A stretch of DNA of 64,000 nucleotides, taken from a bacterium endosymbiont of Pedicinus badii (GTDB lineage: Bacteria; Pseudomonadota; Gammaproteobacteria; Enterobacterales; Enterobacteriaceae). Made by a program: the position numbers and the translations under genes. The first letter of the stretch is position 1, and each line of letters opens with the position of its first letter. The DNA lies in assembly GCF_002075085.1 (NCBI RefSeq), contig NZ_LKAS01000002.1, forward strand, positions 183,636 through 247,635. The letters run 5' to 3'. Below are positions 1 to 64,000 of this stretch, piece by piece. The notes beneath the pieces are model-generated. The model ran no database searches and was not told the DNA's origin. It saw only the letters and a program-made list of their open reading frames with translations.

Positions 1-2
1 AT

Positions 3-149
3 TGGAAGATTTATGACATTATAATAGAAAGAATAAGTATGATAATTACCAAACAAGGAGAATGGTCACAAATCTTACAAAGAAAAGGAATAGAAGGTTT
101 AATAAAATATTTACAAAATTCTTCAAATAAAAAAATTGTCCTAAAGTAA
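3..149 (+). CDS. mlaC: MlaC, C-terminal end (partial at window edge)
   Basis: Only the last 48 codons and the stop lie in the window. The reading WKIYDII followed by SMIITKQGEW and RKGIEGL matches the C-terminus of E. coli MlaC (WQAYDMI, SMITTKQNEW, TKGIDGL). MlaC is the periplasmic carrier that moves phospholipids between the outer-membrane MlaA complex and the inner-membrane MlaFEDB transporter. It lies just upstream of ibaG and murA, as in E. coli except that mlaB is missing from between them. The rest of the gene is outside the window, so intactness cannot be judged. Identification rests on a short but well-conserved tail. Confidence 0.8.
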   Translation, partial: WKIYDIIIERISMIITKQGEWSQILQRKGIEGLIKYLQNSSNKKIVLK

Positions 150-156
150 ATACAGT

Positions 157-426
157 ATGAATAATAATAACATGAAAGAAATAGTCAAAAAAATAAAAAA
201 AAATTTACAAAAAAAATTTTTTACAAAAAAAGTATATATTTCTGAAACACTAGAAAATTTAATGATCATAGTAGTAAGTAATTATTTTGAAAATATGAGT
301 CTTTTAGAAAGGCAAAAAAATATATATAAAGTAATTACTGGATATATTACAGATAAGACTATACATTCTGTTTCTATAAAAACTTATACTTTAAATGAAT
401 GGAAAAAACAAAAAAATATCGAGTAA
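157..426 (+). CDS. ibaG: BolA-family protein IbaG (YrbA)
   Basis: The 89 codons match E. coli IbaG, an acid-stress BolA-family protein that partners monothiol glutaredoxins and binds Fe-S clusters. The conserved signature is [14 protein letters not shown] near residues 69-82, with the invariant BolA-type His at about residue 70. The start at 157 gives MNNNNMKEI, aligning with the E. coli N-terminus; a second ATG at 172 is possible. The gene follows mlaC by 7 bases and overlaps murA by 32 bases, as if co-transcribed with the mla genes. E. coli has the same order. The family is known, but its precise role in a symbiont is not. Confidence 0.85.
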
Positions 427-1696
427 AAAAAAATTAGATAAATTTTACATTAAAGGGCCTACTAGATTGTTTGGAAAAGTAAGAGTTTCTGGAGCGAAAA
501 ATTCTGCTTTACCTATTCTATTTGCTTCTCTTTTGACAGAGTTTCCTATAGAGCTAAAAAATATTCCAAAACTTAAAGACATAGAAAATACTGTAAAATT
601 ATTAAAATACTTAGGAGCAAAAATAAAAGAAAGAAATAAATGTTTTTATGTAGATACTAGTAGCGTAAATAAATTTTGTGCTCCATATGAATTAGTAAAA
701 GATATAAGAGCTTCAATATGGTTATTGGCTCCTCTTCTTGCTAGATTCGGAAAAGGTAGAGTATATTTACCTGGAGGATGTTCGATAGGTTCTAGACCAA
801 TAGATTTACATATAAAAGGTTTGCAAGAATTAGGAGCAAAAATAAAAATAGAAAATAAATGCATAATAGCTAGAACTTCAGGAAGATTAGAAGGAAAAAT
901 TATTTCTATGAAAAAAATCAGCGTTGGAGCTACTTTAACTATTATGAGTGCTGCTACTTTAGCTAAAGGAACAACAGTAATTGAAAATTCTGCTAAAGAG
1001 CCGGAAATTGTAGATACTGCTAATTTTTTAATTGGTTTAGGAGCAAATATTTTTGGTGCTGGAACTGATACTATCATTATTAAAGGTGTTAAGACTCTAC
1101 AAGAAAATAAGAGTATTTATAAAATACTTCCTGATAGAATAGAAACAGGAACATTTCTTGTAGCTGCTGCAATCTCAAGAGGAAAAATAGTATGTAAAAA
1201 GACTTGTCCAAATATTTTAAGAAACGTAATTTTAAAATTAAAAGAGGCAGGAGCAGATATAAAAATTGGGAAAGATTGGATAAAGCTAAATATGCATGGA
1301 AAAAGACCAAAAGGAGTAAAAATTTATACTGCTCCCTATGATGGTTTTCCAACAGATATGCAATCGCAGTTTAGTTTACTAAACTTGGTGGCAAAAGGAA
1401 AAAGTTTAGTTACAGAGAATATATTCGAAAATAGATTTATGCATATACCTCAACTTAAAAGAATGGGAGCTAAAGTAAAATTTACTAAAAAAAATACTAT
1501 ATTGTGTCATGGAGTAAAAAATTTATTTGGTACACAAGTAGTATCTACAGATCTTAGATCTGCTGCAAGCTTAGTATTAGCTGGATGTATAGCTCATGGA
1601 ATTACAGTAGTGAAAAAAGCTTCTTATATAGACAGAGGATACGAAGATTTTGAAAAAAAAATGCAAAAAATAGGGGCGAATATAAAAAGAATGTAG
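395..1696 (+). CDS. murA: UDP-N-acetylglucosamine 1-carboxyvinyltransferase MurA
   Basis: MurA carries out the first committed step of peptidoglycan synthesis, moving enolpyruvate from PEP to UDP-GlcNAc in the cytoplasm. The 433 residues compare with 419 in E. coli and align throughout. The catalytic Cys is in [10 protein letters not shown] (about residue 129), the KN pair for substrate binding lies in SGAKNSALP (35-36), and [13 protein letters not shown] is intact. The E. coli start aligns with residue 14 (Leu, TTA), so translation must begin at the ATG inside ibaG or at a non-standard codon. The gene ends before a strong hairpin shared with degQ. Its retention means that a cell wall is made. 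Confidence 0.97.
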
Positions 1697-1700
1697 ATTT

Positions 1701-1735
1701 TTTAGAATGCAACCTATTTATTGTTGCATTCTAAA
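1701..1735. terminator. Bidirectional hairpin terminator between murA and degQ
   Basis: A perfect 13-bp inverted repeat: the left arm TTTAGAATGCAAC (1701-1713) and the right arm GTTGCATTCTAAA (1723-1735) enclose a 9-base loop. It sits between the stops of the converging genes murA and degQ and is followed by T-rich sequence on either strand, so it can terminate both. It is among the clearest hairpins in the window. Confidence 0.8.
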
Positions 1736-1739
1736 TTTT

Positions 1740-3110
1740 CTATTTTATTAAAAGAAATATGCTTGCATTTCCTCTAATAATATTTAGAGCAATAACAGAA
1801 AGTTTTTCTTTAAGAGCTTTCTTTAATTGTTCTATATTTTCTATTTTTTCTCTATTAATTCTGATTATTACATCTCCTTTTCTGAGTCCTATAGAATATG
1901 CTGGAGAATGCTTTAAAATTTCTTCTACCATTACTCCTCTTGTTCCATCTGTTAATTGAAAATTTTTGAATATAGCACCTTGTAGAGCAGGATTAAATAC
2001 TTCTTTTATAAGAGAGTTTTTAGAATCGTCGTCTAAAATTGCATATATCGTATGCAATTTTCCATTTCTTAGTACTCCCAATTTTACTGTTTTTCCTGGA
2101 AAAGCTATACTTATTTTTGCTCTTAGCTCAGAAAAGCTATTTATTTTTTTGTCTTCTACAGATACAATTATATCTCCTGCCTTTATTCCAGATTTCTCTG
2201 CAGCAGATTTAGGCATTACCTCATTTACAAAAGCACCTTTTTGAATATCTATATTAAATGCTTTTGCTATATCTGCGTTTAATTCAGTTCCTTTAATTCC
2301 TAGTTGTCCTCTCTTAACTTTTCCATAAGTAATTAGTTGTTGACTTAGATGTTTTACAATATTACTAGGTATAGCGAATCCTATTCCTATATTTCCTTCT
2401 GAAGGAGCAAGTATAGCTGTATTAATTCCTACTAATTCTCCCTTTAGATTAACTAAAGCTCCTCCGGAATTTCCTCTATTAATAGAAGCATCAGTTTGTA
2501 TAAAATTTTCTAATCCTTCTACATTTAATCCGCTTCTTCCTAATCCAGATATAATTCCAGAAGTTGCAGTTTGTCCTAATCCGAATGGATTTCCTATAGC
2601 TATTACAAAATCTCCTACTTTAATTAGATCAGAGTCTGACATTTTAATTTCTATAAGATTTTTTACATCAGATAATTTTAATATTGCTAAATCAGTTAAT
2701 TCATCAAAACCATTTAATTGAACTGAAAATTCTCTTCCATCGTATAATTGTACTTTTATTTTATCAGCTCCTTTAACTACATGATAGTTAGTAATTATGT
2801 ATCCTTTATTTGAATCTATAATAACTCCCGATCCTATTCCTTCAAATTGTTTTGTTCCATTTCCTGGAATATCAGGTCCAAAAAAGTATCTGAATTCTTT
2901 AGGTATAGGATTTTTTTTCAAAAGTTGTGTTCCTTCTACATGTATATTAACTACTGTAGGTAAAACTCTTTCTAGCATAGGAGCTAAAGTAAATTGTTCA
3001 ATTTTTTCTTCTGATATGTTTTTTACAATAGGTATACTAGAATTGGAAGTAAAAGGAAAAGAAAAAGTAATTTTTGTTATTAAAGTTAAAAGTATCAGTA
3101 TTTTTTTCAT
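1740..3110 (-). CDS. degQ: Periplasmic serine protease DegQ (HtrA family)
   Basis: This is a periplasmic serine protease and chaperone that degrades misfolded envelope proteins. The 456 residues match E. coli DegQ (455) better than DegP, for instance in LAPMLERVLPTVV and GTELNADIAKAFN. Order: a signal peptide (about 1-20), a trypsin-like domain with His110 (NYHVV), Asp140 (LTDLAIL) and Ser215 (GNSGGAL), then two PDZ domains (about 265-345 and 365-450). All three catalytic residues are present. The neighbour zapG lies upstream on the same strand, the E. coli order. degS, normally next, is missing. This may be the only HtrA protease of the cell, but that cannot be seen here. Confidence 0.95.
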   Translation of the reverse strand: MKKILILLTLITKITFSFPFTSNSSIPIVKNISEEKIEQFTLAPMLERVLPTVVNIHVEGTQLLKKNPIPKEFRYFFGPDIPGNGTKQFEGIGSGVIIDSNKGYIITNYHVVKGADKIKVQLYDGREFSVQLNGFDELTDLAILKLSDVKNLIEIKMSDSDLIKVGDFVIAIGNPFGLGQTATSGIISGLGRSGLNVEGLENFIQTDASINRGNSGGALVNLKGELVGINTAILAPSEGNIGIGFAIPSNIVKHLSQQLITYGKVKRGQLGIKGTELNADIAKAFNIDIQKGAFVNEVMPKSAAEKSGIKAGDIIVSVEDKKINSFSELRAKISIAFPGKTVKLGVLRNGKLHTIYAILDDDSKNSLIKEVFNPALQGAIFKNFQLTDGTRGVMVEEILKHSPAYSIGLRKGDVIIRINREKIENIEQLKKALKEKLSVIALNIIRGNASIFLLIK

Positions 3111-3139
3111 ATTTGTCTTAAAAGTTTTATTCGTTCAAG

Positions 3140-3553
3140 TTATTTTGTTTTATTATTTTTTTCACCTTTTTTGAGAAAAAATCTTTTTTTGATTTCTGGA
3201 TAATCTATAGGTTGTATTTTTTTTGTATCAAAATAGTAAAAATCATTTTCTAATTCCGAATAAAATTGAGAAAAAGGATTTTTTTCCAATATTTTTTTTT
3301 GCAGTAGAAGTTTTGAAGTTTTCTCCATATGATGATACAGTTTCTTTTGTTCTTTAGAAATGTTTTGTAAGATTTTTGAAGAAATTAAAAAGTATTTAAT
3401 TAGTTCTTCTTTGCATTGTTCTATTTGAGTATTTCTTTTCGCGATTTCTTCTCTTTTTTTTTTATTTTGGTATTTCTTCTTTTTTAAATAAAATATTATA
3501 AAGAATAAAAAAAATATTAACAAAAAAGAAGATAAAGAGTATATTAGTTTCAT
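3140..3553 (-). CDS. zapG: ZapG/YhcB-family inner-membrane protein (DUF1043)
   Basis: An N-terminal membrane helix (about residues 5-24) is followed by a lysine-rich, probably coiled segment, then the family signature: EELIKYFLISSKIL, KKLYHHMEKTSKLLL and NPF align with E. coli YhcB. The 137 residues compare with about 132. YhcB/ZapG is linked in E. coli to cell division and to coordinating envelope synthesis. The gene sits directly upstream of degQ, the conserved neighbourhood next to rplM-rpsI, which supports the call. zapE, normally nearby, is missing. Sequence similarity is moderate because of the AT-driven Lys/Phe enrichment. Confidence 0.8.
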   Translation of the reverse strand: MKLIYSLSSFLLIFFLFFIIFYLKKKKYQNKKKREEIAKRNTQIEQCKEELIKYFLISSKILQNISKEQKKLYHHMEKTSKLLLQKKILEKNPFSQFYSELENDFYYFDTKKIQPIDYPEIKKRFFLKKGEKNNKTK

Positions 3554-3711
3554 AAGAGTCTTAAAAATATTTTTACTTAATAAATAATAGCTTTTAAATT
3601 ATAATAAATAAATATTTTTATAAAAAAAATAAAAAATAATTTTATTGAAGATAAAATTTTACAAAAAAAAATTTTTTGTTAATATAAATTTATTTCGAAT
3701 ATTTTATAAGA

Positions 3712-4140
3712 ATGAAAACATTTGTAGCAAAAAAAAATTCTATTCCGAAAAAATGGTATATTATAGATGCGAAAGGGAAAATTTTAGGAAGAATTTCTAC
3801 AAAAATAGCATCTATACTAAGAGGAAAAAATAAACCAGAATATACACCAAATATAGATGTAGGAGACTATGTAATTGTTTTGAATGCAAAATACATAAAA
3901 GTAACTGGAAGAAAAGAACAGAAAAAAAAATACTATAGATATACTGGATATGTAGGAGGTCTTAAAAAAAGCACTTTTTCAGAAGTTTTTAAAAAAAATT
4001 GTAAAAAAATAATATATCTCTCTGTAAGAGGAATGATGCCTAAGGGTCCTTTAGGAAGAAAAATGCTGAAAAAACTAAAAATATACGAATTTAATGTACA
4101 TAAACACACTGCACAAAAACCAAAAGTACTAAAAATATAA
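3712..4140 (+). CDS. rplM: Large ribosomal subunit protein uL13
   Basis: The protein has 142 residues, the same length as E. coli L13. [47 protein letters not shown] and [19 protein letters not shown] are the recognisable family blocks. It is an early-assembling 50S protein that binds 23S rRNA. It forms the standard two-gene operon with rpsI, with one base between them. The 158 bases upstream are AT-rich, with several possible promoters and no single clear one. Nothing unusual. Confidence 0.97.
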
Positions 4141-4141
4141 A

Positions 4142-4540
4142 ATGAGAAAAGAAATGGATTTTTATTATGCAACAGGAAGAAGAAAGAGTTCTTCTGCAAG
4201 AGTTTTTTTAAAACCTGGAGATGGAAAAATCACTATTAATAAGAAAATTTTAGGTAAGTATTTTAAAAAATATAGTTCTATAAAAACTGTTTTGCAACCT
4301 CTAAAGATTTTAAATCTTTTAGAAAAATTCGATTTATATATTACAGTAAAAGGGGGAGGAATATCAGGTCAATCTGAAGCAATCAGACATGGTATAGCAA
4401 GAGCTCTTCTTAATTATAATGAAGATTTTAGAAATACACTAAGAAAATTTGGTTTTATAACTAGAGATTCAAGAAAAGTGGAAAGAAAGAAAGTAGGTCT
4501 TAGAAAAGCTAGAAGAAGCACACAGTTTTCTAAAAGATAA
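4142..4540 (+). CDS. rpsI: Small ribosomal subunit protein uS9
   Basis: S9 is a 30S head protein whose C-terminal tail reaches the P-site tRNA. The tail is preserved: [16 protein letters not shown], ending with the basic SKR. The [23 protein letters not shown] block is diagnostic. The ATG at 4142 gives [12 protein letters not shown]; an internal ATG at 4154 gives MDFYYATG, closer to E. coli, so the start is uncertain by four codons. The gene is translationally close to rplM. It ends 9 bases before the stop of the converging dolP, leaving no room for a separate terminator. Confidence 0.96.
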
Positions 4541-4549
4541 CTATCTATT

Positions 4550-5134
4550 CTATATTTCGTTACTTGTGGCTACTATTATTTTTTTAACTTTACTAATTCT
4601 ATTAATTATTTGTACAGCAATTTTTTCTATTTTTTGATCGGCATATCCAAATAAAAATACTTCTTGATTTTCTGTAAAAAAAATTATTTTTAGTAATTCT
4701 TTTCTTTCTTTAGAGAAAAAAAATTTTTCGTATATTTTTGCCGTAATGAGACTATCGTATAGTATTCTTTTTTTCGAAATAGGTTTTTGTACTCTAATTT
4801 GATTGTGCATAGTTTTTATATACTGTATATTTCTTATTTTTTTAACTATTTTTTTTAAAATTTCGTAACTTTCTGCTTGTCCTGCAAGAATAATTTTTTT
4901 TTTATAAATTCTACTAATTATTCTTGCCTTTTTTTTAATTTCTTGATCTTTTGATAAAGAATACAGTACTTTTAATCTAATATTAAAATCATCTATTTGT
5001 TCTCCTAAAGATCTAGAATCTGAAGATGTTTTTGCAATAATTGTTGCAGAACTAATTATAGTAGTACTTATACATCCACAAAGATTAAGAAAAAGTAAAA
5101 TAAAAAAAATTTTTTTTTGCAATAAAAAATTCAT
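4550..5134 (-). CDS. dolP: Outer-membrane lipoprotein DolP (YraP), dual BON domains
   Basis: DolP is an outer-membrane lipoprotein that binds anionic phospholipid and supports BAM and envelope integrity. From the chosen ATG (5134) a signal sequence ends in the lipobox LCGC (Cys about residue 21). The following SSDSRSLGEQIDDFNI matches E. coli TDPRSVGTQVDDGTL. Two BON domains follow: IILAGQAESYEILKK in the first and TENQEVFLFGYADQK in the second, with a final SRVSGV-like motif (NRISKVKKI). A longer start at 5149 adds five residues before the signal peptide and is less likely. The gene is divergent from rsmI as in E. coli, but lpoA, yraN and diaA are missing from between them. Confidence 0.88.
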   Translation of the reverse strand: MNFLLQKKIFFILLFLNLCGCISTTIISSATIIAKTSSDSRSLGEQIDDFNIRLKVLYSLSKDQEIKKKARIISRIYKKKIILAGQAESYEILKKIVKKIRNIQYIKTMHNQIRVQKPISKKRILYDSLITAKIYEKFFFSKERKELLKIIFFTENQEVFLFGYADQKIEKIAVQIINRISKVKKIIVATSNEI

Positions 5135-5160
5135 ACAATTATTATACACAGGTTAACTTT

Positions 5161-6014
5161 ATGAATTCCAGTAAATATAAAAAAAAAACACAAAGTTCTT
5201 TATATATAGTTGCAACTCCTATTGGAAATCTTTCTGATATTACTAAAAGAGCTATTCAAGTTTTACAAAAAGTAGAAATTATAGCAGCAGAAAATATACT
5301 TAAAACAATAAATTTACTGAATAAACTCAGAATAAAAAAAAAATTGTATTCTTTAAATAAAAATAATGAAAAAAAAAAACTAAATTTTTTATTTCTCAAA
5401 TTCAAAATGGTAAATCAATTGCTTTAGTTTCAAGTTCGGGTACTCCTTTAATTAGTGATCCTGGATACATTTTAGTGAGAAACTGCCAAATTCTTAAAAT
5501 ACGTGTAGTTCCCATACCTGGACCTTGTTCTCTAATAGCTGCAATTTCCGCTTCTGGAATGTGCTCTAAAAGATTTTGCTATGAAGGATTTTTGCCAAAA
5601 AAAAGGAATAAAAGAATAAAAAAATTAGAATCTATAATTTTTTCAAGCAAAACAACTATTTTTTTTGAATCAAAACATAGAATTTTAGAAACACTACAAG
5701 ATATTCAAAAAGTTTTTGGAAAAGAAAAAAAAATTGTTCTTGCTAAAGAAATCAGCAAAATTTGGGAAAAAATTGTATTTGAAAAAATAATAAATATTTT
5801 AGAATGGATAAAAAAAGAAAAAAAAAATTCTTTTGGAGAAATGATAATACTTATAGAAGCAAATAAACTAAAAAATTCATACTTTCCAGAAAAAATCATA
5901 GAAACTTTTAAAATTTTAAGAAAAGAACTTAGCAAAAAAAAAGCTATAAAAATTACTGCTAAAATTCATAGGGAAAAAAAAAGAAATATCTATAATTTTT
6001 TTTCTAAAAAATAG
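5161..6014 (+). CDS. rsmI: 16S rRNA (cytidine-1402-2'-O)-methyltransferase RsmI, frameshifted
   Basis: RsmI methylates the 2'-O of C1402 in the 16S rRNA P site. The N-terminal part (5161-5427) has SLYIVATPIGNLSDITKRA. The rest lies in another frame: FISQIQNGKSIALVSSSGTPLISDPGY followed by VVPIPGPCSLIAAISASG, RFCYEGFLPKK and GEMIILIE, all standard RsmI blocks. The break is at or just after an A11 run (5369-5379). Adding one A joins the two parts and yields about 284 residues (E. coli 286). Every other motif is intact, so the gene is otherwise well preserved. It may be rescued by slippage, be a young pseudogene, or reflect a base-call error. It lies upstream of rnpB. Confidence 0.88.
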
Positions 6015-6025
6015 AATTTTTAATT

Positions 6026-6376
6026 GAGTTGATTAAAATAGTCGCTTGTACGAAATATAAATTTTGTATAAGAGGAAAGTCCGGACTTCATAAGGCAGGG
6101 TGCCAGATAACTTCTGGGAAATATAAAATATTTACGAAAAGTGCAACAGAAAAAATACCGCTTGTTTTTGCAAGTAAGGGTGAAATGGTATGGTAAGAGC
6201 ATACCGCATTTTTGGTAACAAAAATGGCATTGCAAACTCCACTTGAAGAAAGGCTAAGTATAGTTTAGTTCGCCTGACTAATAAACTAGGGTAAGCTGAT
6301 TGAATTAATATGCGAATATTAATCTAGAAAAATGACTATTTAAAACAGAATCCGGCTTATTAATCAACTCTTTTTA
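6026..6376 (+). ncRNA. rnpB: RNase P RNA (M1 RNA)
   Basis: This is the catalytic RNA that matures tRNA 5' ends. Type A landmarks are readable: AGAGGAAAGTCCGGACTTCAT, GGCAGGGTGCCAG, GTGCAACAGAAA, AAGGGTGAAA, GGTAAGAGCATACCGC, AAACTCCACTTG, and ACAGAATCCGGCTTAT at the 3' end. Helix P1 is perfect: GAGTTGATTAA (6026-6036) pairs with TTAATCAACTC (6360-6370), followed by a T5 run that likely terminates transcription. The length of about 345-350 compares with 377 in E. coli; some peripheral helices are shortened. It converges with alx. The exact ends are estimates from P1. Confidence 0.96.
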
Positions 6377-6385
6377 TTTAAAATT

Positions 6386-7273
6386 TTATTTTTTATTAAA
6401 AATACTTAAAAAAGAAAAAATTATAAAATTAGCGATCATAAAAAATAAAGACAACAAGTTTGATATTAGAAAAATTTTCATAAAAAGCATTTTTATACCT
6501 ATAAATATTAGTGTATTTGCTAAAATATATCTAAAAAAAATAAATTTTTTTTTCATATGAAGAATTAAAAAATACAATGATCTTATTCCGAAAATAGAAA
6601 AAAAATTTGAAGAAAATACTATCAAATTATCTTTAGTAATTATTAAAGAAGTGGCTATACTATCTATAGAAAAAATTATGTTACTTACTTCTATAAAAAG
6701 AAAAATTAAGAATAGTTTTTTAGATAAATATTTTTTTGTAATAAGTACTTTATTTAAAAATTTTTGATCTTTTTTTCTATTTTTTTCAAAAAAAATTTTC
6801 AATCCAGAAAAAAATAAAAAAGCCCCCATAAAATAGTAAATTTGATGGAACTTTTGAAAAAATTTTATTCCAAATTGTATTAAAAAAATTCTGTTTAATA
6901 AAGAAAAAATTATCCCTGTTTTTAGTATTACGTTTTGTTCTTTATAAGAAGTTTTAGATTTTTCGAAAATCAGAATCCAAAAAAATATGTTATCTATAGA
7001 AAGACTTTTTTCTATAATATAACAATTTATAAATTCTAAAATTTTTCTATTTGCTATTTCTTGTCCTTTTAAAAAATAAAAGTTTATCCATACTAAAATA
7101 GAAAAAATAAAGGCACAAATAATCCATAAAATTGTATTCTTTATTGATTTTTTTAAATTTATTATTGAATCTTTTTGAAATACGTAAAAAAAAATTAAGT
7201 AAAGAAATGAAGAAATAAAAAAAATATTCCAAAATACAGGTTTTAAATTAAAATATTCGAAAAGTTTTATCAT
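6386..7273 (-). CDS. alx: TerC-family membrane protein Alx
   Basis: This is a polytopic inner-membrane protein of the TerC/Alx family, linked in E. coli to manganese efflux and the alkaline-pH response. The 295 residues carry the two family motifs: EKSLSIDNIFFW (E. coli EKSLAVDNVFVW) and VSNIIFSIDSIAT (VELSDVIFAVDSIPA). SNFFSIFGIRSLYFL matches SNLFAILGLRAMYFL. In the second motif the usual Glu-Leu-Ser-Asp reads EVSN, so one acidic residue is Asn. About eight hydrophobic segments are visible. The start codon is three bases after tRNA-Ile2 on the same strand, so there is no room for the E. coli pH/Mn riboswitch leader. The exact transport role here is inferred from the family. Confidence 0.82.
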   Translation of the reverse strand: MIKLFEYFNLKPVFWNIFFISSFLYLIFFYVFQKDSIINLKKSIKNTILWIICAFIFSILVWINFYFLKGQEIANRKILEFINCYIIEKSLSIDNIFFWILIFEKSKTSYKEQNVILKTGIIFSLLNRIFLIQFGIKFFQKFHQIYYFMGAFLFFSGLKIFFEKNRKKDQKFLNKVLITKKYLSKKLFLIFLFIEVSNIIFSIDSIATSLIITKDNLIVFSSNFFSIFGIRSLYFLILHMKKKFIFFRYILANTLIFIGIKMLFMKIFLISNLLSLFFMIANFIIFSFLSIFNKK

Positions 7274-7276
7274 TTT

Positions 7277-7349
7277 TGGCCCCTGCTGGATTTGAACCAG
7301 CAGCCTAACGATTATGAGTCGTTTGCTCTAACCATTGAGCTAAGGGGCC
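7277..7349 (-). tRNA. tRNA-Ile2 (CAT anticodon, lysidine type)
   Basis: On the minus strand the 73 bases fold as a standard tRNA and nearly match E. coli ileX: acceptor GGCCCCT/AGGGGCC, anticodon stem AACGA/TCGTT around CTCATAA, T-arm CTGCTGGTTCAAATCCAGCAG. The CAT anticodon with this body identifies the isoleucine tRNA for AUA, which needs TilS to make lysidine 34. AUA is heavily used in these genes, so this tRNA is central. CCA is not encoded. It lies between rpoD and alx, as ileX lies near rpoD in E. coli. Confidence 0.95.
7280..7284 (-). promoter_or_regulatory. Candidate Shine-Dalgarno of alx inside the tRNA-Ile2 acceptor strand
   Basis: AGGGG in the 3' acceptor strand of tRNA-Ile2 lies six bases before the ATG of alx, an ideal ribosome-binding-site spacing. 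No other Shine-Dalgarno fits because only three bases separate the tRNA from the ATG. This is seen in the sequence; its use in translation is inference. Confidence 0.5.
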
Positions 7350-7395
7350 TTTTTTATCTTTAGATCTACTCATCTAAGAAGCTTTTTAGTACTTC

Positions 7396-9204
7396 TTATC
7401 TGCTTGGATGTCTAAGTTTTCTAAGAGCTTTTGCTTCTATTTGTCTAATTCTTTCTCTGGTAACATCGAATTGTTTTCCAACTTCTTCTAGAGTATGATC
7501 AGTATTCATATCTATACCAAAACGCATTCTTAGTACTTTAGCTTCCCTCGCTGTTAGACTTCTTAAAATCTCGTGAGTAGCAGATCTCAAACTTTCTGAT
7601 GTTGCAGATTCTAAAGGTAATTCTAAATTCGTATCTTCAATAAAGTCTCCTAAATGAGAATCTTCGTCATCACCTATAGGAGTTTCCATGGATATCGGTT
7701 CTCTAGCTATTTTAAGAACTTTTCTAATTTTTTCTTCTGGAATTAGCATTTTTTGAGATAGTTCTTCTGGAGTTGGTTCTCTTCCTATTTCTTGCAAAAT
7801 TTGTCTAGATATTCTATTTAATTTATTTATAGTTTCTATCATGTGTACTGGAATTCTGATTGTTCTAGCTTGATCTGCTATTGATCTTGTTATGGCTTGT
7901 CTAATCCACCATGTAGCATAAGTAGAAAATTTGTATCCTCTTCTATATTCAAACTTATCTACTGCTTTCATCAATCCTATATTACCTTCTTGGATTAAAT
8001 CTAAAAATTGTAGTCCTCTATTCGTATATTTTTTTGCTATTGAAATAACTAAACGTAAATTTGCTTCTACCATTTCTTTTTTAGCTCTTTTTGCCTTAGC
8101 TTCTCCTATAGACATTCTTCTATTAATATCTTTTATTTTTTCTACACTCAATCCTGTCTTTTTTTCTATTTTTTTGAGTATTTGTATTTTTTTTCTTATT
8201 TCTTGATCAAATTTTTTTAGATTTTTTATCCAAGGTTTTTTGATTTTATAGATTTTTTCTAACCAATCTGTATTTATATTTTTTCCAGAAAAAATACTTA
8301 TAAACACATTTTTTGGAACTTTACTCTTTTTTACAAAGAATTCCATAATTTTTCTTTCCTGTATTCTAACTTTTTTGATCATTTTTCTGGTTTTTTTAAC
8401 TAAAAAATCAAATTGTTTTGGTACTAATCTAAATTTTTGAAATATTTTAGAAAGTTCTGAAAATTCTTTAATTGTATTTTTATGATTTCTTCCATTTTTA
8501 TAAATTGAGTATTTTATTTTATTATACTGTTTTTCAAGTTTTAAAAATTTCTTTTTGGCTAAATTTAGATCAATCATATTTTCTTCTTCATTTTCGCTAT
8601 CAGAATTTCTAAATATTTCTTTTTCTTTACAAAAAGATTTTATTGAATTTCTTTGATTTTTTTGAAAAAAAGAAGAACTTTCTATCTTTTCATTCTGATC
8701 TATAAAACCTGCAATAATTTCAGAAAGTTTTATTTTTCCAGATTTAAATTGGTAGTATTGCTTTATTAAGTAATTAATAGATTCCGGATATTCTGCTATA
8801 GAGCACTGTACTTCGTTAATTCCGTCTTCAATACGTTTAGCTATATCAATTTCTCCTTCTCTAGTTAATAGTTCTACTGTTCCCATTTCGCGCATATACA
8901 TTCTTACCGGATCAGTAGTTCTTCCTATTTCCGATTCCACGCTAGATAAAACGTGAGCTGCTGCTTCTTCAGTATCTTCTTCAGAATCAGATGTTGTATC
9001 TATTAATAATAAGTCTTCTATATTTGGTGCATCTTCCGTCACCCTAATTCCCATATCATTTATCATTTGTATTATATCTTCTATTTGATTAGAATCCACA
9101 ATATCTTCTGGCAAATGATCATTAATTTCAGAAAAAGTTAGGTATCCTTGTTCTTTTCCTTTAGTTACTAATAGTTTAAATTGAGATTTCGGATTGTGTT
9201 CCAT
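7396..9204 (-). CDS. rpoD: RNA polymerase primary sigma factor sigma-70
   Basis: The housekeeping sigma factor. The 602 residues compare with 613 in E. coli. Region 1.1 (about 1-80), region 1.2 ([22 protein letters not shown]), a lysine-rich non-conserved segment (about 130-350), region 2 with [18 protein letters not shown], region 3 with [15 protein letters not shown], and region 4.2 with [23 protein letters not shown] are all present. The core and DNA-contact helices are almost unchanged, while the non-conserved insert has drifted to K/F/I. It is the last gene of the macromolecular synthesis operon rpsU-dnaG-rpoD, 14 bases after dnaG. TTGACA/TATAAT-type promoters are therefore expected. Confidence 0.98.
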
Positions 9205-9218
9205 AAATTTTTAATTAG

Positions 9219-10957
9219 TTAGATACCGTTGATTCTATTTTGAAATATTTTTTTACTAATTGACCAAAGTTCCCTTTTTTCTTCTTTTTTTAGACCTTCT
9301 TTTCTTTCTTTAAAAATTAGAAAATTTCTTCTGTTTTCTAAAATAGAATTTAAAACTTTTTTAGTATTATTTAAAAACACTTTTTCTATTTCTTTTTTTT
9401 CTATCATATGATTCCAAGAGGATAAAGTTTTCATTTTCTTATAGAATCTTTTTTTTTTATAGTGTTTTAATAATTTTTTAGTACTAATTTTTGGATTTTT
9501 TTTGCATACAGATAGCATATCAATAAAAATTTTAATTCCTGGAATACAAGCATTTTTTAAAGAATTAAGATTTGCAACTATTCTATACAATTTTGGATTC
9601 TCTAACAATAGAGCAATCAAAATTTTAGTACTGCTATATTGAACTTTAAGTGTATTTTTTTCGTATTCTCCAGTATATGTAAACATATTTCGTATTTGAA
9701 ATGCATCAAGAATACCTATTTTTTTTCCTAATTTACTAAAAAATACAGATCTTGTGTTTTTTCCTGGTATCAATTCAATTAAAGAATTAATGACTTTACA
9801 AATATATATTTTATTAAAATCATTCAAAACACGAATTTTAGTAAATAAAATTTTGAATATATAATCAAATATTCCAAGAGATTTTTTTATCATCTTCTTA
9901 AAACCTTCTTTTCCTATTTTTTTTATTAAGGAATCTGGATCTTCTTTGTTAGGCAGATCTAAAAATTTTGCATTTCTTCCATCTTTTAAAAAAGGCAATA
10001 TTTTTTTTATACTTTTTCGCATAGCAGATTTTCCTGGAAAATCACCATCATAACAAATAATGATTGTATTTGTAATTTCGTAACATTTTTTAATTTGTTC
10101 TGTAGTTAAATTAGATCCTAGAGTAGATACTGCATTTTTAATTCCATACTGTGATAGAATTATAACATCTATATATCCTTCCACAATTATTAGGCTATCG
10201 ATTTTTTTTTTTTAATTTCATAAATTCCGTATAGTATTTTTCTTTTTTTAAAAAACTTATTTTCTATAGAATTTAAGTACTTTGGAACAGCATTATTTAA
10301 AGCTCTTCCTCCAAAACCAATTGTGAAACCTAGAGAATTTCTTATGGGAAACATAATTCTATTACGGAAAAAATCAAATACTTTTCCATTTTTATTACAA
10401 TGTAAAAAATTTAATTTCTTAAGTTCACTAAAAAAATTTTTTTTATTTTTTGTATTTCTATTTAAATACGAAAGAATTGAACTAGAAAATCCAATACAAT
10501 ACTTTTTAATGCTTGAAGAATTAATTTGTCTTTTTTTTAAAAAAGAATAGAGTAGATTTACAGTTGAATTATGCATTTGCTGATTATAAAAATTTTTCAT
10601 ATACTCATTTACTGCAAAAAAATCAGTTTTTTTCTTATCGAATATATTTTTTATTTTTTTTTTAGGTATTTTTATTCCATAAAAACTAGACAATTCTTTT
10701 ATAGATTCCAGAAATCCTAATTTTTCGTACTTCATAATAAAATTTATCGCATTTCCATAAGTTTTGCATCCAAAACAATAGTAAAATTGTTTTTTCTCAT
10801 TCACTACAAAAGAAGGAGATTTTTCAATATGAAAAGGACAAATTGCAGTAAAGTATTTTCCTGATTTTTTTAAAGAAATTTTAGAACTAATTATTTCTGT
10901 AATACTAATAATTTCTAACAATTTTTTTATAAAAGATTCTGAAATTTTTTCATGCAT
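9219..10957 (-). CDS. dnaG: DNA primase DnaG, split by a one-base frameshift at A12
   Basis: DnaG makes the RNA primers at the replication fork. The N-terminal 255 codons (10957-10190) hold the zinc site C40/H43/C61/C64, identical in spacing to E. coli, and the RNAP-like core as far as PKYLNS and KILYGIYEIKKKK. The rest (from about 10199 down to 9219) continues in another frame with SLIIVEGYIDV (TOPRIM Glu), CYDGDFPG (TOPRIM Asp pair) and the helicase-binding C-terminus. The break is a T12 run on the plus strand (10202-10213, A12 in the mRNA). Adding one A gives KKKKIDSLIIVEGYID and a 579-residue protein (E. coli 581). Being essential, it must somehow be made. Confidence 0.93.
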
Positions 10958-10986
10958 GAAATAGTATTTAATATAGAAATGTACTA

Positions 10987-11202
10987 TTAATAAAATTTAA
11001 ATCTATTTAATTTCTCTCTAGCTAATTTTTTAGCATGTCTCTTAATAGCAGAAACTTTTGCTCTTTTTCTTTCTGTAGTTGGTTTCTCGTAAAACTCTCT
11101 TCTTCTAACCTCAGATAAAATTCCTGCTTTTTCACAAGATCTTTTAAATCTTCTTAAAGCAACTTCAAATGGCTCATTATCTCTAATTTTTATAACTGGC
11201 AT
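10987..11202 (-). CDS. rpsU: Small ribosomal subunit protein bS21
   Basis: The 71 residues equal E. coli S21 in length and nearly in sequence: [28 protein letters not shown], then [17 protein letters not shown]. It is a small 30S platform protein involved in initiation. This is the first gene of the rpsU-dnaG-rpoD operon, 29 bases before dnaG. It diverges from tsaD with a 70-base AT-rich spacer that must hold promoters for both directions. The protein is much less AT-drifted than its neighbours, as expected under strong constraint. Confidence 0.98.
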
Positions 11203-11272
11203 AAAATAAATTTTTAAATTAATATATCCTTACTTTTATAATATATTTTTTTTAAAAAAATTCAATAATAAT

Positions 11273-12292
11273 ATGAAGATCTTAGGCATAGAAACTTCCT
11301 GTGATGATACAGGTATAGCAGTATACGATGAAAAAAAAAAAATTATTATAAATGAACTAAGAAAACAAAAAATACACAGCAAATACGGAGGAGTAGTACC
11401 AGAATTAGCGGCAAAAAATCATGTAAGTAATATAGAATTTTTAATAAAAAAAATTTCTCTAAATTATAAATTCGATTTGAATAAAATAGATGCTATTGCA
11501 TATACAGCAGGGCCAGGATTGCTAAAATCTTTAATAGTAGGATCTACATTTGGAACTTCTTTATCGTATTTTCTAGATATACCTTTAATAGCTATTAACC
11601 ATATGGAAGGACATTTACTTTCTCCATTAATCACTAAAAAAATAGATTTTCCTTTTCTTTGTTTATTAATATCAGGAGGTCATACACAATTAGTAGTTGC
11701 AAAAAAATTTGGAGAATATAAAATTATAGGAGATACCTTAGATGATGCAATAGGAGAAGCATTTGATAAAGTTGCTAACTTTTTAGGACTAAAATATCCT
11801 GGCGGAGAAAAAATATCAAGATTGGCAAAATTTGGAATACCAAAATCTTACAGTTTACCTATTCCTATGATTAAAAATAAAAAAGATATGAATTTTAGCT
11901 TTTCTGGATTGAAAACTGCCACTAAAAATTTAATTACCTCTGTTAGAATAACTAAAAAAGTCAAAAGTAATATATGTAGATCTTTTCAAGAGACTGTTGT
12001 AAAAATGCTTTTGATAAAATGTAAAAGAGCTATAAATTTTACTAAAATAAATAGAATTTGCGTATCTGGAGGAGTAAGTTCAAACTCTTTTTTAAGAAAA
12101 TCTTTTAAGTCTTTTGCAAATGAAACAAATACAAAAATATTTTTTGCGAATAAAGAATATTGTACAGATAATGCAGCAATGATAGCATATGCAGGATATT
12201 TGCATTTTAAAAAAAAGAAAAATTTTCAGAAAAATTTAGAAATATTTTTTGATCCAAATTGGTCTATAGAAAACTCTCATAAGAATTTTTAA
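11273..12292 (+). CDS. tsaD: tRNA N6-threonylcarbamoyladenosine synthase subunit TsaD
   Basis: TsaD transfers the threonylcarbamoyl group to A37 of ANN-decoding tRNAs (t6A), working with TsaB, TsaC and TsaE. The 339 residues compare with 337 in E. coli. The metal ligands are in NHMEGHLLSP (His110, His114); ETSCDDTGIAVYD, FLCLLISGGHTQLV, LDDAIGEAFDKVAN and the C-terminal YCTDNAAMIAYAG (metal Asp) are intact. It is divergent from rpsU as in E. coli. The folB ATG comes 8 bases after its stop. t6A is needed on tRNA-Ile2 and other ANN tRNAs, so the gene is expected even in tiny genomes. Confidence 0.97.
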   Translation: MKILGIETSCDDTGIAVYDEKKKIIINELRKQKIHSKYGGVVPELAAKNHVSNIEFLIKKISLNYKFDLNKIDAIAYTAGPGLLKSLIVGSTFGTSLSYFLDIPLIAINHMEGHLLSPLITKKIDFPFLCLLISGGHTQLVVAKKFGEYKIIGDTLDDAIGEAFDKVANFLGLKYPGGEKISRLAKFGIPKSYSLPIPMIKNKKDMNFSFSGLKTATKNLITSVRITKKVKSNICRSFQETVVKMLLIKCKRAINFTKINRICVSGGVSSNSFLRKSFKSFANETNTKIFFANKEYCTDNAAMIAYAGYLHFKKKKNFQKNLEIFFDPNWSIENSHKNF

Positions 12293-12300
12293 TACACTAT

Positions 12301-12657
12301 ATGTATACTATATTTGTAAAAAATCTTTCGTTTTATGCAAAAGTAGGAATATACGATTGGGAAAAAAATAAAAAACAAAGGATTGTGTTTGACGTAAAAA
12401 TAGATTTTAAGAACTTTCCTAATCTTAAGAAAAACAATATGAATCAATTTGTAGACTATGATTTTATAGAAATTTTGATCAGAAAAATTATTAAAAACAA
12501 TCATTTTCCTCTTTTAGAGGATATAGTTTATGAAGTAATTAAAAAAATTAAAAAAAAATTTAGTTCTTTTAGAATTTCTATAAAAATTAGAAAGGGTTCA
12601 AATCAAATAAATTCTAAAAATTTTGGCATTATAGTCAAAAAAAAAGTAAACTTTTAA
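12301..12657 (+). CDS. folB: Dihydroneopterin aldolase FolB
   Basis: FolB cleaves 7,8-dihydroneopterin to 6-hydroxymethyl-dihydropterin and glycolaldehyde in folate synthesis, in the cytoplasm. The 118 residues compare with 122 in E. coli. GIYDWEKNKKQRIVFDVKI matches GVYDWEQTIEQKLVFDIEM and holds the catalytic-region Glu; VDYDFIEILIRKII and the C-terminal FGIIVKKK follow the family. It is followed four bases later by uppP, the neighbouring order in E. coli in which the two are close but divergent. With folP and folA elsewhere in the window this suggests a working folate pathway. Confidence 0.9.
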   Translation: MYTIFVKNLSFYAKVGIYDWEKNKKQRIVFDVKIDFKNFPNLKKNNMNQFVDYDFIEILIRKIIKNNHFPLLEDIVYEVIKKIKKKFSSFRISIKIRKGSNQINSKNFGIIVKKKVNF

Positions 12658-12660
12658 AAT

Positions 12661-13460
12661 ATGAAGCAAGATTTTTTATTCTATTTTTTTGCAGGAATAA
12701 TTTCTGGGATTACAGAATTTTTTCCTATTTCTTCTACAGTTCATGTTAGTATTTTCTCTAAAATATTTAAAAATATTTCTTATGAAACAATAGATTTACT
12801 TAATTCTTTCGCGCAATTGGGATCTGCTATTATAGTTATAAAGAAATTTAAATCCTACTATTTTAAAATTTGTAATTTTTTTTTACGTTTCCTTTACAGA
12901 AAAATTTTAAAGATTTTAATATATATCAAATTTTTTTAGGAATTTTTCCAGCATTTTTATTTAGTATTTTAGTAAATCAAGATGGTATACAAAAATTCAG
13001 TAGTGGAAAAATAATCATTTTTTTTATAATAGGGAATATATTTCTTATTATTGCAGAAATTTTAAAAAATAATAAAAATAGCAAAAAAAAAGAGTACTAT
13101 AAATTTTTCATTATCGGAATTGCACAATGTATATCTATTTTTCCAGGAATTTCTAGATCTGGAATAACTATTAGTACTGCAATTTTTTTAGGATTTTCTA
13201 AAAAAGAATCAATTAAAATTTCTTTTTTAATTTTTTCTCCTATTGTTTTAGGAAAGTTTTTTTTGTCCATTTATAAAAAATTTTATCTTTTTTTGGAAAA
13301 TACAAGTGCTTGTTTTATTTCTTTTTTTTCTTCTTTTCTAGTCGCTTATTTTTTTATTAATATATTGCTCAAAATTTTAAAAAAATTATCTTTTTTATAC
13401 TTTATTTTTTACAGATTCGCTATTTGTATTTTAGTATACTATGTAGATGATTTTTTTTAA
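12661..13460 (+). CDS. uppP: Undecaprenyl-diphosphatase UppP (BacA), frameshifted at T9
   Basis: UppP dephosphorylates undecaprenyl diphosphate so the lipid carrier for cell-wall and LPS units can be recycled. The start (12661) gives motif 1, GIISGITEFFPISSTVH. After a T9 run (12876-12884) the conserved frame moves: TFPLQKNF, then FLGIFPAFLF, GIAQCISIFPGISRSGITIS (motif 2) and RFAICILVYY at the end. Adding one T restores a 266-residue membrane protein (E. coli 273). Both phosphatase motifs are intact, so the gene looks otherwise functional. The 3' end overlaps the converging cca by 41 bases. The E. coli-type His of SSTGH is present as SSTVH. Confidence 0.88.
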
Positions 13461-14607
13461 ATTTTTTAGCAATTCTAATTCTTTTTTTATTTATTTGGAT
13501 ACCTATATTTTTTCCTCTAAATCCTTTTTGAATAATACTTGTTATAGAAATATATTTGGTAGCTTTATAAAGTTTTCTTAAAAACAGTTTTCTTTGTTTC
13601 CAAAAATTTTTATTTTTTTTTTTAAATTCTTTTGCTTGATTAAAAGCAATAATTTTTTCTAAATTTTCTGGTTCTTTCCAAACATTAATTTTTTGAAATA
13701 TTTTTAAAATTTTTTCAATAGAATATTTTTCTGGATATAGAAGTATAAAGTGATATTTTGATATTATTTTAGCTAACTTCATAAAAGAATTAGGAATTTT
13801 CTTTTTTTTACAAAATTTTTCTATATATTTTTCCTTTTCTTTGCTTATCAGAAAAAATTGGTATACAACTGCAGAAAATCTTAATTGAATATCTTTAGAT
13901 ATTCTAGAAATAATTTTCAATATATTCAGCATTCTATTTCCTAAATTGCTATTTTTTTTTTTATATTTTATACCAAACAAATTATAAATCTCTGGAAATA
14001 CTACTTTCATAGCTCCACACTCTTTTAGAGTATAGAAATATATTTGCGGATTTTTTGTATTTAGTGCTTTTTCTGTTTCCTTCCAAATTCTCTCTGAAGA
14101 AATATAACATAATTCATGAGACATACTTTTTATTAATTTAAAAGTAGACATATCAATAGTAAAATTTAAATGAAACAACTTAGCATAAAATCTAGCAACT
14201 CTTAAAATTCTAAGAGGATCTTCAATAAATGCATTCGATATATGCCGTATAATTTTCATTTTTATATCTCTAATTCCATTAAATGGATCAAATATATTTT
14301 CGTATTTATCCATTGCAATTGCATTAATTGTTAGATCTCTTCTTTTTAAATCTTCTTGTAAAGAAATTTTTTTTGTAGAACAATTAAAATTGTTGTGTCG
14401 TTTACCAGATTTTTTTTCAACTCTTGCTAATGCATATTCTTCTTGTGATTTTGGATGCAAAAAGACTGGAAAATCTTTTCCGACTTTTTGGAAACCCAAT
14501 TTTTTCATAATTTTTTCGTTTGCATCTAGAACTAACCAGTCTCTTTCTGTAATAGGAAGATTAAGAAATTTATCTCTTACTGCCCCCCCTACTAAATATA
14601 TTTTCAA
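13420..14607 (-). CDS. cca: CCA-adding tRNA nucleotidyltransferase, HD motif lost
   Basis: Cca adds or repairs the 3' CCA of tRNAs. KIYLVGGAVRDKFL, ERDWLVLDA (catalytic acidic residues), DLKRRDLTINAIAMD, EDPLRILRVARF and the RNA-binding WKETEKAL blocks are intact. In E. coli a C-terminal HD phosphohydrolase domain contains HDLGKG; here the corresponding stretch reads LRFSAVVYQFFL and then resumes, so the HD motif and about 20 residues are gone. I place the start at TTG 14607 because it gives MKIYLVGG as in E. coli and has AAAGGAA just upstream; the ATG at 14622 is the alternative. About 395 residues against 412. It is needed because most tRNAs here lack CCA. Confidence 0.92.
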   Translation of the reverse strand: MKIYLVGGAVRDKFLNLPITERDWLVLDANEKIMKKLGFQKVGKDFPVFLHPKSQEEYALARVEKKSGKRHNNFNCSTKKISLQEDLKRRDLTINAIAMDKYENIFDPFNGIRDIKMKIIRHISNAFIEDPLRILRVARFYAKLFHLNFTIDMSTFKLIKSMSHELCYISSERIWKETEKALNTKNPQIYFYTLKECGAMKVVFPEIYNLFGIKYKKKNSNLGNRMLNILKIISRISKDIQLRFSAVVYQFFLISKEKEKYIEKFCKKKKIPNSFMKLAKIISKYHFILLYPEKYSIEKILKIFQKINVWKEPENLEKIIAFNQAKEFKKKNKNFWKQRKLFLRKLYKATKYISITSIIQKGFRGKNIGIQINKKRIRIAKKFKKNHLHSILKYK

Positions 14608-14610
14608 TAT

Positions 14611-14619
14611 ATTTCCTTT
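14611..14619 (-). promoter_or_regulatory. Shine-Dalgarno deciding the TTG start of cca
   Basis: On the minus strand AAAGGAAAT lies directly upstream of TTG 14607-14605, with GGA about 6 bases from it. It supports the TTG start over the ATG at 14622, which overlaps this site. Confidence 0.5.
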
Positions 14620-14727
14620 CAATATGTATTAAAATATAAAATGTATCAAAAAATTTTATAACGACAATTACTTTTAATGCAAAAATATCTATAATAAAAT
14701 CAAAAAATTATTTACAAAATTTTCAAA

Positions 14728-16161
14728 ATGCAAAAATTATTTTTGAATTTTAAAAAATCTTCTGTACTAATTATAGGAGATATTATTTTAGATGAGTACA
14801 TATATGGAAAAATTACAAAATTTTCTACGGAATCTTGTAATCCTATTTTGAAAATAAAAGATACAAAATTTTTTCCTGGAGGAGCTGCAAATGTAGCTAT
14901 GAATGCAGCATGTTTAGGATCTAAAGTATACTTATTAGGTATTGTAGGAACTGATAAGGAATCAGAAATTTTAAAAAAAAAATTAGGTAAGAAAAAAGTT
15001 TTTTGTGAATTTTTATTCTCTGAAAGATATCCTACAATCAAAAAAACTAAGATATTTTCTGAAAAGCATACAATAGTAAGAATAGATAGAGAAAAACAAT
15101 TTTTAAAATTTAAAAAAGACTTTTTTATAAAAAAAATACAAAAAATAATTTCTAAAGTTAACGTGATTATAGTATCAGATTATCAAAAAGGAACTGTACA
15201 ACAAGTTCAAGATATTATAAAAATTGCAAATAAAAAAAAAGTTTTTATATTTATAGATCCAAAAGGGAAAAATTTTGATAAATATAAAAATTGTACTTTG
15301 TTAAAACCGAATCTACAAGAATTTCAAGAGATAGTAGGAAAGTGTAAAAATAAAAATACTATTATTAAAAAAGCAAAAAAAATGATTAGTAAATTAAATT
15401 TGTCAAATTTACTTATCACTTGCTCTGAAAAAGGAATGATATTTTTGCAGAAAAACGGAAGTACTTTGTATCTACCTTCAATTACAAAAAAAGTTGTAGA
15501 TACAAATGGAGCTGGAGATACAGTAATTTCTGTTTTAGCAGTTTCTATTTCTTCAGGAAAAAATTTTCAAGAATCTATTCAGTTAGCCAATATTGCTTCT
15601 GGAATTGCAGTACAAAAATTTGGTACATCCTATATCAAAAAAGAAGAAATTGAAACATTTTTAATTAAAAAAAAAAAACATCTTAAAATAATTAGAAAAA
15701 AAGAAATTAAAAAAATTATTCAAATAGAAAAAAAAAAAGGAAAAAAAATAGTTATGACTAATGGAGTATTTGATATAATTCATGCAGGACATATTAAATA
15801 TTTAAAACAAGCTAAATCTTTAGGAGATAGATTGATTGTAGCTGTAAATAGCGATAAATCTACAAAAGTTATTAAAGGATCTAAAAGACCTATTAATTCT
15901 TTGTGTAGAAGAATGCAAGTACTCTCAGAATTACGCATGATAGATTGGATTGTTTCTTTTCAGGAAGATTGTCCGAAAAAAATTATTTCTTTAATTAAAC
16001 CAGATGTTTTAGTTAAAGGAGGAGATTATAAAAATAAAGAAATTATAGGAAAAAAAGAAGTTCTAAAAAATGGAGGAGAAGTAATCATTTTAGATTTAGA
16101 AAAAAACATTTCTACTACAAAAATTATTAATTTATATAAAAACTATTGTAAATCAAAATAG
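14728..16161 (+). CDS. hldE: Bifunctional heptose 7-phosphate kinase / heptose 1-phosphate adenylyltransferase HldE
   Basis: HldE makes ADP-heptose for the LPS inner core: a PfkB-type kinase followed by a nucleotidyltransferase. The length is 477 residues, identical to E. coli. Kinase motifs: FFPGGAANVAMNAACLG (about 51-67) and VDTNGAGDTVISVLA (about 257-271, with the catalytic Asp). The C-terminal half begins at VMTNGVFDIIHAGH, the HxGH nucleotidyl-transfer motif, and continues with LIVAVNSDKSTKVIKG. Both halves look functional. With lptD and surA it shows the symbiont still builds LPS of some kind. glnE, the E. coli neighbour, is missing. Confidence 0.96.
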   Translation: MQKLFLNFKKSSVLIIGDIILDEYIYGKITKFSTESCNPILKIKDTKFFPGGAANVAMNAACLGSKVYLLGIVGTDKESEILKKKLGKKKVFCEFLFSERYPTIKKTKIFSEKHTIVRIDREKQFLKFKKDFFIKKIQKIISKVNVIIVSDYQKGTVQQVQDIIKIANKKKVFIFIDPKGKNFDKYKNCTLLKPNLQEFQEIVGKCKNKNTIIKKAKKMISKLNLSNLLITCSEKGMIFLQKNGSTLYLPSITKKVVDTNGAGDTVISVLAVSISSGKNFQESIQLANIASGIAVQKFGTSYIKKEEIETFLIKKKKHLKIIRKKEIKKIIQIEKKKGKKIVMTNGVFDIIHAGHIKYLKQAKSLGDRLIVAVNSDKSTKVIKGSKRPINSLCRRMQVLSELRMIDWIVSFQEDCPKKIISLIKPDVLVKGGDYKNKEIIGKKEVLKNGGEVIILDLEKNISTTKIINLYKNYCKSK

Positions 16162-16166
16162 ATTAT

Positions 16167-16400
16167 TTATTTTTTAGTATTTAATTTCTTCTCTAGACTA
16201 CGAATTTTTTTTTCTAGTCTGTAAATTTTTTTTTGAATACTAAAAAACTTTTTTTTCTCTGATTTTTTTTCGTAATAATTAAATTTACGAATTAAATTTT
16301 TTAAATCTAATATTTTTTTTTCTGCAATTTGTATTATTTTACAAAGATTTCTAAAAAAATTTTTTTTGGAATAGTTAATTAAATTTTTTAAATTTGACAT
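16167..16400 (-). CDS. ubiK: Probable ubiquinone biosynthesis accessory factor UbiK (YqiC)
   Basis: The 77 residues form a lysine-rich helical protein whose C-terminal half is a predictable coiled coil (KKIYRLEKKIRSLEKKL). Length, coiled-coil end and position divergent from ribB match E. coli YqiC/UbiK, which helps assemble the Ubi metabolon for aerobic ubiquinone synthesis. Direct residue identity is low because the protein has drifted to K/F/I. The position beside ribB is the strongest argument. It converges with hldE with only 5 bases between the stops. An alternative is an unrelated small coiled-coil protein. Confidence 0.6.
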   Translation of the reverse strand: MSNLKNLINYSKKNFFRNLCKIIQIAEKKILDLKNLIRKFNYYEKKSEKKKFFSIQKKIYRLEKKIRSLEKKLNTKK

Positions 16401-16490
16401 GGTAGAATACCAATTCTATAAATCTATAAATTTTACATTAAATATCTGTACTTTAAAATAAATTTTTACTGATAAACAAATGGAAAAAAA

Positions 16491-17138
16491 ATGAAAAGAA
16501 CTTTTTCAAAAAGTTTAAAAAATTCAATCAAAATAGTAGAGAATGCAATATATTCCTTGAAAAAAGGAAAAGGAATTTTCTTATTTGATGATTATAATAG
16601 AGAAAATGAGTGGGACATTGTTTTTGCAGCGGAAAATATGGTTATTGAGCAAATGGCTTTTACAATTAGATACGGAAGTGGGATAGTATGTTTATGTTTA
16701 ACGGAAGAAAAAGTTAAACAATTAAACTTACCTATGATGGTGAAAGAAAATAATAGTAAATATCAAACTCCATTCACTATAACTATAGAAGCAGCTAAAG
16801 GAGTAACTACTGGAGTTTCTGCAAAAGATAGAATTACAACCATTAAAACTGCTATCAATGATCTTGCAAAACCTTCAGATTTAAATAAACCTGGACATGT
16901 ATTTCCGTTAAAAGCTAATCCAAAAGGAATTTTCGGAAGAATAGGACATACAGAAGCAGCTTTAGATTTAGTAAAGTTATCAGGATTGAAACCTGCCAGT
17001 GTAATATGCGAATTGACAAATGATGACGGTACTATGGCTAGTTTTAATGAAGTAAATAAATTTTCTGTTTTATACGATATGCCTATGTTAAAAATAAATA
17101 ATTTAATTGACTATATGAATCATACTAAAATATTATAA
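16491..17138 (+). CDS. ribB: 3,4-dihydroxy-2-butanone 4-phosphate synthase RibB
   Basis: RibB converts ribulose 5-phosphate to the four-carbon unit of riboflavin. The 215 residues compare with 217 in E. coli and align without gaps of note. Present: RENE and the following Asp of the acidic loop, GIVCLCLTEE, AAKGVTTGVSAKDR, KPSDLNKPGHVFPL, IGHTEAALDL (His and Glu) and ICELTNDDGTMA. Unusual: the loop reads RENEWD where E. coli has RENEGD, and IRYGSGIVC where E. coli has IRHGSGIVC. The 90-base leader is too short for the FMN riboswitch that precedes ribB in E. coli. Activity is likely but the Gly-to-Trp change deserves a check. Confidence 0.95.
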   Translation: MKRTFSKSLKNSIKIVENAIYSLKKGKGIFLFDDYNRENEWDIVFAAENMVIEQMAFTIRYGSGIVCLCLTEEKVKQLNLPMMVKENNSKYQTPFTITIEAAKGVTTGVSAKDRITTIKTAINDLAKPSDLNKPGHVFPLKANPKGIFGRIGHTEAALDLVKLSGLKPASVICELTNDDGTMASFNEVNKFSVLYDMPMLKINNLIDYMNHTKIL

Positions 17139-17156
17139 ATTCCATAAGGAAAATTA

Positions 17157-17873
17157 ATGATAGCATTTTTTAGAATTTTTTTAATTTTAGTAATTGGAAT
17201 TTTTGTATGTTTTTTTGGCGTAGTGTACTGTTTTTGTAGCAAAAAAAAAAATTACTCTCATGTAAGAACTTTTGGAAGAATTTTTGGAAAATTTTCTACT
17301 TTAGTAGGATTATCTGTAGAAGTTAAGAAAACGCACTTTTCTTTTCCTAAAAAATGCATATATATAGCCAATCATCAAAATAATTATGATATGTTTACTG
17401 TATCTAATGCTATACCAAAAAACACTATTACAGTAGGAAAAAAAAGTATACTTTTTATTCCATTTTTTGGAATACTGTACTGGATAACAGGAAATTTATT
17501 AATAGATCGTAAAAATTTTTTTAATTCTTTTAATGTAATTGAAAGAATAGTAGAAAAAGTTAACAAACATATTTGCGTACTTATTTTTCCAGAAGGAACT
17601 AGAAGCTATAGTAAAAAGTTATTGAAGTTTAAAAAGGGAGCTTTTTACTCAGCTATTTCTGCAAAAGTACCTATAGTTCCGATTTGTTCTTCTAGTACAT
17701 ATAAACAAGTAGATTTAAATAGATTCAGTAATGGAAAAGTAATAATAGAAATACTAAATCCAATTGATACAAAAAATTATAAGATTACTCAAGTGAATCA
17801 TCTTACTAAATATTGTTGGAATATTATGGAAAAAAAAATACAATCTTTGAATAAAGAAGTAAAAAATAAATAA
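17157..17873 (+). CDS. plsC: 1-acyl-sn-glycerol-3-phosphate acyltransferase PlsC
   Basis: PlsC acylates lysophosphatidic acid to phosphatidic acid at the inner membrane. The 238 residues compare with 245. An N-terminal membrane helix (about 4-24) is followed by the acyltransferase motifs: NHQNNYD with His73 and Asp78, the same numbers as in E. coli; WITGNLLIDR; FPEGTRS; and KVPIVPIC. It follows ribB by 18 bases and probably shares its transcript. Together with psd this shows some phospholipid synthesis is retained. In E. coli plsC is next to parC, which is missing here. Confidence 0.96.
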   Translation: MIAFFRIFLILVIGIFVCFFGVVYCFCSKKKNYSHVRTFGRIFGKFSTLVGLSVEVKKTHFSFPKKCIYIANHQNNYDMFTVSNAIPKNTITVGKKSILFIPFFGILYWITGNLLIDRKNFFNSFNVIERIVEKVNKHICVLIFPEGTRSYSKKLLKFKKGAFYSAISAKVPIVPICSSSTYKQVDLNRFSNGKVIIEILNPIDTKNYKITQVNHLTKYCWNIMEKKIQSLNKEVKNK

Positions 17874-17877
17874 GTTA

Positions 17878-17950
17878 TGCCCGGACTTGGAATCGAACCA
17901 AGGACACGGGGATCTTCAGTCCACTGCTCTACCAACTGAGCTATCCGGGC
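17878..17950 (-). tRNA. tRNA-Phe (GAA anticodon)
   Basis: The minus strand gives a 73-base tRNA very close to E. coli tRNA-Phe: acceptor GCCCGGA/TCCGGGC, D-arm with AGCTCAGTTGGTAGAGC, anticodon loop CTGAAGA, T-arm CTTGGTTCGATTCCAAG. Two departures from E. coli: base 28 is T facing C42, a mismatch in the anticodon stem, and base 37 is G, where E. coli has A (the residue MiaA modifies). CCA is not encoded. It ends 4 bases past the plsC stop on the other strand. Confidence 0.95.
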
Positions 17951-18021
17951 TAATTTCCTATGAAATTATATCTTTTTTGAAATTTTAGTCAATAAATTAA
18001 TTTTTAAAATTTTTATTATTT

Positions 18022-18378
18022 TTATATTTTTATATTTTTTAATGACCAATCGAAATATTTTTTTGATACCTTATCAATTTTTATAGATAAAATTTCTGGA
18101 ATTTGATAATTGTGTATTTTTTTTATTTCTTTTACTACTTTCTTTTCTAAAGAACTTATTGTTTTTATAACTAATACTATTTCTTTTACTTTTTGTATTT
18201 TTTTATTCCAATAAAAGTACGAATTAACTTTTAAAAATGCATTTATACAAAAAGAAATTTTTTTTTTCAACAGAGTTTCTGCTATTTTTTTTTCGTATTT
18301 TTTATCTGGTACTGTACAAATTATAGCAATAATTTTTTCTTTTCCTTTTATATTTTGCATAAATTTATAAATATTCAT
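18022..18378 (-). CDS. cutA: CutA1-family divalent cation tolerance protein
   Basis: CutA is a small trimeric protein with a ferredoxin-like fold, related to PII signalling proteins and associated with copper tolerance; the biochemical role is unclear even in E. coli. The 118 residues compare with 112. Family features: IIAIICTVPD near the N-terminus, YFYWNKKIQKVKEIVLVIKT (E. coli [20 protein letters not shown]), HNYQIPEILSI (HPYQTPELLVL) and the Trp near the end (YFDWSLKNI). It is placed just before groES, divergent from it, and in E. coli cutA lies a few genes from groES. Confidence 0.9.
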   Translation of the reverse strand: MNIYKFMQNIKGKEKIIAIICTVPDKKYEKKIAETLLKKKISFCINAFLKVNSYFYWNKKIQKVKEIVLVIKTISSLEKKVVKEIKKIHNYQIPEILSIKIDKVSKKYFDWSLKNIKI

Positions 18379-18432
18379 TTTATAATAGTAATTTTTTATT
18401 CTAGATGTTTTTTATTAAAAATAGAAAATTTG

Positions 18433-18481
18433 AAAAAAAAAAAAAAAAATACTCTTGAAGGTTTTTGTAATGCCCCCATTA
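18433..18481 (+). promoter_or_regulatory. Sigma-32-type heat-shock promoter of groESL with upstream A17 tract
   Basis: CTTGAAG (18454-18460) and CCCCATTA (18474-18481) with a 13-base spacer match the E. coli sigma-32 consensus (CTTGAAA, CCCCATNT). An uninterrupted run of 17 A (18433-18449) ends four bases before the -35 element and resembles an UP element. The GC-rich CCCCC stands out strongly in this AT background. The groES start is 77 bases downstream. Confidence 0.82.
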
Positions 18482-18537
18482 AATGCTTACGAAACTAAAT
18501 ATAAATAATATCTATTATGTTAATAAAATTAATATAG

Positions 18538-18852
<315 letters not shown>

Positions 18853-18877
18853 ACTTTTCCATAATCGTCTACAATAA

Positions 18878-20542
<1,665 letters not shown>

Positions 20543-20565
20543 CCTTCCACTAAAAATAAAAATTT

Positions 20566-20593
20566 AAAAACCCTCTTTCAAAAGAGGGTTTTT
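20566..20593. terminator. Bidirectional terminator between groEL and epmB
   Basis: AAAAACCCTCTTT (20566-20578) and AAAGAGGGTTTTT (20581-20593) are complementary. The GAGGG/CCCTC stem with A and T runs on both sides forms an intrinsic terminator in each direction. It lies between the converging groEL and epmB genes, and the epmB stop is inside its right arm. Confidence 0.88.
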
Positions 20594-21578
20594 AAAAATT
20601 TAGAAAAACTTTACTTAAATATCCAGGTAATTCTCTTACTAATCTAGGTAATAAATATCCAGAAATTTCTTGAGATAATTTTTTAATTATTTTTTTAGCT
20701 ATTTTTTCTTCCACTAAAAAGTGTTTTGTTCCTTCTACTAAATCTAACATATGTATGTAGTACGGAACTATTCCTATTTCAAATAATTTATAACTTAAAT
20801 TTTTTAAAATGCTTACTTCATCATTAATTCCTTTTAGTAAAACACTTTGATTGAATAATCTTACATTAGATTCTTTTAATTTTTTGATATACTTTATTAC
20901 TTTTTTATTAATTTCTTTAGGGTGATTAATGTGTGTTACAAAACAAATAATTAGTCTAGAAGAAGAAAAAATTTTACATAGTTCTTCTGTAATTCTTTCT
21001 GGAATAATAGTAGGAAATCTACTATGAACTCTCAAAATTTTAATTTGCGGAATATTTTCCAATAATTTTATAAAAATTCTAATTTTTTCGTCTTTTTCAA
21101 TTAAAGGATCTCCACCAGAAAAAATTACTTCATTGATATTTCTATTTTTTTGTATATATTCTATAATTAAATGAAAATTTTTTAGATTAATAGTATTATT
21201 TTTGTATGTAAAATTCTTTCTAAAGCAGTATCTACAATGTATTGCACATTCTTTATTTAAGATTAGTAAAATTCTATTTTTGTACTTATGAAGTAGTCCT
21301 GGTACGGAATTTTTTTTTCCTAATATTGGATCTTTTATAATATTTTTATAATTCCTTTTTTCTTTAATGTTTGGAATAAATTGTCTAAATATTGGATCTT
21401 GAAAATTTTTGTTTTTTATACCTTTTAGAAAGGATATAGGTATTTTTAAAGGAAAATTACTGTTTTTTAAAATTTTTTTAGATTGAAAATTCTTTTTAAA
21501 ATTTAAAACCTTATCTAATTTTTTTGAATTTGTAATTTGTCTATTCAGTTTTTTTAACCAAATATCTTTTTTACGCAT
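20592..21578 (-). CDS. epmB: EF-P lysine 2,3-aminomutase EpmB (YjeK)
   Basis: EpmB is a radical SAM, PLP-dependent enzyme that converts (S)-alpha-lysine to (R)-beta-lysine for loading onto EF-P by EpmA. The 328 residues carry the CAIHCRYCFRK cluster motif (Cys111, Cys115, Cys118; CxxxCxxC), EVIFSGGDPLI (SAM-binding GGDP) and RLFNQSVLLKGIND typical of lysine aminomutases. The Lys near the C-terminus (about 323) sits where PLP attachment is expected. It is divergent from efp with 11 bases between their starts, an arrangement close to that in E. coli. The complete efp-epmA-epmB set is in the window. Confidence 0.95.
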   Translation of the reverse strand: MRKKDIWLKKLNRQITNSKKLDKVLNFKKNFQSKKILKNSNFPLKIPISFLKGIKNKNFQDPIFRQFIPNIKEKRNYKNIIKDPILGKKNSVPGLLHKYKNRILLILNKECAIHCRYCFRKNFTYKNNTINLKNFHLIIEYIQKNRNINEVIFSGGDPLIEKDEKIRIFIKLLENIPQIKILRVHSRFPTIIPERITEELCKIFSSSRLIICFVTHINHPKEINKKVIKYIKKLKESNVRLFNQSVLLKGINDEVSILKNLSYKLFEIGIVPYYIHMLDLVEGTKHFLVEEKIAKKIIKKLSQEISGYLLPRLVRELPGYLSKVFLNF

Positions 21579-21589
21579 TTTAAAAATTT

Positions 21590-22165
21590 ATGAAAATTTA
21601 TCGTATTAACGAATTTTATAATGGATTAAAAATAATTCAAAATGGAGAACCTTGTACAATTATTAAAAATGAATTTGTAAAACCAGGAAAAGGACAAGCA
21701 TTTAACAGAGTAAAATTCAAAAGTCTTATTTCAAAAAAAATTTTTGAAAAAATTTTTAAAACTAACGATTTTGTCAATGCAGCAAATGTAATAGAAAAAA
21801 AATTATCGTATTTATATCATGATAGAGAACTTTGGTATTTTATGGATCCAAAATCTTTTGAACAATACGAAATAGAAAAAAAAGTCATAGGTAGTAAGAA
21901 ATACTGGCTAATTATTCAAAAAAAATACAAAATAGTTTTTTGGGAAGAAAAGGCAATATCTATTACTATTCCACATTTTTTATTTTTTAAAATAATTTCT
22001 GTAAATTCCTCCATTAAAGGAAATACGACAAATTCTACTAGTTGGAAACTAGCAAGTTTATCTAATGGAATCGATATAAAAGTGCCTATATTTATACAAG
22101 TGAATGATATAGTAAAAGTAGATACAAAAAAATGCGAGTACATATCTAGGATAAATAAAAAATGA
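21590..22165 (+). CDS. efp: Translation elongation factor P
   Basis: EF-P relieves ribosomes stalled at polyproline. The 191 residues compare with 188. The modification site is conserved: EFVKPGKGQAFNRVK with Lys34, the same residue number as in E. coli. The three beta-barrel domains follow, ending VDTKKCEYISRINKK. The gene overlaps epmA by four bases (ATGA), so factor and modifying enzyme are likely made together. In E. coli these two genes are not adjacent, so the overlap formed after gene loss. epmC (hydroxylase) is not seen here. Confidence 0.97.
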   Translation: MKIYRINEFYNGLKIIQNGEPCTIIKNEFVKPGKGQAFNRVKFKSLISKKIFEKIFKTNDFVNAANVIEKKLSYLYHDRELWYFMDPKSFEQYEIEKKVIGSKKYWLIIQKKYKIVFWEEKAISITIPHFLFFKIISVNSSIKGNTTNSTSWKLASLSNGIDIKVPIFIQVNDIVKVDTKKCEYISRINKK

Positions 22166-23130
22166 AAAATAAATCATGGAATTCAAGTGTAGATTTAAAA
22201 ACATTAAAAAAAAGATCATTTATTATACAAAAAATAAGAAAATTTTTTTTTGAAAGAAAAGTTTTAGAAGTAGAAACTCCAATACTAGCAGAAAATTGCT
22301 CTATGGATCGAAATATAATACACTTTAGAACCAATTTATTGAATTTATATGGAAAAAAAAAAACAATGTATTTGATGAGTAGTCCGGAATTCCATATGAA
22401 GAGAATCATAGCACAAATAAAAGTATCAATTTTTCAGATCTGTAAAAGTTTTAGAAATCAAGAAATAGGAAAAATACATAACCCAGAATTTACTATGTTA
22501 GAATGGTACAGAGTAGGATATACTATTTTCGATCTTATGAAAGAAATAAAGGATTTATTAAAAATATTTTTTTCTTTTTTTAAAGAAAAAAAAATTTCCT
22601 ACAGAAGTGTTTTTTTAAAGTACTTTCAAATTGATCCATTTTTAGTAAAAAAAAAAAAATTAGTACGTATAATTAAAAAATACAACTTATTTCATAAGAT
22701 ACATGAACTCAATAAAAATTCTCTTTTAGAAATAATTTTTTCATTTCTTATAGTCCCTAAAATTTCTAAAGATTGTTTTACTTTTATTTACCATTTTCCT
22801 AGTTATATTTTTAGTTTAGCAAAAAATAATGAAAAAAATAAAAATATTTCAGAAAGATTTGAGTTGTATTTTCGAGGTATAGAATTAGCAAATGGATTTT
22901 TTGAATTACAAGATTATAAAGAACAATATTATAGATTTCTACAAGAAAATCAAAATAGAAAAAAAGAAAAATTAAAAATAATAAAGATAGATAAAAAATT
23001 TTTAAGATCTTTAAAATTTGGAATTCCTTCTTGTTCTGGAGTAGCTTTAGGATTAGACAGGTTGATTATGATCATTTTAAAAAAAAAAAATATTAAGAAG
23101 GTTATTTCTTTTTGTATAGATAAAGCTTAG
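22162..23130 (+). CDS. epmA: EF-P beta-lysine ligase EpmA (PoxA/GenX)
   Basis: EpmA is a paralogue of the lysyl-tRNA synthetase catalytic domain that attaches beta-lysine to Lys34 of EF-P. The 322 residues compare with 325. Class II motifs are present: VLEVETPILAENCSMD (motif 1), SFRNQEIGKIHNPEFTMLEWYR (motif 2) and SGVALGLDRLIMI (motif 3). There is no N-terminal anticodon-binding OB domain, separating it from LysS. It starts in a 4-base overlap with efp and ends in a 4-base overlap with the converging psd. The middle (about 130-200) is strongly drifted. Confidence 0.95.
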   Translation: MKNKSWNSSVDLKTLKKRSFIIQKIRKFFFERKVLEVETPILAENCSMDRNIIHFRTNLLNLYGKKKTMYLMSSPEFHMKRIIAQIKVSIFQICKSFRNQEIGKIHNPEFTMLEWYRVGYTIFDLMKEIKDLLKIFFSFFKEKKISYRSVFLKYFQIDPFLVKKKKLVRIIKKYNLFHKIHELNKNSLLEIIFSFLIVPKISKDCFTFIYHFPSYIFSLAKNNEKNKNISERFELYFRGIELANGFFELQDYKEQYYRFLQENQNRKKEKLKIIKIDKKFLRSLKFGIPSCSGVALGLDRLIMIILKKKNIKKVISFCIDKA

Positions 23131-23972
23131 GAATTTTTAAAAGTTGCTATTTTTTCTCCCATTTTTATATATTTATTGCAAATAATCGACTTTTCAAATG
23201 CTATTCTTTTAGAAAATAAGCTAATCACAGTAGATCCAAATTCAAATTTAGCGATTTCTTGTCCTTTTTTTAAAAAATTTTTTTTATTTTTTTTACAAAT
23301 ACTATATTTTTTCTTAAAAAATTCTTTTTTATTCCATATAGTTTTTATACCTCCAACAATTATAGCTCCTACCAAAATTTTTATAAAAATTCCAAATTCG
23401 CACTGAAAAACGCATATAACTTTTTCATTTTTTATAAGTACTTTAGGAAAAATTTTTATAATTTTTGGATTTACTGAAAAAAATTCTCCTGGACTATACA
23501 CAATATTTTTCAAAAATCCAGAATAGCACATATGTACTCTATGATAATTTTTTGGAGAGAGATAACTAATTGTATAACTTCCTTTGCTAAATTGTTGTAC
23601 AAGATTTTTATCGAAATTTAGAATTTTTCTTAAATCTATATACTTATTTTTTACAAAAAAAATTTTTTTTTTCTTAAGAAATCCATATTCAGTAATTATT
23701 CCATCTACTGGAGATACTATAGAAAACTTCTCTTTATTAATTGGTCTACTCTCTTTTTTAATTTTTCTAGTAAAAAATTCTGCAAATGTTAAATAAGATT
23801 TTATATTTCTTTTTCTTAGTTCTAACAATTCAATACTATAAAATTTTATAAACATTTTTATCATAAAGGTTGTTACTCTACCTAATTTTTGATTAAGCAC
23901 AAAAGAAAAAATTTTTGTTATCAATTTTTTTGGAAGTATTTTTTGCAAAAAAAATAAAAATATATTTTTCAT
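23127..23972 (-). CDS. psd: Phosphatidylserine decarboxylase proenzyme
   Basis: Psd makes phosphatidylethanolamine at the inner membrane and matures by self-cleavage to a pyruvoyl enzyme. The 281 residues compare with 322 in E. coli, with losses at the N- and C-termini. The cleavage motif reads FGST (about 245-248, Ser247) instead of the usual LGST; the Gly-Ser pair is kept. VSPVDGIITEYG and SPKNYHRVHMCYSG (catalytic His region) are intact. asd and pssA are not in the window. The change Leu to Phe is conservative and probably tolerated. Confidence 0.93.
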   Translation of the reverse strand: MKNIFLFFLQKILPKKLITKIFSFVLNQKLGRVTTFMIKMFIKFYSIELLELRKRNIKSYLTFAEFFTRKIKKESRPINKEKFSIVSPVDGIITEYGFLKKKKIFFVKNKYIDLRKILNFDKNLVQQFSKGSYTISYLSPKNYHRVHMCYSGFLKNIVYSPGEFFSVNPKIIKIFPKVLIKNEKVICVFQCEFGIFIKILVGAIIVGGIKTIWNKKEFFKKKYSICKKNKKNFLKKGQEIAKFEFGSTVISLFSKRIAFEKSIICNKYIKMGEKIATFKNS

Positions 23973-24065
23973 ATTTATAAAAAGTTTGAATTTTTTTACT
24001 AAAAAATCTAAAGTATTAAATTATATATAATATTTTTATAAAAATTCAAATTTTGGAATATATTT

Positions 24066-24626
24066 ATGCTAGAAAAAAAAAAAAATTTAGTTTGGATAGA
24101 TTTAGAAATGACGGGATTAGACCCTAAAAAAGATAAAATAATTGAAATAGCTAGTTTGGTTACGAATTCTAATTTAGAAATCCTGGAAGAAGGACCTTCT
24201 ATAGTAATTTTTCAAAGTGATAGTCAATTATCTAAAATGAATGAATGGAATAAACATATCCATTCTATAAATGGATTGATTCAAGAAGTGAAACATAGTA
24301 AAATCGAAGAGGAAGAAGCAGAAAAAATGACCATAGATTTTTTAAAAAAATGGACTATTTACAAAAAATCTCCAATTTGTGGAAGTAGTATATGGAAAGA
24401 TAGACATTTTTTATTTAATTATATGCCAAATCTAGAATCTTATTTACATTATAGATGTATAGATGTTAGCACGATTCGAGAACTATCTAGTAGATGGAAT
24501 AAAAATTTAATTTTTCAAAGAAAAAAACAAGAAAAACAGCATAGAGCAATGAATGATATTCGTAATTCAATAAAAGAATTAATTTTTTATAGAAAAAATT
24601 TTTTTTTACTAAAAAATAGTATATAA
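24066..24626 (+). CDS. orn: Oligoribonuclease
   Basis: Orn degrades RNA dinucleotides to mononucleotides, the last step of RNA decay, and is essential in E. coli. The 186 residues compare with 181. DEDDh exonuclease motifs: LVWIDLEMTGLDPKKDKIIEIA (Exo I), CGSSIWKDRHFLFNYMP (Exo II) and HRAMNDIRNSIKELIFYR (Exo III with His and Asp). It lies immediately upstream of tRNA-Gly, as in E. coli where glycine tRNAs follow orn. With pnp it forms the visible part of the RNA-decay system. Confidence 0.97.
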   Translation: MLEKKKNLVWIDLEMTGLDPKKDKIIEIASLVTNSNLEILEEGPSIVIFQSDSQLSKMNEWNKHIHSINGLIQEVKHSKIEEEEAEKMTIDFLKKWTIYKKSPICGSSIWKDRHFLFNYMPNLESYLHYRCIDVSTIRELSSRWNKNLIFQRKKQEKQHRAMNDIRNSIKELIFYRKNFFLLKNSI

Positions 24627-24641
24627 ATTTTTTAATATGAT

Positions 24642-24714
24642 GCGGGAATAGCTCAATTGGTAGAGTACAACCTTGCCAAGGTTGAGGTTGCGAGTTCGAT
24701 TCTCGTTTCCCGCT
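24642..24714 (+). tRNA. tRNA-Gly (GCC anticodon)
   Basis: The 73 bases fold into a standard tRNA and match E. coli tRNA-Gly: acceptor GCGGGAA/TTCCCGC, anticodon stem-loop CAACCTTGCCAAGGTTG, T-arm GCGAGTTCGATTCTCGT. The discriminator is T and CCA is not encoded. E. coli has three copies in tandem here; only one remains. Confidence 0.96.
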
Positions 24715-24761
24715 AGTATTTTAGATACATAAAATTTTTAAAATTTACAAAAATATTTAAA

Positions 24762-25702
24762 ATGCTTAAAACAAAAAAAGATAAAAAAAAATTATTTTTT
24801 TATTTGGACCTACAGCTTCTGGAAAAAGTGATCTTGCGATAAAAATTGCTAAAACTCTTTCTACACAAATAATTAGTGTAGATTCTTCGTTAGTGTACAG
24901 AGAAATGGATATTGGTACAAATAAACCAAACAAAAAAATACTAAAAAAAATTCCTCACCATCTAATTAATATAATCAATCCAACAGAATCGTTCTCTGTA
25001 GCTAAATTTTGCAAAGAAATTTATAAAAAACTACCTTATTTTTTTAAAAAAAAGAAAATACCTATACTAGTTGGAGGAAGCATGTTTTACTTTAACAGGT
25101 TGTTGTTGGGACTTTCTCCAAATTTACCAAAAAGTAATGAAAAAATTAGGAATTTGTTAAGTAAAATTGATACAAACATTTTATATAAAGTACTGAAAAA
25201 AATAGATTTTTGTACTTTTAGTAAGATTCATAGAAACGATAAAAAAAGAATTATAAGAGCTATTGAAGTATATTTGCTATCAGGTAGAAAAATTTCTTCT
25301 TTTAAAAAAGAAAAAATAAAAAAAATATCTCATTCAATAATGCAATTTGGTATTGTTCCTAAAAAAAAGTATTTGTACCAAGCAATAGAAACAAGATTTT
25401 ATAAAATGATAGATATGGGGTTAGAAAGAGAAGTAATAAATTTGATTGAAAAATATAAACTAAATAAGAGTTCTAATTCTATGAAAATTATTGGATATAG
25501 ACAAATGTTATCATATATTTCAAAAAAAATTCGATACGAAGAAATGTGCAAAAACACTATTTTTGCAAATAAAAATTTAATCAAAAAACAAATGACATGG
25601 CTCAAAAAATGGAAAAATGTTTTTTGGATAAAAGAAAAAGATACTCATTTACAATTTGAAATTTTTATGAAAATATATAAAAAATTACTTTTTTCTAAAT
25701 AG
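24762..25702 (+). CDS. miaA: tRNA dimethylallyltransferase MiaA, frameshifted at A9
   Basis: MiaA isopentenylates A37 of tRNAs reading UNN codons. The ATG at 24762 opens a short frame; after an A9 run (24783-24791) the conserved sequence is in another frame. Adding one A gives KKKIIFLFGPTASGKSDLAIK, matching the family P-loop, then ISVDSSLVYREMDIGTNKPN, LVGGSMFYFNRLLLGLSP and IGYRQMLSYI. The joined protein is about 313 residues (E. coli 316). If translation began at the next in-frame ATG (24899) the P-loop would be lost and the enzyme inactive. hfq and hflX, which follow in E. coli, are missing. hflK comes 42 bases later. Confidence 0.9.
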
Positions 25703-25744
25703 TATTAAAATTTTTTGATTTCTAATCAGGAGAATTTTTCTTAA

Positions 25745-26794
25745 ATGAATAAAATAAAAAAGAATAAATATAATTTTTTAGAAAAATACAAATTTAGTAG
25801 AATAAATAAAATGCTCAAAGAGGAGCTTCCAGATTTAGAAAAAGTATTTTTAGATTTTTTAAAAAAATTTTTTTCTTTTAAAGAAAATAATAAAAATCTA
25901 AAAAAAGGAAAAAAAAGTTCTTATATTTTGTATTTTTTTTTTCTTATGTCTTTATTTATATGGTTTGGCAGTGGTTTTTATACAATTAAAGAAGCAGAAA
26001 GAGGAGTTGTACTACGATTAGGAAAATTTCATCATATAGTGCAACCAGGATTAAATTGGAAGCCAAATTTTATAGATTCAGTAATAACAGTAAACGTAGA
26101 ATCTGTAAAAGAACTAGCTGCTTCAGGAATTATGCTAACTTCTGATGAAAATGTCGTAAAAGTAGAAATGAATGTACAGTATAAAGTTACTGATCCAAAA
26201 AAATATTTGTTTAATGTAAATGATCCTGATGAAAGTTTACGACAAGCTACAGATAGTGCTTTGAGAGGAGTGATAGGAAAATATACTATGGATAAAATAC
26301 TTACAGAAGGAAGAACTGTTGTAAGAAATGATACGCATCATGTTATAGAAGAAACTATAGAACCTTATAATATGGGCATAATGCTTTTAGATGTAAATTT
26401 TCAAACAGCTCGTCCTCCTGAAGAAGTAAAAGCTGCTTTTGACGATGCTATAGCAGCAAGAGAAAATGAACAACAGTACATTAGAGAAGCAGAAGCTTAT
26501 GCAAATGAAGTAAAACCAATAGCGAAAGGTAAAGCACAAAGAATTTTAGAAGAGGGAAAAGCATATAAGGTAAAAACAATTTTAGAAGCTAAAGGAGAAA
26601 TTGAAAGATTTACTAAAGTTCTTCCAATTTATAGACTATCTCCAAAAATTACAAAAAAACGTCTTTATATAGATACTATGGAACAAATATTAAAAGAAAA
26701 CAACAAAATATTATTGAGTAAAAGCAACAAAAACAATATTTTTCTATTTCCTATAGAAAAAAATACTGTATTTAAAAAATTAGAAAATAAGTAA
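25745..26794 (+). CDS. hflK: HflK, subunit of the FtsH-regulating membrane complex
   Basis: HflK and HflC form a large membrane cage around FtsH and modulate its proteolysis. The 349 residues compare with 419. One membrane helix (about 58-76, SLFIWFGSGFYTI) is followed by the SPFH/band 7 domain: IKEAERGVVLRLGKF, PGLNWKPNF, MLTSDENVVKVEMNVQYKV. The Gly-rich N-terminal region of E. coli HflK is replaced by a Lys-rich one, and the C-terminal tail is shortened. The sequence has a good Shine-Dalgarno (AGGAG). hflC follows by 50 bases, and ftsH is elsewhere in the window, so the complex is complete. Confidence 0.94.
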   Translation: MNKIKKNKYNFLEKYKFSRINKMLKEELPDLEKVFLDFLKKFFSFKENNKNLKKGKKSSYILYFFFLMSLFIWFGSGFYTIKEAERGVVLRLGKFHHIVQPGLNWKPNFIDSVITVNVESVKELAASGIMLTSDENVVKVEMNVQYKVTDPKKYLFNVNDPDESLRQATDSALRGVIGKYTMDKILTEGRTVVRNDTHHVIEETIEPYNMGIMLLDVNFQTARPPEEVKAAFDDAIAARENEQQYIREAEAYANEVKPIAKGKAQRILEEGKAYKVKTILEAKGEIERFTKVLPIYRLSPKITKKRLYIDTMEQILKENNKILLSKSNKNNIFLFPIEKNTVFKKLENK

Positions 26795-26844
26795 AAAATA
26801 GAAAAATTTCAAAGAATTAAAATTTAAAATGGAAATTTATAAAA

Positions 26845-27783
26845 ATGAAAAAATATTTTTTGTCTGTATTTCTTTTTAGTATTATTTTTTTGTATGCTTC
26901 AGTATTTATTATTCCAGAAGGACAAAGAGGAATTTTGTTAAGATTTGATAAAGTTTTAAGAGATCAAAATTCTAATGCTATTATATACTTTCCTGGAGTG
27001 CATACAAAAATTCCATTTATAGAAAAAATTAAAAAACTTGACGCAAGAATACAAACTATGGAAAATCAAGCAGATAGATTTGTAACTATGGAAAAAAAAG
27101 ATCTTATTGTAGATTCCTATATAAAATGGAAGATTAGTGATTTTAGCAGATACTATTTAGCTACTGGAGGAGGTGATATATCTAGGGCAGAAGTATTAAT
27201 AAAAAGAAAATTTTCAGATAGATTACGATCTGAACTTGGAAAACTTGATGTTCGAGATATTGTAACAGATTCTAGAAATCAATTAATGACAGATGTAAAA
27301 AATTCTTTAAATTTTGGATCAAATGAAGATACTGATCAAAAAACAGATTTTAAAAACAAAAATACTTATACGAATAGTATAGGTTCTTTAGGAATTCATA
27401 TAGTAGATGTTAGAATAAAACAAATAAACTTACCTATAGAAGTTTCTGATGCAATTTATCAAAGAATGCGTGCAGAAAGAGAAGCGGTGGCAAGAAGACA
27501 TAGATCACAAGGACAAGAAGAAGCAGAAAAATTGCGAGCTACAGCAGATTATGAAGTTACTAAAATTCTATCGGAAGCTAAAAGTAGATCTCTTATTATA
27601 AAAGGAGAAGCTGATGCAGAAGCATATAAATTGTACTCTGAAGCATTTAGTAAAGATCCAGAATTCTATAATTTTTTAAGATTGCTTAGATCGTACAAAA
27701 ATATTTTTCAAGATGAAAAAAAGAATCTTATTTTTTTAGATTCAGAAAACGAGTTTTTAAAATTTATGAAACCAATTGAGTAA
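26845..27783 (+). CDS. hflC: HflC, subunit of the FtsH-regulating membrane complex
   Basis: This is the partner of HflK. The 312 residues compare with 334. The N-terminal membrane helix (about 4-22) is followed by the band 7 domain: FIIPEGQRGILLRFDKVLRD, YFPGVHTKIPFIEKIKKLDARIQTM and EKKDLIVDSYIKWKI. The coiled region with RMRAEREAVARRHRSQGQEEAEKLRA is well conserved. It is followed 9 bases later by purA, whereas E. coli has a small gene (yjeT) between. No sign of decay. Confidence 0.95.
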   Translation: MKKYFLSVFLFSIIFLYASVFIIPEGQRGILLRFDKVLRDQNSNAIIYFPGVHTKIPFIEKIKKLDARIQTMENQADRFVTMEKKDLIVDSYIKWKISDFSRYYLATGGGDISRAEVLIKRKFSDRLRSELGKLDVRDIVTDSRNQLMTDVKNSLNFGSNEDTDQKTDFKNKNTYTNSIGSLGIHIVDVRIKQINLPIEVSDAIYQRMRAEREAVARRHRSQGQEEAEKLRATADYEVTKILSEAKSRSLIIKGEADAEAYKLYSEAFSKDPEFYNFLRLLRSYKNIFQDEKKNLIFLDSENEFLKFMKPIE

Positions 27784-29094
<1,311 letters not shown>

Positions 29095-29170
29095 ATTTTT
29101 CTTATTTTTTTAATGTAAATTTTTAAAAAATAAAAATTTTTTCTTTACTACTGAGCTTATTCTAAACAGA

Positions 29171-29769
29171 ATGAAAAATATTACAAAAGAATTTCTTAAA
29201 AAAAATATATTTTTAAAAAAAAAAAGTATTTTTTACGTAGAAATAAAAGAAATAATTACAAGAAAAAGATAGATAATTTATTACAAGATAAAGGAGATTC
29301 TCTTCTTATTCTTGTATTAGATAGGATAACAGATCCAAGAAATTTTGGTGCTTGTCTTAGATGTGCTTCTGCTGCTGGGGTTCATGCTGTTATAACAACT
29401 AAAAGACACTCTGCTAAAATAAATTCTACTGTAAATAAAACATCTTGTGGAGCAAGTTATTACACTAACTTAATATCTGTAAGTAATCTTTCTGAATCAT
29501 TGTTGTACTTAAAAAATAAAAATATTTGTATTATTGGGGCAGATTGTTCTTCAAAAAATATTCTTTATTCTAAAAATAGAAAATTTGATTTTCCTATAGC
29601 TGTTGTTTTTGGTTCAGAAGGTTTCGGTTTAAGAGATCTAACAAAAAAAAATTGCGATGAATTAGTTAGAATACCTTCTTTTGGAAAAATTTCTGTTCTT
29701 AACGTTTCTGTTTCTGTAGGAATATTTTTATTTGAAATAATTAGAAATAGATTATTTTCAGTGTGCTAA
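29171..29769 (+). pseudogene. rlmB: RlmB 23S rRNA (Gm2251) methyltransferase remnant, truncated and frameshifted
   Basis: The SpoU methyltransferase domain is well preserved in one frame from about 29266: LILVLDRITDPRNFGACLRCA, GVHAVITTKRHSAKINSTV, VVFGSEGFGLRDLTKKNCDELVRIPSFG and SVLNVSVSVGIFLFE, the SAM-binding knot. Upstream, an ATG at 29171 opens a different frame (IKEIITRKR then stop) that joins the first if one base is added near the A5 run at 29263-29267. Even then the N-terminal rRNA-binding domain (about 70 residues in E. coli) is absent. So there are two defects: truncation and a frame break. The rnr gene that precedes it in E. coli is gone. It may be dying or may act as a minimal enzyme. 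Confidence 0.75.
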
Positions 29770-29781
29770 ATAATTAAAATT

Positions 29782-29810
29782 TTGCAAAAAAATAGAAAAT
29801 CAAATATAAT
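29782..29810 (+). promoter_or_regulatory. Sigma-70-type promoter before rpsF
   Basis: TTGCAA (29782-29787) and TATAAT (29805-29810) are separated by exactly 17 bases, a near-consensus sigma-70 promoter 31 bases before the rpsF start. The AT-rich background raises the chance of false hits, but the perfect spacing and the position between two genes favour it. Confidence 0.55.
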
Positions 29811-29840
29811 CCAAAAAAAGAAAATTTTTTGGAAAATAGA

Positions 29841-30191
29841 ATGTATCACTATGAACTAGTATTTATGGTACATCCAGATTATAGTAGCAAAATTTCAAAA
29901 ATATTAGATAAATACGAAAAATTTATTTTAACAAATAATGGAAAAATACATAGAAAAGAAGATTGGAATAGAAGACAATTAGCGTACTCAATTAATAATC
30001 TTAAGAAAGCTCATTATATTTTAATGAATTTTGAAATTAAAGAAAAAAATACAATTTTAAAAATAAAAAAAATGTTAAAAATGGATTCTTGTATTATAAG
30101 GAATATAATAATAAAAAATAAAAAATTTACAAAAGGAATTTCTCCTATTTTAAAAATAAAAGAAGAGAAAAAAGAACAAAATACTACTTAA
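29841..30191 (+). CDS. rpsF: Small ribosomal subunit protein bS6
   Basis: S6 binds S18 on the 30S platform. I chose the ATG at 29841 (MYHYELVFMVHPDYSSK), which aligns with the E. coli start; an in-frame TTG at 29829 adds four residues and has no family support. A Shine-Dalgarno-like GGAAAA precedes it. DWNRRQLAYSINNLKKAHYILMNFEI and the C-terminal block match the family, giving 116 residues. rpsR follows; priB, which lies between them in E. coli, is missing. Confidence 0.96.
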   Translation: MYHYELVFMVHPDYSSKISKILDKYEKFILTNNGKIHRKEDWNRRQLAYSINNLKKAHYILMNFEIKEKNTILKIKKMLKMDSCIIRNIIIKNKKFTKGISPILKIKEEKKEQNTT

Positions 30192-30209
30192 AAATATGAA
30201 AGAAAATTT

Positions 30210-30437
30210 ATGCAAAAATTTTATAGAAGAAAAAAATTTTGTCGTTTTACGATAGAAAAAATTAAAGAAATTGATTATAAAGATATAAATTTGTTAAAAA
30301 ATTATATTACAGAAAGCGGAAAAATAATTCCAAGTAGGATAACAGGAACAAAATCAAAGTTTCAAAGAAAACTTTCTAATGCTATAAAAAAAGCAAGATT
30401 TTTATCACTTTTACCATATACGGATCAACATCATTGA
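30210..30437 (+). CDS. rpsR: Small ribosomal subunit protein bS18
   Basis: The 75 residues equal E. coli S18 in length. [44 protein letters not shown] is diagnostic, and the C-terminal LLPYTDQHH is conserved. It pairs with S6. rplI begins one base after its stop, and the genes form the standard rpsF-rpsR-rplI operon. Confidence 0.98.
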
Positions 30438-30438
30438 A

Positions 30439-30897
30439 ATGAAAGTAATTTTATTAAAAAAAATAGCAAATTTAGGAAATTCTGGAGAAATAGTTAGAGT
30501 AAAATCAGGATTTGCAAGAAATTTTTTAATTCCCTATAAAAAAGCTCTTTTAGCCAATAAAAAAAATTTAGATTTTTTTAGTAGAAAAAAAGAAGATCTT
30601 ATAATACAAGAAAAAAAATTAATTCAAAATTCTAGAAAGAAAATTAATTTGATAAGTAAATTTAGTAATATCATTATTTTTTCAAGAATTAAAAAAGATA
30701 ATAAAATATTTGGATCAATAGGAAAAAAAGAAATTTTACAGTATTTAAAAAATTTGTATAAGTCTGATTTTATAGAAAAAAAAGAAATTATATTAAATAA
30801 TCCTATTAAAAAATTAGGAATACATAAGGTAAAATTTCAATTTTATAAAAATTTTCAGTATGATATCATTATTTGTGTACTACCTAAAAAATATTAA
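30439..30897 (+). CDS. rplI: Large ribosomal subunit protein bL9
   Basis: L9 is an elongated 50S protein near the L1 stalk. The 152 residues compare with 149. The N-terminal domain MKVILLKKIANLGNSGEIVRVKSGFARNFLIP is well conserved; the connecting helix and the C-terminal domain are drifted. It ends one base before the stop of the converging ppa, so no independent terminator exists. In E. coli L9 is dispensable, but the gene is widely kept in symbionts. Confidence 0.96.
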   Translation: MKVILLKKIANLGNSGEIVRVKSGFARNFLIPYKKALLANKKNLDFFSRKKEDLIIQEKKLIQNSRKKINLISKFSNIIIFSRIKKDNKIFGSIGKKEILQYLKNLYKSDFIEKKEIILNNPIKKLGIHKVKFQFYKNFQYDIIICVLPKKY

Positions 30898-30898
30898 A

Positions 30899-31432
30899 TT
30901 ATTTTTTTTTATTTCTTTGAAATGCTAATAATATTTCTTTTTTAGCACTTTTTCTTCCATTCCATCCATGTATTTTACTCCATTTATTTTTTTCTAAATC
31001 TTTATAATGTTGAAAAAAGTGAAGTATTTTTTCTAAAACAGATTTAGGTAAATCATAAATATCATTAATATTTTGGTAATCTTGAGTAATTTTTTTATTT
31101 GGAACAGATATAATCTTAGAATCCATACCAGATTCATCTTCAGTTTTTAGTACTCCTATTGGCTTTGATAAGATGACAGATCCTACTAGTATAGGATAGT
31201 GTGTTATAACTAATGCATCTAAAGGATCTCCATCATTGGATTTTGTTCCATTAATATATCCATAGTTATAAGGATATGTCATAGATGTAGAAAGAAATCT
31301 ATCTACAAATATTATGTTTTTTTTCTTGTCTATTTCGTATTTCACAGAATAATTAGAATGAGAAGAAATCTCGATAGTTACATAAATATTTTCTGGAAAT
31401 TTTTTTCCTATTGGAACATTAGAGAAATTCAT
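30899..31432 (-). CDS. ppa: Inorganic pyrophosphatase
   Basis: Family I soluble pyrophosphatase, removing the pyrophosphate released by biosynthesis. The 177 residues compare with 176. DRFLSTSMTYPYNYGYI (with an active-site Tyr), DGDPLDALVIT (metal-binding Asp residues), and the DESGMDSKII and FQHYKDLEKNKW blocks are intact. It is essential in most bacteria. It is near rplI as in E. coli, though inverted relative to the ribosomal genes. It is divergent from nothing close; ispB lies upstream on the same strand. Confidence 0.97.
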   Translation of the reverse strand: MNFSNVPIGKKFPENIYVTIEISSHSNYSVKYEIDKKKNIIFVDRFLSTSMTYPYNYGYINGTKSNDGDPLDALVITHYPILVGSVILSKPIGVLKTEDESGMDSKIISVPNKKITQDYQNINDIYDLPKSVLEKILHFFQHYKDLEKNKWSKIHGWNGRKSAKKEILLAFQRNKKK

Positions 31433-31493
31433 GGTATTTTTTTTTAGAAATATTTTATTTATTTTATAGTATTATTTAAGTAATTTCAAAAAA

Positions 31494-32468
31494 TTAAAAG
31501 TTTTTATCTAAAATATATTTTCCTAAACTTTTAAGTGCTTTTTTATATACAGAATTTGGTAGAAAGTTCAAATTTTTTGTAGCTAATTGTACTTTTTTTT
31601 TAGCAAAGTTTTTTGTAAATTCGAAAGAATTATGTTCTTTCATAATACTAGTAATTTCGTATAAGAAGTTTTTTTTTTTATTTTGCATGGATTTTTTTAT
31701 TGTATGAAACTGTTTCATATTGCAATTTTTTATACAATGAATCAATGGAAGAGTAATTTTTCCTTCTATAAAATCATTTCCTATTTGTTTTCCTAGTACT
31801 TTTTTTGTAGAAAAATAATCAGAAAGATCATCGATAATTTGAAAAGCTATCCCTAAATTTTTTCCATAATTTTTCAAATTTTTGTTTTGTTTTTTGTCGA
31901 TCTTTCTAAAAATTTTTACAGATTGAGAGCATACTTCAAACAAGCAAGCTGTTTTTTTGTATACTATCTTTATGTAATTTTGTACTGTAATATCTAAATT
32001 TTTATAATTCTCAATTTGTAGAATCTCTCCTTCTACAATATTAAAAGCTGCATCGGAAATCAATTTTAGTATTTTAAGAGATTTTATAGAATAGATTATT
32101 TGAAATGCTTTCGTGTATATTAAGTCTCCTATTAAAATTCCAATTGAAGTGCCAAAAATTTTATTTACTGTTTCTTTTCCTCTTCTAAAACTAGAGTGAT
32201 CTATAATGTCGTCATGTATTAAAGTGGCTGTGTGTATAAATTCTACTAAAGCAGCTAATTTAATATGCTCGTTTCCTTTGTACTGAAAAATTTTTGCTAG
32301 TAGTAATATTATAATAGGACGAATTTTTTTTCCTTGTGTATTTATTATATACCTACTTACTTTACTAATAAGAGGTATATTAGACTTCATATATTTTCTC
32401 ATTACATAGTCTACTTTATCTATATCTTTTTGAACTAATTTTAAAATTTCTATAAATTTCATGGTCAT
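31494..32468 (-). CDS. ispB: Octaprenyl diphosphate synthase IspB
   Basis: IspB extends farnesyl diphosphate to the C40 side chain of ubiquinone and menaquinone. The 324 residues compare with 323. Both aspartate-rich motifs are present: LIHDDIIDHSSFRRGKETVN (first DDxxD) and FQIIDDLSDYF (second). GKKIRPIIILLLA and GKITLPLIHCI are conserved. It is divergent from rplU as in E. coli. A run of 17 T (A17 in the ispB leader) lies three bases upstream of its ATG. With ubiK this points to retained quinone synthesis and respiration. Confidence 0.96.
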   Translation of the reverse strand: MTMKFIEILKLVQKDIDKVDYVMRKYMKSNIPLISKVSRYIINTQGKKIRPIIILLLAKIFQYKGNEHIKLAALVEFIHTATLIHDDIIDHSSFRRGKETVNKIFGTSIGILIGDLIYTKAFQIIYSIKSLKILKLISDAAFNIVEGEILQIENYKNLDITVQNYIKIVYKKTACLFEVCSQSVKIFRKIDKKQNKNLKNYGKNLGIAFQIIDDLSDYFSTKKVLGKQIGNDFIEGKITLPLIHCIKNCNMKQFHTIKKSMQNKKKNFLYEITSIMKEHNSFEFTKNFAKKKVQLATKNLNFLPNSVYKKALKSLGKYILDKNF

Positions 32469-32471
32469 TTA

Positions 32472-32488
32472 TTTTTTTTTTTTTTTTT
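32472..32488. repeat. Homopolymer T17 upstream of ispB
   Basis: Seventeen T in a row between the divergent ispB and rplU genes (A17 on the ispB sense strand, a few bases before its ATG). One of the two longest homopolymers in the window, the other being the A17 before groES. It could bend DNA or influence ispB translation through slippage; no function can be assigned. Confidence 0.5.
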
Positions 32489-32550
32489 GATAAAGTAATT
32501 AGAATATAAAACAAAAAAGAAATTAAAAGTAAAATTTTTATTTATAAAAA

Positions 32551-32868
32551 ATGAAAAATTCAATATACGTAATATTTGAATACAAAAATCAGCAGTATCG
32601 ATGTTGTATAGGAGAAAAAATAAAAATAAATAAAATTATTGGAGAAATAGGAGAAAAAATAGTCTTTAAAAAAGTTTTGTTTTTTTCAATAAATAAAGAT
32701 ATTGAAATAGGAAATCCTTACTTAAATAAAAAGATTTTTGCTAAAGTCCTAAAAATAGGAAAAGAAAAAAAAATTATAATTTTGAAATTCAAAAGAAGAA
32801 AGCACTTTAAAAAAAAAATGGGATATAGACAAAAATTTACACTTATAAAAATAGAAAACTTTATTTAA
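32551..32868 (+). CDS. rplU: Large ribosomal subunit protein bL21
   Basis: L21 is a 50S protein contacting L20. The 105 residues compare with 103. IYVIFEYKNQQYRCCIGEKIKI matches the N-terminal block, and the C-terminal FKRRKHFKKKMGYRQKFTLIKI ([21 protein letters not shown] in E. coli) is clear. It begins the rplU-rpmA-obgE group, with rpmA 26 bases after. The middle part is highly lysine-enriched. Confidence 0.96.
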   Translation: MKNSIYVIFEYKNQQYRCCIGEKIKINKIIGEIGEKIVFKKVLFFSINKDIEIGNPYLNKKIFAKVLKIGKEKKIIILKFKRRKHFKKKMGYRQKFTLIKIENFI

Positions 32869-32894
32869 TTTTAAATAGGAATAGAAAATAATTT

Positions 32895-33152
32895 ATGGCA
32901 CAAAAGAAAGCTGGAGGATCAACAAGAAATGGAAGAGATTCGATAGGAAAGAGATTAGGAATAAAATGTTTTTCTGGACAATTAATAAAATCAGGAAATA
33001 TTATTGTAAGACAAAGAGGAACAAAATTTCTTCCTGGAATAAATGTAGGTTGTGGAAAAGACTATACAATTTTTTCAAAAATTTATGGAAAAGTGTTTTT
33101 TACAAAAAAAGGAAACAAAAAATATATAAATGTTTTAAAAATAAAAGAATAG
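32895..33152 (+). CDS. rpmA: Large ribosomal subunit protein bL27
   Basis: The 85 residues equal E. coli L27 in length. [29 protein letters not shown] is the flexible tail that reaches the peptidyl-transferase centre, with almost no change. It is followed by [25 protein letters not shown]. obgE begins 6 bases after the stop. A second reading of the same region in another frame is an artefact. Confidence 0.98.
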
Positions 33153-33158
33153 AACAGT

Positions 33159-34205
33159 ATGAAATTTTTAGATGAAGTACTAATATCAATACGATCAGGA
33201 AACGGTGGTAATGGTAAAATAAGTTATAAAAAAAAAAAAAAGTATCCAGATGGAGGTAATGGAGGAAAAGGAGGTGACGTATGGATTTGTTGCAATGCTA
33301 GTATGAATTCTCTTATAAAATACAAACATAAAAATATTCTATCTTCAGAAAATGGAGAAAATGGAAAAAAAAATAATTGCACAGGAAGAAAAGGAAAAGA
33401 TTTATTTTTAGATGTTCCTTTAGGAACAAAAATTTTTGATTTTGAAACTAAAGAATGTATATTTGATATCATGGAAAATAAATTTTCTATAAAATTATTG
33501 CAAGGAGGTAGAGGAGGTTTAGGAAATTATTTTTTTAGATCTAAAAAAAAAACTGAAATTTATAAAACTTTTGGGAAAAAAGGAATCAAAAAAAAAATAC
33601 TTTTAAGTTTTTTTATTCCAGTAGATATAGGAATAGTTGGTAAGACGAATTCTGGAAAATCTTCCTTATTTGAAAAAATTTCTTCTGTAAAAACAAAAAT
33701 AGATAATTATCCTTACACAACTCTATATCCCAAAATTGGAATATGTTTTGAAAAAAAAAGAAAAATCTTCAGTTTGCTTGATACTCCAGGTATAGAAAAA
33801 AATTCAAGTTCTGGTTTTGGATTAGGTATAAAATTTGTTAAGCATTTAGAAAGATGCAAATTTTTAGTGTATATACTAGATGGATCTAAAGAATTTTCCA
33901 CATGGTATAAAGATTTTTTAACTATTAGAAAAGAAATACGAAAATCTAATAAAAAAGTATTTTATAAAAAATTTATAGTGGTTGTTAATAAAATTGATAC
34001 TATATCAAAAAAAAAAAATATAGAAAAGTTTGTGCATTCAATAAAAACAAAATATTTTTGCAAAAAAGTTTATTTTACTTCCACTAGAAAAAATACAGGA
34101 ATACAAAAAATTAAATTTTTTCTTAGTAATATAATAAGAAAAGAAAAAAATAGCAATTCTTATAAAATAGAAGAAGAAATAAAAAAAAGTTTTTTTTGGA
34201 ACTAA
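33159..34205 (+). CDS. obgE: Essential GTPase ObgE (CgtA)
   Basis: ObgE is a GTPase in 50S assembly and stress control. The 348 residues compare with 390; the variable C-terminal acidic tail is missing. The Gly-rich Obg fold (GNGGNGKISYKKKKKYPDGGNGGKGGDV) is followed by the G domain: GIVGKTNSGKSS (G1; usual GxPNxGKS has Pro replaced by Thr), DTPGIE (G3), NKID (G4). An uninterrupted A14 run (33228-33241) codes for four Lys plus part of a fifth in the Obg fold, in frame. Any RNA-polymerase slippage here would break the protein. It ends well before greA. Confidence 0.94.
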   Translation: MKFLDEVLISIRSGNGGNGKISYKKKKKYPDGGNGGKGGDVWICCNASMNSLIKYKHKNILSSENGENGKKNNCTGRKGKDLFLDVPLGTKIFDFETKECIFDIMENKFSIKLLQGGRGGLGNYFFRSKKKTEIYKTFGKKGIKKKILLSFFIPVDIGIVGKTNSGKSSLFEKISSVKTKIDNYPYTTLYPKIGICFEKKRKIFSLLDTPGIEKNSSSGFGLGIKFVKHLERCKFLVYILDGSKEFSTWYKDFLTIRKEIRKSNKKVFYKKFIVVVNKIDTISKKKNIEKFVHSIKTKYFCKKVYFTSTRKNTGIQKIKFFLSNIIRKEKNSNSYKIEEEIKKSFFWN

Positions 34206-34235
34206 AATAAAAAAACTAATTAGAAATTTTGTGTC

Positions 34236-34263
34236 TAGACAATACGACTATTGTATTTATAAT
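34236..34263 (+). promoter_or_regulatory. Possible sigma-70 promoter of greA
   Basis: TAGACA (34236-34241) and TATAAT (34258-34263) have a 16-base spacer; greA starts 61 bases downstream. The 119-base gap between obgE and greA also holds a short inverted repeat (ACAATA/TATTGT, 34239-34254) overlapping this promoter. Moderate support only. Confidence 0.4.
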
Positions 34264-34324
34264 ATAATGAATAAAATTCATCATACTTAATAATTTTGTA
34301 CTGAATAAAATAGGAATTTATTAT

Positions 34325-34801
34325 ATGAATCAGTTTCCTATGACTTTAGAAGGAGCAAAAAAGCTTAAAAAAGAGTTAGAATACTTAAAAAATATTGAAA
34401 GACCAAAAATTACAAAAGCTATTTCTGAAGCTAGATCTCATGGTGATTTAAAAGAAAATGCAGAATATCATGCTGCTAGAGAGCAGCAAAGTTTTTGTGA
34501 AGGAAGAATAAAAGAGATAGAATCTAAATTGTCTTATGCACAAATTATAGATATTACTAAAATTACACCTAGTAAAAAAGTAGTATTTGGATCAACTGTC
34601 AGTCTAATAAATTTAAAAACTAAAAGTAAGATATCTTATAAAATTGTTGGAGAAGATGAAGCGGATCTAAAAAAAAAACTAATTTCCATTAGTTCTCCTA
34701 TAGCTAGAGGACTGGTAGGGAAAAAAGAAAAAGAAATTGCTTATATAGATACACCTAGAGGAATAGCAAAATACAAAATTTTAAAAGTTCAATACATATA
34801 A
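34325..34801 (+). CDS. greA: Transcript cleavage factor GreA
   Basis: GreA stimulates RNA cleavage in backtracked RNA polymerase. The 158 residues equal E. coli GreA. The N-terminal coiled coil with the catalytic tip is intact: [21 protein letters not shown] (Asp and Glu at the tip). The C-terminal FKBP-like domain ([21 protein letters not shown]) is also complete. A good Shine-Dalgarno (TAGGAA) precedes the ATG. GreA matters in a genome with many homopolymers, since it acts on stalled or backtracked polymerase; any link to slippage is speculation. Confidence 0.97.
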
Positions 34802-34813
34802 AAATTTTGTTTA

Positions 34814-35398
34814 ATGAAAAAAAAATCACCTAAAAAAATAGATGTTTTCCAACAAAAAATTCGTTCTAGATCTTTTTATAAGATTGAAGAAATGGACAAA
34901 AAATACTCTTTAATTGAATCTAATTTTAGAGTAATCGATTTAGGATCTTCTCCAGGTGGATGGTCGCAATACATATCAAAAAAGATAAGAAATGGAAAAA
35001 TTTTCTGTTGTGATATATTACCTATGGATCCTATAGAAAAAACAGACTTTATTTTGGGAGATATTTTAAAATACGAAACAAAAAATAAATTGTTCCAGAA
35101 GATAAAAAATCAAAAAGTAAATGCTATTTTTTCTGATATGTGTCCAAACATAAGCGGATTTTCTGAGATAGATATTCCCAATTTTTTTTCTTTAATTAGG
35201 AATATTTTAGATATATGTGAAAAATTTTTATTGAAGGATGGAAATTTACTATTTAAATTTTTTTATGGAAAAGATATGATAAAAAATTTAAAAAAAATCA
35301 GTTCTTTTTTTAGATTTATAAAAATAGAAAAACCAAATTACTCTAAAAAAAGTTCTAAAGAATCCTATATTATTGCAAAAGGATACAAAAAAAAATAA
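34814..35398 (+). CDS. rlmE: 23S rRNA (uridine-2552-2'-O)-methyltransferase RlmE (FtsJ/RrmJ)
   Basis: RlmE methylates U2552 in the ribosomal A loop at a late stage of 50S assembly. The 194 residues compare with 209; the N-terminus is shorter. The catalytic K-D-K-E set is present: the Lys in [12 protein letters not shown], Asp in [10 protein letters not shown], Lys in [11 protein letters not shown] and Glu in [11 protein letters not shown]. The SAM motif is [19 protein letters not shown]. It comes directly before ftsH as in E. coli. The ftsH TTG start is 43 bases beyond its stop. Confidence 0.95.
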
Positions 35399-35427
35399 AT
35401 TATCACTACAAAAAATATTTGATTATA

Positions 35428-35433
35428 AGAGGA
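35428..35433 (+). promoter_or_regulatory. Shine-Dalgarno deciding the TTG start of ftsH
   Basis: AGAGGA lies 8 bases before TTG 35442. The resulting [11 protein letters not shown] matches the E. coli MSDMAKNLILW start, which also uses TTG. The upstream ATG at 35373 is inside rlmE and has no family support. Confidence 0.7.
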
Positions 35434-35441
35434 AAAATAAT

Positions 35442-37253
35442 TTGAGTGACATAGTTAAGAATTTAGTTCTTTGGCTTATTATTGCTGCAGTATTAATGTC
35501 TATTTTTCAAAATTTTGGACCTGGAGAATACAGTAAAAGAAAAATAGACTATTCTACTTTTATATACGAACTTAATCAAGATCAAATAAGAGAAGTGAAA
35601 ATTAATGGAAGAGAAATTTCTGTAGTAAAAAAAGATAGTAATAGATACATTACTTATATTCCTATTAATGACGTCAAGTTGCTAGAAATTTTATTATCAA
35701 AAAATGTCAAGATTATTGGACAACCACAAGAAGAACCTAGTATCTTAACTTCAATATTTATATCTTGGTTTCCTATTCTTCTCCTAATAGGAGTATGGAT
35801 ATTCTTTATGAGACAAATGCAAGGCGGGGGAAAAGGAGCAATGTCTTTTGGAAAAAGTAAAGCGAGGATGCTTACTAGTGAACAAATAAAAACTACATTT
35901 TTAGATGTAGCTGGATGCGATGAAGCGAAAGAAGAAGTTAAAGAGTTAGTGGACTACTTAAAAGAACCAAAAAAATTTCAAAAACTGGGAGGAAAAATTC
36001 CTAAAGGTATACTAATGGTTGGACCACCTGGTACAGGAAAAACACTTTTAGCGAAAGCAATAGCGGGAGAAGCAAAAACTCCTTTTTTTACAATTTCTGG
36101 ATCTGATTTTGTTGAAATGTTTGTTGGTGTTGGAGCTTCTAGAGTACGAGATATGTTCGAACAAGCTAAAAAAACCGCTCCTTGTATAATTTTTATTGAT
36201 GAAATCGATGCAGTAGGAAGACAGAGAGGAGCAGGATTAGGAGGAGGTCATGATGAAAGAGAACAAACATTAAATCAAATGCTCGTAGAAATGGATGGAT
36301 TTGAAGGAAAAGAAGGAATAATAGTAATTGCAGCTACAAATAGACCAGATGTTTTAGATCCAGCTCTACTTCGACCAGGTAGATTTGATAGACAAGTAGT
36401 GGTTGAACTTCCTGATGTGAAAGGAAGAGAAGAAATACTTAAAATACATACCAAAAAAGTTCCTTTGAGTTCAGATATAGATATTTCTATTATTGCTAGA
36501 GGTACTCCAGGATTTTCCGGAGCTGATTTATCTAATTTAGTGAACGAAGCAGCTCTATTTGCAGCAAAGGAAAATAAAAATTCTGTTTCTACAGAAGAAT
36601 TTGAAAAAGCTAAAGACAAAATTATGATGGGATCTGAAAGAAGATCTATGGTAATGACAGATATTCAAAAAGAATCTACAGCTTATCATGAAGCAGGTCA
36701 TGCTATTATAGGACAATTAGTTCCTGAACATGATCCTTTACATAAAGTTACTATTATACCAAGAGGAAGAGCTTTAGGAATTACATTTTTTTTACCTAAA
36801 GGAGATATTTTAAGTATTAATAGAGAAAAATTAGAAAGTCAAATATCTACTCTTTATGGAGGAAGATTAGCAGAAGAAATTATATATGGACCTAAAAAAG
36901 TATCTACTGGAGCTGCAAATGATATAAAAGTAGCTACTACCATTGCAAGAAATATGGTTACACAATGGGGGTTTTCTGAAAAATTAGGCCCTTTACTGTA
37001 CTCAGATGAAGAAGGAGAAGTATTTTTAGGAAAATCAGTTTCAAAAGTTAAGTATATGTCCGATGAAACTGCTAGAATTATAGATCAAGAAGTTAAACTA
37101 ATTATAGAAAGAAATTATAAAAGAGCATACGATATTTTAATTAAAAATATAGATATTCTACATGATATGAAAAATGCGCTCATTAAGCATGAGACTTTAA
37201 ATGCAAAACAAATAAAAAATATTATGAACAGAGAAAAGATAGAAACTTCTTAG
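35442..37253 (+). CDS. ftsH: ATP-dependent membrane metalloprotease FtsH
   Basis: FtsH degrades membrane and soluble proteins, including sigma-32 and LpxC in E. coli. From TTG 35442 the protein has 603 residues (E. coli 644-647); only the Pro/Asn-rich tail is missing. Two membrane helices (about 5-24 and 98-120), then AAA motifs: GPPGTGKT (194-201), [13 protein letters not shown], the second region of homology [20 protein letters not shown], and the zinc site HEAGH (416-420). The sequence is among the best conserved in the window. folP follows one base after the stop. Partner proteins HflK and HflC are also encoded. Confidence 0.98.
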
Positions 37254-37254
37254 T

Positions 37255-38079
37255 ATGAAAATAACTTCTAGAAAAAAAATAATTAATTTAAAAAATACCA
37301 TAATTATGGGAATACTAAATGCTACTCCAGATTCTTTTTTTGATGGAAATAAGTACAATAAAGTTTCTAAAGCAATAGACAAAGCAAGAAAAATGATATA
37401 CGAAGGAGCAAAAATTATAGATGTAGGAGGCCAATCTACAAGACCTGGATATAAAAAAATATCTTCAGAAGAAGAAATAGAAAGAGTTTATCCTATTATT
37501 TCTGCTATAAGAAAAAGATTTGATGTTTTTATTTCTCTAGATACTTTTAGATACGAAGTAGTAAAAAATTGTTCTAATTTGATCGATATGATTAATGACG
37601 TACATTCTTTTTCTAAAAAAGAATCCTTAAATTTAGCTAATAAGTTCGGTTTTCCAATTTGTATAGTACATAATAAGAAAATAAAAAAAAACTCTAATAT
37701 TTTTGAGGAAGTAAAAAATTTTTTTGTAGAAAAAATATTTTTTTGTAAAAAATACGGAATTAAAAAAAAGAACATAATCATAGATCCTGGATTTGGTTTC
37801 AAAAAAACTTTATTACAAAACTATCAAATTTTATCAAATTTGCATTTTTTAGATTTTTTTAAAGTTCCTATTCTTATTGGAATTTCTAGAAAATCTATGG
37901 TAGGTAAAATTGTTAAAAAATCTGTGGAAAATAGACTATTTGGAAGTTTATCATGTGCAATTATTGCATCTCTACAAAATGCTAATATAATCCGTACACA
38001 CGATGTGAAAGAAACTGTAGAATCTATTAAAATTGTTCATACTATCAAAAAGATTAAAGAGAAAAATGCAAAAAAATAG
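37255..38079 (+). CDS. folP: Dihydropteroate synthase FolP
   Basis: FolP joins 6-hydroxymethyl-dihydropterin pyrophosphate with p-aminobenzoate to form dihydropteroate. The 274 residues compare with 282. Family motifs: [42 protein letters not shown] (SVDTYKPEV-like), [10 protein letters not shown] and [11 protein letters not shown]. The motif MINDVHSF (usual INDVxG) is slightly changed. Placed between ftsH and glmM as in E. coli. The glmM ATG is 14 bases inside its 3' end. Together with folB and folA it implies folate synthesis. Confidence 0.95.
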
Positions 38080-39406
38080 GTATTTTGGTACAGATGGAAT
38101 TAGAGGAATAGTTGGTAAATACCCCATAACTCCGGATTTTTTTTTAAAATTAGGATGGGCTATAGGAAAATTTTTTTCAAAAAGTGGATCTAAAAGAATT
38201 ATTATAGGAAAAGACACGAGAATTTCTGGATATATGCTAGAATCAGCTTTAGAAGCTGGATTATCTTCAGCAGGAATTTCTGTATCTTTTACAGGACCTA
38301 TGCCTACACCAGCAATTGCATATCTAACAAGAACATTCAGAGCTGAAGCAGGAATTGTAATATCTGCTTCTCATAATCCTTTTTACGATAATGGTATTAA
38401 AATATTTTCTACAGAAGGAAAAAAAATTTCTGATAAAACTGAACGTTATATAGAAAAAATTTTTTCTCAATCTATAAAGTATACGAATACTAAAAAATTA
38501 GGAAAGTCTAGTAGAATTTTAGATGCAGTAGGTAGATACATAGAGTTTTGTAAAGGAACATTTCCAAATGAGTTGAATTTAAAAGGAATAAAAATGGTAG
38601 TAGATTGTGCTAATGGATCTACTTATCATATAGCTCCAAACGTATTTGAAGAGTTAGGTGCTAAAGTAGTTAAAATTGGATGCCAGCCTAATGGAATCAA
38701 TATAAATAAAAATTGCGGATCCACAGATATAAAAAATTTAAAAAAAAAAGTTGTTTTAGAAAATGCAAATTTAGGAATTGCATATGACGGTGATGGAGAT
38801 AGAACTATTATGGTGGATCAATTTGGAAATAAAGTTGATGGAGATAAAATTCTGTACATTATAGCAAAAGAAAAAATAAGGAAAAGAAAACTTTCTGGAG
38901 GAGTAGTAGGAACAATTATGAGTAATATGGGATTAGAATGTGCTTTTAAAAAAATAGGTGTTCCTTTTGTAAGGAGTAAAGTAGGAGATAGATATGTTTT
39001 AGAAAAAATGCAAAATATGGGATGGAAGTTTGGAGCAGAAAATTCTGGACATGTTATTCTATTAGATAAGACTACTACTGGAGATGGAATTATAACAACA
39101 TTAGCTATTCTTTCAATTATGATTCGAAACGAAAAAACACTGTACGATTTATCTAAGGAAATAAATCTATTCCCTCAAGTTAATGTAAATTTAAATTTCA
39201 AAAAAAACAAAAAAATTTTGAATTTAAAAACAATTAAAAAAATTAAAGAAATGATTAAAAAAAAGTTTTCTGATATAAGAGTAGTTGTAAGAAATTCCGG
39301 AACTGAGCCGTATATAAGAATTATGGTAGAAGGAAAAAGTAAGAAAAATACTAAAATCTCTTCTGAACTAATATCAAAGTTTATAAAAGAACATTTTATA
39401 ATCTAA
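38066..39406 (+). CDS. glmM: Phosphoglucosamine mutase GlmM
   Basis: GlmM converts glucosamine 6-phosphate to the 1-phosphate for UDP-GlcNAc, feeding murein and LPS. The ATG at 38066 gives [17 protein letters not shown] and 446 residues (E. coli 445); the longer reading from 38033 is inside folP. The phosphoserine site is in [13 protein letters not shown], the metal loop DGDGDRTIM, the sugar loop [10 protein letters not shown] and the phosphate loop [12 protein letters not shown] (usual RxSGTEP). All active-site loops are present. The 14-base overlap with folP suggests coupled translation. Confidence 0.97.
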
Positions 39407-39411
39407 AATCC

Positions 39412-39440
39412 TTGATTATAGTAAAAAATTTAGTTAAAAT
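39412..39440 (+). promoter_or_regulatory. Possible sigma-70 promoter of secG-tRNA-Leu-tRNA-fMet
   Basis: TTGATT (39412-39417) and TAAAAT (39435-39440) with a 17-base spacer lie in the gap between glmM and secG. An imperfect palindrome GTTATA-CCG-TATAAC (39448-39462) sits between this promoter and the secG ATG and could be an operator or a small 5' UTR hairpin. Confidence 0.45.
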
Positions 39441-39473
39441 AACTTTTGTTATACCGTATAACCTCAAATTTTT

Positions 39474-39761
39474 ATGTATAAATTTTTTTTGTTTTTTTTC
39501 TTTTTTAATGCATTTATTTTAATTATTTTGATTATGATGCAAGAAAATAAAAATTCTAGTATAAAATCTTCTTTTTTACAAAGTTCACAGAAGAGTTTAT
39601 TTTCTTCGAGTAGTTTGGATACTTTTTTAGTAAAGTTGATATCTGTACTAGCATTTCTGTTTTTTTTTAGTAGCCTTATTTTAAGTAATCTAAACAGTAA
39701 AAAAATAAATAAAGAGAAAAATTGGAAAAATTTAGAAAAAAGTATCACTAATAAAAAATAG
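39474..39761 (+). CDS. secG: Protein translocase subunit SecG
   Basis: SecG is a small double-membrane-helix subunit of the SecYEG channel. The 95 residues compare with 110. Helix 1 (about 3-22, FFLFFFFFNAFILIILIMMQ), a cytoplasmic loop with SLFSSSSLDTFLVKL (E. coli GASATLFGSSGSGNFMTRM-like), then helix 2 (about 57-74). The tail is shortened. The position between glmM and tRNA-Leu(GAG) is exactly the E. coli arrangement, which secures the call for a short, diverged protein. Confidence 0.88.
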   Translation: MYKFFLFFFFFNAFILIILIMMQENKNSSIKSSFLQSSQKSLFSSSSLDTFLVKLISVLAFLFFFSSLILSNLNSKKINKEKNWKNLEKSITNKK

Positions 39762-39775
39762 TATTTTGTAAAATT

Positions 39776-39859
39776 GCCGGGGTGGTGGAAAATGGTAGAC
39801 ACGCTACTTTGAGGTGGTAGTGCCTTTTTGGCTTACGGGTTCAAATCCCGTTCTCGGTA
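39776..39859 (+). tRNA. tRNA-Leu (GAG anticodon)
   Basis: This 84-base class II tRNA matches E. coli leuU: D-arm GTGGTGGAAAATGGTAGACAC, anticodon arm CTACTTTGAGGTGGTAG (GAG), variable arm TGCCTTTTTGGCT, T-arm ACGGGTTCAAATCCCGT. The acceptor pairs through several G-U pairs (GCCGGGG/TCTCGGT). CCA is not encoded. It follows secG as in E. coli and is 6 bases before tRNA-fMet. Confidence 0.95.
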
Positions 39860-39865
39860 AAATGC

Positions 39866-39942
<77 letters not shown>

Positions 39943-40088
39943 TGGATCTTGTTATTTTATTTCAAAAAAATTCTTTTCTTAATATAGTAAATCTTGTATT
40001 TTCAAAATATCGACACAAAAATTTTTATACTTCTTAAAATGTTTAGAATTTTTGTTTTTAAATTTATTTTTTCTAAAGGAAAGGCAAA

Positions 40089-41594
40089 ATGAACAAAGAA
40101 GTTTTATCGGTTATAGAATCTGTTTCTAATGAAAAATCTATCGATAAAGAAAAAATTTTTGAAGCATTAGAAATTGCTCTTTCTGTAGCTACTAGAAAGA
40201 AATTTAATACAGAATCAGATATTAAAGTAAGTATTGATAGAAAATCTGGAAGTTTTATTACTTATAAAAAATTGCTTGTAGTAGATAAGGTAAAATCAAA
40301 GAATAAAGAAATTTCTATAGAAGAAGTAAAAAATCAATTTTTAAAAAAAAAAATTGGGGAGTACGTAGAAAAAAAAATACAATCTGCTAAATTCGACAGA
40401 ATAGTAACACAAATAGCAAAACAAGTAATCGTACAAAAAGTTAGAGAAGCAGAAAGAGAAACCATAATTAATAAATTTAAAAAATATGCAGGAGAAATCG
40501 TAGCTGGAATAATAAAAAAAATTACTAGAGAATACATATATGTGGAATTAGGAAATAATGCAGAAGCTTTGATAGGAAGGGAAGATACAATACCTAAAGA
40601 AAATTTTCGTATAGGAGATAGAATAAGAGGAATTTTGTACATACTAAAAAAAGAAAATAATTCTGAACAATTGTTTATTAGTAGATCAAAAATAGAAATG
40701 CTAATAGAATTATTTCGTATAGAAGTTCCGGAAATAGGAGAAGAAATTATAGAAATTAAGTCTGCTGCTAGAGATCCTGGTTCAAGAGCTAAAATTGCAG
40801 TAAAAACCAACGATAAAAGAATAGATCCTATTGGAGCATGTATAGGAATGAGAGGAGCTAGAGTGCAAGCAGTATCAGGAGAACTTTCTGGAGAGAAAAT
40901 AGATATAGTCTTATGGGATAGTAATCCTGCACAATTTGTGATAAATGCTATATCTCCTATTGAAATTCATTCAATAATTATAGATGAAGATAGAAAAACT
41001 ATAGATATATCAGTAGAAGAAAATAGTTTAGCTCAAGCAATAGGAAAAAATGGACAAAATATAAAACTTACTTCTCAACTAGTAGGTTGGGATATTAGCG
41101 TCATGACTATAGAAGGTTTAAAAAGAAAAAAATATGAAGAGGAAAAAAAAATTTCGGATAAATTTGTAAAATACCTTAATATAGAAAAAAATATTGCTAA
41201 AATTTTAATAAGTTCTGGTTTTTCTTCTTTAGAAGAAATAGCTTATGTTCCAAAAGAAGAATTGTTTATAATTAAAAATATAGAACAAAAAATTTTACAA
41301 AAAATTAGAGAGTCTGCTAAGAAAACTTTGTATGAATGGTATATTAGAAAAGAAAAAGAAAAAAAAGCAAATAAAAAAATTTTTAAAAATTTTTCTAAAA
41401 TTCCAGAAATTAAAAAAGAAATTATAAAGCAACTAATAAAGAAAAAAATTTATAATATCGAAAAACTAGCAGAACAAAGTATAGATGAATTAGTAGATAT
41501 TGAAGGATTAAGTAAGAGAAGAGCAGGTGATATAATTATGGAAGCTAGAAATATTTGTTGGTTTAATCAATCGAAAATAAGTAAAAAAAATTAA
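40089..41594 (+). CDS. nusA: Transcription elongation/termination factor NusA
   Basis: NusA modulates pausing, termination and antitermination. The 501 residues compare with 495. Order: N-terminal RNAP-binding domain (EVLSVIESVSNEKSIDKEKIFEALE), S1 domain (about 135-200), KH1 and KH2 (CIGMRGARVQAVSGELSGEKIDIV; AQAIGKNGQNIKLTSQLVGWDI), and two C-terminal acidic repeats ending with DELVDIEGLSKRRAGDIIMEARNICWF. All domains are intact, which is notable as such repeats are often lost. It heads the nusA-infB-rbfA-truB-rpsO-pnp group. Confidence 0.97.
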   Translation: MNKEVLSVIESVSNEKSIDKEKIFEALEIALSVATRKKFNTESDIKVSIDRKSGSFITYKKLLVVDKVKSKNKEISIEEVKNQFLKKKIGEYVEKKIQSAKFDRIVTQIAKQVIVQKVREAERETIINKFKKYAGEIVAGIIKKITREYIYVELGNNAEALIGREDTIPKENFRIGDRIRGILYILKKENNSEQLFISRSKIEMLIELFRIEVPEIGEEIIEIKSAARDPGSRAKIAVKTNDKRIDPIGACIGMRGARVQAVSGELSGEKIDIVLWDSNPAQFVINAISPIEIHSIIIDEDRKTIDISVEENSLAQAIGKNGQNIKLTSQLVGWDISVMTIEGLKRKKYEEEKKISDKFVKYLNIEKNIAKILISSGFSSLEEIAYVPKEELFIIKNIEQKILQKIRESAKKTLYEWYIRKEKEKKANKKIFKNFSKIPEIKKEIIKQLIKKKIYNIEKLAEQSIDELVDIEGLSKRRAGDIIMEARNICWFNQSKISKKN

Positions 41595-41622
41595 AATTTC
41601 TATAATATTTTTCAATAAGAAT

Positions 41623-43974
41623 ATGAAAAAAGAAAAAGAAAAAAATCAATATAAAGGAAAAATTGCTAACTTTCAAGAAGATCAAAATTCTAATATTCTT
41701 CCAAATAAACTAGTTTTGAAAAGAACTAAAAAAAGCACTATCAATGTTCCTTATAATTCTGGAAAAACTAGATTCATTAAATTAGAAATTAAACAGAAAA
41801 GAACATATATAAAAAATTTGCAAATAAATAAAGTAAATCTTACAAAAAAAGAAATAAATCAAAAAAAAGATAAAGAAATTCTTAAAAAAATTAATGCTAC
41901 TAAAAAAAAAGAAAAAAATAAAAATGAAAAATGTCAAATTCATGTAAATACTGCATATAATCCAAAAAAAGACAGTATAAATAAAAATAGAAAAATTTTT
42001 TCTGCAAAACAGAAAAAATCTTTTTTTACCGATAAAAAGAATTCTCATACTCAAACGGATAAGAATAGGAAAAATAGTCAAAGGTTTTTAAATATAAAAG
42101 AAAAAAATAAAAAATACAAAAAAAATAATACAAATCTTTTTGTACAAAAAAAAAATAAAAAAGACTCAATATACAAAAAAAATTTAAAAAGAAAAATAGA
42201 TTTAGTAGATAAAAAAAATCAAATTCAAAGATTTACAAAAACAAATAAGAAAACGATAGCTATTGGAGATAGTATTTCCGTTTTTGAACTTTCCAACAAA
42301 TTATCTACAAAAAGTGCTAATGTTATCAATTTTTTATCAGAATTAGGAATACAATCAGATACAAAAAAAAATTTAGATCAAGAAATGGCTCAATTAATTG
42401 TGGAAGAATTTGGACATAAAGCAATTCTATTAGAAAAAAGTACACTAAAAAACATTATTTTACAGCAAGAAAAGACAGAAAAGAAAAGCTTTAAAAAAAG
42501 ATCTCCAATTATTTCTATTATGGGTCATGTAGATCACGGAAAAACTTCTTTACTAGACTCAATTAGAAAAAGCAAAGTTTGTTTCCAAGAAGAAGGAGGA
42601 ATTACACAAAGTTTAGGAGCTTATCATATAGAAACAGAAAAAGGAGGACTAACATTTTTAGATACTCCAGGACATTCTGCTTTTGAAAAAATGAGAATGA
42701 GGAGTACAAAAATAACAGATATAATTGTACTAGTAATTGCTGCTGATGATGGAGTTATGCCGCAAACAATAGAATCCATAAATTACGCAAAAAATATGCA
42801 TATTCCTATTATTGTTGCTATAAATAAAATAGATAAAACTACTTCTAATTTTGAAAAAATAAAATCTTCTCTTGCAAAATATGAATTTGTATCAGAAGAT
42901 TGGGGAGGAGAAACACAATTTGTATACATTTCTGTAAAAAATAATATAGGAATTGAAAAATTGTTAGAATCTATTTTTTTACAGTCTATGCTAATGAATA
43001 TGAAAACTAACTTTGAAGGATACGCAAAAGGAGTTGTAATAGAATCTTTTTTAGATCAAGGTAGAGGTCCTGTTGCAAATATTATACTAACAAAAGGAAA
43101 ATTAAAAATAGGTGATGCAGTATTATGCGGAGAAGAATACGGTAGAATAAGATCTATTAAGAATGAATCTGGAAAAATAGTTAATGAAGCATTTCCTTCA
43201 ATACCAGTAGAAATTTTTGGACTATCAGGAATTCCTAATCTTGGAGATAAATTATATTCGTTAAAATATGAAAAACAAGCAAAAGAATTCTCTATAGAAC
43301 AGAAAAATAAAAATAAAGAAAAAAAATTTTCTCTTTATCAAAAAAATAGAATAGAAAGTATATTTAATTTTAAAAAAGATAGAAAAGTAATTAATTTAAT
43401 CATTAAATGCAATAAAAAGGGATCTTTAGAAGCAGTTCTAGATGCAGTCAGAAAAATTAATTCTAGTACGAAAATTAAGATAGTCAGCTTTGGAGTAGGA
43501 TCTATAAATGAGAATGATATATTAAGTGCTTCTACTTTTAATGCTTTACTCATAGGATTCAATTCTAAAATTAGTACCTCAATAAAAAATACGATAAAAA
43601 AAGAAAAAATTAAACTTTATAATTTTTCATTAATATACAAATTAATTGAAAAATTAGAAAAAATAGTATGTTTAGATTCAAAATCAAGCTTCAAAAAAGA
43701 AATTTTAGGAGAGGCAGAAGTGAAAAATGTGTTTTTTACAGAAAAATTTGGAACAATTGCAGGATGTACAGTATTAAAAGGCAGAATACTTAAAGGAAGT
43801 TTAGTAAATATAGTAAGAAATAAAAAAACTATTTATGAAGGTAAACTAGAATCTATTAGAAGATTTAAAGAAGATGTTACAGAAGTTTCTGAAGGAAAAG
43901 AATGTGGAATTTGTATAAAAAATTATAGTAAATTTCTTAAAGGAGATATTGTACAATCTATTGTTAAGAAATAG
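41623..43974 (+). CDS. infB: Translation initiation factor IF-2
   Basis: IF-2 brings fMet-tRNA to the 30S subunit and promotes subunit joining. The 783 residues compare with 890; the N-terminal region (about 1-220) is shortened and extremely Lys/Asn-rich, replacing the usual Ala/Glu-rich linker. The conserved core starts with ISVFELSNKLSTKSANVINFLSELG, then the G domain: GHVDHGKTS (301-309), DTPGHSAF, NKIDK. Domains C1 and C2 (EIFGLSGIPNLGDKL; GECGICIKNY-like KECGICIKNYSKF) complete it. A shorter internal-start form, as in E. coli, is possible but not assigned. Confidence 0.97.
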   Translation: MKKEKEKNQYKGKIANFQEDQNSNILPNKLVLKRTKKSTINVPYNSGKTRFIKLEIKQKRTYIKNLQINKVNLTKKEINQKKDKEILKKINATKKKEKNKNEKCQIHVNTAYNPKKDSINKNRKIFSAKQKKSFFTDKKNSHTQTDKNRKNSQRFLNIKEKNKKYKKNNTNLFVQKKNKKDSIYKKNLKRKIDLVDKKNQIQRFTKTNKKTIAIGDSISVFELSNKLSTKSANVINFLSELGIQSDTKKNLDQEMAQLIVEEFGHKAILLEKSTLKNIILQQEKTEKKSFKKRSPIISIMGHVDHGKTSLLDSIRKSKVCFQEEGGITQSLGAYHIETEKGGLTFLDTPGHSAFEKMRMRSTKITDIIVLVIAADDGVMPQTIESINYAKNMHIPIIVAINKIDKTTSNFEKIKSSLAKYEFVSEDWGGETQFVYISVKNNIGIEKLLESIFLQSMLMNMKTNFEGYAKGVVIESFLDQGRGPVANIILTKGKLKIGDAVLCGEEYGRIRSIKNESGKIVNEAFPSIPVEIFGLSGIPNLGDKLYSLKYEKQAKEFSIEQKNKNKEKKFSLYQKNRIESIFNFKKDRKVINLIIKCNKKGSLEAVLDAVRKINSSTKIKIVSFGVGSINENDILSASTFNALLIGFNSKISTSIKNTIKKEKIKLYNFSLIYKLIEKLEKIVCLDSKSSFKKEILGEAEVKNVFFTEKFGTIAGCTVLKGRILKGSLVNIVRNKKTIYEGKLESIRRFKEDVTEVSEGKECGICIKNYSKFLKGDIVQSIVKK

Positions 43975-43992
43975 CAACTTTATTTACATAAA

Positions 43993-44322
43993 ATGTATAG
44001 AAATCGTAAAATAGGAAAAATACTAAAAAAAGAAATATCAATTATTTTTTCGCAACATTTGCAAGATTATAGAATTAAAATGACTACTGTAACTGATGTA
44101 GTAGTTTCTAAAGATCTTTTAGAAGCAAAAGTGTTTGTCAGTTTTTTGTACCAAAATTCTAAAAAAGAAGTGCAAAAAAATATAAAAATTCTAAAAAATG
44201 CGAAAAATTTTGTAAAAAAAAAACTAGTTCAAAAATTGAATATAAAATTTTTACCAAAATTATCGTTTTTTTATGATAATTCTTTACTAAAAGGAATAAA
44301 AATTTTTAATAAAATTAAATAA
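43993..44322 (+). CDS. rbfA: Ribosome-binding factor A
   Basis: RbfA is a KH-fold protein that binds immature 30S subunits and helps mature the 16S 5' end. The 109 residues compare with 133; the C-terminal acidic extension is gone. The IGKILKKEISIIFSQHLQDYRIKMTTVTDVVVSKDLLEAKVFVSFL block and PKLSFFYDNSLLKGIKI match the family well. It is between infB and truB as in E. coli. Its stop is 4 bases before the truB start. Confidence 0.95.
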   Translation: MYRNRKIGKILKKEISIIFSQHLQDYRIKMTTVTDVVVSKDLLEAKVFVSFLYQNSKKEVQKNIKILKNAKNFVKKKLVQKLNIKFLPKLSFFYDNSLLKGIKIFNKIK

Positions 44323-44326
44323 AAAA

Positions 44327-45271
44327 TTGAAAAAATTTCAGAAAATTAATTCAGTACTATTTTTAGATAAGCCATTTGGATTTTCTTCAAACGCTATTTT
44401 ACAAAAAGTTAAAAAAATACTTAAAGTTAAAAAAGCAGGATACATAGGGACTTTAGATCCAATAGCTACAGGAATGTTACCAATTTGTTTTGGAGAAGCA
44501 ACGAAATTTTCTAATTTTTTTTTAGTATGTAAAAAAACATACATAGTATCTGCAATTTTAGGAGTAGAAACAGATACTGGTGATTGTACAGGTAGAGTTA
44601 TATTCAATAAAGAAAAAAAAATAAAAAAAGAACAGATAAAAAAAATAGTAAAATTTTTTTTAGGAAAATTAGATCAAATTCCTCCTATATATTCAGCAAT
44701 AAAATATAAAGGCATTCCTTTATATAAATATGCTAGGAAAAATATTCCTGTTAAAATAAGAAAAAAAAAAATAAAAATATATAGTATTAAGATACTGAAA
44801 ATTAAAGGAAAAATTGTTTTTTTAAAAATTTGTTGTTCAAAAGGAACATATATAAGATCAATTATCAGAGATATAGGTAAAAAACTTGGTTGTGGAGCAC
44901 ATGTTAGTTCTTTAAGAAGAATTTCGATATCTTGTTACAACAAAAGTCATATGATAAAATTTTCTCGTATTAAAGAATACTTAAAAAATGAAGGAAAGTA
45001 CTTTTCAAATAAAAATTTTTCGTTTTTATTTTCAATAGAAGTTCTAGTGAAACACTTGCCTAAGTTATACCTGTCAAGAGAAGAATTTAATGCTATAAGA
45101 ATTGGAAAATTAATTACTGTAAAAAATAAAAAAATTTCTTTTTTTACTTGTTATAGTTTATTTCTTAAAAAAGAAAAAGTATTTTTTGGTGTAGGAAAAT
45201 TAGATGGCAATCAAGTTTTAAAAATAAAAAGAATATTGTCTTCTCAATTATTAGATAAAATAATGGAATAA
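44327..45271 (+). CDS. truB: tRNA pseudouridine-55 synthase TruB
   Basis: TruB makes the universal pseudouridine 55 in the T-arm of tRNAs. The 314 residues equal E. coli. The catalytic Asp is in GTLDPIATGMLPICFGEATKF; GDCTGRVIF, IPPIYSAIKYKGIPLYKYAR and CCSKGTYIRSIIRDIGKKLGCGAHVSSLRR are intact. Translation starts at TTG 44327, four bases after rbfA; no better start exists upstream of the conserved LFLDKPFGFSSN. rpsO follows by 15 bases. Confidence 0.96.
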   Translation: MKKFQKINSVLFLDKPFGFSSNAILQKVKKILKVKKAGYIGTLDPIATGMLPICFGEATKFSNFFLVCKKTYIVSAILGVETDTGDCTGRVIFNKEKKIKKEQIKKIVKFFLGKLDQIPPIYSAIKYKGIPLYKYARKNIPVKIRKKKIKIYSIKILKIKGKIVFLKICCSKGTYIRSIIRDIGKKLGCGAHVSSLRRISISCYNKSHMIKFSRIKEYLKNEGKYFSNKNFSFLFSIEVLVKHLPKLYLSREEFNAIRIGKLITVKNKKISFFTCYSLFLKKEKVFFGVGKLDGNQVLKIKRILSSQLLDKIME

Positions 45272-45286
45272 TACTTTGGAAAAAAA

Positions 45287-45541
45287 ATGCATAAAAAAAA
45301 TATTATTTTAAAATTTGGAAAAAATTCTAGAGATACTGGATCTCCTATAGTACAAATTTCTTTTTTTACTGAAAATATTAATAGACTACAAAAGCATTTT
45401 TCTAAGCATAAAAAAGATTATCACAGTAGAATGGGTCTTTTAAAAATAGTATCGAAAAGAAGAAAAATGCTTAATTATTTGAAAAGAAAAAATTTTTCTC
45501 AGTATGCAGAAATTACAGAAAAATTAAAAATTAGAAAATGA
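45287..45541 (+). CDS. rpsO: Small ribosomal subunit protein uS15
   Basis: S15 is a primary 16S-binding protein of the platform. The 84 residues compare with 89. FGKNSRDTGSPIVQISFFTENINRLQKHFSKHKKDYHSRMGLLKIVSKRRKMLNYLKRKN carries the conserved rRNA-binding residues (DTGS, HKKDxHSR, KRRK). The N-terminus is five residues shorter. It lies before pnp as in E. coli. Confidence 0.97.
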   Translation: MHKKNIILKFGKNSRDTGSPIVQISFFTENINRLQKHFSKHKKDYHSRMGLLKIVSKRRKMLNYLKRKNFSQYAEITEKLKIRK

Positions 45542-45604
45542 ATTATAATTTTATAGAAAAAATTGTTTTAAAATTTATAATATTCGAATTAAAAGAGGAC
45601 TATT

Positions 45605-47704
45605 TTGCTAAATTCTACCACTTATAAATTTCAATACGGAAAAAATAACATACAATTAGAGATTGGAGATATAGGAAAACAAGCTACTTCTTCTGTACTA
45701 ATCAATATGGAAGATACTATGGTTTTAATTACAGTAGTAGGTATCCAAGAAGAAAAAGAAAAACAAGATTTTTTTCCACTTACCGTAAATTATCAAGAAA
45801 GAACCTATGCTGCTGGTAGATTTCCAGGAGGGTTTTTTAGAAGAGAAGGAAGAAATAGTGAAAATGAAATTTTAATTTCTAGACTAATAGATAGATCTAT
45901 AAGGCCACTATTTCCTAGTGATTTTATGCAAGATGTGCAAATTATAGCAACTGTTGTTTCTGTTAATCCGGAAATCAATCCTGACATTGTTTCAATTATT
46001 GGTACTTCAATAGCATTAAGTATATCAGGCATACCTTTTTTAGGTCCTATAGGTGTAGCTAGAGTAGGATATAGAAAAGGAAAGTTGATCTTTAATCCTA
46101 CTTGTTCAGAATTGTCTAGCAGCAAACTAGATATGATAATTTCTTGTACAAAAAAATCTATTCTAATGATTGAGTCTGAAGCAAAAAATTTACAAGAAAA
46201 AGAAATTTTAAAAGCCATATATTATGGATATAAAAAGCAACAAAATTTGATTGATAAAATAGAAAAAATTGTTTTAGAAATAGGAAATCCAAAATGGAAT
46301 ATTAAAAAAAAAGAAATCGATAAAAATGTAGAAAAAGAAATTATACATCATACGAAAAAAAAATTAAAAAATGCATACAAAATAAAAGAAAAAAAAATAA
46401 GAGTTCAAAAGATTAGTCAGATAAAAGAAGAATCTATAAAAAATATAACGGAAAAATACGAAACAACTAAAATAGAAGATATTAAAAGTATAATTTTTGA
46501 ATTAGAAAAATCTATTGTAAGAAAAAATATACTTGTTGGAAATCCTAGAATTGATGGTAGAAAAAATGATATGGTAAGAAAAATAAAAAGTAGAATACAT
46601 ATTCTTCCTAGAGTACATGGATCTGCTTTATTTACTAGAGGAGAAACTCAATCTTTAGTTTCTGTTACTTTAGGAACAGAAAGAGATGCACAGAATATAG
46701 ATGAATTGACTAAAGAAAGAGTAGAAAAATTTCTTCTTCATTATAATTTTCCTCCCTATTCTGTAGGAGAAATAGGAATTCTTGGTTCTCCAAAAAGAAG
46801 AGAAATAGGACACGGAAATTTAGCAAAAAAAGGAATTTTAGCAGTTATGCCGAAAGAAAAAGATTTTCCTTACACAATTAGAATAGTATCTGAAATTACA
46901 GAATCTAATGGTTCTTCTTCAATGGCTTCTATATGCGGTGCTTCTTTGGCTCTAATGGATGCAGGTGTACCAATTAAATCTTTAGTTGCTGGAATTTCTA
47001 TAGGATTAATTAAAGAAAAAGAGAATTTTATTATACTTACTGATATTTTAGGAGAAGAAGATCATTTCGGAGATATGGATTTTAAAATTTCTGGAACAAA
47101 AGAAGGAATAACAGCACTGCAATTGGATACAAAAATATCTGAAATAAATAAAAATATAATAAAAAATTCTTTACAAGCAGCATTAAAAGCTAGAATGCAA
47201 GTTATTAAAGAAATGGAGAAAGTTATTAAATTTCCTAAAAGTAGCATTTCTACATTTGCTCCTAGAATTAAAGTAATTAAAATTCATCCAAACAAAATAA
47301 AAGATTTAATAGGAAAAGGAGGATCAGTTATTAGGTCTCTTACGGAAGAAACAGAATCTATTATTGAAATTGAAGATGATGGAACAGTTAAAATAGCAGC
47401 AAAAAGTGAAAAAAAAACAAAATATGTTGTTCGAAGAATAGAGGAAATTGTAAAAAAAATAGAATTAGGAAAAATTTATCATGGGAAAATATCAAATATA
47501 TTAGATTTTGGAGCATTTATTCATCTTCCTAATGGAAAGGAAGGTTTAGTACATATTTCACATATTTCCGAAAAAAGAATTAAAAAAGTCAAAGATTTTT
47601 TAAAAGTTGGACAAAAAGTTTTAGTAAAAGTTATAGGAATTGATAAAAAAGGAAAAATTAGATTGAGTATGAAAGAAGTAAAAAAAATTTATAAAACTAC
47701 TTAA
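45605..47704 (+). CDS. pnp: Polyribonucleotide nucleotidyltransferase (PNPase)
   Basis: PNPase is a trimeric phosphorolytic 3' exonuclease and polymerase of the degradosome. The 699 residues compare with 711. Two RNase PH cores (FPLTVNYQERTYAAGRFPGGFFRREGR; FTRGETQSLVSVTLGTERD and SEITESNGSSSMASICG), then KH (IHPNKIKDLIGKGGSVIRSLTEET) and S1 (KIYHGKISNILDFGAFIHLPNGKEGLVHIS). It starts at TTG 45605 (MLNSTTYKFQYG), aligning with E. coli MLNPIVRKFQYG, with AGAGGA upstream; E. coli also uses TTG here. All catalytic parts are intact. Confidence 0.98.
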   Translation: MLNSTTYKFQYGKNNIQLEIGDIGKQATSSVLINMEDTMVLITVVGIQEEKEKQDFFPLTVNYQERTYAAGRFPGGFFRREGRNSENEILISRLIDRSIRPLFPSDFMQDVQIIATVVSVNPEINPDIVSIIGTSIALSISGIPFLGPIGVARVGYRKGKLIFNPTCSELSSSKLDMIISCTKKSILMIESEAKNLQEKEILKAIYYGYKKQQNLIDKIEKIVLEIGNPKWNIKKKEIDKNVEKEIIHHTKKKLKNAYKIKEKKIRVQKISQIKEESIKNITEKYETTKIEDIKSIIFELEKSIVRKNILVGNPRIDGRKNDMVRKIKSRIHILPRVHGSALFTRGETQSLVSVTLGTERDAQNIDELTKERVEKFLLHYNFPPYSVGEIGILGSPKRREIGHGNLAKKGILAVMPKEKDFPYTIRIVSEITESNGSSSMASICGASLALMDAGVPIKSLVAGISIGLIKEKENFIILTDILGEEDHFGDMDFKISGTKEGITALQLDTKISEINKNIIKNSLQAALKARMQVIKEMEKVIKFPKSSISTFAPRIKVIKIHPNKIKDLIGKGGSVIRSLTEETESIIEIEDDGTVKIAAKSEKKTKYVVRRIEEIVKKIELGKIYHGKISNILDFGAFIHLPNGKEGLVHISHISEKRIKKVKDFLKVGQKVLVKVIGIDKKGKIRLSMKEVKKIYKTT

Positions 47705-47723
47705 ATTTTTTTTTATAGCATTA

Positions 47724-47766
47724 TTTTTTTTTTTTCCTCTTGATAGAAAATATCCAGCCCCCATTT
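47724..47766 (+). promoter_or_regulatory. Sigma-32-type heat-shock promoter of dnaKJ with upstream T12 tract
   Basis: CTTGATA (47739-47745) and CCCCATTT (47759-47766) with a 13-base spacer match sigma-32 elements and have the same spacing as the groESL promoter. A T12 run (47724-47735) lies just upstream of the -35 element. dnaK begins 67 bases downstream with a good Shine-Dalgarno (TAGGAG). Confidence 0.78.
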
Positions 47767-47833
47767 TGCTTATTATAAGATTATAAATTAAGAATTTGAT
47801 AATTTGTAATACAATTGAATTTTAGGAGATTTT

Positions 47834-49750
47834 ATGGGAAAAATTATTGGAATTGATTTAGGAACAACAAATTCTTGTATTGCTATAGTAGAAGGGGGAA
47901 AACCGAAAGTTTTAGAAAATAGTGAAGGAGATAGAACCACACCTTCCATGGTTGCTTATACAAAAGAAAAAGAAATTCTAGTTGGACAACCTGCCAAAAG
48001 ACAATCTGTTACAAATCCTAAAAATACTCTATTTGCTATTAAAAGATTAATAGGAAGAAAATTTTTAGATCAAGAAGTACAAAAAGATGTCAATATTATG
48101 CCTTATAAAATAATAGCTTCTAAAAATGGAGATGCTTGGGTAAAAATAGACAATAAAAAAATAGCTCCTCCTCAAATATCTGCAGAAATTTTAAAAAAAA
48201 TGAAAAAAACAGCAGAAGATTATCTAGGATATTCTGTTAAAGAAGCTGTTATTACAGTTCCTGCATACTTCAATGATGCACAAAGACAAGCTACAAAAGA
48301 TGCAGGAAAAATAGCTGGACTTGATGTTAAAAGAATTATTAATGAACCTACTGCAGCAGCTTTAGCTTATGGATTAGATAAAAATAAAGGAAGTAGAACA
48401 GTAGCAGTATACGATTTGGGAGGAGGTACTTTTGATATTTCTATTATAGAAATAGACGAAGTAGATGGAGAAAAAACTTTTGAAGTACTTTCAACTAACG
48501 GAGATACACATTTAGGAGGAGAAGATTTTGACAGTAGACTTATAAATTATTTAGTTGAAGAGTTTAAAAAAGAACAAATGATTGATTTGAGAAATGATCC
48601 TTTAGCTATGCAAAGATTAAAAGAATGTGCAGAAAAATCAAAAATAGAGCTTTCTTCTTCTCATCAAACAGATGTAAATTTACCGTATATTACTGCAGAT
48701 TCTAGTGGTCCAAAACATATGAATATAAAAGTGACTAGAGCAAAATTAGAATCTTTAGTAGAAGATTTAGTCAACAGAACTCTTAATCCTGTTAAAATTG
48801 CTTTACAAGATTCAAAACTAAAAATTTCTGATATTAAAGATGTAATATTAGTAGGAGGGCAGACTAGAATGCCATTGGTACAAAAAAAAGTATCCGAATT
48901 TTTTGGTAAAGAAGCAAGAAAAGATGTTAATCCAGATGAAGCAGTAGCAATAGGAGCTGCAGTACAAGGAGGAGTATTATCTGGAGATGTAAAAGATGTT
49001 CTTCTTTTAGATGTAACTCCTTTATCATTAGGAATAGAAACTATGGGTGGAATTATGACTCCTTTAATTCCTAAAAATACCACTATACCTACAAAGCATA
49101 GTCAAATTTTTTCTACTGCAGAAGACAACCAATCTGCTGTTACCATACATGTTCTACAAGGAGAAAGAAAAAGATCTTCTGATAATAAATCTTTAGGACA
49201 ATTTAATTTAGATGGAATTGCTCCTGCAATGAGAGGTATACCGCAAATAGAAGTAACTTTTGATATTGATGCAGATGGAATTTTACACGTTTCTGCAAAA
49301 GATAAAAATAGTGGAAGAGAACAAAAAATTACAATTCAAGCGTCATCTGGTTTAAATGAACAAGAAATAAATAAAATGATTAGAGAAGCAGAAATGCATG
49401 CTCAAGCAGATAAAATTTTTGAAGAATTAGTAAAAATAAAAAATCAAGCAGATCATATTATACATAGCACAAGAAAAAAATTACAAGATTTGGGTAATAA
49501 AGTAGAACAAAATTTAAGAATTGAAATTGAGAATTGTATAAAAAATTTAGAAAATTCTGTTAAATCTGAAAATAAAAATGAAATAGAACAAAATATACAA
49601 AAATTAGTACAAGTTTCTAGTAAATTAATGGAAATTGATCAAGGAAAAGAAAATAGAGCGAATGCAGATAATAAAAAAAAAGATAATAAAGAAAATGTAG
49701 TAGATGCAGAATTTGAAGAAGTAAAAGAAAAAAATAAAAAAGATTTTTAA
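47834..49750 (+). CDS. dnaK: Molecular chaperone DnaK (Hsp70)
   Basis: DnaK has 638 residues, equal to E. coli. [74 protein letters not shown] and [11 protein letters not shown] define the ATPase; the linker [16 protein letters not shown] is unchanged; the substrate and lid domains follow. The C-terminal [15 protein letters not shown] keeps the DAEFEEV motif. It is regulated by the heat-shock promoter above. dnaJ follows by 28 bases; grpE is not in the window. Confidence 0.99.
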
Positions 49751-49778
49751 AATTTATCTGTGTTATAAAGGATAACAA

Positions 49779-50903
49779 ATGACAAAACCAGATTATTATA
49801 GCATTTTAGGAATTTCAAAAAATGCTGAAGAAAGAGAAATAAAAAGAGCTTATAAAAGGCTAGCAATAAAATTTCATCCTGATAGAAATCCTGGAAATAT
49901 ACATGCAGAATCTAAATTTAAAGAAATAAAAGAAGCTTATGAAATTTTAATAAATCCTCAAAAAAGAGCTGCATATGACCAATACGGTCATGCAGCTTTT
50001 GATCAGTCTCAACAAGATTTTTCTAGCTCTTCTGCAGAAGACTTTAGCGAAATATTTGGAGATGTTTTTGGAGATATTTTCGGAAGTAGTAAAAGAAAAA
50101 AAAGTAGAGGAAGAGATATAGTTTTCAGTATAGAAATTTCATTAGAAGAAGCGGTAAAAGGAACTAAAAAAAAAATTTCTGTTTCATCTAGAGAAAAATG
50201 CGATTCTTGCTATGGAACAGGAGCTTCAAGAGATACAAATTCTATTATGAATTGTTCTACTTGTCATGGTACTGGACAAATTCAAATGAGACAAGGTTTT
50301 TTTTCAGTCCAACAAACTTGTCCTTACTGTAGAGGAGAAGGAAAAATTATAAAAAATCCTTGTAGAAAATGCTATGGATACGGAAATATAAAAATTAATA
50401 AAGAAATTTCTATTAGAATTCCATCTGGAGTAGATAACGGAGATAAAATTAGAATACCAGGAAAAGGAGAAATTAGTTACGATAATTCTGAAAACGGTGA
50501 TTTGTATGTAAAAATTCATGTTAAAAAGCATCCAATATTTGCAAGAGAAGGAAATAATTTATACTGTGAAGTTCCAATCAATTTCTCTTTAGCAGCTTTA
50601 GGAGGAGAAATAGAAGTTCCTACTTTAAATGGAAGGCTAAAATTAAAAATTCCTTCAGAAACTCAAACAAATAGACTCTTTAGAATTAGAGGAAAAGGAG
50701 TTCGATCTGTACATGGAGGAAGAAAAGGAGATTTACTTTGTAGAGTAATTGTAGAAACTCCAGTACGATTAAGTGAAAAACAAAAGTATCTTTTAAAGGA
50801 ATTAAAAAAGAGTTTTTTATCACCTAGCGGACATAAAAATAGTCCAAAATCAAATAGTTTTTTTGATGGAGTAAAAAGATTTTTTGATGAATTGACTAGA
50901 TAA
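49779..50903 (+). CDS. dnaJ: Co-chaperone DnaJ (Hsp40)
   Basis: DnaJ stimulates the DnaK ATPase and delivers clients. The 374 residues compare with 376. The J domain has HPD (FHPDRNPGN, about residues 33-35). The G/F region is shorter and Ser-rich ([26 protein letters not shown]). Four zinc-binding repeats are complete: [32 protein letters not shown]. The C-terminal domain has [20 protein letters not shown]. It is a type I Hsp40 in an operon with dnaK. Confidence 0.98.
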
Positions 50904-50925
50904 AAAGTATCGGATAAAAATATAA

Positions 50926-52074
50926 ATGAAAAAATTTTTTAAAAAATTTTTATACCAAAAAAAAATAAACGAAGGTTTTTTTTTAATTGCTTTTGCAGTA
51001 CTAGCTATTTTTTTTGCAAATAGCAAATTAAAAAATACATACAGATTTATCAATGAATTTTCTTTTTTTATAAAAAATAACAGTACTTTTTTATTAAAAG
51101 ATTTTGTAAATGATTTTTTAATGTCGCTATTTTTCTTTCTTATAGGGATAGAAATTAAATACGAAATAAAAAATGGAAGTTTGAGAAAATTTAAACAAAC
51201 TTTATTACCAATTTTTTGTGCTTTAGGTGGTGTTCTATTTCCTTTTATGATGTACTATTTTTGTAATTTTTATAGTTCCTTTTTTTTAAAAGGATGCGCA
51301 ATACCAACAGCTACAGATATTGCTTTTGTTATAAGTATCCTATCTTTTTTAAAAAATGTACCCAATAGTTTAAGAATCTTTCTTCTTTCTATAGCTATTA
51401 TAGATGATATAATAGCAATTTTTATTATTGCTATTTTTTACGGAAAAGAATTTCAGTACATTTATTTCTTTCTATCAATTTTTTCAATATTTATGCTACT
51501 AGTATATAAAAAAAATCTTTTTTTGTACTTAATTTTTTCTATTGTACTTTGGATATTTATATTTTTTTCTGGTATTCATGCTACTATTGCAGGAGTACTA
51601 TCTGGAATACTTTTCTCAATTCCTGAAAAAAGAAAAATTATGAATTCCAGTTTTTTAAAGACCAAAAGAAAAATTGAAAAATTTTCTAAATTTTTTATTT
51701 TGCCGATATTCGCTTTTTGTAATTCAGGAATTGATTTGCAAAATTTTAAAATTACTACAATACATTCCACTGTATTCTTAGGAATTTTTTTAGGTTTATC
51801 TTTTGGAAAACCTATAGGAATAACTTTTTTTGCTTGGATATTTAAAAAAGCAAAAGTTGTTTCTTTTCCTAAAAATATTACAATAAAAGAAATTTTTTCT
51901 ATTTCTGTATTATGTGGAATAGGATTTACAATGTCTATATTTCTTACGAATCTATCTTTTTATGAAAAAGAAGAAATAGTGCATATATCTAAATTTGGAA
52001 TTTTCTTCAGTGGCATTTTTTCTTCTATATTCGGATATTGCATATTAAAAAGGATTTTTAACGAAAATAAATAA
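50926..52074 (+). CDS. nhaA: Na+/H+ antiporter NhaA
   Basis: NhaA exchanges two protons for one sodium at the inner membrane. The 382 residues compare with 388. The ion-binding Asp pair is present as Asp160-Asp161 in AIIDDIIAIF (E. coli Asp163-164), and Asp131 in TATDIAFV corresponds to Asp133. FFFLIGIEIKYEI, GIHATIAGVLSGILFSIP and LCGIGFTMSIFLTNLSF are recognisable. It lies 22 bases after dnaJ; in E. coli it is a few genes away. Its presence suggests a need for pH or sodium control. Confidence 0.96.
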   Translation: MKKFFKKFLYQKKINEGFFLIAFAVLAIFFANSKLKNTYRFINEFSFFIKNNSTFLLKDFVNDFLMSLFFFLIGIEIKYEIKNGSLRKFKQTLLPIFCALGGVLFPFMMYYFCNFYSSFFLKGCAIPTATDIAFVISILSFLKNVPNSLRIFLLSIAIIDDIIAIFIIAIFYGKEFQYIYFFLSIFSIFMLLVYKKNLFLYLIFSIVLWIFIFFSGIHATIAGVLSGILFSIPEKRKIMNSSFLKTKRKIEKFSKFFILPIFAFCNSGIDLQNFKITTIHSTVFLGIFLGLSFGKPIGITFFAWIFKKAKVVSFPKNITIKEIFSISVLCGIGFTMSIFLTNLSFYEKEEIVHISKFGIFFSGIFSSIFGYCILKRIFNENK

Positions 52075-52075
52075 A

Positions 52076-52345
52076 TTAATTTGAAAATTTCTTATTTATT
52101 TTTTTCATAATTCTAGATTTATATCTAGAAGATTTATTTTTATGTATAATTCTTTTTTTTGCTAATTTATCAAGAATTTTTTGTGTTTTTTTAAGAAAAT
52201 CTTGAGAAAGTTCTTTATTATTTTCTTTTATAGCTAGTAAAGTCTTTTTTATAAAGGTTTTCATCATAGATTTTCTACTAAAATTAAATATTCTTCTTTT
52301 TTTTGATTGAATAGATCTTTTTTTTGCAGATTTTTTAGTAGCCAA
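52076..52345 (-). CDS. rpsT: Small ribosomal subunit protein bS20
   Basis: S20 binds the bottom of the 30S body. I set the start at TTG 52345, giving MATKKSAKKRSIQSKKRR and 89 residues (E. coli 87, MANIKSAKKRAIQSEKAR), with GGAGA seven bases upstream. E. coli rpsT also starts with TTG. The longer ATG reading (52411) has no family support. SRKSMMKTFIKKTLLAI and KKRIIHKNKSSRYKSRIMKKINK are conserved. It is divergent from ribF as in E. coli and converges with nhaA, one base apart. Confidence 0.95.
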   Translation of the reverse strand: MATKKSAKKRSIQSKKRRIFNFSRKSMMKTFIKKTLLAIKENNKELSQDFLKKTQKILDKLAKKRIIHKNKSSRYKSRIMKKINKKFSN

Positions 52346-52350
52346 TTTTT

Positions 52351-52355
52351 TCTCC
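52351..52355 (-). promoter_or_regulatory. Shine-Dalgarno deciding the TTG start of rpsT
   Basis: GGAGA on the minus strand lies five bases before TTG 52345-52343. It selects the start that gives the correct length and the conserved MATKKSAKKR N-terminus. Confidence 0.65.
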
Positions 52356-52437
52356 AAAGTAAAATTGTTTTTTTTAAATTTCAATTCAAGTTTTATGCTA
52401 TTATAGCGCAAAAAAATTTTTTTTAATATTAATCTAT

Positions 52438-53370
52438 ATGGAATTTATTAGAGGAATACATAACGTAAAATTAAGACATAGAAATTGTGTCTTTACTGTA
52501 GGAAATTTTGATGGATTTCATTTAGGACATCAGTATTTAATTTCAAAATTGCATTGTATAAGAATCAAACAAAAAATTCCAATAGTAGTTATGATATTTG
52601 AACCACAACCTAAAGAATATTTATTAGGAAAATTAGCACCTGCTAGAATATCTTCTTTAAGAGATAAAGTAAACTATCTTTTTTCTTATGGAGTAGATGC
52701 AATTCTGTGCATTCCATTTAATAAATATTTTTCTAGTATTAGTGCAAAAGAATTTATATCAGAAATTTTAGTAAAAAAGTTAGGTATCAATTCTATAGGA
52801 GTAGGGAAAGATTTTCAATTTGGAAAAAACAGAGAAGGAAATATATCAATTTTAAAAAAAAAGTCTAAAGAAATAGGATTTAATGTGATTGATATATCAG
52901 AGTATTTTTTCAATAAGAAAAAAGTTAGTAGTACAATAATTAGAAATTATCTTTATCAAGACAGAATTTCTTTAGCTGAAAAGTTATTAGGTCATAAATA
53001 CTGCATATCAGGAAGAATAGTGCATGGTAGATACTTAGGAAAAATATTAGGATTTCCTACTGCTAATATATATTTAAAAAATTATAATTTTCCTATACAT
53101 GGAGTATATGCTGTACAAGCGTATGGAATAGAAAAAAATCCTATTTTTGGAATAGCAAATATAGGACTAAATCCTACTGTTTCTAAAACAAAAGGTAAAA
53201 AAAAAATGGAAGTTCATTTTCTTAATATAAATAAGAATTTATACGGATATTATGCTAGTATAGTAATAAAAAACAAAATTAGAAATGAAAAAAAATTTTC
53301 TTCTTTAAAAGAATTAAAAGAGCAAATTTCTAATGATTTGATACATGTTAAAAAGTATTTCAATATATAA
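52438..53370 (+). CDS. ribF: Bifunctional riboflavin kinase / FAD synthetase RibF
   Basis: RibF phosphorylates riboflavin to FMN and adenylates FMN to FAD. The 310 residues compare with 313. The N-terminal FAD synthetase has VGNFDGFHLGHQYLI (HxGH-type) and IGVGKDFQFGKNREGN; SSTIIRNYL follows. The C-terminal kinase has GRIVHGRYLGKILGFPTANIYL (PTAN metal site) and HGVYAVQAY. Both activities look intact. ileS follows by 9 bases, as in E. coli. With ribB, part of flavin metabolism is retained. Confidence 0.97.
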   Translation: MEFIRGIHNVKLRHRNCVFTVGNFDGFHLGHQYLISKLHCIRIKQKIPIVVMIFEPQPKEYLLGKLAPARISSLRDKVNYLFSYGVDAILCIPFNKYFSSISAKEFISEILVKKLGINSIGVGKDFQFGKNREGNISILKKKSKEIGFNVIDISEYFFNKKKVSSTIIRNYLYQDRISLAEKLLGHKYCISGRIVHGRYLGKILGFPTANIYLKNYNFPIHGVYAVQAYGIEKNPIFGIANIGLNPTVSKTKGKKKMEVHFLNINKNLYGYYASIVIKNKIRNEKKFSSLKELKEQISNDLIHVKKYFNI

Positions 53371-53379
53371 ACATAATTT

Positions 53380-56175
53380 ATGAAAAACTATAAAGATACT
53401 CTAAATTTGCCTTATACAAAATTTCCAATGAAAGCAAACCTGAAAGAAAAAGAAAAAATAATACTAAAAAAATGGAAAGATATTGATGTATATAAAAAAA
53501 TTAGAGATTCCAAATTAGGAAAAAAAAAATTTATACTGCATGACGGACCTCCTTACGCAAATGGAAGAATTCATATAGGACATGCAGTTAACAAGATACT
53601 AAAAGATTTTATAGTAAAATCTATTGGTTTTTGCGATCAAGATGCTCCATTTATTCCAGGATGGGATTGTCATGGACTTCCAATTGAATTGCAAGTTGAA
53701 AAATTTTTTAGTAAAAAAAAGAAGAATCTTGATAAAAAGGAATTTAGAAAATTTTGTAGAGAATTTGCTGAAAAACAAATTATAATTCAAAAAAAGGATT
53801 TTATAAGATTAGGAGTTATAGCAGATTGGAAAAATTTTTACTATACTTCTGATTTTAGAACTGAAGCAAATATCATTCGTACTTTAGTGCCGATCATAAA
53901 AAAGAAAAAATTGTATAAGGCAGTAAAACCTATATATTGGTGTTTTAAATGTCAGTCCTCTATATCAGAATCAGAATTAGAATATAAAGAAAAATATTCT
54001 AATTCTATGTATGTAAGTTTTTCTGTCGAAAAAAATAAAAAAGAAAAAAGTTTTTTTTCAGAATTTTCTAAAATATTTTTTGTAATTTGGACTACAAATC
54101 CTTGGACTATTCCATCTAATCAAGCAATTGCAATAAATCCAAATTTTGAGTACCAAGTTCTACAAATAGAAGATAATTTAGAAAAATACTATGTTTTTGA
54201 AAAATCTTTAGCGAAAATTTTTTTTACAAAAAAAATGAAAAAAAGATACAAAGTTTTAAAAAAATTTTTTGGTTTTGAAGCAAAAAAAATTTTTTTTAAA
54301 CATCCTTTTCTTAATAAAGCAATTCCTTTAGTATTTAGCAATTTTGTAAATAAAAAATTTGGTACAGGAATAGTTCATATAGCTCCAAGTCATGGATTAG
54401 AAGATTATTACATAGCTAAAAAATACAATCTTGCAATTCTGAATTCAATTGACAATTTTGGATTTTATGAAAAATCATTATTTAAAAATTTGAATAAGTA
54501 TTCTATATTTACAGTAGAAAAGAAAATGATTGATCTTCTAAAAAATAATCTTTTTTTTCAAGAAAAAATTATTCATAGTTATCCAAATTGTTGGAGACAT
54601 AGTCTTCCTGTAGTATTTCGTTCTACTTCACAATGGTTTATAGATATAGAGAAAAAAAAGATTCGTGAAAGTATTATAAAAAATATTGAGAAAGTTAATT
54701 GGATTCCTAAAGAAAACATACAAAAAATAAAAAAACTAGTAAAAACTAGACCAGATTGGTGTATATCTAGACAAAGATCTTGGGGAGTTCCAATTACTAT
54801 TTTTACTAGTAAAAAAGATAATTCTTTTCATCCAAAAACTATTGAAATAATTAAAAAAATTGCTAAAAAAATAGAAATATTTGGAGTTCAGTATTGGTGG
54901 GATTTAGATAAAAGAAAAATTTTAAAATCTGATTACAAAGAATATGAAAAGAATGAAGATATTTTAGATGTTTGGTTCGAATCAGGATCAACTTATTCTA
55001 GTGTTTTAAATAATAGAAAAGAAATAAAGAAAAATTTTTCTGATCTTTGTTTAGAAGGGTCAGATCAACACAGAGGATGGTTTATGTCTTCTATAATACT
55101 TTCTACCTTAGAAAATAACAAACCACCTTATAAAAAAGTTATTACACATGGATTTGTAGTAGATCAGAAAGGAAAAAAGATGTCTAAATCTTTAGGGAAT
55201 GTCGTTGATCCAAAAGAACTAGTAGATCGTTTTGGTGCAGACATAGTTAGATTATGGATCGCATCTATAGATTATACTAAAGAAATAATTTTTTCTGAAA
55301 AAACAATAAAAAATACAATAGATATCTATAGAAAAATTAGAAATACTATAAGATTTTTGTTAGCTAATTTGCATAATTTTTCATTTAGTAAAAATATACG
55401 AAATATAGAAAACATGCTTTTAATAGATAAGTGGATAATATACCAATGTAATATTTTAAAAAAAGAAGTTATTTTTTGCTATAAAAATTATCATTTTAAT
55501 CTAATAGTTCAAAAAATTTTTAATTTTTGTTCGTTTTATTTAGGATCTTTGTATTTTGATATAATTAAAGATAGAAAGTATACAAATAGAAAAGAAAGTT
55601 TAGCGTACAAAAGCTGTCAAATTGCTTTATATCATATTTTAGAAATTCTAACAAAACTTATCGCTCCAATTATTTCCTTTACTGCAGAAGAAATATGGGA
55701 ATTTGTTCCAAAGAAAAACAAAAAAATTTCTATTTTTCAAGAATCTTGGGTTCATGAAAATATTAATGTACAAAAAATTGATAAAAAACTTTGGCATTAT
55801 TTAATTTTCATTAAAAAGATAGTACATAAAGAATTTGAGGTATTAAGAAAAAATAGAGTATTTAAGAATATTTTAGATACTAAAATCACAATTTCTATAC
55901 CTTCTTTAATTTTTGCAAAAATTAAAGATTTAAAAGAAGAACTAAAATTTTTTTTTCTATGCTCTAATATTGATATTAAAGAAACTATTTCGAAAAGAAA
56001 AAATATACAAGAAAAAGATATTATAGTTACTTTTAAAAAAGCAAAAGGAAGAAAGTGCAATCGTTGTTGGCACTATTTTATTTCTTCTGAAACGATTGTA
56101 AAAAATATTTCAGAAATTTGCGAAAGATGTATTAAGAATGTTTATGAAGAAGGAGAAATTAGAAAATTTTTTTAG
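53380..56175 (+). CDS. ileS: Isoleucyl-tRNA synthetase
   Basis: A class I synthetase with editing. The 931 residues compare with 938. HIGH at 65-68 (NGRIHIGHAVNK), editing domain with IWTTNPWTIPSNQAIA and GTGIVHIAPSHGLEDYY (editing Asp replaced in the usual HGxxD: here HGLEDY keeps the Asp), WFESGSTYSSV, and KMSKS at 600-604 (KKMSKSLGNVVDP). The C-terminal zinc finger is present (KCNRCWHYF and ICERC). It charges tRNA-Ile2 and tRNA-Ile1, which carry the very frequent Ile codons here. It overlaps lspA. Confidence 0.98.
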   Translation: MKNYKDTLNLPYTKFPMKANLKEKEKIILKKWKDIDVYKKIRDSKLGKKKFILHDGPPYANGRIHIGHAVNKILKDFIVKSIGFCDQDAPFIPGWDCHGLPIELQVEKFFSKKKKNLDKKEFRKFCREFAEKQIIIQKKDFIRLGVIADWKNFYYTSDFRTEANIIRTLVPIIKKKKLYKAVKPIYWCFKCQSSISESELEYKEKYSNSMYVSFSVEKNKKEKSFFSEFSKIFFVIWTTNPWTIPSNQAIAINPNFEYQVLQIEDNLEKYYVFEKSLAKIFFTKKMKKRYKVLKKFFGFEAKKIFFKHPFLNKAIPLVFSNFVNKKFGTGIVHIAPSHGLEDYYIAKKYNLAILNSIDNFGFYEKSLFKNLNKYSIFTVEKKMIDLLKNNLFFQEKIIHSYPNCWRHSLPVVFRSTSQWFIDIEKKKIRESIIKNIEKVNWIPKENIQKIKKLVKTRPDWCISRQRSWGVPITIFTSKKDNSFHPKTIEIIKKIAKKIEIFGVQYWWDLDKRKILKSDYKEYEKNEDILDVWFESGSTYSSVLNNRKEIKKNFSDLCLEGSDQHRGWFMSSIILSTLENNKPPYKKVITHGFVVDQKGKKMSKSLGNVVDPKELVDRFGADIVRLWIASIDYTKEIIFSEKTIKNTIDIYRKIRNTIRFLLANLHNFSFSKNIRNIENMLLIDKWIIYQCNILKKEVIFCYKNYHFNLIVQKIFNFCSFYLGSLYFDIIKDRKYTNRKESLAYKSCQIALYHILEILTKLIAPIISFTAEEIWEFVPKKNKKISIFQESWVHENINVQKIDKKLWHYLIFIKKIVHKEFEVLRKNRVFKNILDTKITISIPSLIFAKIKDLKEELKFFFLCSNIDIKETISKRKNIQEKDIIVTFKKAKGRKCNRCWHYFISSETIVKNISEICERCIKNVYEEGEIRKFF

Positions 56176-56653
56176 AAAGAATTTAAAAAATAAAAAAATT
56201 TTTTTTATTATCATAATTTTTCTGCTAGACATTAGTAGTAAATTTTTGATAAATGTGTTTTTTCAGAATGTTATTTGTTTAAGGATTTTTTCGTTTCTAA
56301 ATATTGTTTTAGTACATAATGAAGGAATAGCATTTGGTCTACTATCCAATTTACCAAAATGGAAAATTTTTTTCATTTGTGGAATAAATTTCTTTTTTTT
56401 ATTTATCATACTAGTTAATACTAATATTGAAAAAAAAAATAGTGTTTTTAAAATAGTAAATTTAGAATATGAATTAATTTTTGGAGGAGCAATTGGAAAT
56501 TTTTTTGAAAGAATTTTTTTTAAGAAAGTAACGGATTTTATTGATTTTCATATTAATGAATACCATTTTCCTACATTCAATTTAGCAGATACTTTTATAT
56601 TTATAGGAATTTTCATAATACTTTATAAAAATTTTTTGCAAAAAAAACTATGA
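56138..56653 (+). CDS. lspA: Lipoprotein signal peptidase LspA
   Basis: LspA removes signal peptides from prolipoproteins after lipidation. The 171 residues compare with 164. Four membrane helices; conserved motifs include LLDISSKFLI (first Asp), LVHNEGIAFGLL (NxGxAF), IFGGAIGNFFERI (GGxxGNxxDR with Asp replaced by Glu) and the catalytic Asp residues in VTDFIDF and FNLADTFIFIG. It starts inside ileS (38-base overlap; ATG 56144 also possible) and overlaps ispH by four bases. DolP in this window is a probable substrate. Confidence 0.94.
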   Translation: MFMKKEKLENFFRKNLKNKKIFFIIIIFLLDISSKFLINVFFQNVICLRIFSFLNIVLVHNEGIAFGLLSNLPKWKIFFICGINFFFLFIILVNTNIEKKNSVFKIVNLEYELIFGGAIGNFFERIFFKKVTDFIDFHINEYHFPTFNLADTFIFIGIFIILYKNFLQKKL

Positions 56654-57600
56654 AAAGAAAAATTTTTTTATTAAATCCTAGAGGATTTTGTGCAGGAGTA
56701 AAAAGAGCAATCTATATATTAGAAAATCTAGTAAAAATTTATAAAAATAGAATATATGTTTATCAAGAAATTGTGCATAACAAATACTTAATTGATAAAT
56801 TTAAAAAATTAGGAGTAATATTTGAAAATAATATAAATAAAATTCCTGAAAATTCTATACTAGTATTTCCAGCACATGGAGTTTCTAAAAAAATAGAAGA
56901 CATTGCAAAAAAAAAAAATTTTTTAGTTTTTGATGCTACTTGTCCTTTAGTAAAAAAAGTCCATTTTGGTATAAGAAAAGCAAATTTAGAAAAAAGAAAA
57001 ATTATCATTATAGGAAATGAAAATCATGCAGAAATTCAAGGTTCTATAGGACAATATGATAAAAAAGAAAATATATACATAATTAGTAAATCTAAACAAG
57101 TTAAAAATATAGATATTAGTCCTATTGAAAAATTATCTTTTTTTACTCAAACAACTTTATCTTTTGAAAAAACAAAAAAAATTGTAGAAAAATTAAAAAA
57201 AAAATTTCCTAACTTATCAGGACAAAAAAAAGATGATATTTGTTATGCTACATATAATAGACAAATGGCTATAAAAAGTATATTTTCTAAATTAGATTTA
57301 CTGATAGTAGTAGGATCTAAAAACTCTTCTAATGCGAACAAATTGGTAGAATCTTTTAAAATTCTTTCTAAAAAAAAATCTTTTCTAGTAGAAAATTTTT
57401 CTGAAATTAAAAAAGAATGGTTTATTAAAAAAGTAAATAATATAGGAATTACTTCTGGAGCTTCTACTCCAGAAAATTTAGTGCAAAAAGTTGTTTCTTA
57501 TTTAAAAGGATGGAATATAAAAGTTTTTGAAGAACAAAAAACAAATACTAAAGAATTACAAAAATTTAGAATTTCAAAAAAATTTTTTAAAAAAGAATGA
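56650..57600 (+). CDS. ispH: 4-hydroxy-3-methylbut-2-enyl diphosphate reductase IspH
   Basis: IspH performs the last step of the MEP isoprenoid pathway, making IPP and DMAPP with a 4Fe-4S cluster. The 316 residues equal E. coli. The three cluster Cys are in RGFCAGVKRAI (Cys14), FDATCPLVKKVH and DDICYATYNRQ. AHGVSKKI (His-Gly) and the catalytic-region TQTTLSF are intact. It shares 4-base ATGA overlaps with lspA before it and dapB after it. fkpB, between lspA and ispH in E. coli, is missing. Confidence 0.97.
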   Translation: MKRKIFLLNPRGFCAGVKRAIYILENLVKIYKNRIYVYQEIVHNKYLIDKFKKLGVIFENNINKIPENSILVFPAHGVSKKIEDIAKKKNFLVFDATCPLVKKVHFGIRKANLEKRKIIIIGNENHAEIQGSIGQYDKKENIYIISKSKQVKNIDISPIEKLSFFTQTTLSFEKTKKIVEKLKKKFPNLSGQKKDDICYATYNRQMAIKSIFSKLDLLIVVGSKNSSNANKLVESFKILSKKKSFLVENFSEIKKEWFIKKVNNIGITSGASTPENLVQKVVSYLKGWNIKVFEEQKTNTKELQKFRISKKFFKKE

Positions 57601-58361
57601 AAAATACAAAAATTCAAATTGCTCTTTCTGGATATCCAGGAAGAATGGCAACATTTTTATTAGATAATTTAGTAAAAACCACTACTGTGAAAGTAGTAGG
57701 TATTTTTATTAAAGATGATAGTAAAATAGATATTTATGAAAAAAATATTGAAAAAAAAATAAAGAATAGTTTTTTTGTATCATCTAAAAAATTTTTTTAT
57801 AAAAAATACAAAAAATTTGATGTATTAATCGATTTTACTGAACCAAAATCTAGTATTGATTATATTAGTCTTTGTAGTCAATATAATAAAAAAATTATAG
57901 TTGGTACTACAGGATTTAGTAAAAAACAAAAGATCTTTATTGAAGAAATTTCTAGTAATTGTTTAATTTTATTATGTCCAAATTTTAGTATAGGAATTTT
58001 TGTAATAAAAAAAATAATGAAGTATTTTAAAATATACAAAAAAGAACTAAAAAGCATAAAGATCATTGAAAAACATAGTAAAAATAAAAAAGATTCTCCA
58101 TCTGGTACAGCAATTTTTTTAAAAAAAAATATTTGTAAGAAATTTGGTATTTCTGAAAGAAAAATTAGTATTTCATCTTTTAGAGATCATTTGCAATCAA
58201 GCAGACATATTATAATAATTTCTACAAAATTTGAAAAAATTTGTATTTATCATAAATCTAAATCAAATTCTGCTTTTTTAAAAGGAATAAAAAGTGCTAT
58301 AATTTGGATACAAAAAAATAAGAAATTTGGTATTTTTAACTCTTTTGAGTTTTTGGAATGA
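57597..58361 (+). CDS. dapB: 4-hydroxy-tetrahydrodipicolinate reductase DapB
   Basis: DapB reduces hydroxytetrahydrodipicolinate toward meso-DAP and lysine. The 254 residues compare with 273. NAD-binding GYPGRM, VLIDFTEPKSSIDYI, IVGTTGFSKKQK, PNFSIGI and the active-site block IEKHSKNKKDSPSGTAIFL. In E. coli the active site reads EAHHRHKVDAPSGTA; here the first His (H159) and the Lys (K163) are kept, but the second His (H160) is Ser. DAP is needed for the cell wall, so activity is expected. It has ATGA overlaps with ispH and folA, junctions created by loss of rihC and carAB. Confidence 0.94.
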   Translation: MKNTKIQIALSGYPGRMATFLLDNLVKTTTVKVVGIFIKDDSKIDIYEKNIEKKIKNSFFVSSKKFFYKKYKKFDVLIDFTEPKSSIDYISLCSQYNKKIIVGTTGFSKKQKIFIEEISSNCLILLCPNFSIGIFVIKKIMKYFKIYKKELKSIKIIEKHSKNKKDSPSGTAIFLKKNICKKFGISERKISISSFRDHLQSSRHIIIISTKFEKICIYHKSKSNSAFLKGIKSAIIWIQKNKKFGIFNSFEFLE

Positions 58362-58849
58362 AGAATTTTTATTTTAGCATTATTGTGGCTGTTTCTAAAA
58401 ATGGTATCATAGGAAACAATAATCGAATACCTTGGGGATACTGTAAGGAAGATATGATTTGGTTTAAAAAAAATACTATAAACAAAACTGTATTGATGGG
58501 AAGAAAAACATTTCAATCTATGAAAAGTAAGATTTTATCCAATAGAAGAAATATAATTCTTTCAAGAACTATTACAAAAATAAAAAACGCTATAACTATT
58601 AGTCATCCAGATAAAATTAAAGAATTTGTACAATTTTCTAAAGAGGTAGTAATTATCGGAGGAAGTGAGGTATATAAAATTTTTTTAGAAAAAGTCAAAA
58701 AAATTTATCTTACCAGTATGGATTTTAGTTGTTTTGGAGATAAAACTTTTCCTAAATTAAACAAAAATAATTGGACTACTATTTTTAGAAAAAATTCTAA
58801 ATTTCTTAATAAGAAAGTATTTTTTGAAATTTTATTAAAAAATATTTAA
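58358..58849 (+). CDS. folA: Dihydrofolate reductase FolA
   Basis: FolA reduces dihydrofolate to tetrahydrofolate. The 163 residues compare with 159. IVAVSKNGIIGNNNRIPWGYCKEDMIWFK keeps the Asp equivalent to E. coli Asp27 (in KEDMIWFK); VLMGRKTFQSM and EVVIIGGSEVYKIFL follow. The NNRIPWGYCKED loop has extra residues compared with NAMPWNLPAD. It overlaps dapB by four bases and converges with apaH, five bases apart. With folB and folP it gives a nearly complete late folate route. Confidence 0.95.
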   Translation: MKNFYFSIIVAVSKNGIIGNNNRIPWGYCKEDMIWFKKNTINKTVLMGRKTFQSMKSKILSNRRNIILSRTITKIKNAITISHPDKIKEFVQFSKEVVIIGGSEVYKIFLEKVKKIYLTSMDFSCFGDKTFPKLNKNNWTTIFRKNSKFLNKKVFFEILLKNI

Positions 58850-58854
58850 AATTT

Positions 58855-59655
58855 TTATTTGCAAAAAATACTAAAAATTTTTTTACTTTCCCATTTTAAA
58901 ATACTTAATTTCCCCCCCCAACAACATCCAGTATCTAAACAGTATATATTTTTAGGAATACTAATTTTTGTACTATATAAAGTAGACCAATGTCCAAATA
59001 TGATAGAGTATTTCTTAAATATTTTACTCTCAAAAATAAACCATGGTTTTAAAATATTTGGTGTATTTTCCGGAATATCTTTATACTTAGTATCTATAGA
59101 TCCATCAGAAAAGCAGTATCTCATATAAATAAAAGAGTTTAGATAAAATTGTAATCTTTCTAAAAATTTTTTGCTTTTTTTATAAATTTTTCTTTTTTTC
59201 ATAATATGATTTAGAAAAAAGTTAGTTTTATTTTTTAAAAAAAATTCTAAAGTATTTGATATTTTTTTTATTTCTTTAATTTTATGAAAATGCGGATGTA
59301 TTCCAGCATGCGAAATTAGAAAATTATTTTTTTTATCTATTCTAAAAAATGGTTGTTTTTTTAACCATAAAATTATTTTCTTAGTTTCATTCTTATTATG
59401 AAATTCACTATTTTTTTCTAAAAATCCTTCATAGTATAAATTAATTAATTTAATTTCATGATTTCCTAAGACTATTTTAATACTTTTTCTGTTTTTATAT
59501 AAAAATTTTAAGGTTTTAAAAGAAAAATTTCCTTTAAATACCACATCTCCAGTAGACCAAAGTGTATCATTTTTAAAATCAAAACAAATATTCTTTAAAA
59601 GTTGCATAAATTCTAAGTAACGACCATGTATATCTCCTATAAGATAGTTTGCCAT
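58855..59655 (-). CDS. apaH: Diadenosine tetraphosphatase ApaH
   Basis: ApaH splits Ap4A to two ADP and also removes Np4 caps from RNA. The 266 residues compare with 280. Metallophosphatase motifs: LIGDIHGRYLEF (GDxHG), WSTGDVVFKGNFS (GDxxxRG variant with Lys replacing Arg), VLGNHEIKLI (GNHE) and SHAGIHPHF. The C-terminal GHWSTLYS and CLDTGCCWGGKLSIL are conserved. It is the promoter-distal gene of the lptD-surA-pdxA-rsmA-apaH operon; apaG is missing between rsmA and apaH. Confidence 0.94.
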   Translation of the reverse strand: MANYLIGDIHGRYLEFMQLLKNICFDFKNDTLWSTGDVVFKGNFSFKTLKFLYKNRKSIKIVLGNHEIKLINLYYEGFLEKNSEFHNKNETKKIILWLKKQPFFRIDKKNNFLISHAGIHPHFHKIKEIKKISNTLEFFLKNKTNFFLNHIMKKRKIYKKSKKFLERLQFYLNSFIYMRYCFSDGSIDTKYKDIPENTPNILKPWFIFESKIFKKYSIIFGHWSTLYSTKISIPKNIYCLDTGCCWGGKLSILKWESKKIFSIFCK

Positions 59656-59656
59656 T

Positions 59657-60448
59657 TTATTTAATTATTTTTGTTAGTTTATAATATTTATAGATATCTA
59701 AATCTTCTGCTCTTAGTGAGGAATCAATATTATTTTTTTTAAAATCTATAGGTTTTAGAATACTTTTTAAACTATTAGATAATTTTTTTCTCCTATTCAA
59801 GAAAGCAAGTTTTGTTATAAAAAAAAGTTTTTTTTTATTTTTTGAAGAAATATAATTTTTTTTATATGGAATAAATTTTAAAAACATAGAATTTACTTTA
59901 GGAATTGGATAAAATTCCTTGGCTAAAATACTAAAAATAGGAGTAATTTTATAAAAAGTTTGCATTATTACACTTATTCTTCCGTATTTCTTACTTCCAG
60001 GATTAGAAATAATTTTTTCTGCTACTTCTTTTTGCAAAGTAAAATGCATATCTTGTATATATTCTATATATTTTATACTTTTAAACAATAAATTTTTTGA
60101 TATATTATAAGGAAGATTTCCAAATATTCTTAATAAACCAGGATGTTTATTTTCTATTTTAGAAAAGTCAAATTTTCTAGCATCTTGTAAAATTAGTGAA
60201 AGATTTTTTAACTTTGGATTTTTTTTTAAAATATGAAAGATAGATTTATCTACTTCTATGGCTGAAATGTTTTTAACAATTTTTATCATAGGTACTGTAA
60301 TTTCTCCCATTCCAGGACCTATTTCTAGAAAATTTTCTTTTTTATTAGGATTAATAGATTTTATTATTTTTTTTATAATTTTTCTATTTCTTAAAAAATG
60401 TTGTCCAAAATTTTTTTTTACTATATGGTTTTTATAAGTTTTTTTCAA
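59657..60448 (-). CDS. rsmA: 16S rRNA dimethyladenosine transferase RsmA (KsgA)
   Basis: RsmA dimethylates A1518 and A1519 in helix 45, a checkpoint in 30S assembly. The 263 residues compare with 273. KKNFGQHFLRNRKIIKKII, FLEIGPGMGEITVPMI (SAM motif; E. coli VEIGPGLAALTEPV), AIEVDKSIF, FGNLPYNISKNLLF (catalytic NLPY) and FTLQKEVAEKI are intact. It follows pdxA by 11 bases and precedes apaH by one base, the E. coli operon minus apaG. The C-terminal helical domain is drifted but of normal size. Confidence 0.97.
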   Translation of the reverse strand: MKKTYKNHIVKKNFGQHFLRNRKIIKKIIKSINPNKKENFLEIGPGMGEITVPMIKIVKNISAIEVDKSIFHILKKNPKLKNLSLILQDARKFDFSKIENKHPGLLRIFGNLPYNISKNLLFKSIKYIEYIQDMHFTLQKEVAEKIISNPGSKKYGRISVIMQTFYKITPIFSILAKEFYPIPKVNSMFLKFIPYKKNYISSKNKKKLFFITKLAFLNRRKKLSNSLKSILKPIDFKKNNIDSSLRAEDLDIYKYYKLTKIIK

Positions 60449-60459
60449 ATTTTTTAATT

Positions 60460-61470
60460 TTATAAATTATTTAAAATTTCAACTGTATTATCTATCGTAT
60501 TTATTAGACTTTCTTCATTTATCTCTTCTATTTTTTTTCCTGCTATTTGTAAAGCTGTTCCATGATCTACAGAAGTTCTAATAATAGGTAAACCTAAAGT
60601 TATATTAGTAATTTTTCCAAAATATTTATATTTAATTGCTGGAAGTATTTGATCATGGTACATAGAAATTATTATATCTTCATTAGAACGAACCATATGA
60701 AGTATAGAATCTGCAGAAAAAGGTCCAAATACTCTTTTATAAATTGTTCTTTTAATTTTTTTTATTGCCGGAATAATGATATCTTTTTCTTCTTTTCCTA
60801 AGTATCCTTCCTCTCCAGAGTGAGGATTCAGTCCACAAACTAATATTTTAGGAAATTTTATATTAAATTTTTCTTTTACTTCTTCAATAAGTATTTTTAT
60901 AAATTCTATTAGATTAGATTGTTTAACTTTTTTTGAGACATTTTTAATAGCAATATGGTTAGTAAAAAAAGCAACTTTTATATTTTTATTGAACATCATC
61001 ATTATGCCCATTTTCTTACTTTTTGTAGAAAAAAAAGTAGTGTGATCAATAAATTTATTTTTTTTATCTTTTAATAAAATGCTTTTATTAATTGGATTAG
61101 TAATAATGGCTGAAAAGTTTTTTTTTTTGCATTCAGAGTAAGATTTTTCTAAAATTTGCATAATATATAAATTATTTTTTATATCTAAAGTTCCAGGAAA
61201 GACTTTATTTCTGTTTTTTATATTAAAAACACAAATTTCTCCTTGTTTTCTAATAGATGGGGTACTTTTTCTATTATAGTTAAAAATTTTGATTGGCAAT
61301 TTATGTATTTTTGCTCTTTCTTTTAGAATATTTTTATCTCCGAAAAACACTATTTCTGCTTTTAAAATATTTTGAATAGCTTTAACAGTGATATCTGGAC
61401 CTATTCCTGCAGGATCTCCACAAGTTAGAATTATACGAAAAATTTTTTTATTTTTTAAAAATTTCAACAT
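60460..61470 (-). CDS. pdxA: 4-hydroxythreonine-4-phosphate dehydrogenase PdxA
   Basis: PdxA oxidises 4-phosphohydroxythreonine on the way to pyridoxine 5'-phosphate. The 336 residues compare with 329. ILTCGDPAGIGPDITVKAIQ, TNPINKSILLKDK, DHTTFFSTKS (metal His), LVCGLNPHSGEEGYLGKEE (metal His), MYHDQILPAIKY and NITLGLPIIRTSVDHGTALQIAG (metal His) are all present. Its start overlaps surA by 23 bases. A vitamin B6 gene is a common reason for retention in symbionts that supplement a host diet; pdxJ is not in the window. Confidence 0.97.
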   Translation of the reverse strand: MLKFLKNKKIFRIILTCGDPAGIGPDITVKAIQNILKAEIVFFGDKNILKERAKIHKLPIKIFNYNRKSTPSIRKQGEICVFNIKNRNKVFPGTLDIKNNLYIMQILEKSYSECKKKNFSAIITNPINKSILLKDKKNKFIDHTTFFSTKSKKMGIMMMFNKNIKVAFFTNHIAIKNVSKKVKQSNLIEFIKILIEEVKEKFNIKFPKILVCGLNPHSGEEGYLGKEEKDIIIPAIKKIKRTIYKRVFGPFSADSILHMVRSNEDIIISMYHDQILPAIKYKYFGKITNITLGLPIIRTSVDHGTALQIAGKKIEEINEESLINTIDNTVEILNNL

Positions 61471-62691
61471 ACGATTGTTTTTCTATTTCTTTAATCCATT
61501 CTGACTTTTCTTCAGAATATCTTTTTCTAAAAATCATATCATGAGATTTTTTTTCTAAATCATTATTTCTTCTATTTTCAATAAAATCAATTAATTTTAT
61601 AATATAACATCCAGAATTTGTACAAAAAATATTGCTAATTTTATTTTTCTTATAAATTTTTTTGATATTTTCTAAATACTCCTTATTAAAAAATCTTATG
61701 TATTTCCATCCTATATCTCCTCCTTGCTCTTTAAAAGAAGAGTCATTTAATTTTTTTTTCGCAATTTTAGTAAAAGAATCTTTTTTACGATTTACTTCTC
61801 TTAAAATTTTTTTCAATTTTTTAATAGATTGTGTTTTTTCTTTCGAGTTTTTGTATTTTAAAAATATTTCCTGTATGCGTACTTGAGAAATATCTATAGG
61901 AATATTGATTTTTTTCTTTTCATTCACTTTGAAAATATGCATTGATTTTGACAAAAATATAGGTCCAATAATTGAATTTTTTTTAGCATTTTTCAATAAT
62001 TCTCCTAAAAATTTTTTAAAAATATCTTCTATTTTCCATCCGGATTTTTGATCTGTAATCTTCAAAAATCCAGGAAAATTTGAGAAAAATTCGTCAAATT
62101 TTTCATTCATTTCGTAAGAATGAATTTTTTCTTCTAACTGTTTTTTCAAATGGTATAATTTTTCTGAATCTTCTTTATCATCAAATGGATAAAAAAAATG
62201 ACTTATATTAATTCGATAATTTTCGAAAATATTTGAAGACATAATATTATTAAGAACAGATTCAATTTCTTCAGGATAAATGATAATTTTTGGATACGTA
62301 AAATAGTATTCCATTTGTTCAAATAATATTTTATTTTTTATTTTTTCAAAATAATCTTCGTATTTTATTCCATTTTCTAGTAAAATTTTTATAAATTTTT
62401 CTTTGTGTAAATTATTAGATTCTAAAATTTCTTCTATTTTTTCTTCTACTATTTTTTTTTCCACAAAAAAATCAAAAATTTTAGCATTTTGTAACACTAT
62501 TTTTTCTAGTATGATTTCTTCTAGTATTTCTTTATCATCTTTCTCAGAAAATTCTTTTTTTTGCGTAATACTACTTTTTAAAATAGCTTCTTGATTGACT
62601 ATAGCAACAATTTCATCCAAAACTTCAGTATTACAAAAAACAGAGTAGGACAAAAAAAAAATTTGAAGTAAAGAAATCTAAAAATTTTCAT
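61448..62691 (-). CDS. surA: Periplasmic chaperone/PPIase SurA, frameshift in the signal peptide
   Basis: SurA escorts outer-membrane proteins, including LptD, through the periplasm. The mature part reads NTEVLDEIVAIVNQEAILKS (E. coli [20 protein letters not shown]) and continues to a parvulin domain with GGDIGWKYIRFF near the C-terminus. In the mature frame there is no usable start except TTG 62653. ATG 62691 in another frame gives MKIFRFLYFKFFF; adding one T to a T10 run (62652-62661, A10 on the plus strand) joins it to LSYSVFC-NTEV, a proper Sec signal peptide, giving about 414 residues (E. coli 428). The first parvulin domain is degenerate. Confidence 0.88.
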
Positions 62692-62715
62692 TTTTCATTT
62701 AAAAAAATAAATTTA

Positions 62716-64000
62716 TTAAAATACTTCCTGATAAGTCAGAAAAGCATCTTTATTGAAGTACATTTCTTTTTCTTCTCTAGAATTTTTTTTATTTCCTAAC
62801 AATTCAAAATTAATAGTTATATTTTTCTCATAATCCATTTTATTATCATTTTTGATAATCATTTTCTTCTCAAATCCTAATCCTGCATCTAAGCATCTAT
62901 TTTTGTATTTAATTCCTAAAATATGGCGAATCAATTTTTTATTTTTAACATTGAAAAAATTTGAACTATTGAGGTATATATTTTTATATACAGGAAGTAC
63001 AGTAGATAAACCTATTTGTGATATATATTGCATTCTACTGGAATATTGATTAAAGAACATATTTTCTATGTATTCCCTATTATTATATTGATGTCTAATT
63101 TGGAATAAAAAATCACTTTTTTTATGAAATTCTAAAGCATTTTCATTATGTAAAGTTTTATTTCTTTTTGAATCATATGCTAGTATACTTTTAAAATTCA
63201 TAACTTTATTTAGTTTAACAAACATATTTCCTGCAAATAAGTGCTCTTGAAAATTTCTTTGATTACTTTTGGAATAAGTATCTCCTATAAGCATAAAAAT
63301 TTTTCCTAAAGAAGCATTAAGAACTTCTTTTAAATTTTTATCATATATGCTAGTTTGTACTCCAAATACAACTTGATCTAACAAATTTGGTATATTTTTT
63401 CCACTTTCTTGTTTATCTCTGTATAAACTAAAGTAATCAGTATAAATCCATTTTGCATCTTCTTCAGATAGATATCTATTATTATTAGATGTTTTTAAAT
63501 ACTGTATTTTTGGTTCTATAAATTGAGTATATTTTTCATTTATTTGATTTTCTAAAGACAATTTACCTATAGTTTTAATCTGTTTCACATTTTCATAATA
63601 AGAATTGTGTAGTATTTTTTGATTGTATTTACTTAATGGCACATCTTCTAAAGAATAAAAATAATTTTGCATAGATAATTCTGTACTAATATTAGCCCAA
63701 TTTTTCTTATACAACGGAAGTATAAGTTTTGGTTCTATATAAAATCTTGTATTCTTAACTTTTTTAGATTTTGGATGTTTAAAATTACTGTACTGAAAAT
63801 TAGTTTCTAAATCGAAAAAATTACGTATATTAAATGTGTATTTATAATCTATTTTTGGAATTATACTGGTAAATATTCTTTTATCTTTAGAATCTAAAGG
63901 TTGAAATTTTTGCGTTAGAATAGTGAAATCAGAATATTCATCAGAGTAATCTATTCTAATTTTTTTTTCTGCATAATTATTTTGGTAATTACTTATAAAA
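62716..64000 (-). CDS. lptD: LPS-assembly protein LptD, C-terminal part (partial at window edge)
   Basis: LptD is the outer-membrane barrel that inserts LPS at the cell surface. The frame is open to the window end; about 428 residues of the barrel are seen and the N-terminus is beyond 64000. FYIEPKLILPLYKKNWANIST matches the E. coli block with EPTINLPLANNWGSINTE; QFIEPKIQYL, DYFSLYRDKQESGKN (SDYSGLFRDRTYGGLDR), QVVFGVQTSIYD and YISQIGLSTVLPVYKN follow. The CC pair near the C-terminus in E. coli is a single Cys here (NRCLDAGLGFEKK). It heads the operon with surA, 24 bases from its ATG 62691. Confidence 0.92.
   Translation of the reverse strand, partial: FISNYQNNYAEKKIRIDYSDEYSDFTILTQKFQPLDSKDKRIFTSIIPKIDYKYTFNIRNFFDLETNFQYSNFKHPKSKKVKNTRFYIEPKLILPLYKKNWANISTELSMQNYFYSLEDVPLSKYNQKILHNSYYENVKQIKTIGKLSLENQINEKYTQFIEPKIQYLKTSNNNRYLSEEDAKWIYTDYFSLYRDKQESGKNIPNLLDQVVFGVQTSIYDKNLKEVLNASLGKIFMLIGDTYSKSNQRNFQEHLFAGNMFVKLNKVMNFKSILAYDSKRNKTLHNENALEFHKKSDFLFQIRHQYNNREYIENMFFNQYSSRMQYISQIGLSTVLPVYKNIYLNSSNFFNVKNKKLIRHILGIKYKNRCLDAGLGFEKKMIIKNDNKMDYEKNITINFELLGNKKNSREEKEMYFNKDAFLTYQEVF

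Follow-up and report, generated by a model that had tools for sequence, protein, structure and literature searches.

The primase gene dnaG occupies the minus strand between rpoD and tsaD in the window, the 64,000-nucleotide stretch of DNA analysed here, which comes from the genome of the Pedicinus badii symbiont (558,122 bases in two contigs). Puchtella sp. str. PRUG is the symbiont of this louse, with a G+C content of 24.2 % (PMC12175528, Table 2), and two accessions are given for its genome (PMC9376444). The original prediction held that dnaG is out of frame at a 12-base A tract, the N-terminal frame ending in YEIKKKKSIA-stop and the conserved part continuing in another frame, and translation confirmed both points: the halves lie in two frames that meet at 10202-10213, where a T12 run on the plus strand is A12 on the dnaG coding strand, and the C part reads KKKIDSLIIVEGYIDV... 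as far as its stop (Table 1). Overlap between the two open frames is confined to 10190-10211, where the A12 tract lies, and the first ATG, GTG or TTG codon of the C part is a GTG at 10184.

Table 1. Features of the dnaG region, genes broken near homopolymers in the sampled genome of the Pedicinus badii symbiont, and dnaG shift zones in Buchnera genus g52
Feature	Position	Strand	Tract and state
rsmI	5104..6014	+	-1 break at A11 (5369-5379)
rpoD	7396..9204	-	Intact; adjoins dnaG downstream, same strand
dnaG, C part	9219..10211	-	Open frame, -1 relative to the N part; stop at 9219
A12 tract of dnaG	10202..10213	-	-1 break (frame change) at A12, in the variable linker immediately before the TOPRIM core
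dnaG, N part	10190..10957	-	ATG at 10957; 255 aa; out-of-frame stop at 10190
tsaD	11273..12292	+	Intact despite A12 at 11331-11342; internal control
uppP	12658..13460	+	-1 break; T9 at 12876-12884 near; profile matches suggest a shift at about 12903-12912
lipB	Outside window (L065)		-1 break at A13
xthA	Outside window (L080)		-1 break at A12
der	Outside window (L086)		-1 break at A13
accA	Outside window (L088)		-1 break at A13
lptF	Outside window (L102)		-1 break at A11
dnaG, Buchnera of Ceratoglyphina bambusae (G051)			T9, A9 and A12 in shift zone
dnaG, Buchnera of Chaitoregma tattakana (G228)			A15 in shift zone
dnaG, Buchnera of Astegopteryx bambusae (G307)			A22 in shift zone
dnaG, Buchnera of Pseudoregma panicola (G431)			A12 and A17 in shift zone
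dnaG, Buchnera of Ceratovacuna keduensis (G439)			A11 and A7 in shift zone
dnaG, Buchnera of Ceratovacuna japonica (G375)			In frame; tract at the corresponding place interrupted

The NCBIfam primase profile TIGR01391 (414 positions) was covered by the N part from 2 to 252 and by the C part from 262 to 413; either half by itself scored below the profile cut-off of 283.6 bits, and the profile was spanned end to end when both frames were combined. The halves also mapped consecutively onto the E. coli-type primase core 3b39_A, residues 10-146 followed by 153-320, with the A12 tract falling in the stretch of about 6 residues between residues 146 and 153. The N part comprises what we take to be the zinc-binding domain and the N-terminal half of the RNA polymerase domain, while the C part carries the TOPRIM core (EGYIDV...CYDGD) and a helicase-binding domain that matches PDB 1t3w. 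By coordinates, the product joined across the frame change has 252 + 327 = 579 aa, as compared with 581 aa for E. coli DnaG, in keeping with the normal length foreseen for the restored protein. Neither half contained further stops, and the gene presents a single frame change in a homopolymer of at least 9 bases and is otherwise intact, which is one of the features expected of slippage-rescued symbiont genes. Among relatives, the linker between YGLYE and LLVVEGYMDV is variable in sequence and somewhat variable in length, suggesting that it should accept one lysine extra or missing.

TIGR01391 matched 389 of 392 genomes of the family, 385 of them above the cut-off. The relatives surveyed for the dnaG frame have genomes below 1 Mb and were hand-picked among the matches listed; the set leaves aside the fragmented genomes G358, G369, G388 and G417, as well as G244, G318, G382 and G114. 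In the first set, searched with a full-length query, all 79 relatives had an open frame of 577 aa or longer; in 20 of them the matched stretch showed 1-3 stops, which were taken to sit at its ends. In the second set, dnaG was intact in 15 of the 19 genomes with a match, and the four broken ones all belonged to Buchnera genus g52; G360 was uninformative, having no dnaG match, no rpoD and a stretch that is all N. Overall, with the broken G439 added to these two sets, dnaG kept a single frame in 94 of the 99 reduced relatives that matched, the five exceptions all falling in one Buchnera genus (g52). The relatives searched for the Pedicinus badii symbiont all belong to other genera.

In five of the six g52 Buchnera dnaG was shifted to -1 (G051, G228, G307, G431 and G439), the breaks lying in the linker that precedes the helicase-binding domain, whereas that of the Pedicinus badii symbiont lies in the linker before the TOPRIM core. 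rpoD was open in all six genomes; an apparent rpoD break in another genome, G169, was a run of N. In a tree of the N part, the intact G375 fell inside a fork of full support (100/99) that excludes G051, and inside two weaker forks (89/87 and 88/92). With G375 nested among broken genomes in this way, one old break followed by one restoration makes a shorter history than several independent breaks. The five broken assemblies come from a single study, which used Illumina assembly with Pilon correction (PMC11193766); G375, the intact genome, is an earlier record from a different source, so that a study effect is confounded with the pattern of breaks. The words dnaG, frameshift and pseudogene do not occur in the main text of that study, and in the open-licence literature we found no published report of the Puchtella or g52 dnaG case. 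Twenty 20-kb stretches taken from the five g52 genomes with a broken dnaG held 25 candidate breaks, of which 2 were confirmed via an intact sister homologue, a lower bound that misses breaks common to all five genomes and genes not covered in the sister stretch; both were -1, one at A11 and one near T9. The small number of breaks in these stretches suggests that the dnaG break in g52 is not merely one among many. A gene of some 290 aa that is whole in four sister species is split at A11 (L128, 9365-9375, plus strand), with a -1 shift, in the Buchnera of Ceratoglyphina.

The survey of relatives bears on two other explanations of the broken frame. Translation might stop at 10190-10192 and re-initiate at the GTG at 10184, only a few bases away, producing a separate C chain that assembles with the N chain. 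We consider such a split primase very improbable, since a start at this codon would drop the residues directly preceding EGYIDV, itself presumably the first TOPRIM strand, no obvious Shine-Dalgarno sequence was seen upstream of it by eye, and none of the 94 intact relatives shows such a split. It is equally hard to credit that dnaG is a new pseudogene and that a different enzyme primes replication, even though the frame is broken and dnaG is not the only broken gene in this genome: a profile search with TIGR01391 found no second dnaG in the assembly, returning the two pieces only, the halves have accumulated no more stops, and the gene is retained in reduced relatives.

Homopolymer breaks elsewhere in the genome were sought in a sample covering 37 % of it, made up of the window and 40 stretches around tracts of at least A12 among those listed; the stretches were picked for long tracts and therefore do not form a random sample, and the far end of contig 2, past the window, lies outside it. 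Seven genes in this sample were split at A11-A13 tracts, the two halves of each adjoining on a single family profile (rsmI, dnaG, lipB, xthA, der, accA and lptF), and the direction was -1 in 7/7 (sign test p 0.016), a figure that covers confirmed A-tract breaks only, some unchecked or unmatched rows having shift 1. In E. coli, der, accA and lptF are essential. Intact coding tracts, counted in open frames of at least 150 codons, numbered 115 for A9, 58 for A10, 28 for A11, 24 for A12, 8 for A13, 4 for A14 and 3 for A15. Confirmed breaks were 0 against 173 intact tracts at A9-A10 and 7 against 67 intact tracts at A11-A15 (Fisher p 0.0002).

The seven genes emerged from 28 candidate rows, in which profile matches of the two halves confirmed a split in eight genes; the eighth, uppP, was excluded from the count because its shift point is uncertain. 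Candidate rows of the window at T9 runs (5110 and 33751) and a T14 run (33228) were outside this check, as was the N-terminal half of the row for the A17 tract at 32472. Three dnaA rows (shift 2, A9-A11) were likewise left out of the count: at L096:587-1293, two pieces in different frames match the ends of DnaA only (profile 1-87 and 336-436 of 437), and with the middle of the profile absent dnaA looks like a remnant. At L091:1041-1543, an MreD-like N half (profile 7-110 of 162) stops just past a T11 tract, and the C half after the tract, in the -1 frame (shift 2), has 59 aa and no family match; mreD is thus a possible further break at T11, and was not counted. The bolA/murA, rlmE/ftsH, lipB/lipA, ackA/pta, ispG/hisS and coaBC/dut rows represented ordinary neighbouring genes, the tyrS row gave no match for its second frame, and neither half of the rows in L070, L081 and L083 (minus) gave a family match. 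Ten open frames with late start codons, considered as off-tract breaks, were separate genes; only these 10 were chosen from 93 neighbouring pairs, so off-tract breaks are possible.

We compared the 61 larger open frames of the window with 300 synonymous shuffles. Tracts of at least A8 (187 versus 179.1) and A9 (86 versus 89.7) were near expectation, whereas fewer than in the shuffles were observed for A10 and longer (38 versus 44.8, 17 of 300 shuffles as low), A11 and longer (18 versus 25.3, SD 2.7, 2 of 300), A12 and longer (9 versus 12.7, 21 of 300) and A13 and longer (3 versus 7.2, 2 of 300). Coding T runs of at least 9 were also slightly below the shuffles (8 versus 11.5). Since tracts of at least A11 are rarer than in synonymous shuffles and those of at least A9 are not, long tracts seem to be costly. 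The longest among the listed A≥10 runs of the window are two A17 tracts, at 18433-18449 and 32472-32488, and both lie outside open frames of at least 100 aa.

An error of assembly or consensus, with the real tract differing in length and dnaG in frame, has to be weighed against these counts, as homopolymer undercalls would yield -1 breaks at longer tracts and so match the pattern. Breaks per coding tract of at least A11 amounted to 7/74 in the Pedicinus badii symbiont versus 1/109 in the sampled Buchnera, the latter a lower bound, and by our reading of the columns in PMC12175528 this genome has 592 CDS and 550 predicted proteins, a gap of 42 that exceeds that of most small symbionts in the table, though entHe1 has 36 of 417. 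However, the broken share of coding tracts of at least A9 (7/247) is similar to the published Blochmannia figures, with ratios of frameshifted genes to tracts of 8 to 153, 4 to 134 and 4 to 114, and the B. vafer genome was sequenced at 542x coverage (PMC3017870). In addition, no confirmed break accompanied the 7 intact A14-A15 coding tracts, though errors should rise with length (a weak argument), and -1 dnaG breaks are present in other assemblies that were Pilon-corrected from Illumina reads, albeit in one study. Taken together, we regard an assembly error as possible but rather unlikely.

A real break in dnaG rescued by slippage, with polymerase and ribosome taken together, is in our judgement the probable explanation. 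Counted in its favour are the lack of stops in the halves, the single dnaG of the assembly, the single frame in relatives and the seven -1 breaks at A11-A13; counted against it is that a -1 homopolymer undercall would produce an identical pattern of length and direction. In the assembly, one base lost from a long A tract puts dnaG out of frame, and the same would apply in the cells. Given the length of the A12 tract and a linker tolerant of length, a share of readouts would probably slip by one base and restore the frame, either because RNA polymerase adds an A or because, on consecutive AAA codons, the ribosome moves back by one base. The two routes would yield an identical joined protein, and the output of full-length primase would probably be sufficient for a slow-dividing symbiont.

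The original interpretation, a frame break at A12 with no further stops, bridged by a mix of transcripts, stood as regards the break and left out ribosome sliding or -1 frameshifting, as well as the B. vafer precedent for dnaG; its own alternative, a homopolymer base-call error, is the possible assembly error weighed above. By analogy with other symbionts, it is plausible that RNA polymerase slippage rescues dnaG in the Pedicinus badii symbiont. The same product would be expected from ribosome sliding or -1 frameshifting, which matches the -1 direction and the A11 threshold at least as well, but a base-loss bias, in replication or in sequencing, would account for direction and threshold just as a ribosomal contribution does. 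The A12 tract contains the slippery heptamer A_AAA_AAA in phase. The 70 bases downstream of the tract gave no stem-loop signal (z -0.91; 41 of 200 shuffles folded equally well or better), and we rejected a programmed frameshift of the dnaX type, with a stem-loop, on this account.

A wider proposal is that ribosomes sliding back by one base at A11 and longer are the main rescue in AT-rich insect symbionts, so that only -1 breaks at such tracts are tolerated, and that dnaG has been hit repeatedly in separate symbiont lineages (louse, ant and aphid) and kept since a low and noisy primase output suits slow replication; we hold this to be doubtful. If the dnaG case is real, there are at least three lineages of insect symbionts in which an essential replication enzyme relies on errors of readout, which would make it testable which error, that of polymerase or of ribosome, sustains eroded genomes, and why the breaks go one way. 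It would also serve as a warning that such a gene may appear dead in annotation yet still function.

Transcriptional slippage reportedly rescues frameshifted genes of Buchnera and Blochmannia, a finding attributed to Tamas in 2008. Those genes and dnaG of the Pedicinus badii symbiont have in common a poly(A) tract, a frame lost in the DNA and an AT-rich symbiont; corrected transcripts were measured there, at 12-50 % in frameshifted genes of aphid and ant symbionts (PMC5009743), whereas for the present dnaG slippage is a proposal. The kind of case is already known, dnaG included, and the Pedicinus badii symbiont adds another member: a frameshift in a homopolymer of Blochmannia vafer dnaG was reported in 2010 and transcriptional slippage was proposed (PMC3017870). 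The two share the same gene, a homopolymer indel, an otherwise intact frame and an obligate insect symbiont, but B. vafer belongs to an ant-symbiont lineage, and the likeness holds at the level of the gene. On homopolymeric A, the ribosomes of a cell-free E. coli system slid robustly when the run was A11 but only slightly at A9-A10 (Koutmou 2015, PMC4363877), and A11 is also where the confirmed breaks of the Pedicinus badii symbiont begin; that work differs in using reporter constructs, on which sliding made large excursions, and is not known to have shown rescue of a natural gene. Slippage by E. coli RNA polymerase is reported to be greater on T runs than on A runs (PMC6260861). Finally, dnaX, which undergoes -1 ribosomal frameshifting in E. 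coli and transcriptional slippage at A9 in Thermus (PMC1088944), resembles dnaG in having a slippery A run within a replication gene, but its slip adds a second product beside the full one, while in dnaG the slip would be the sole route to the full product.
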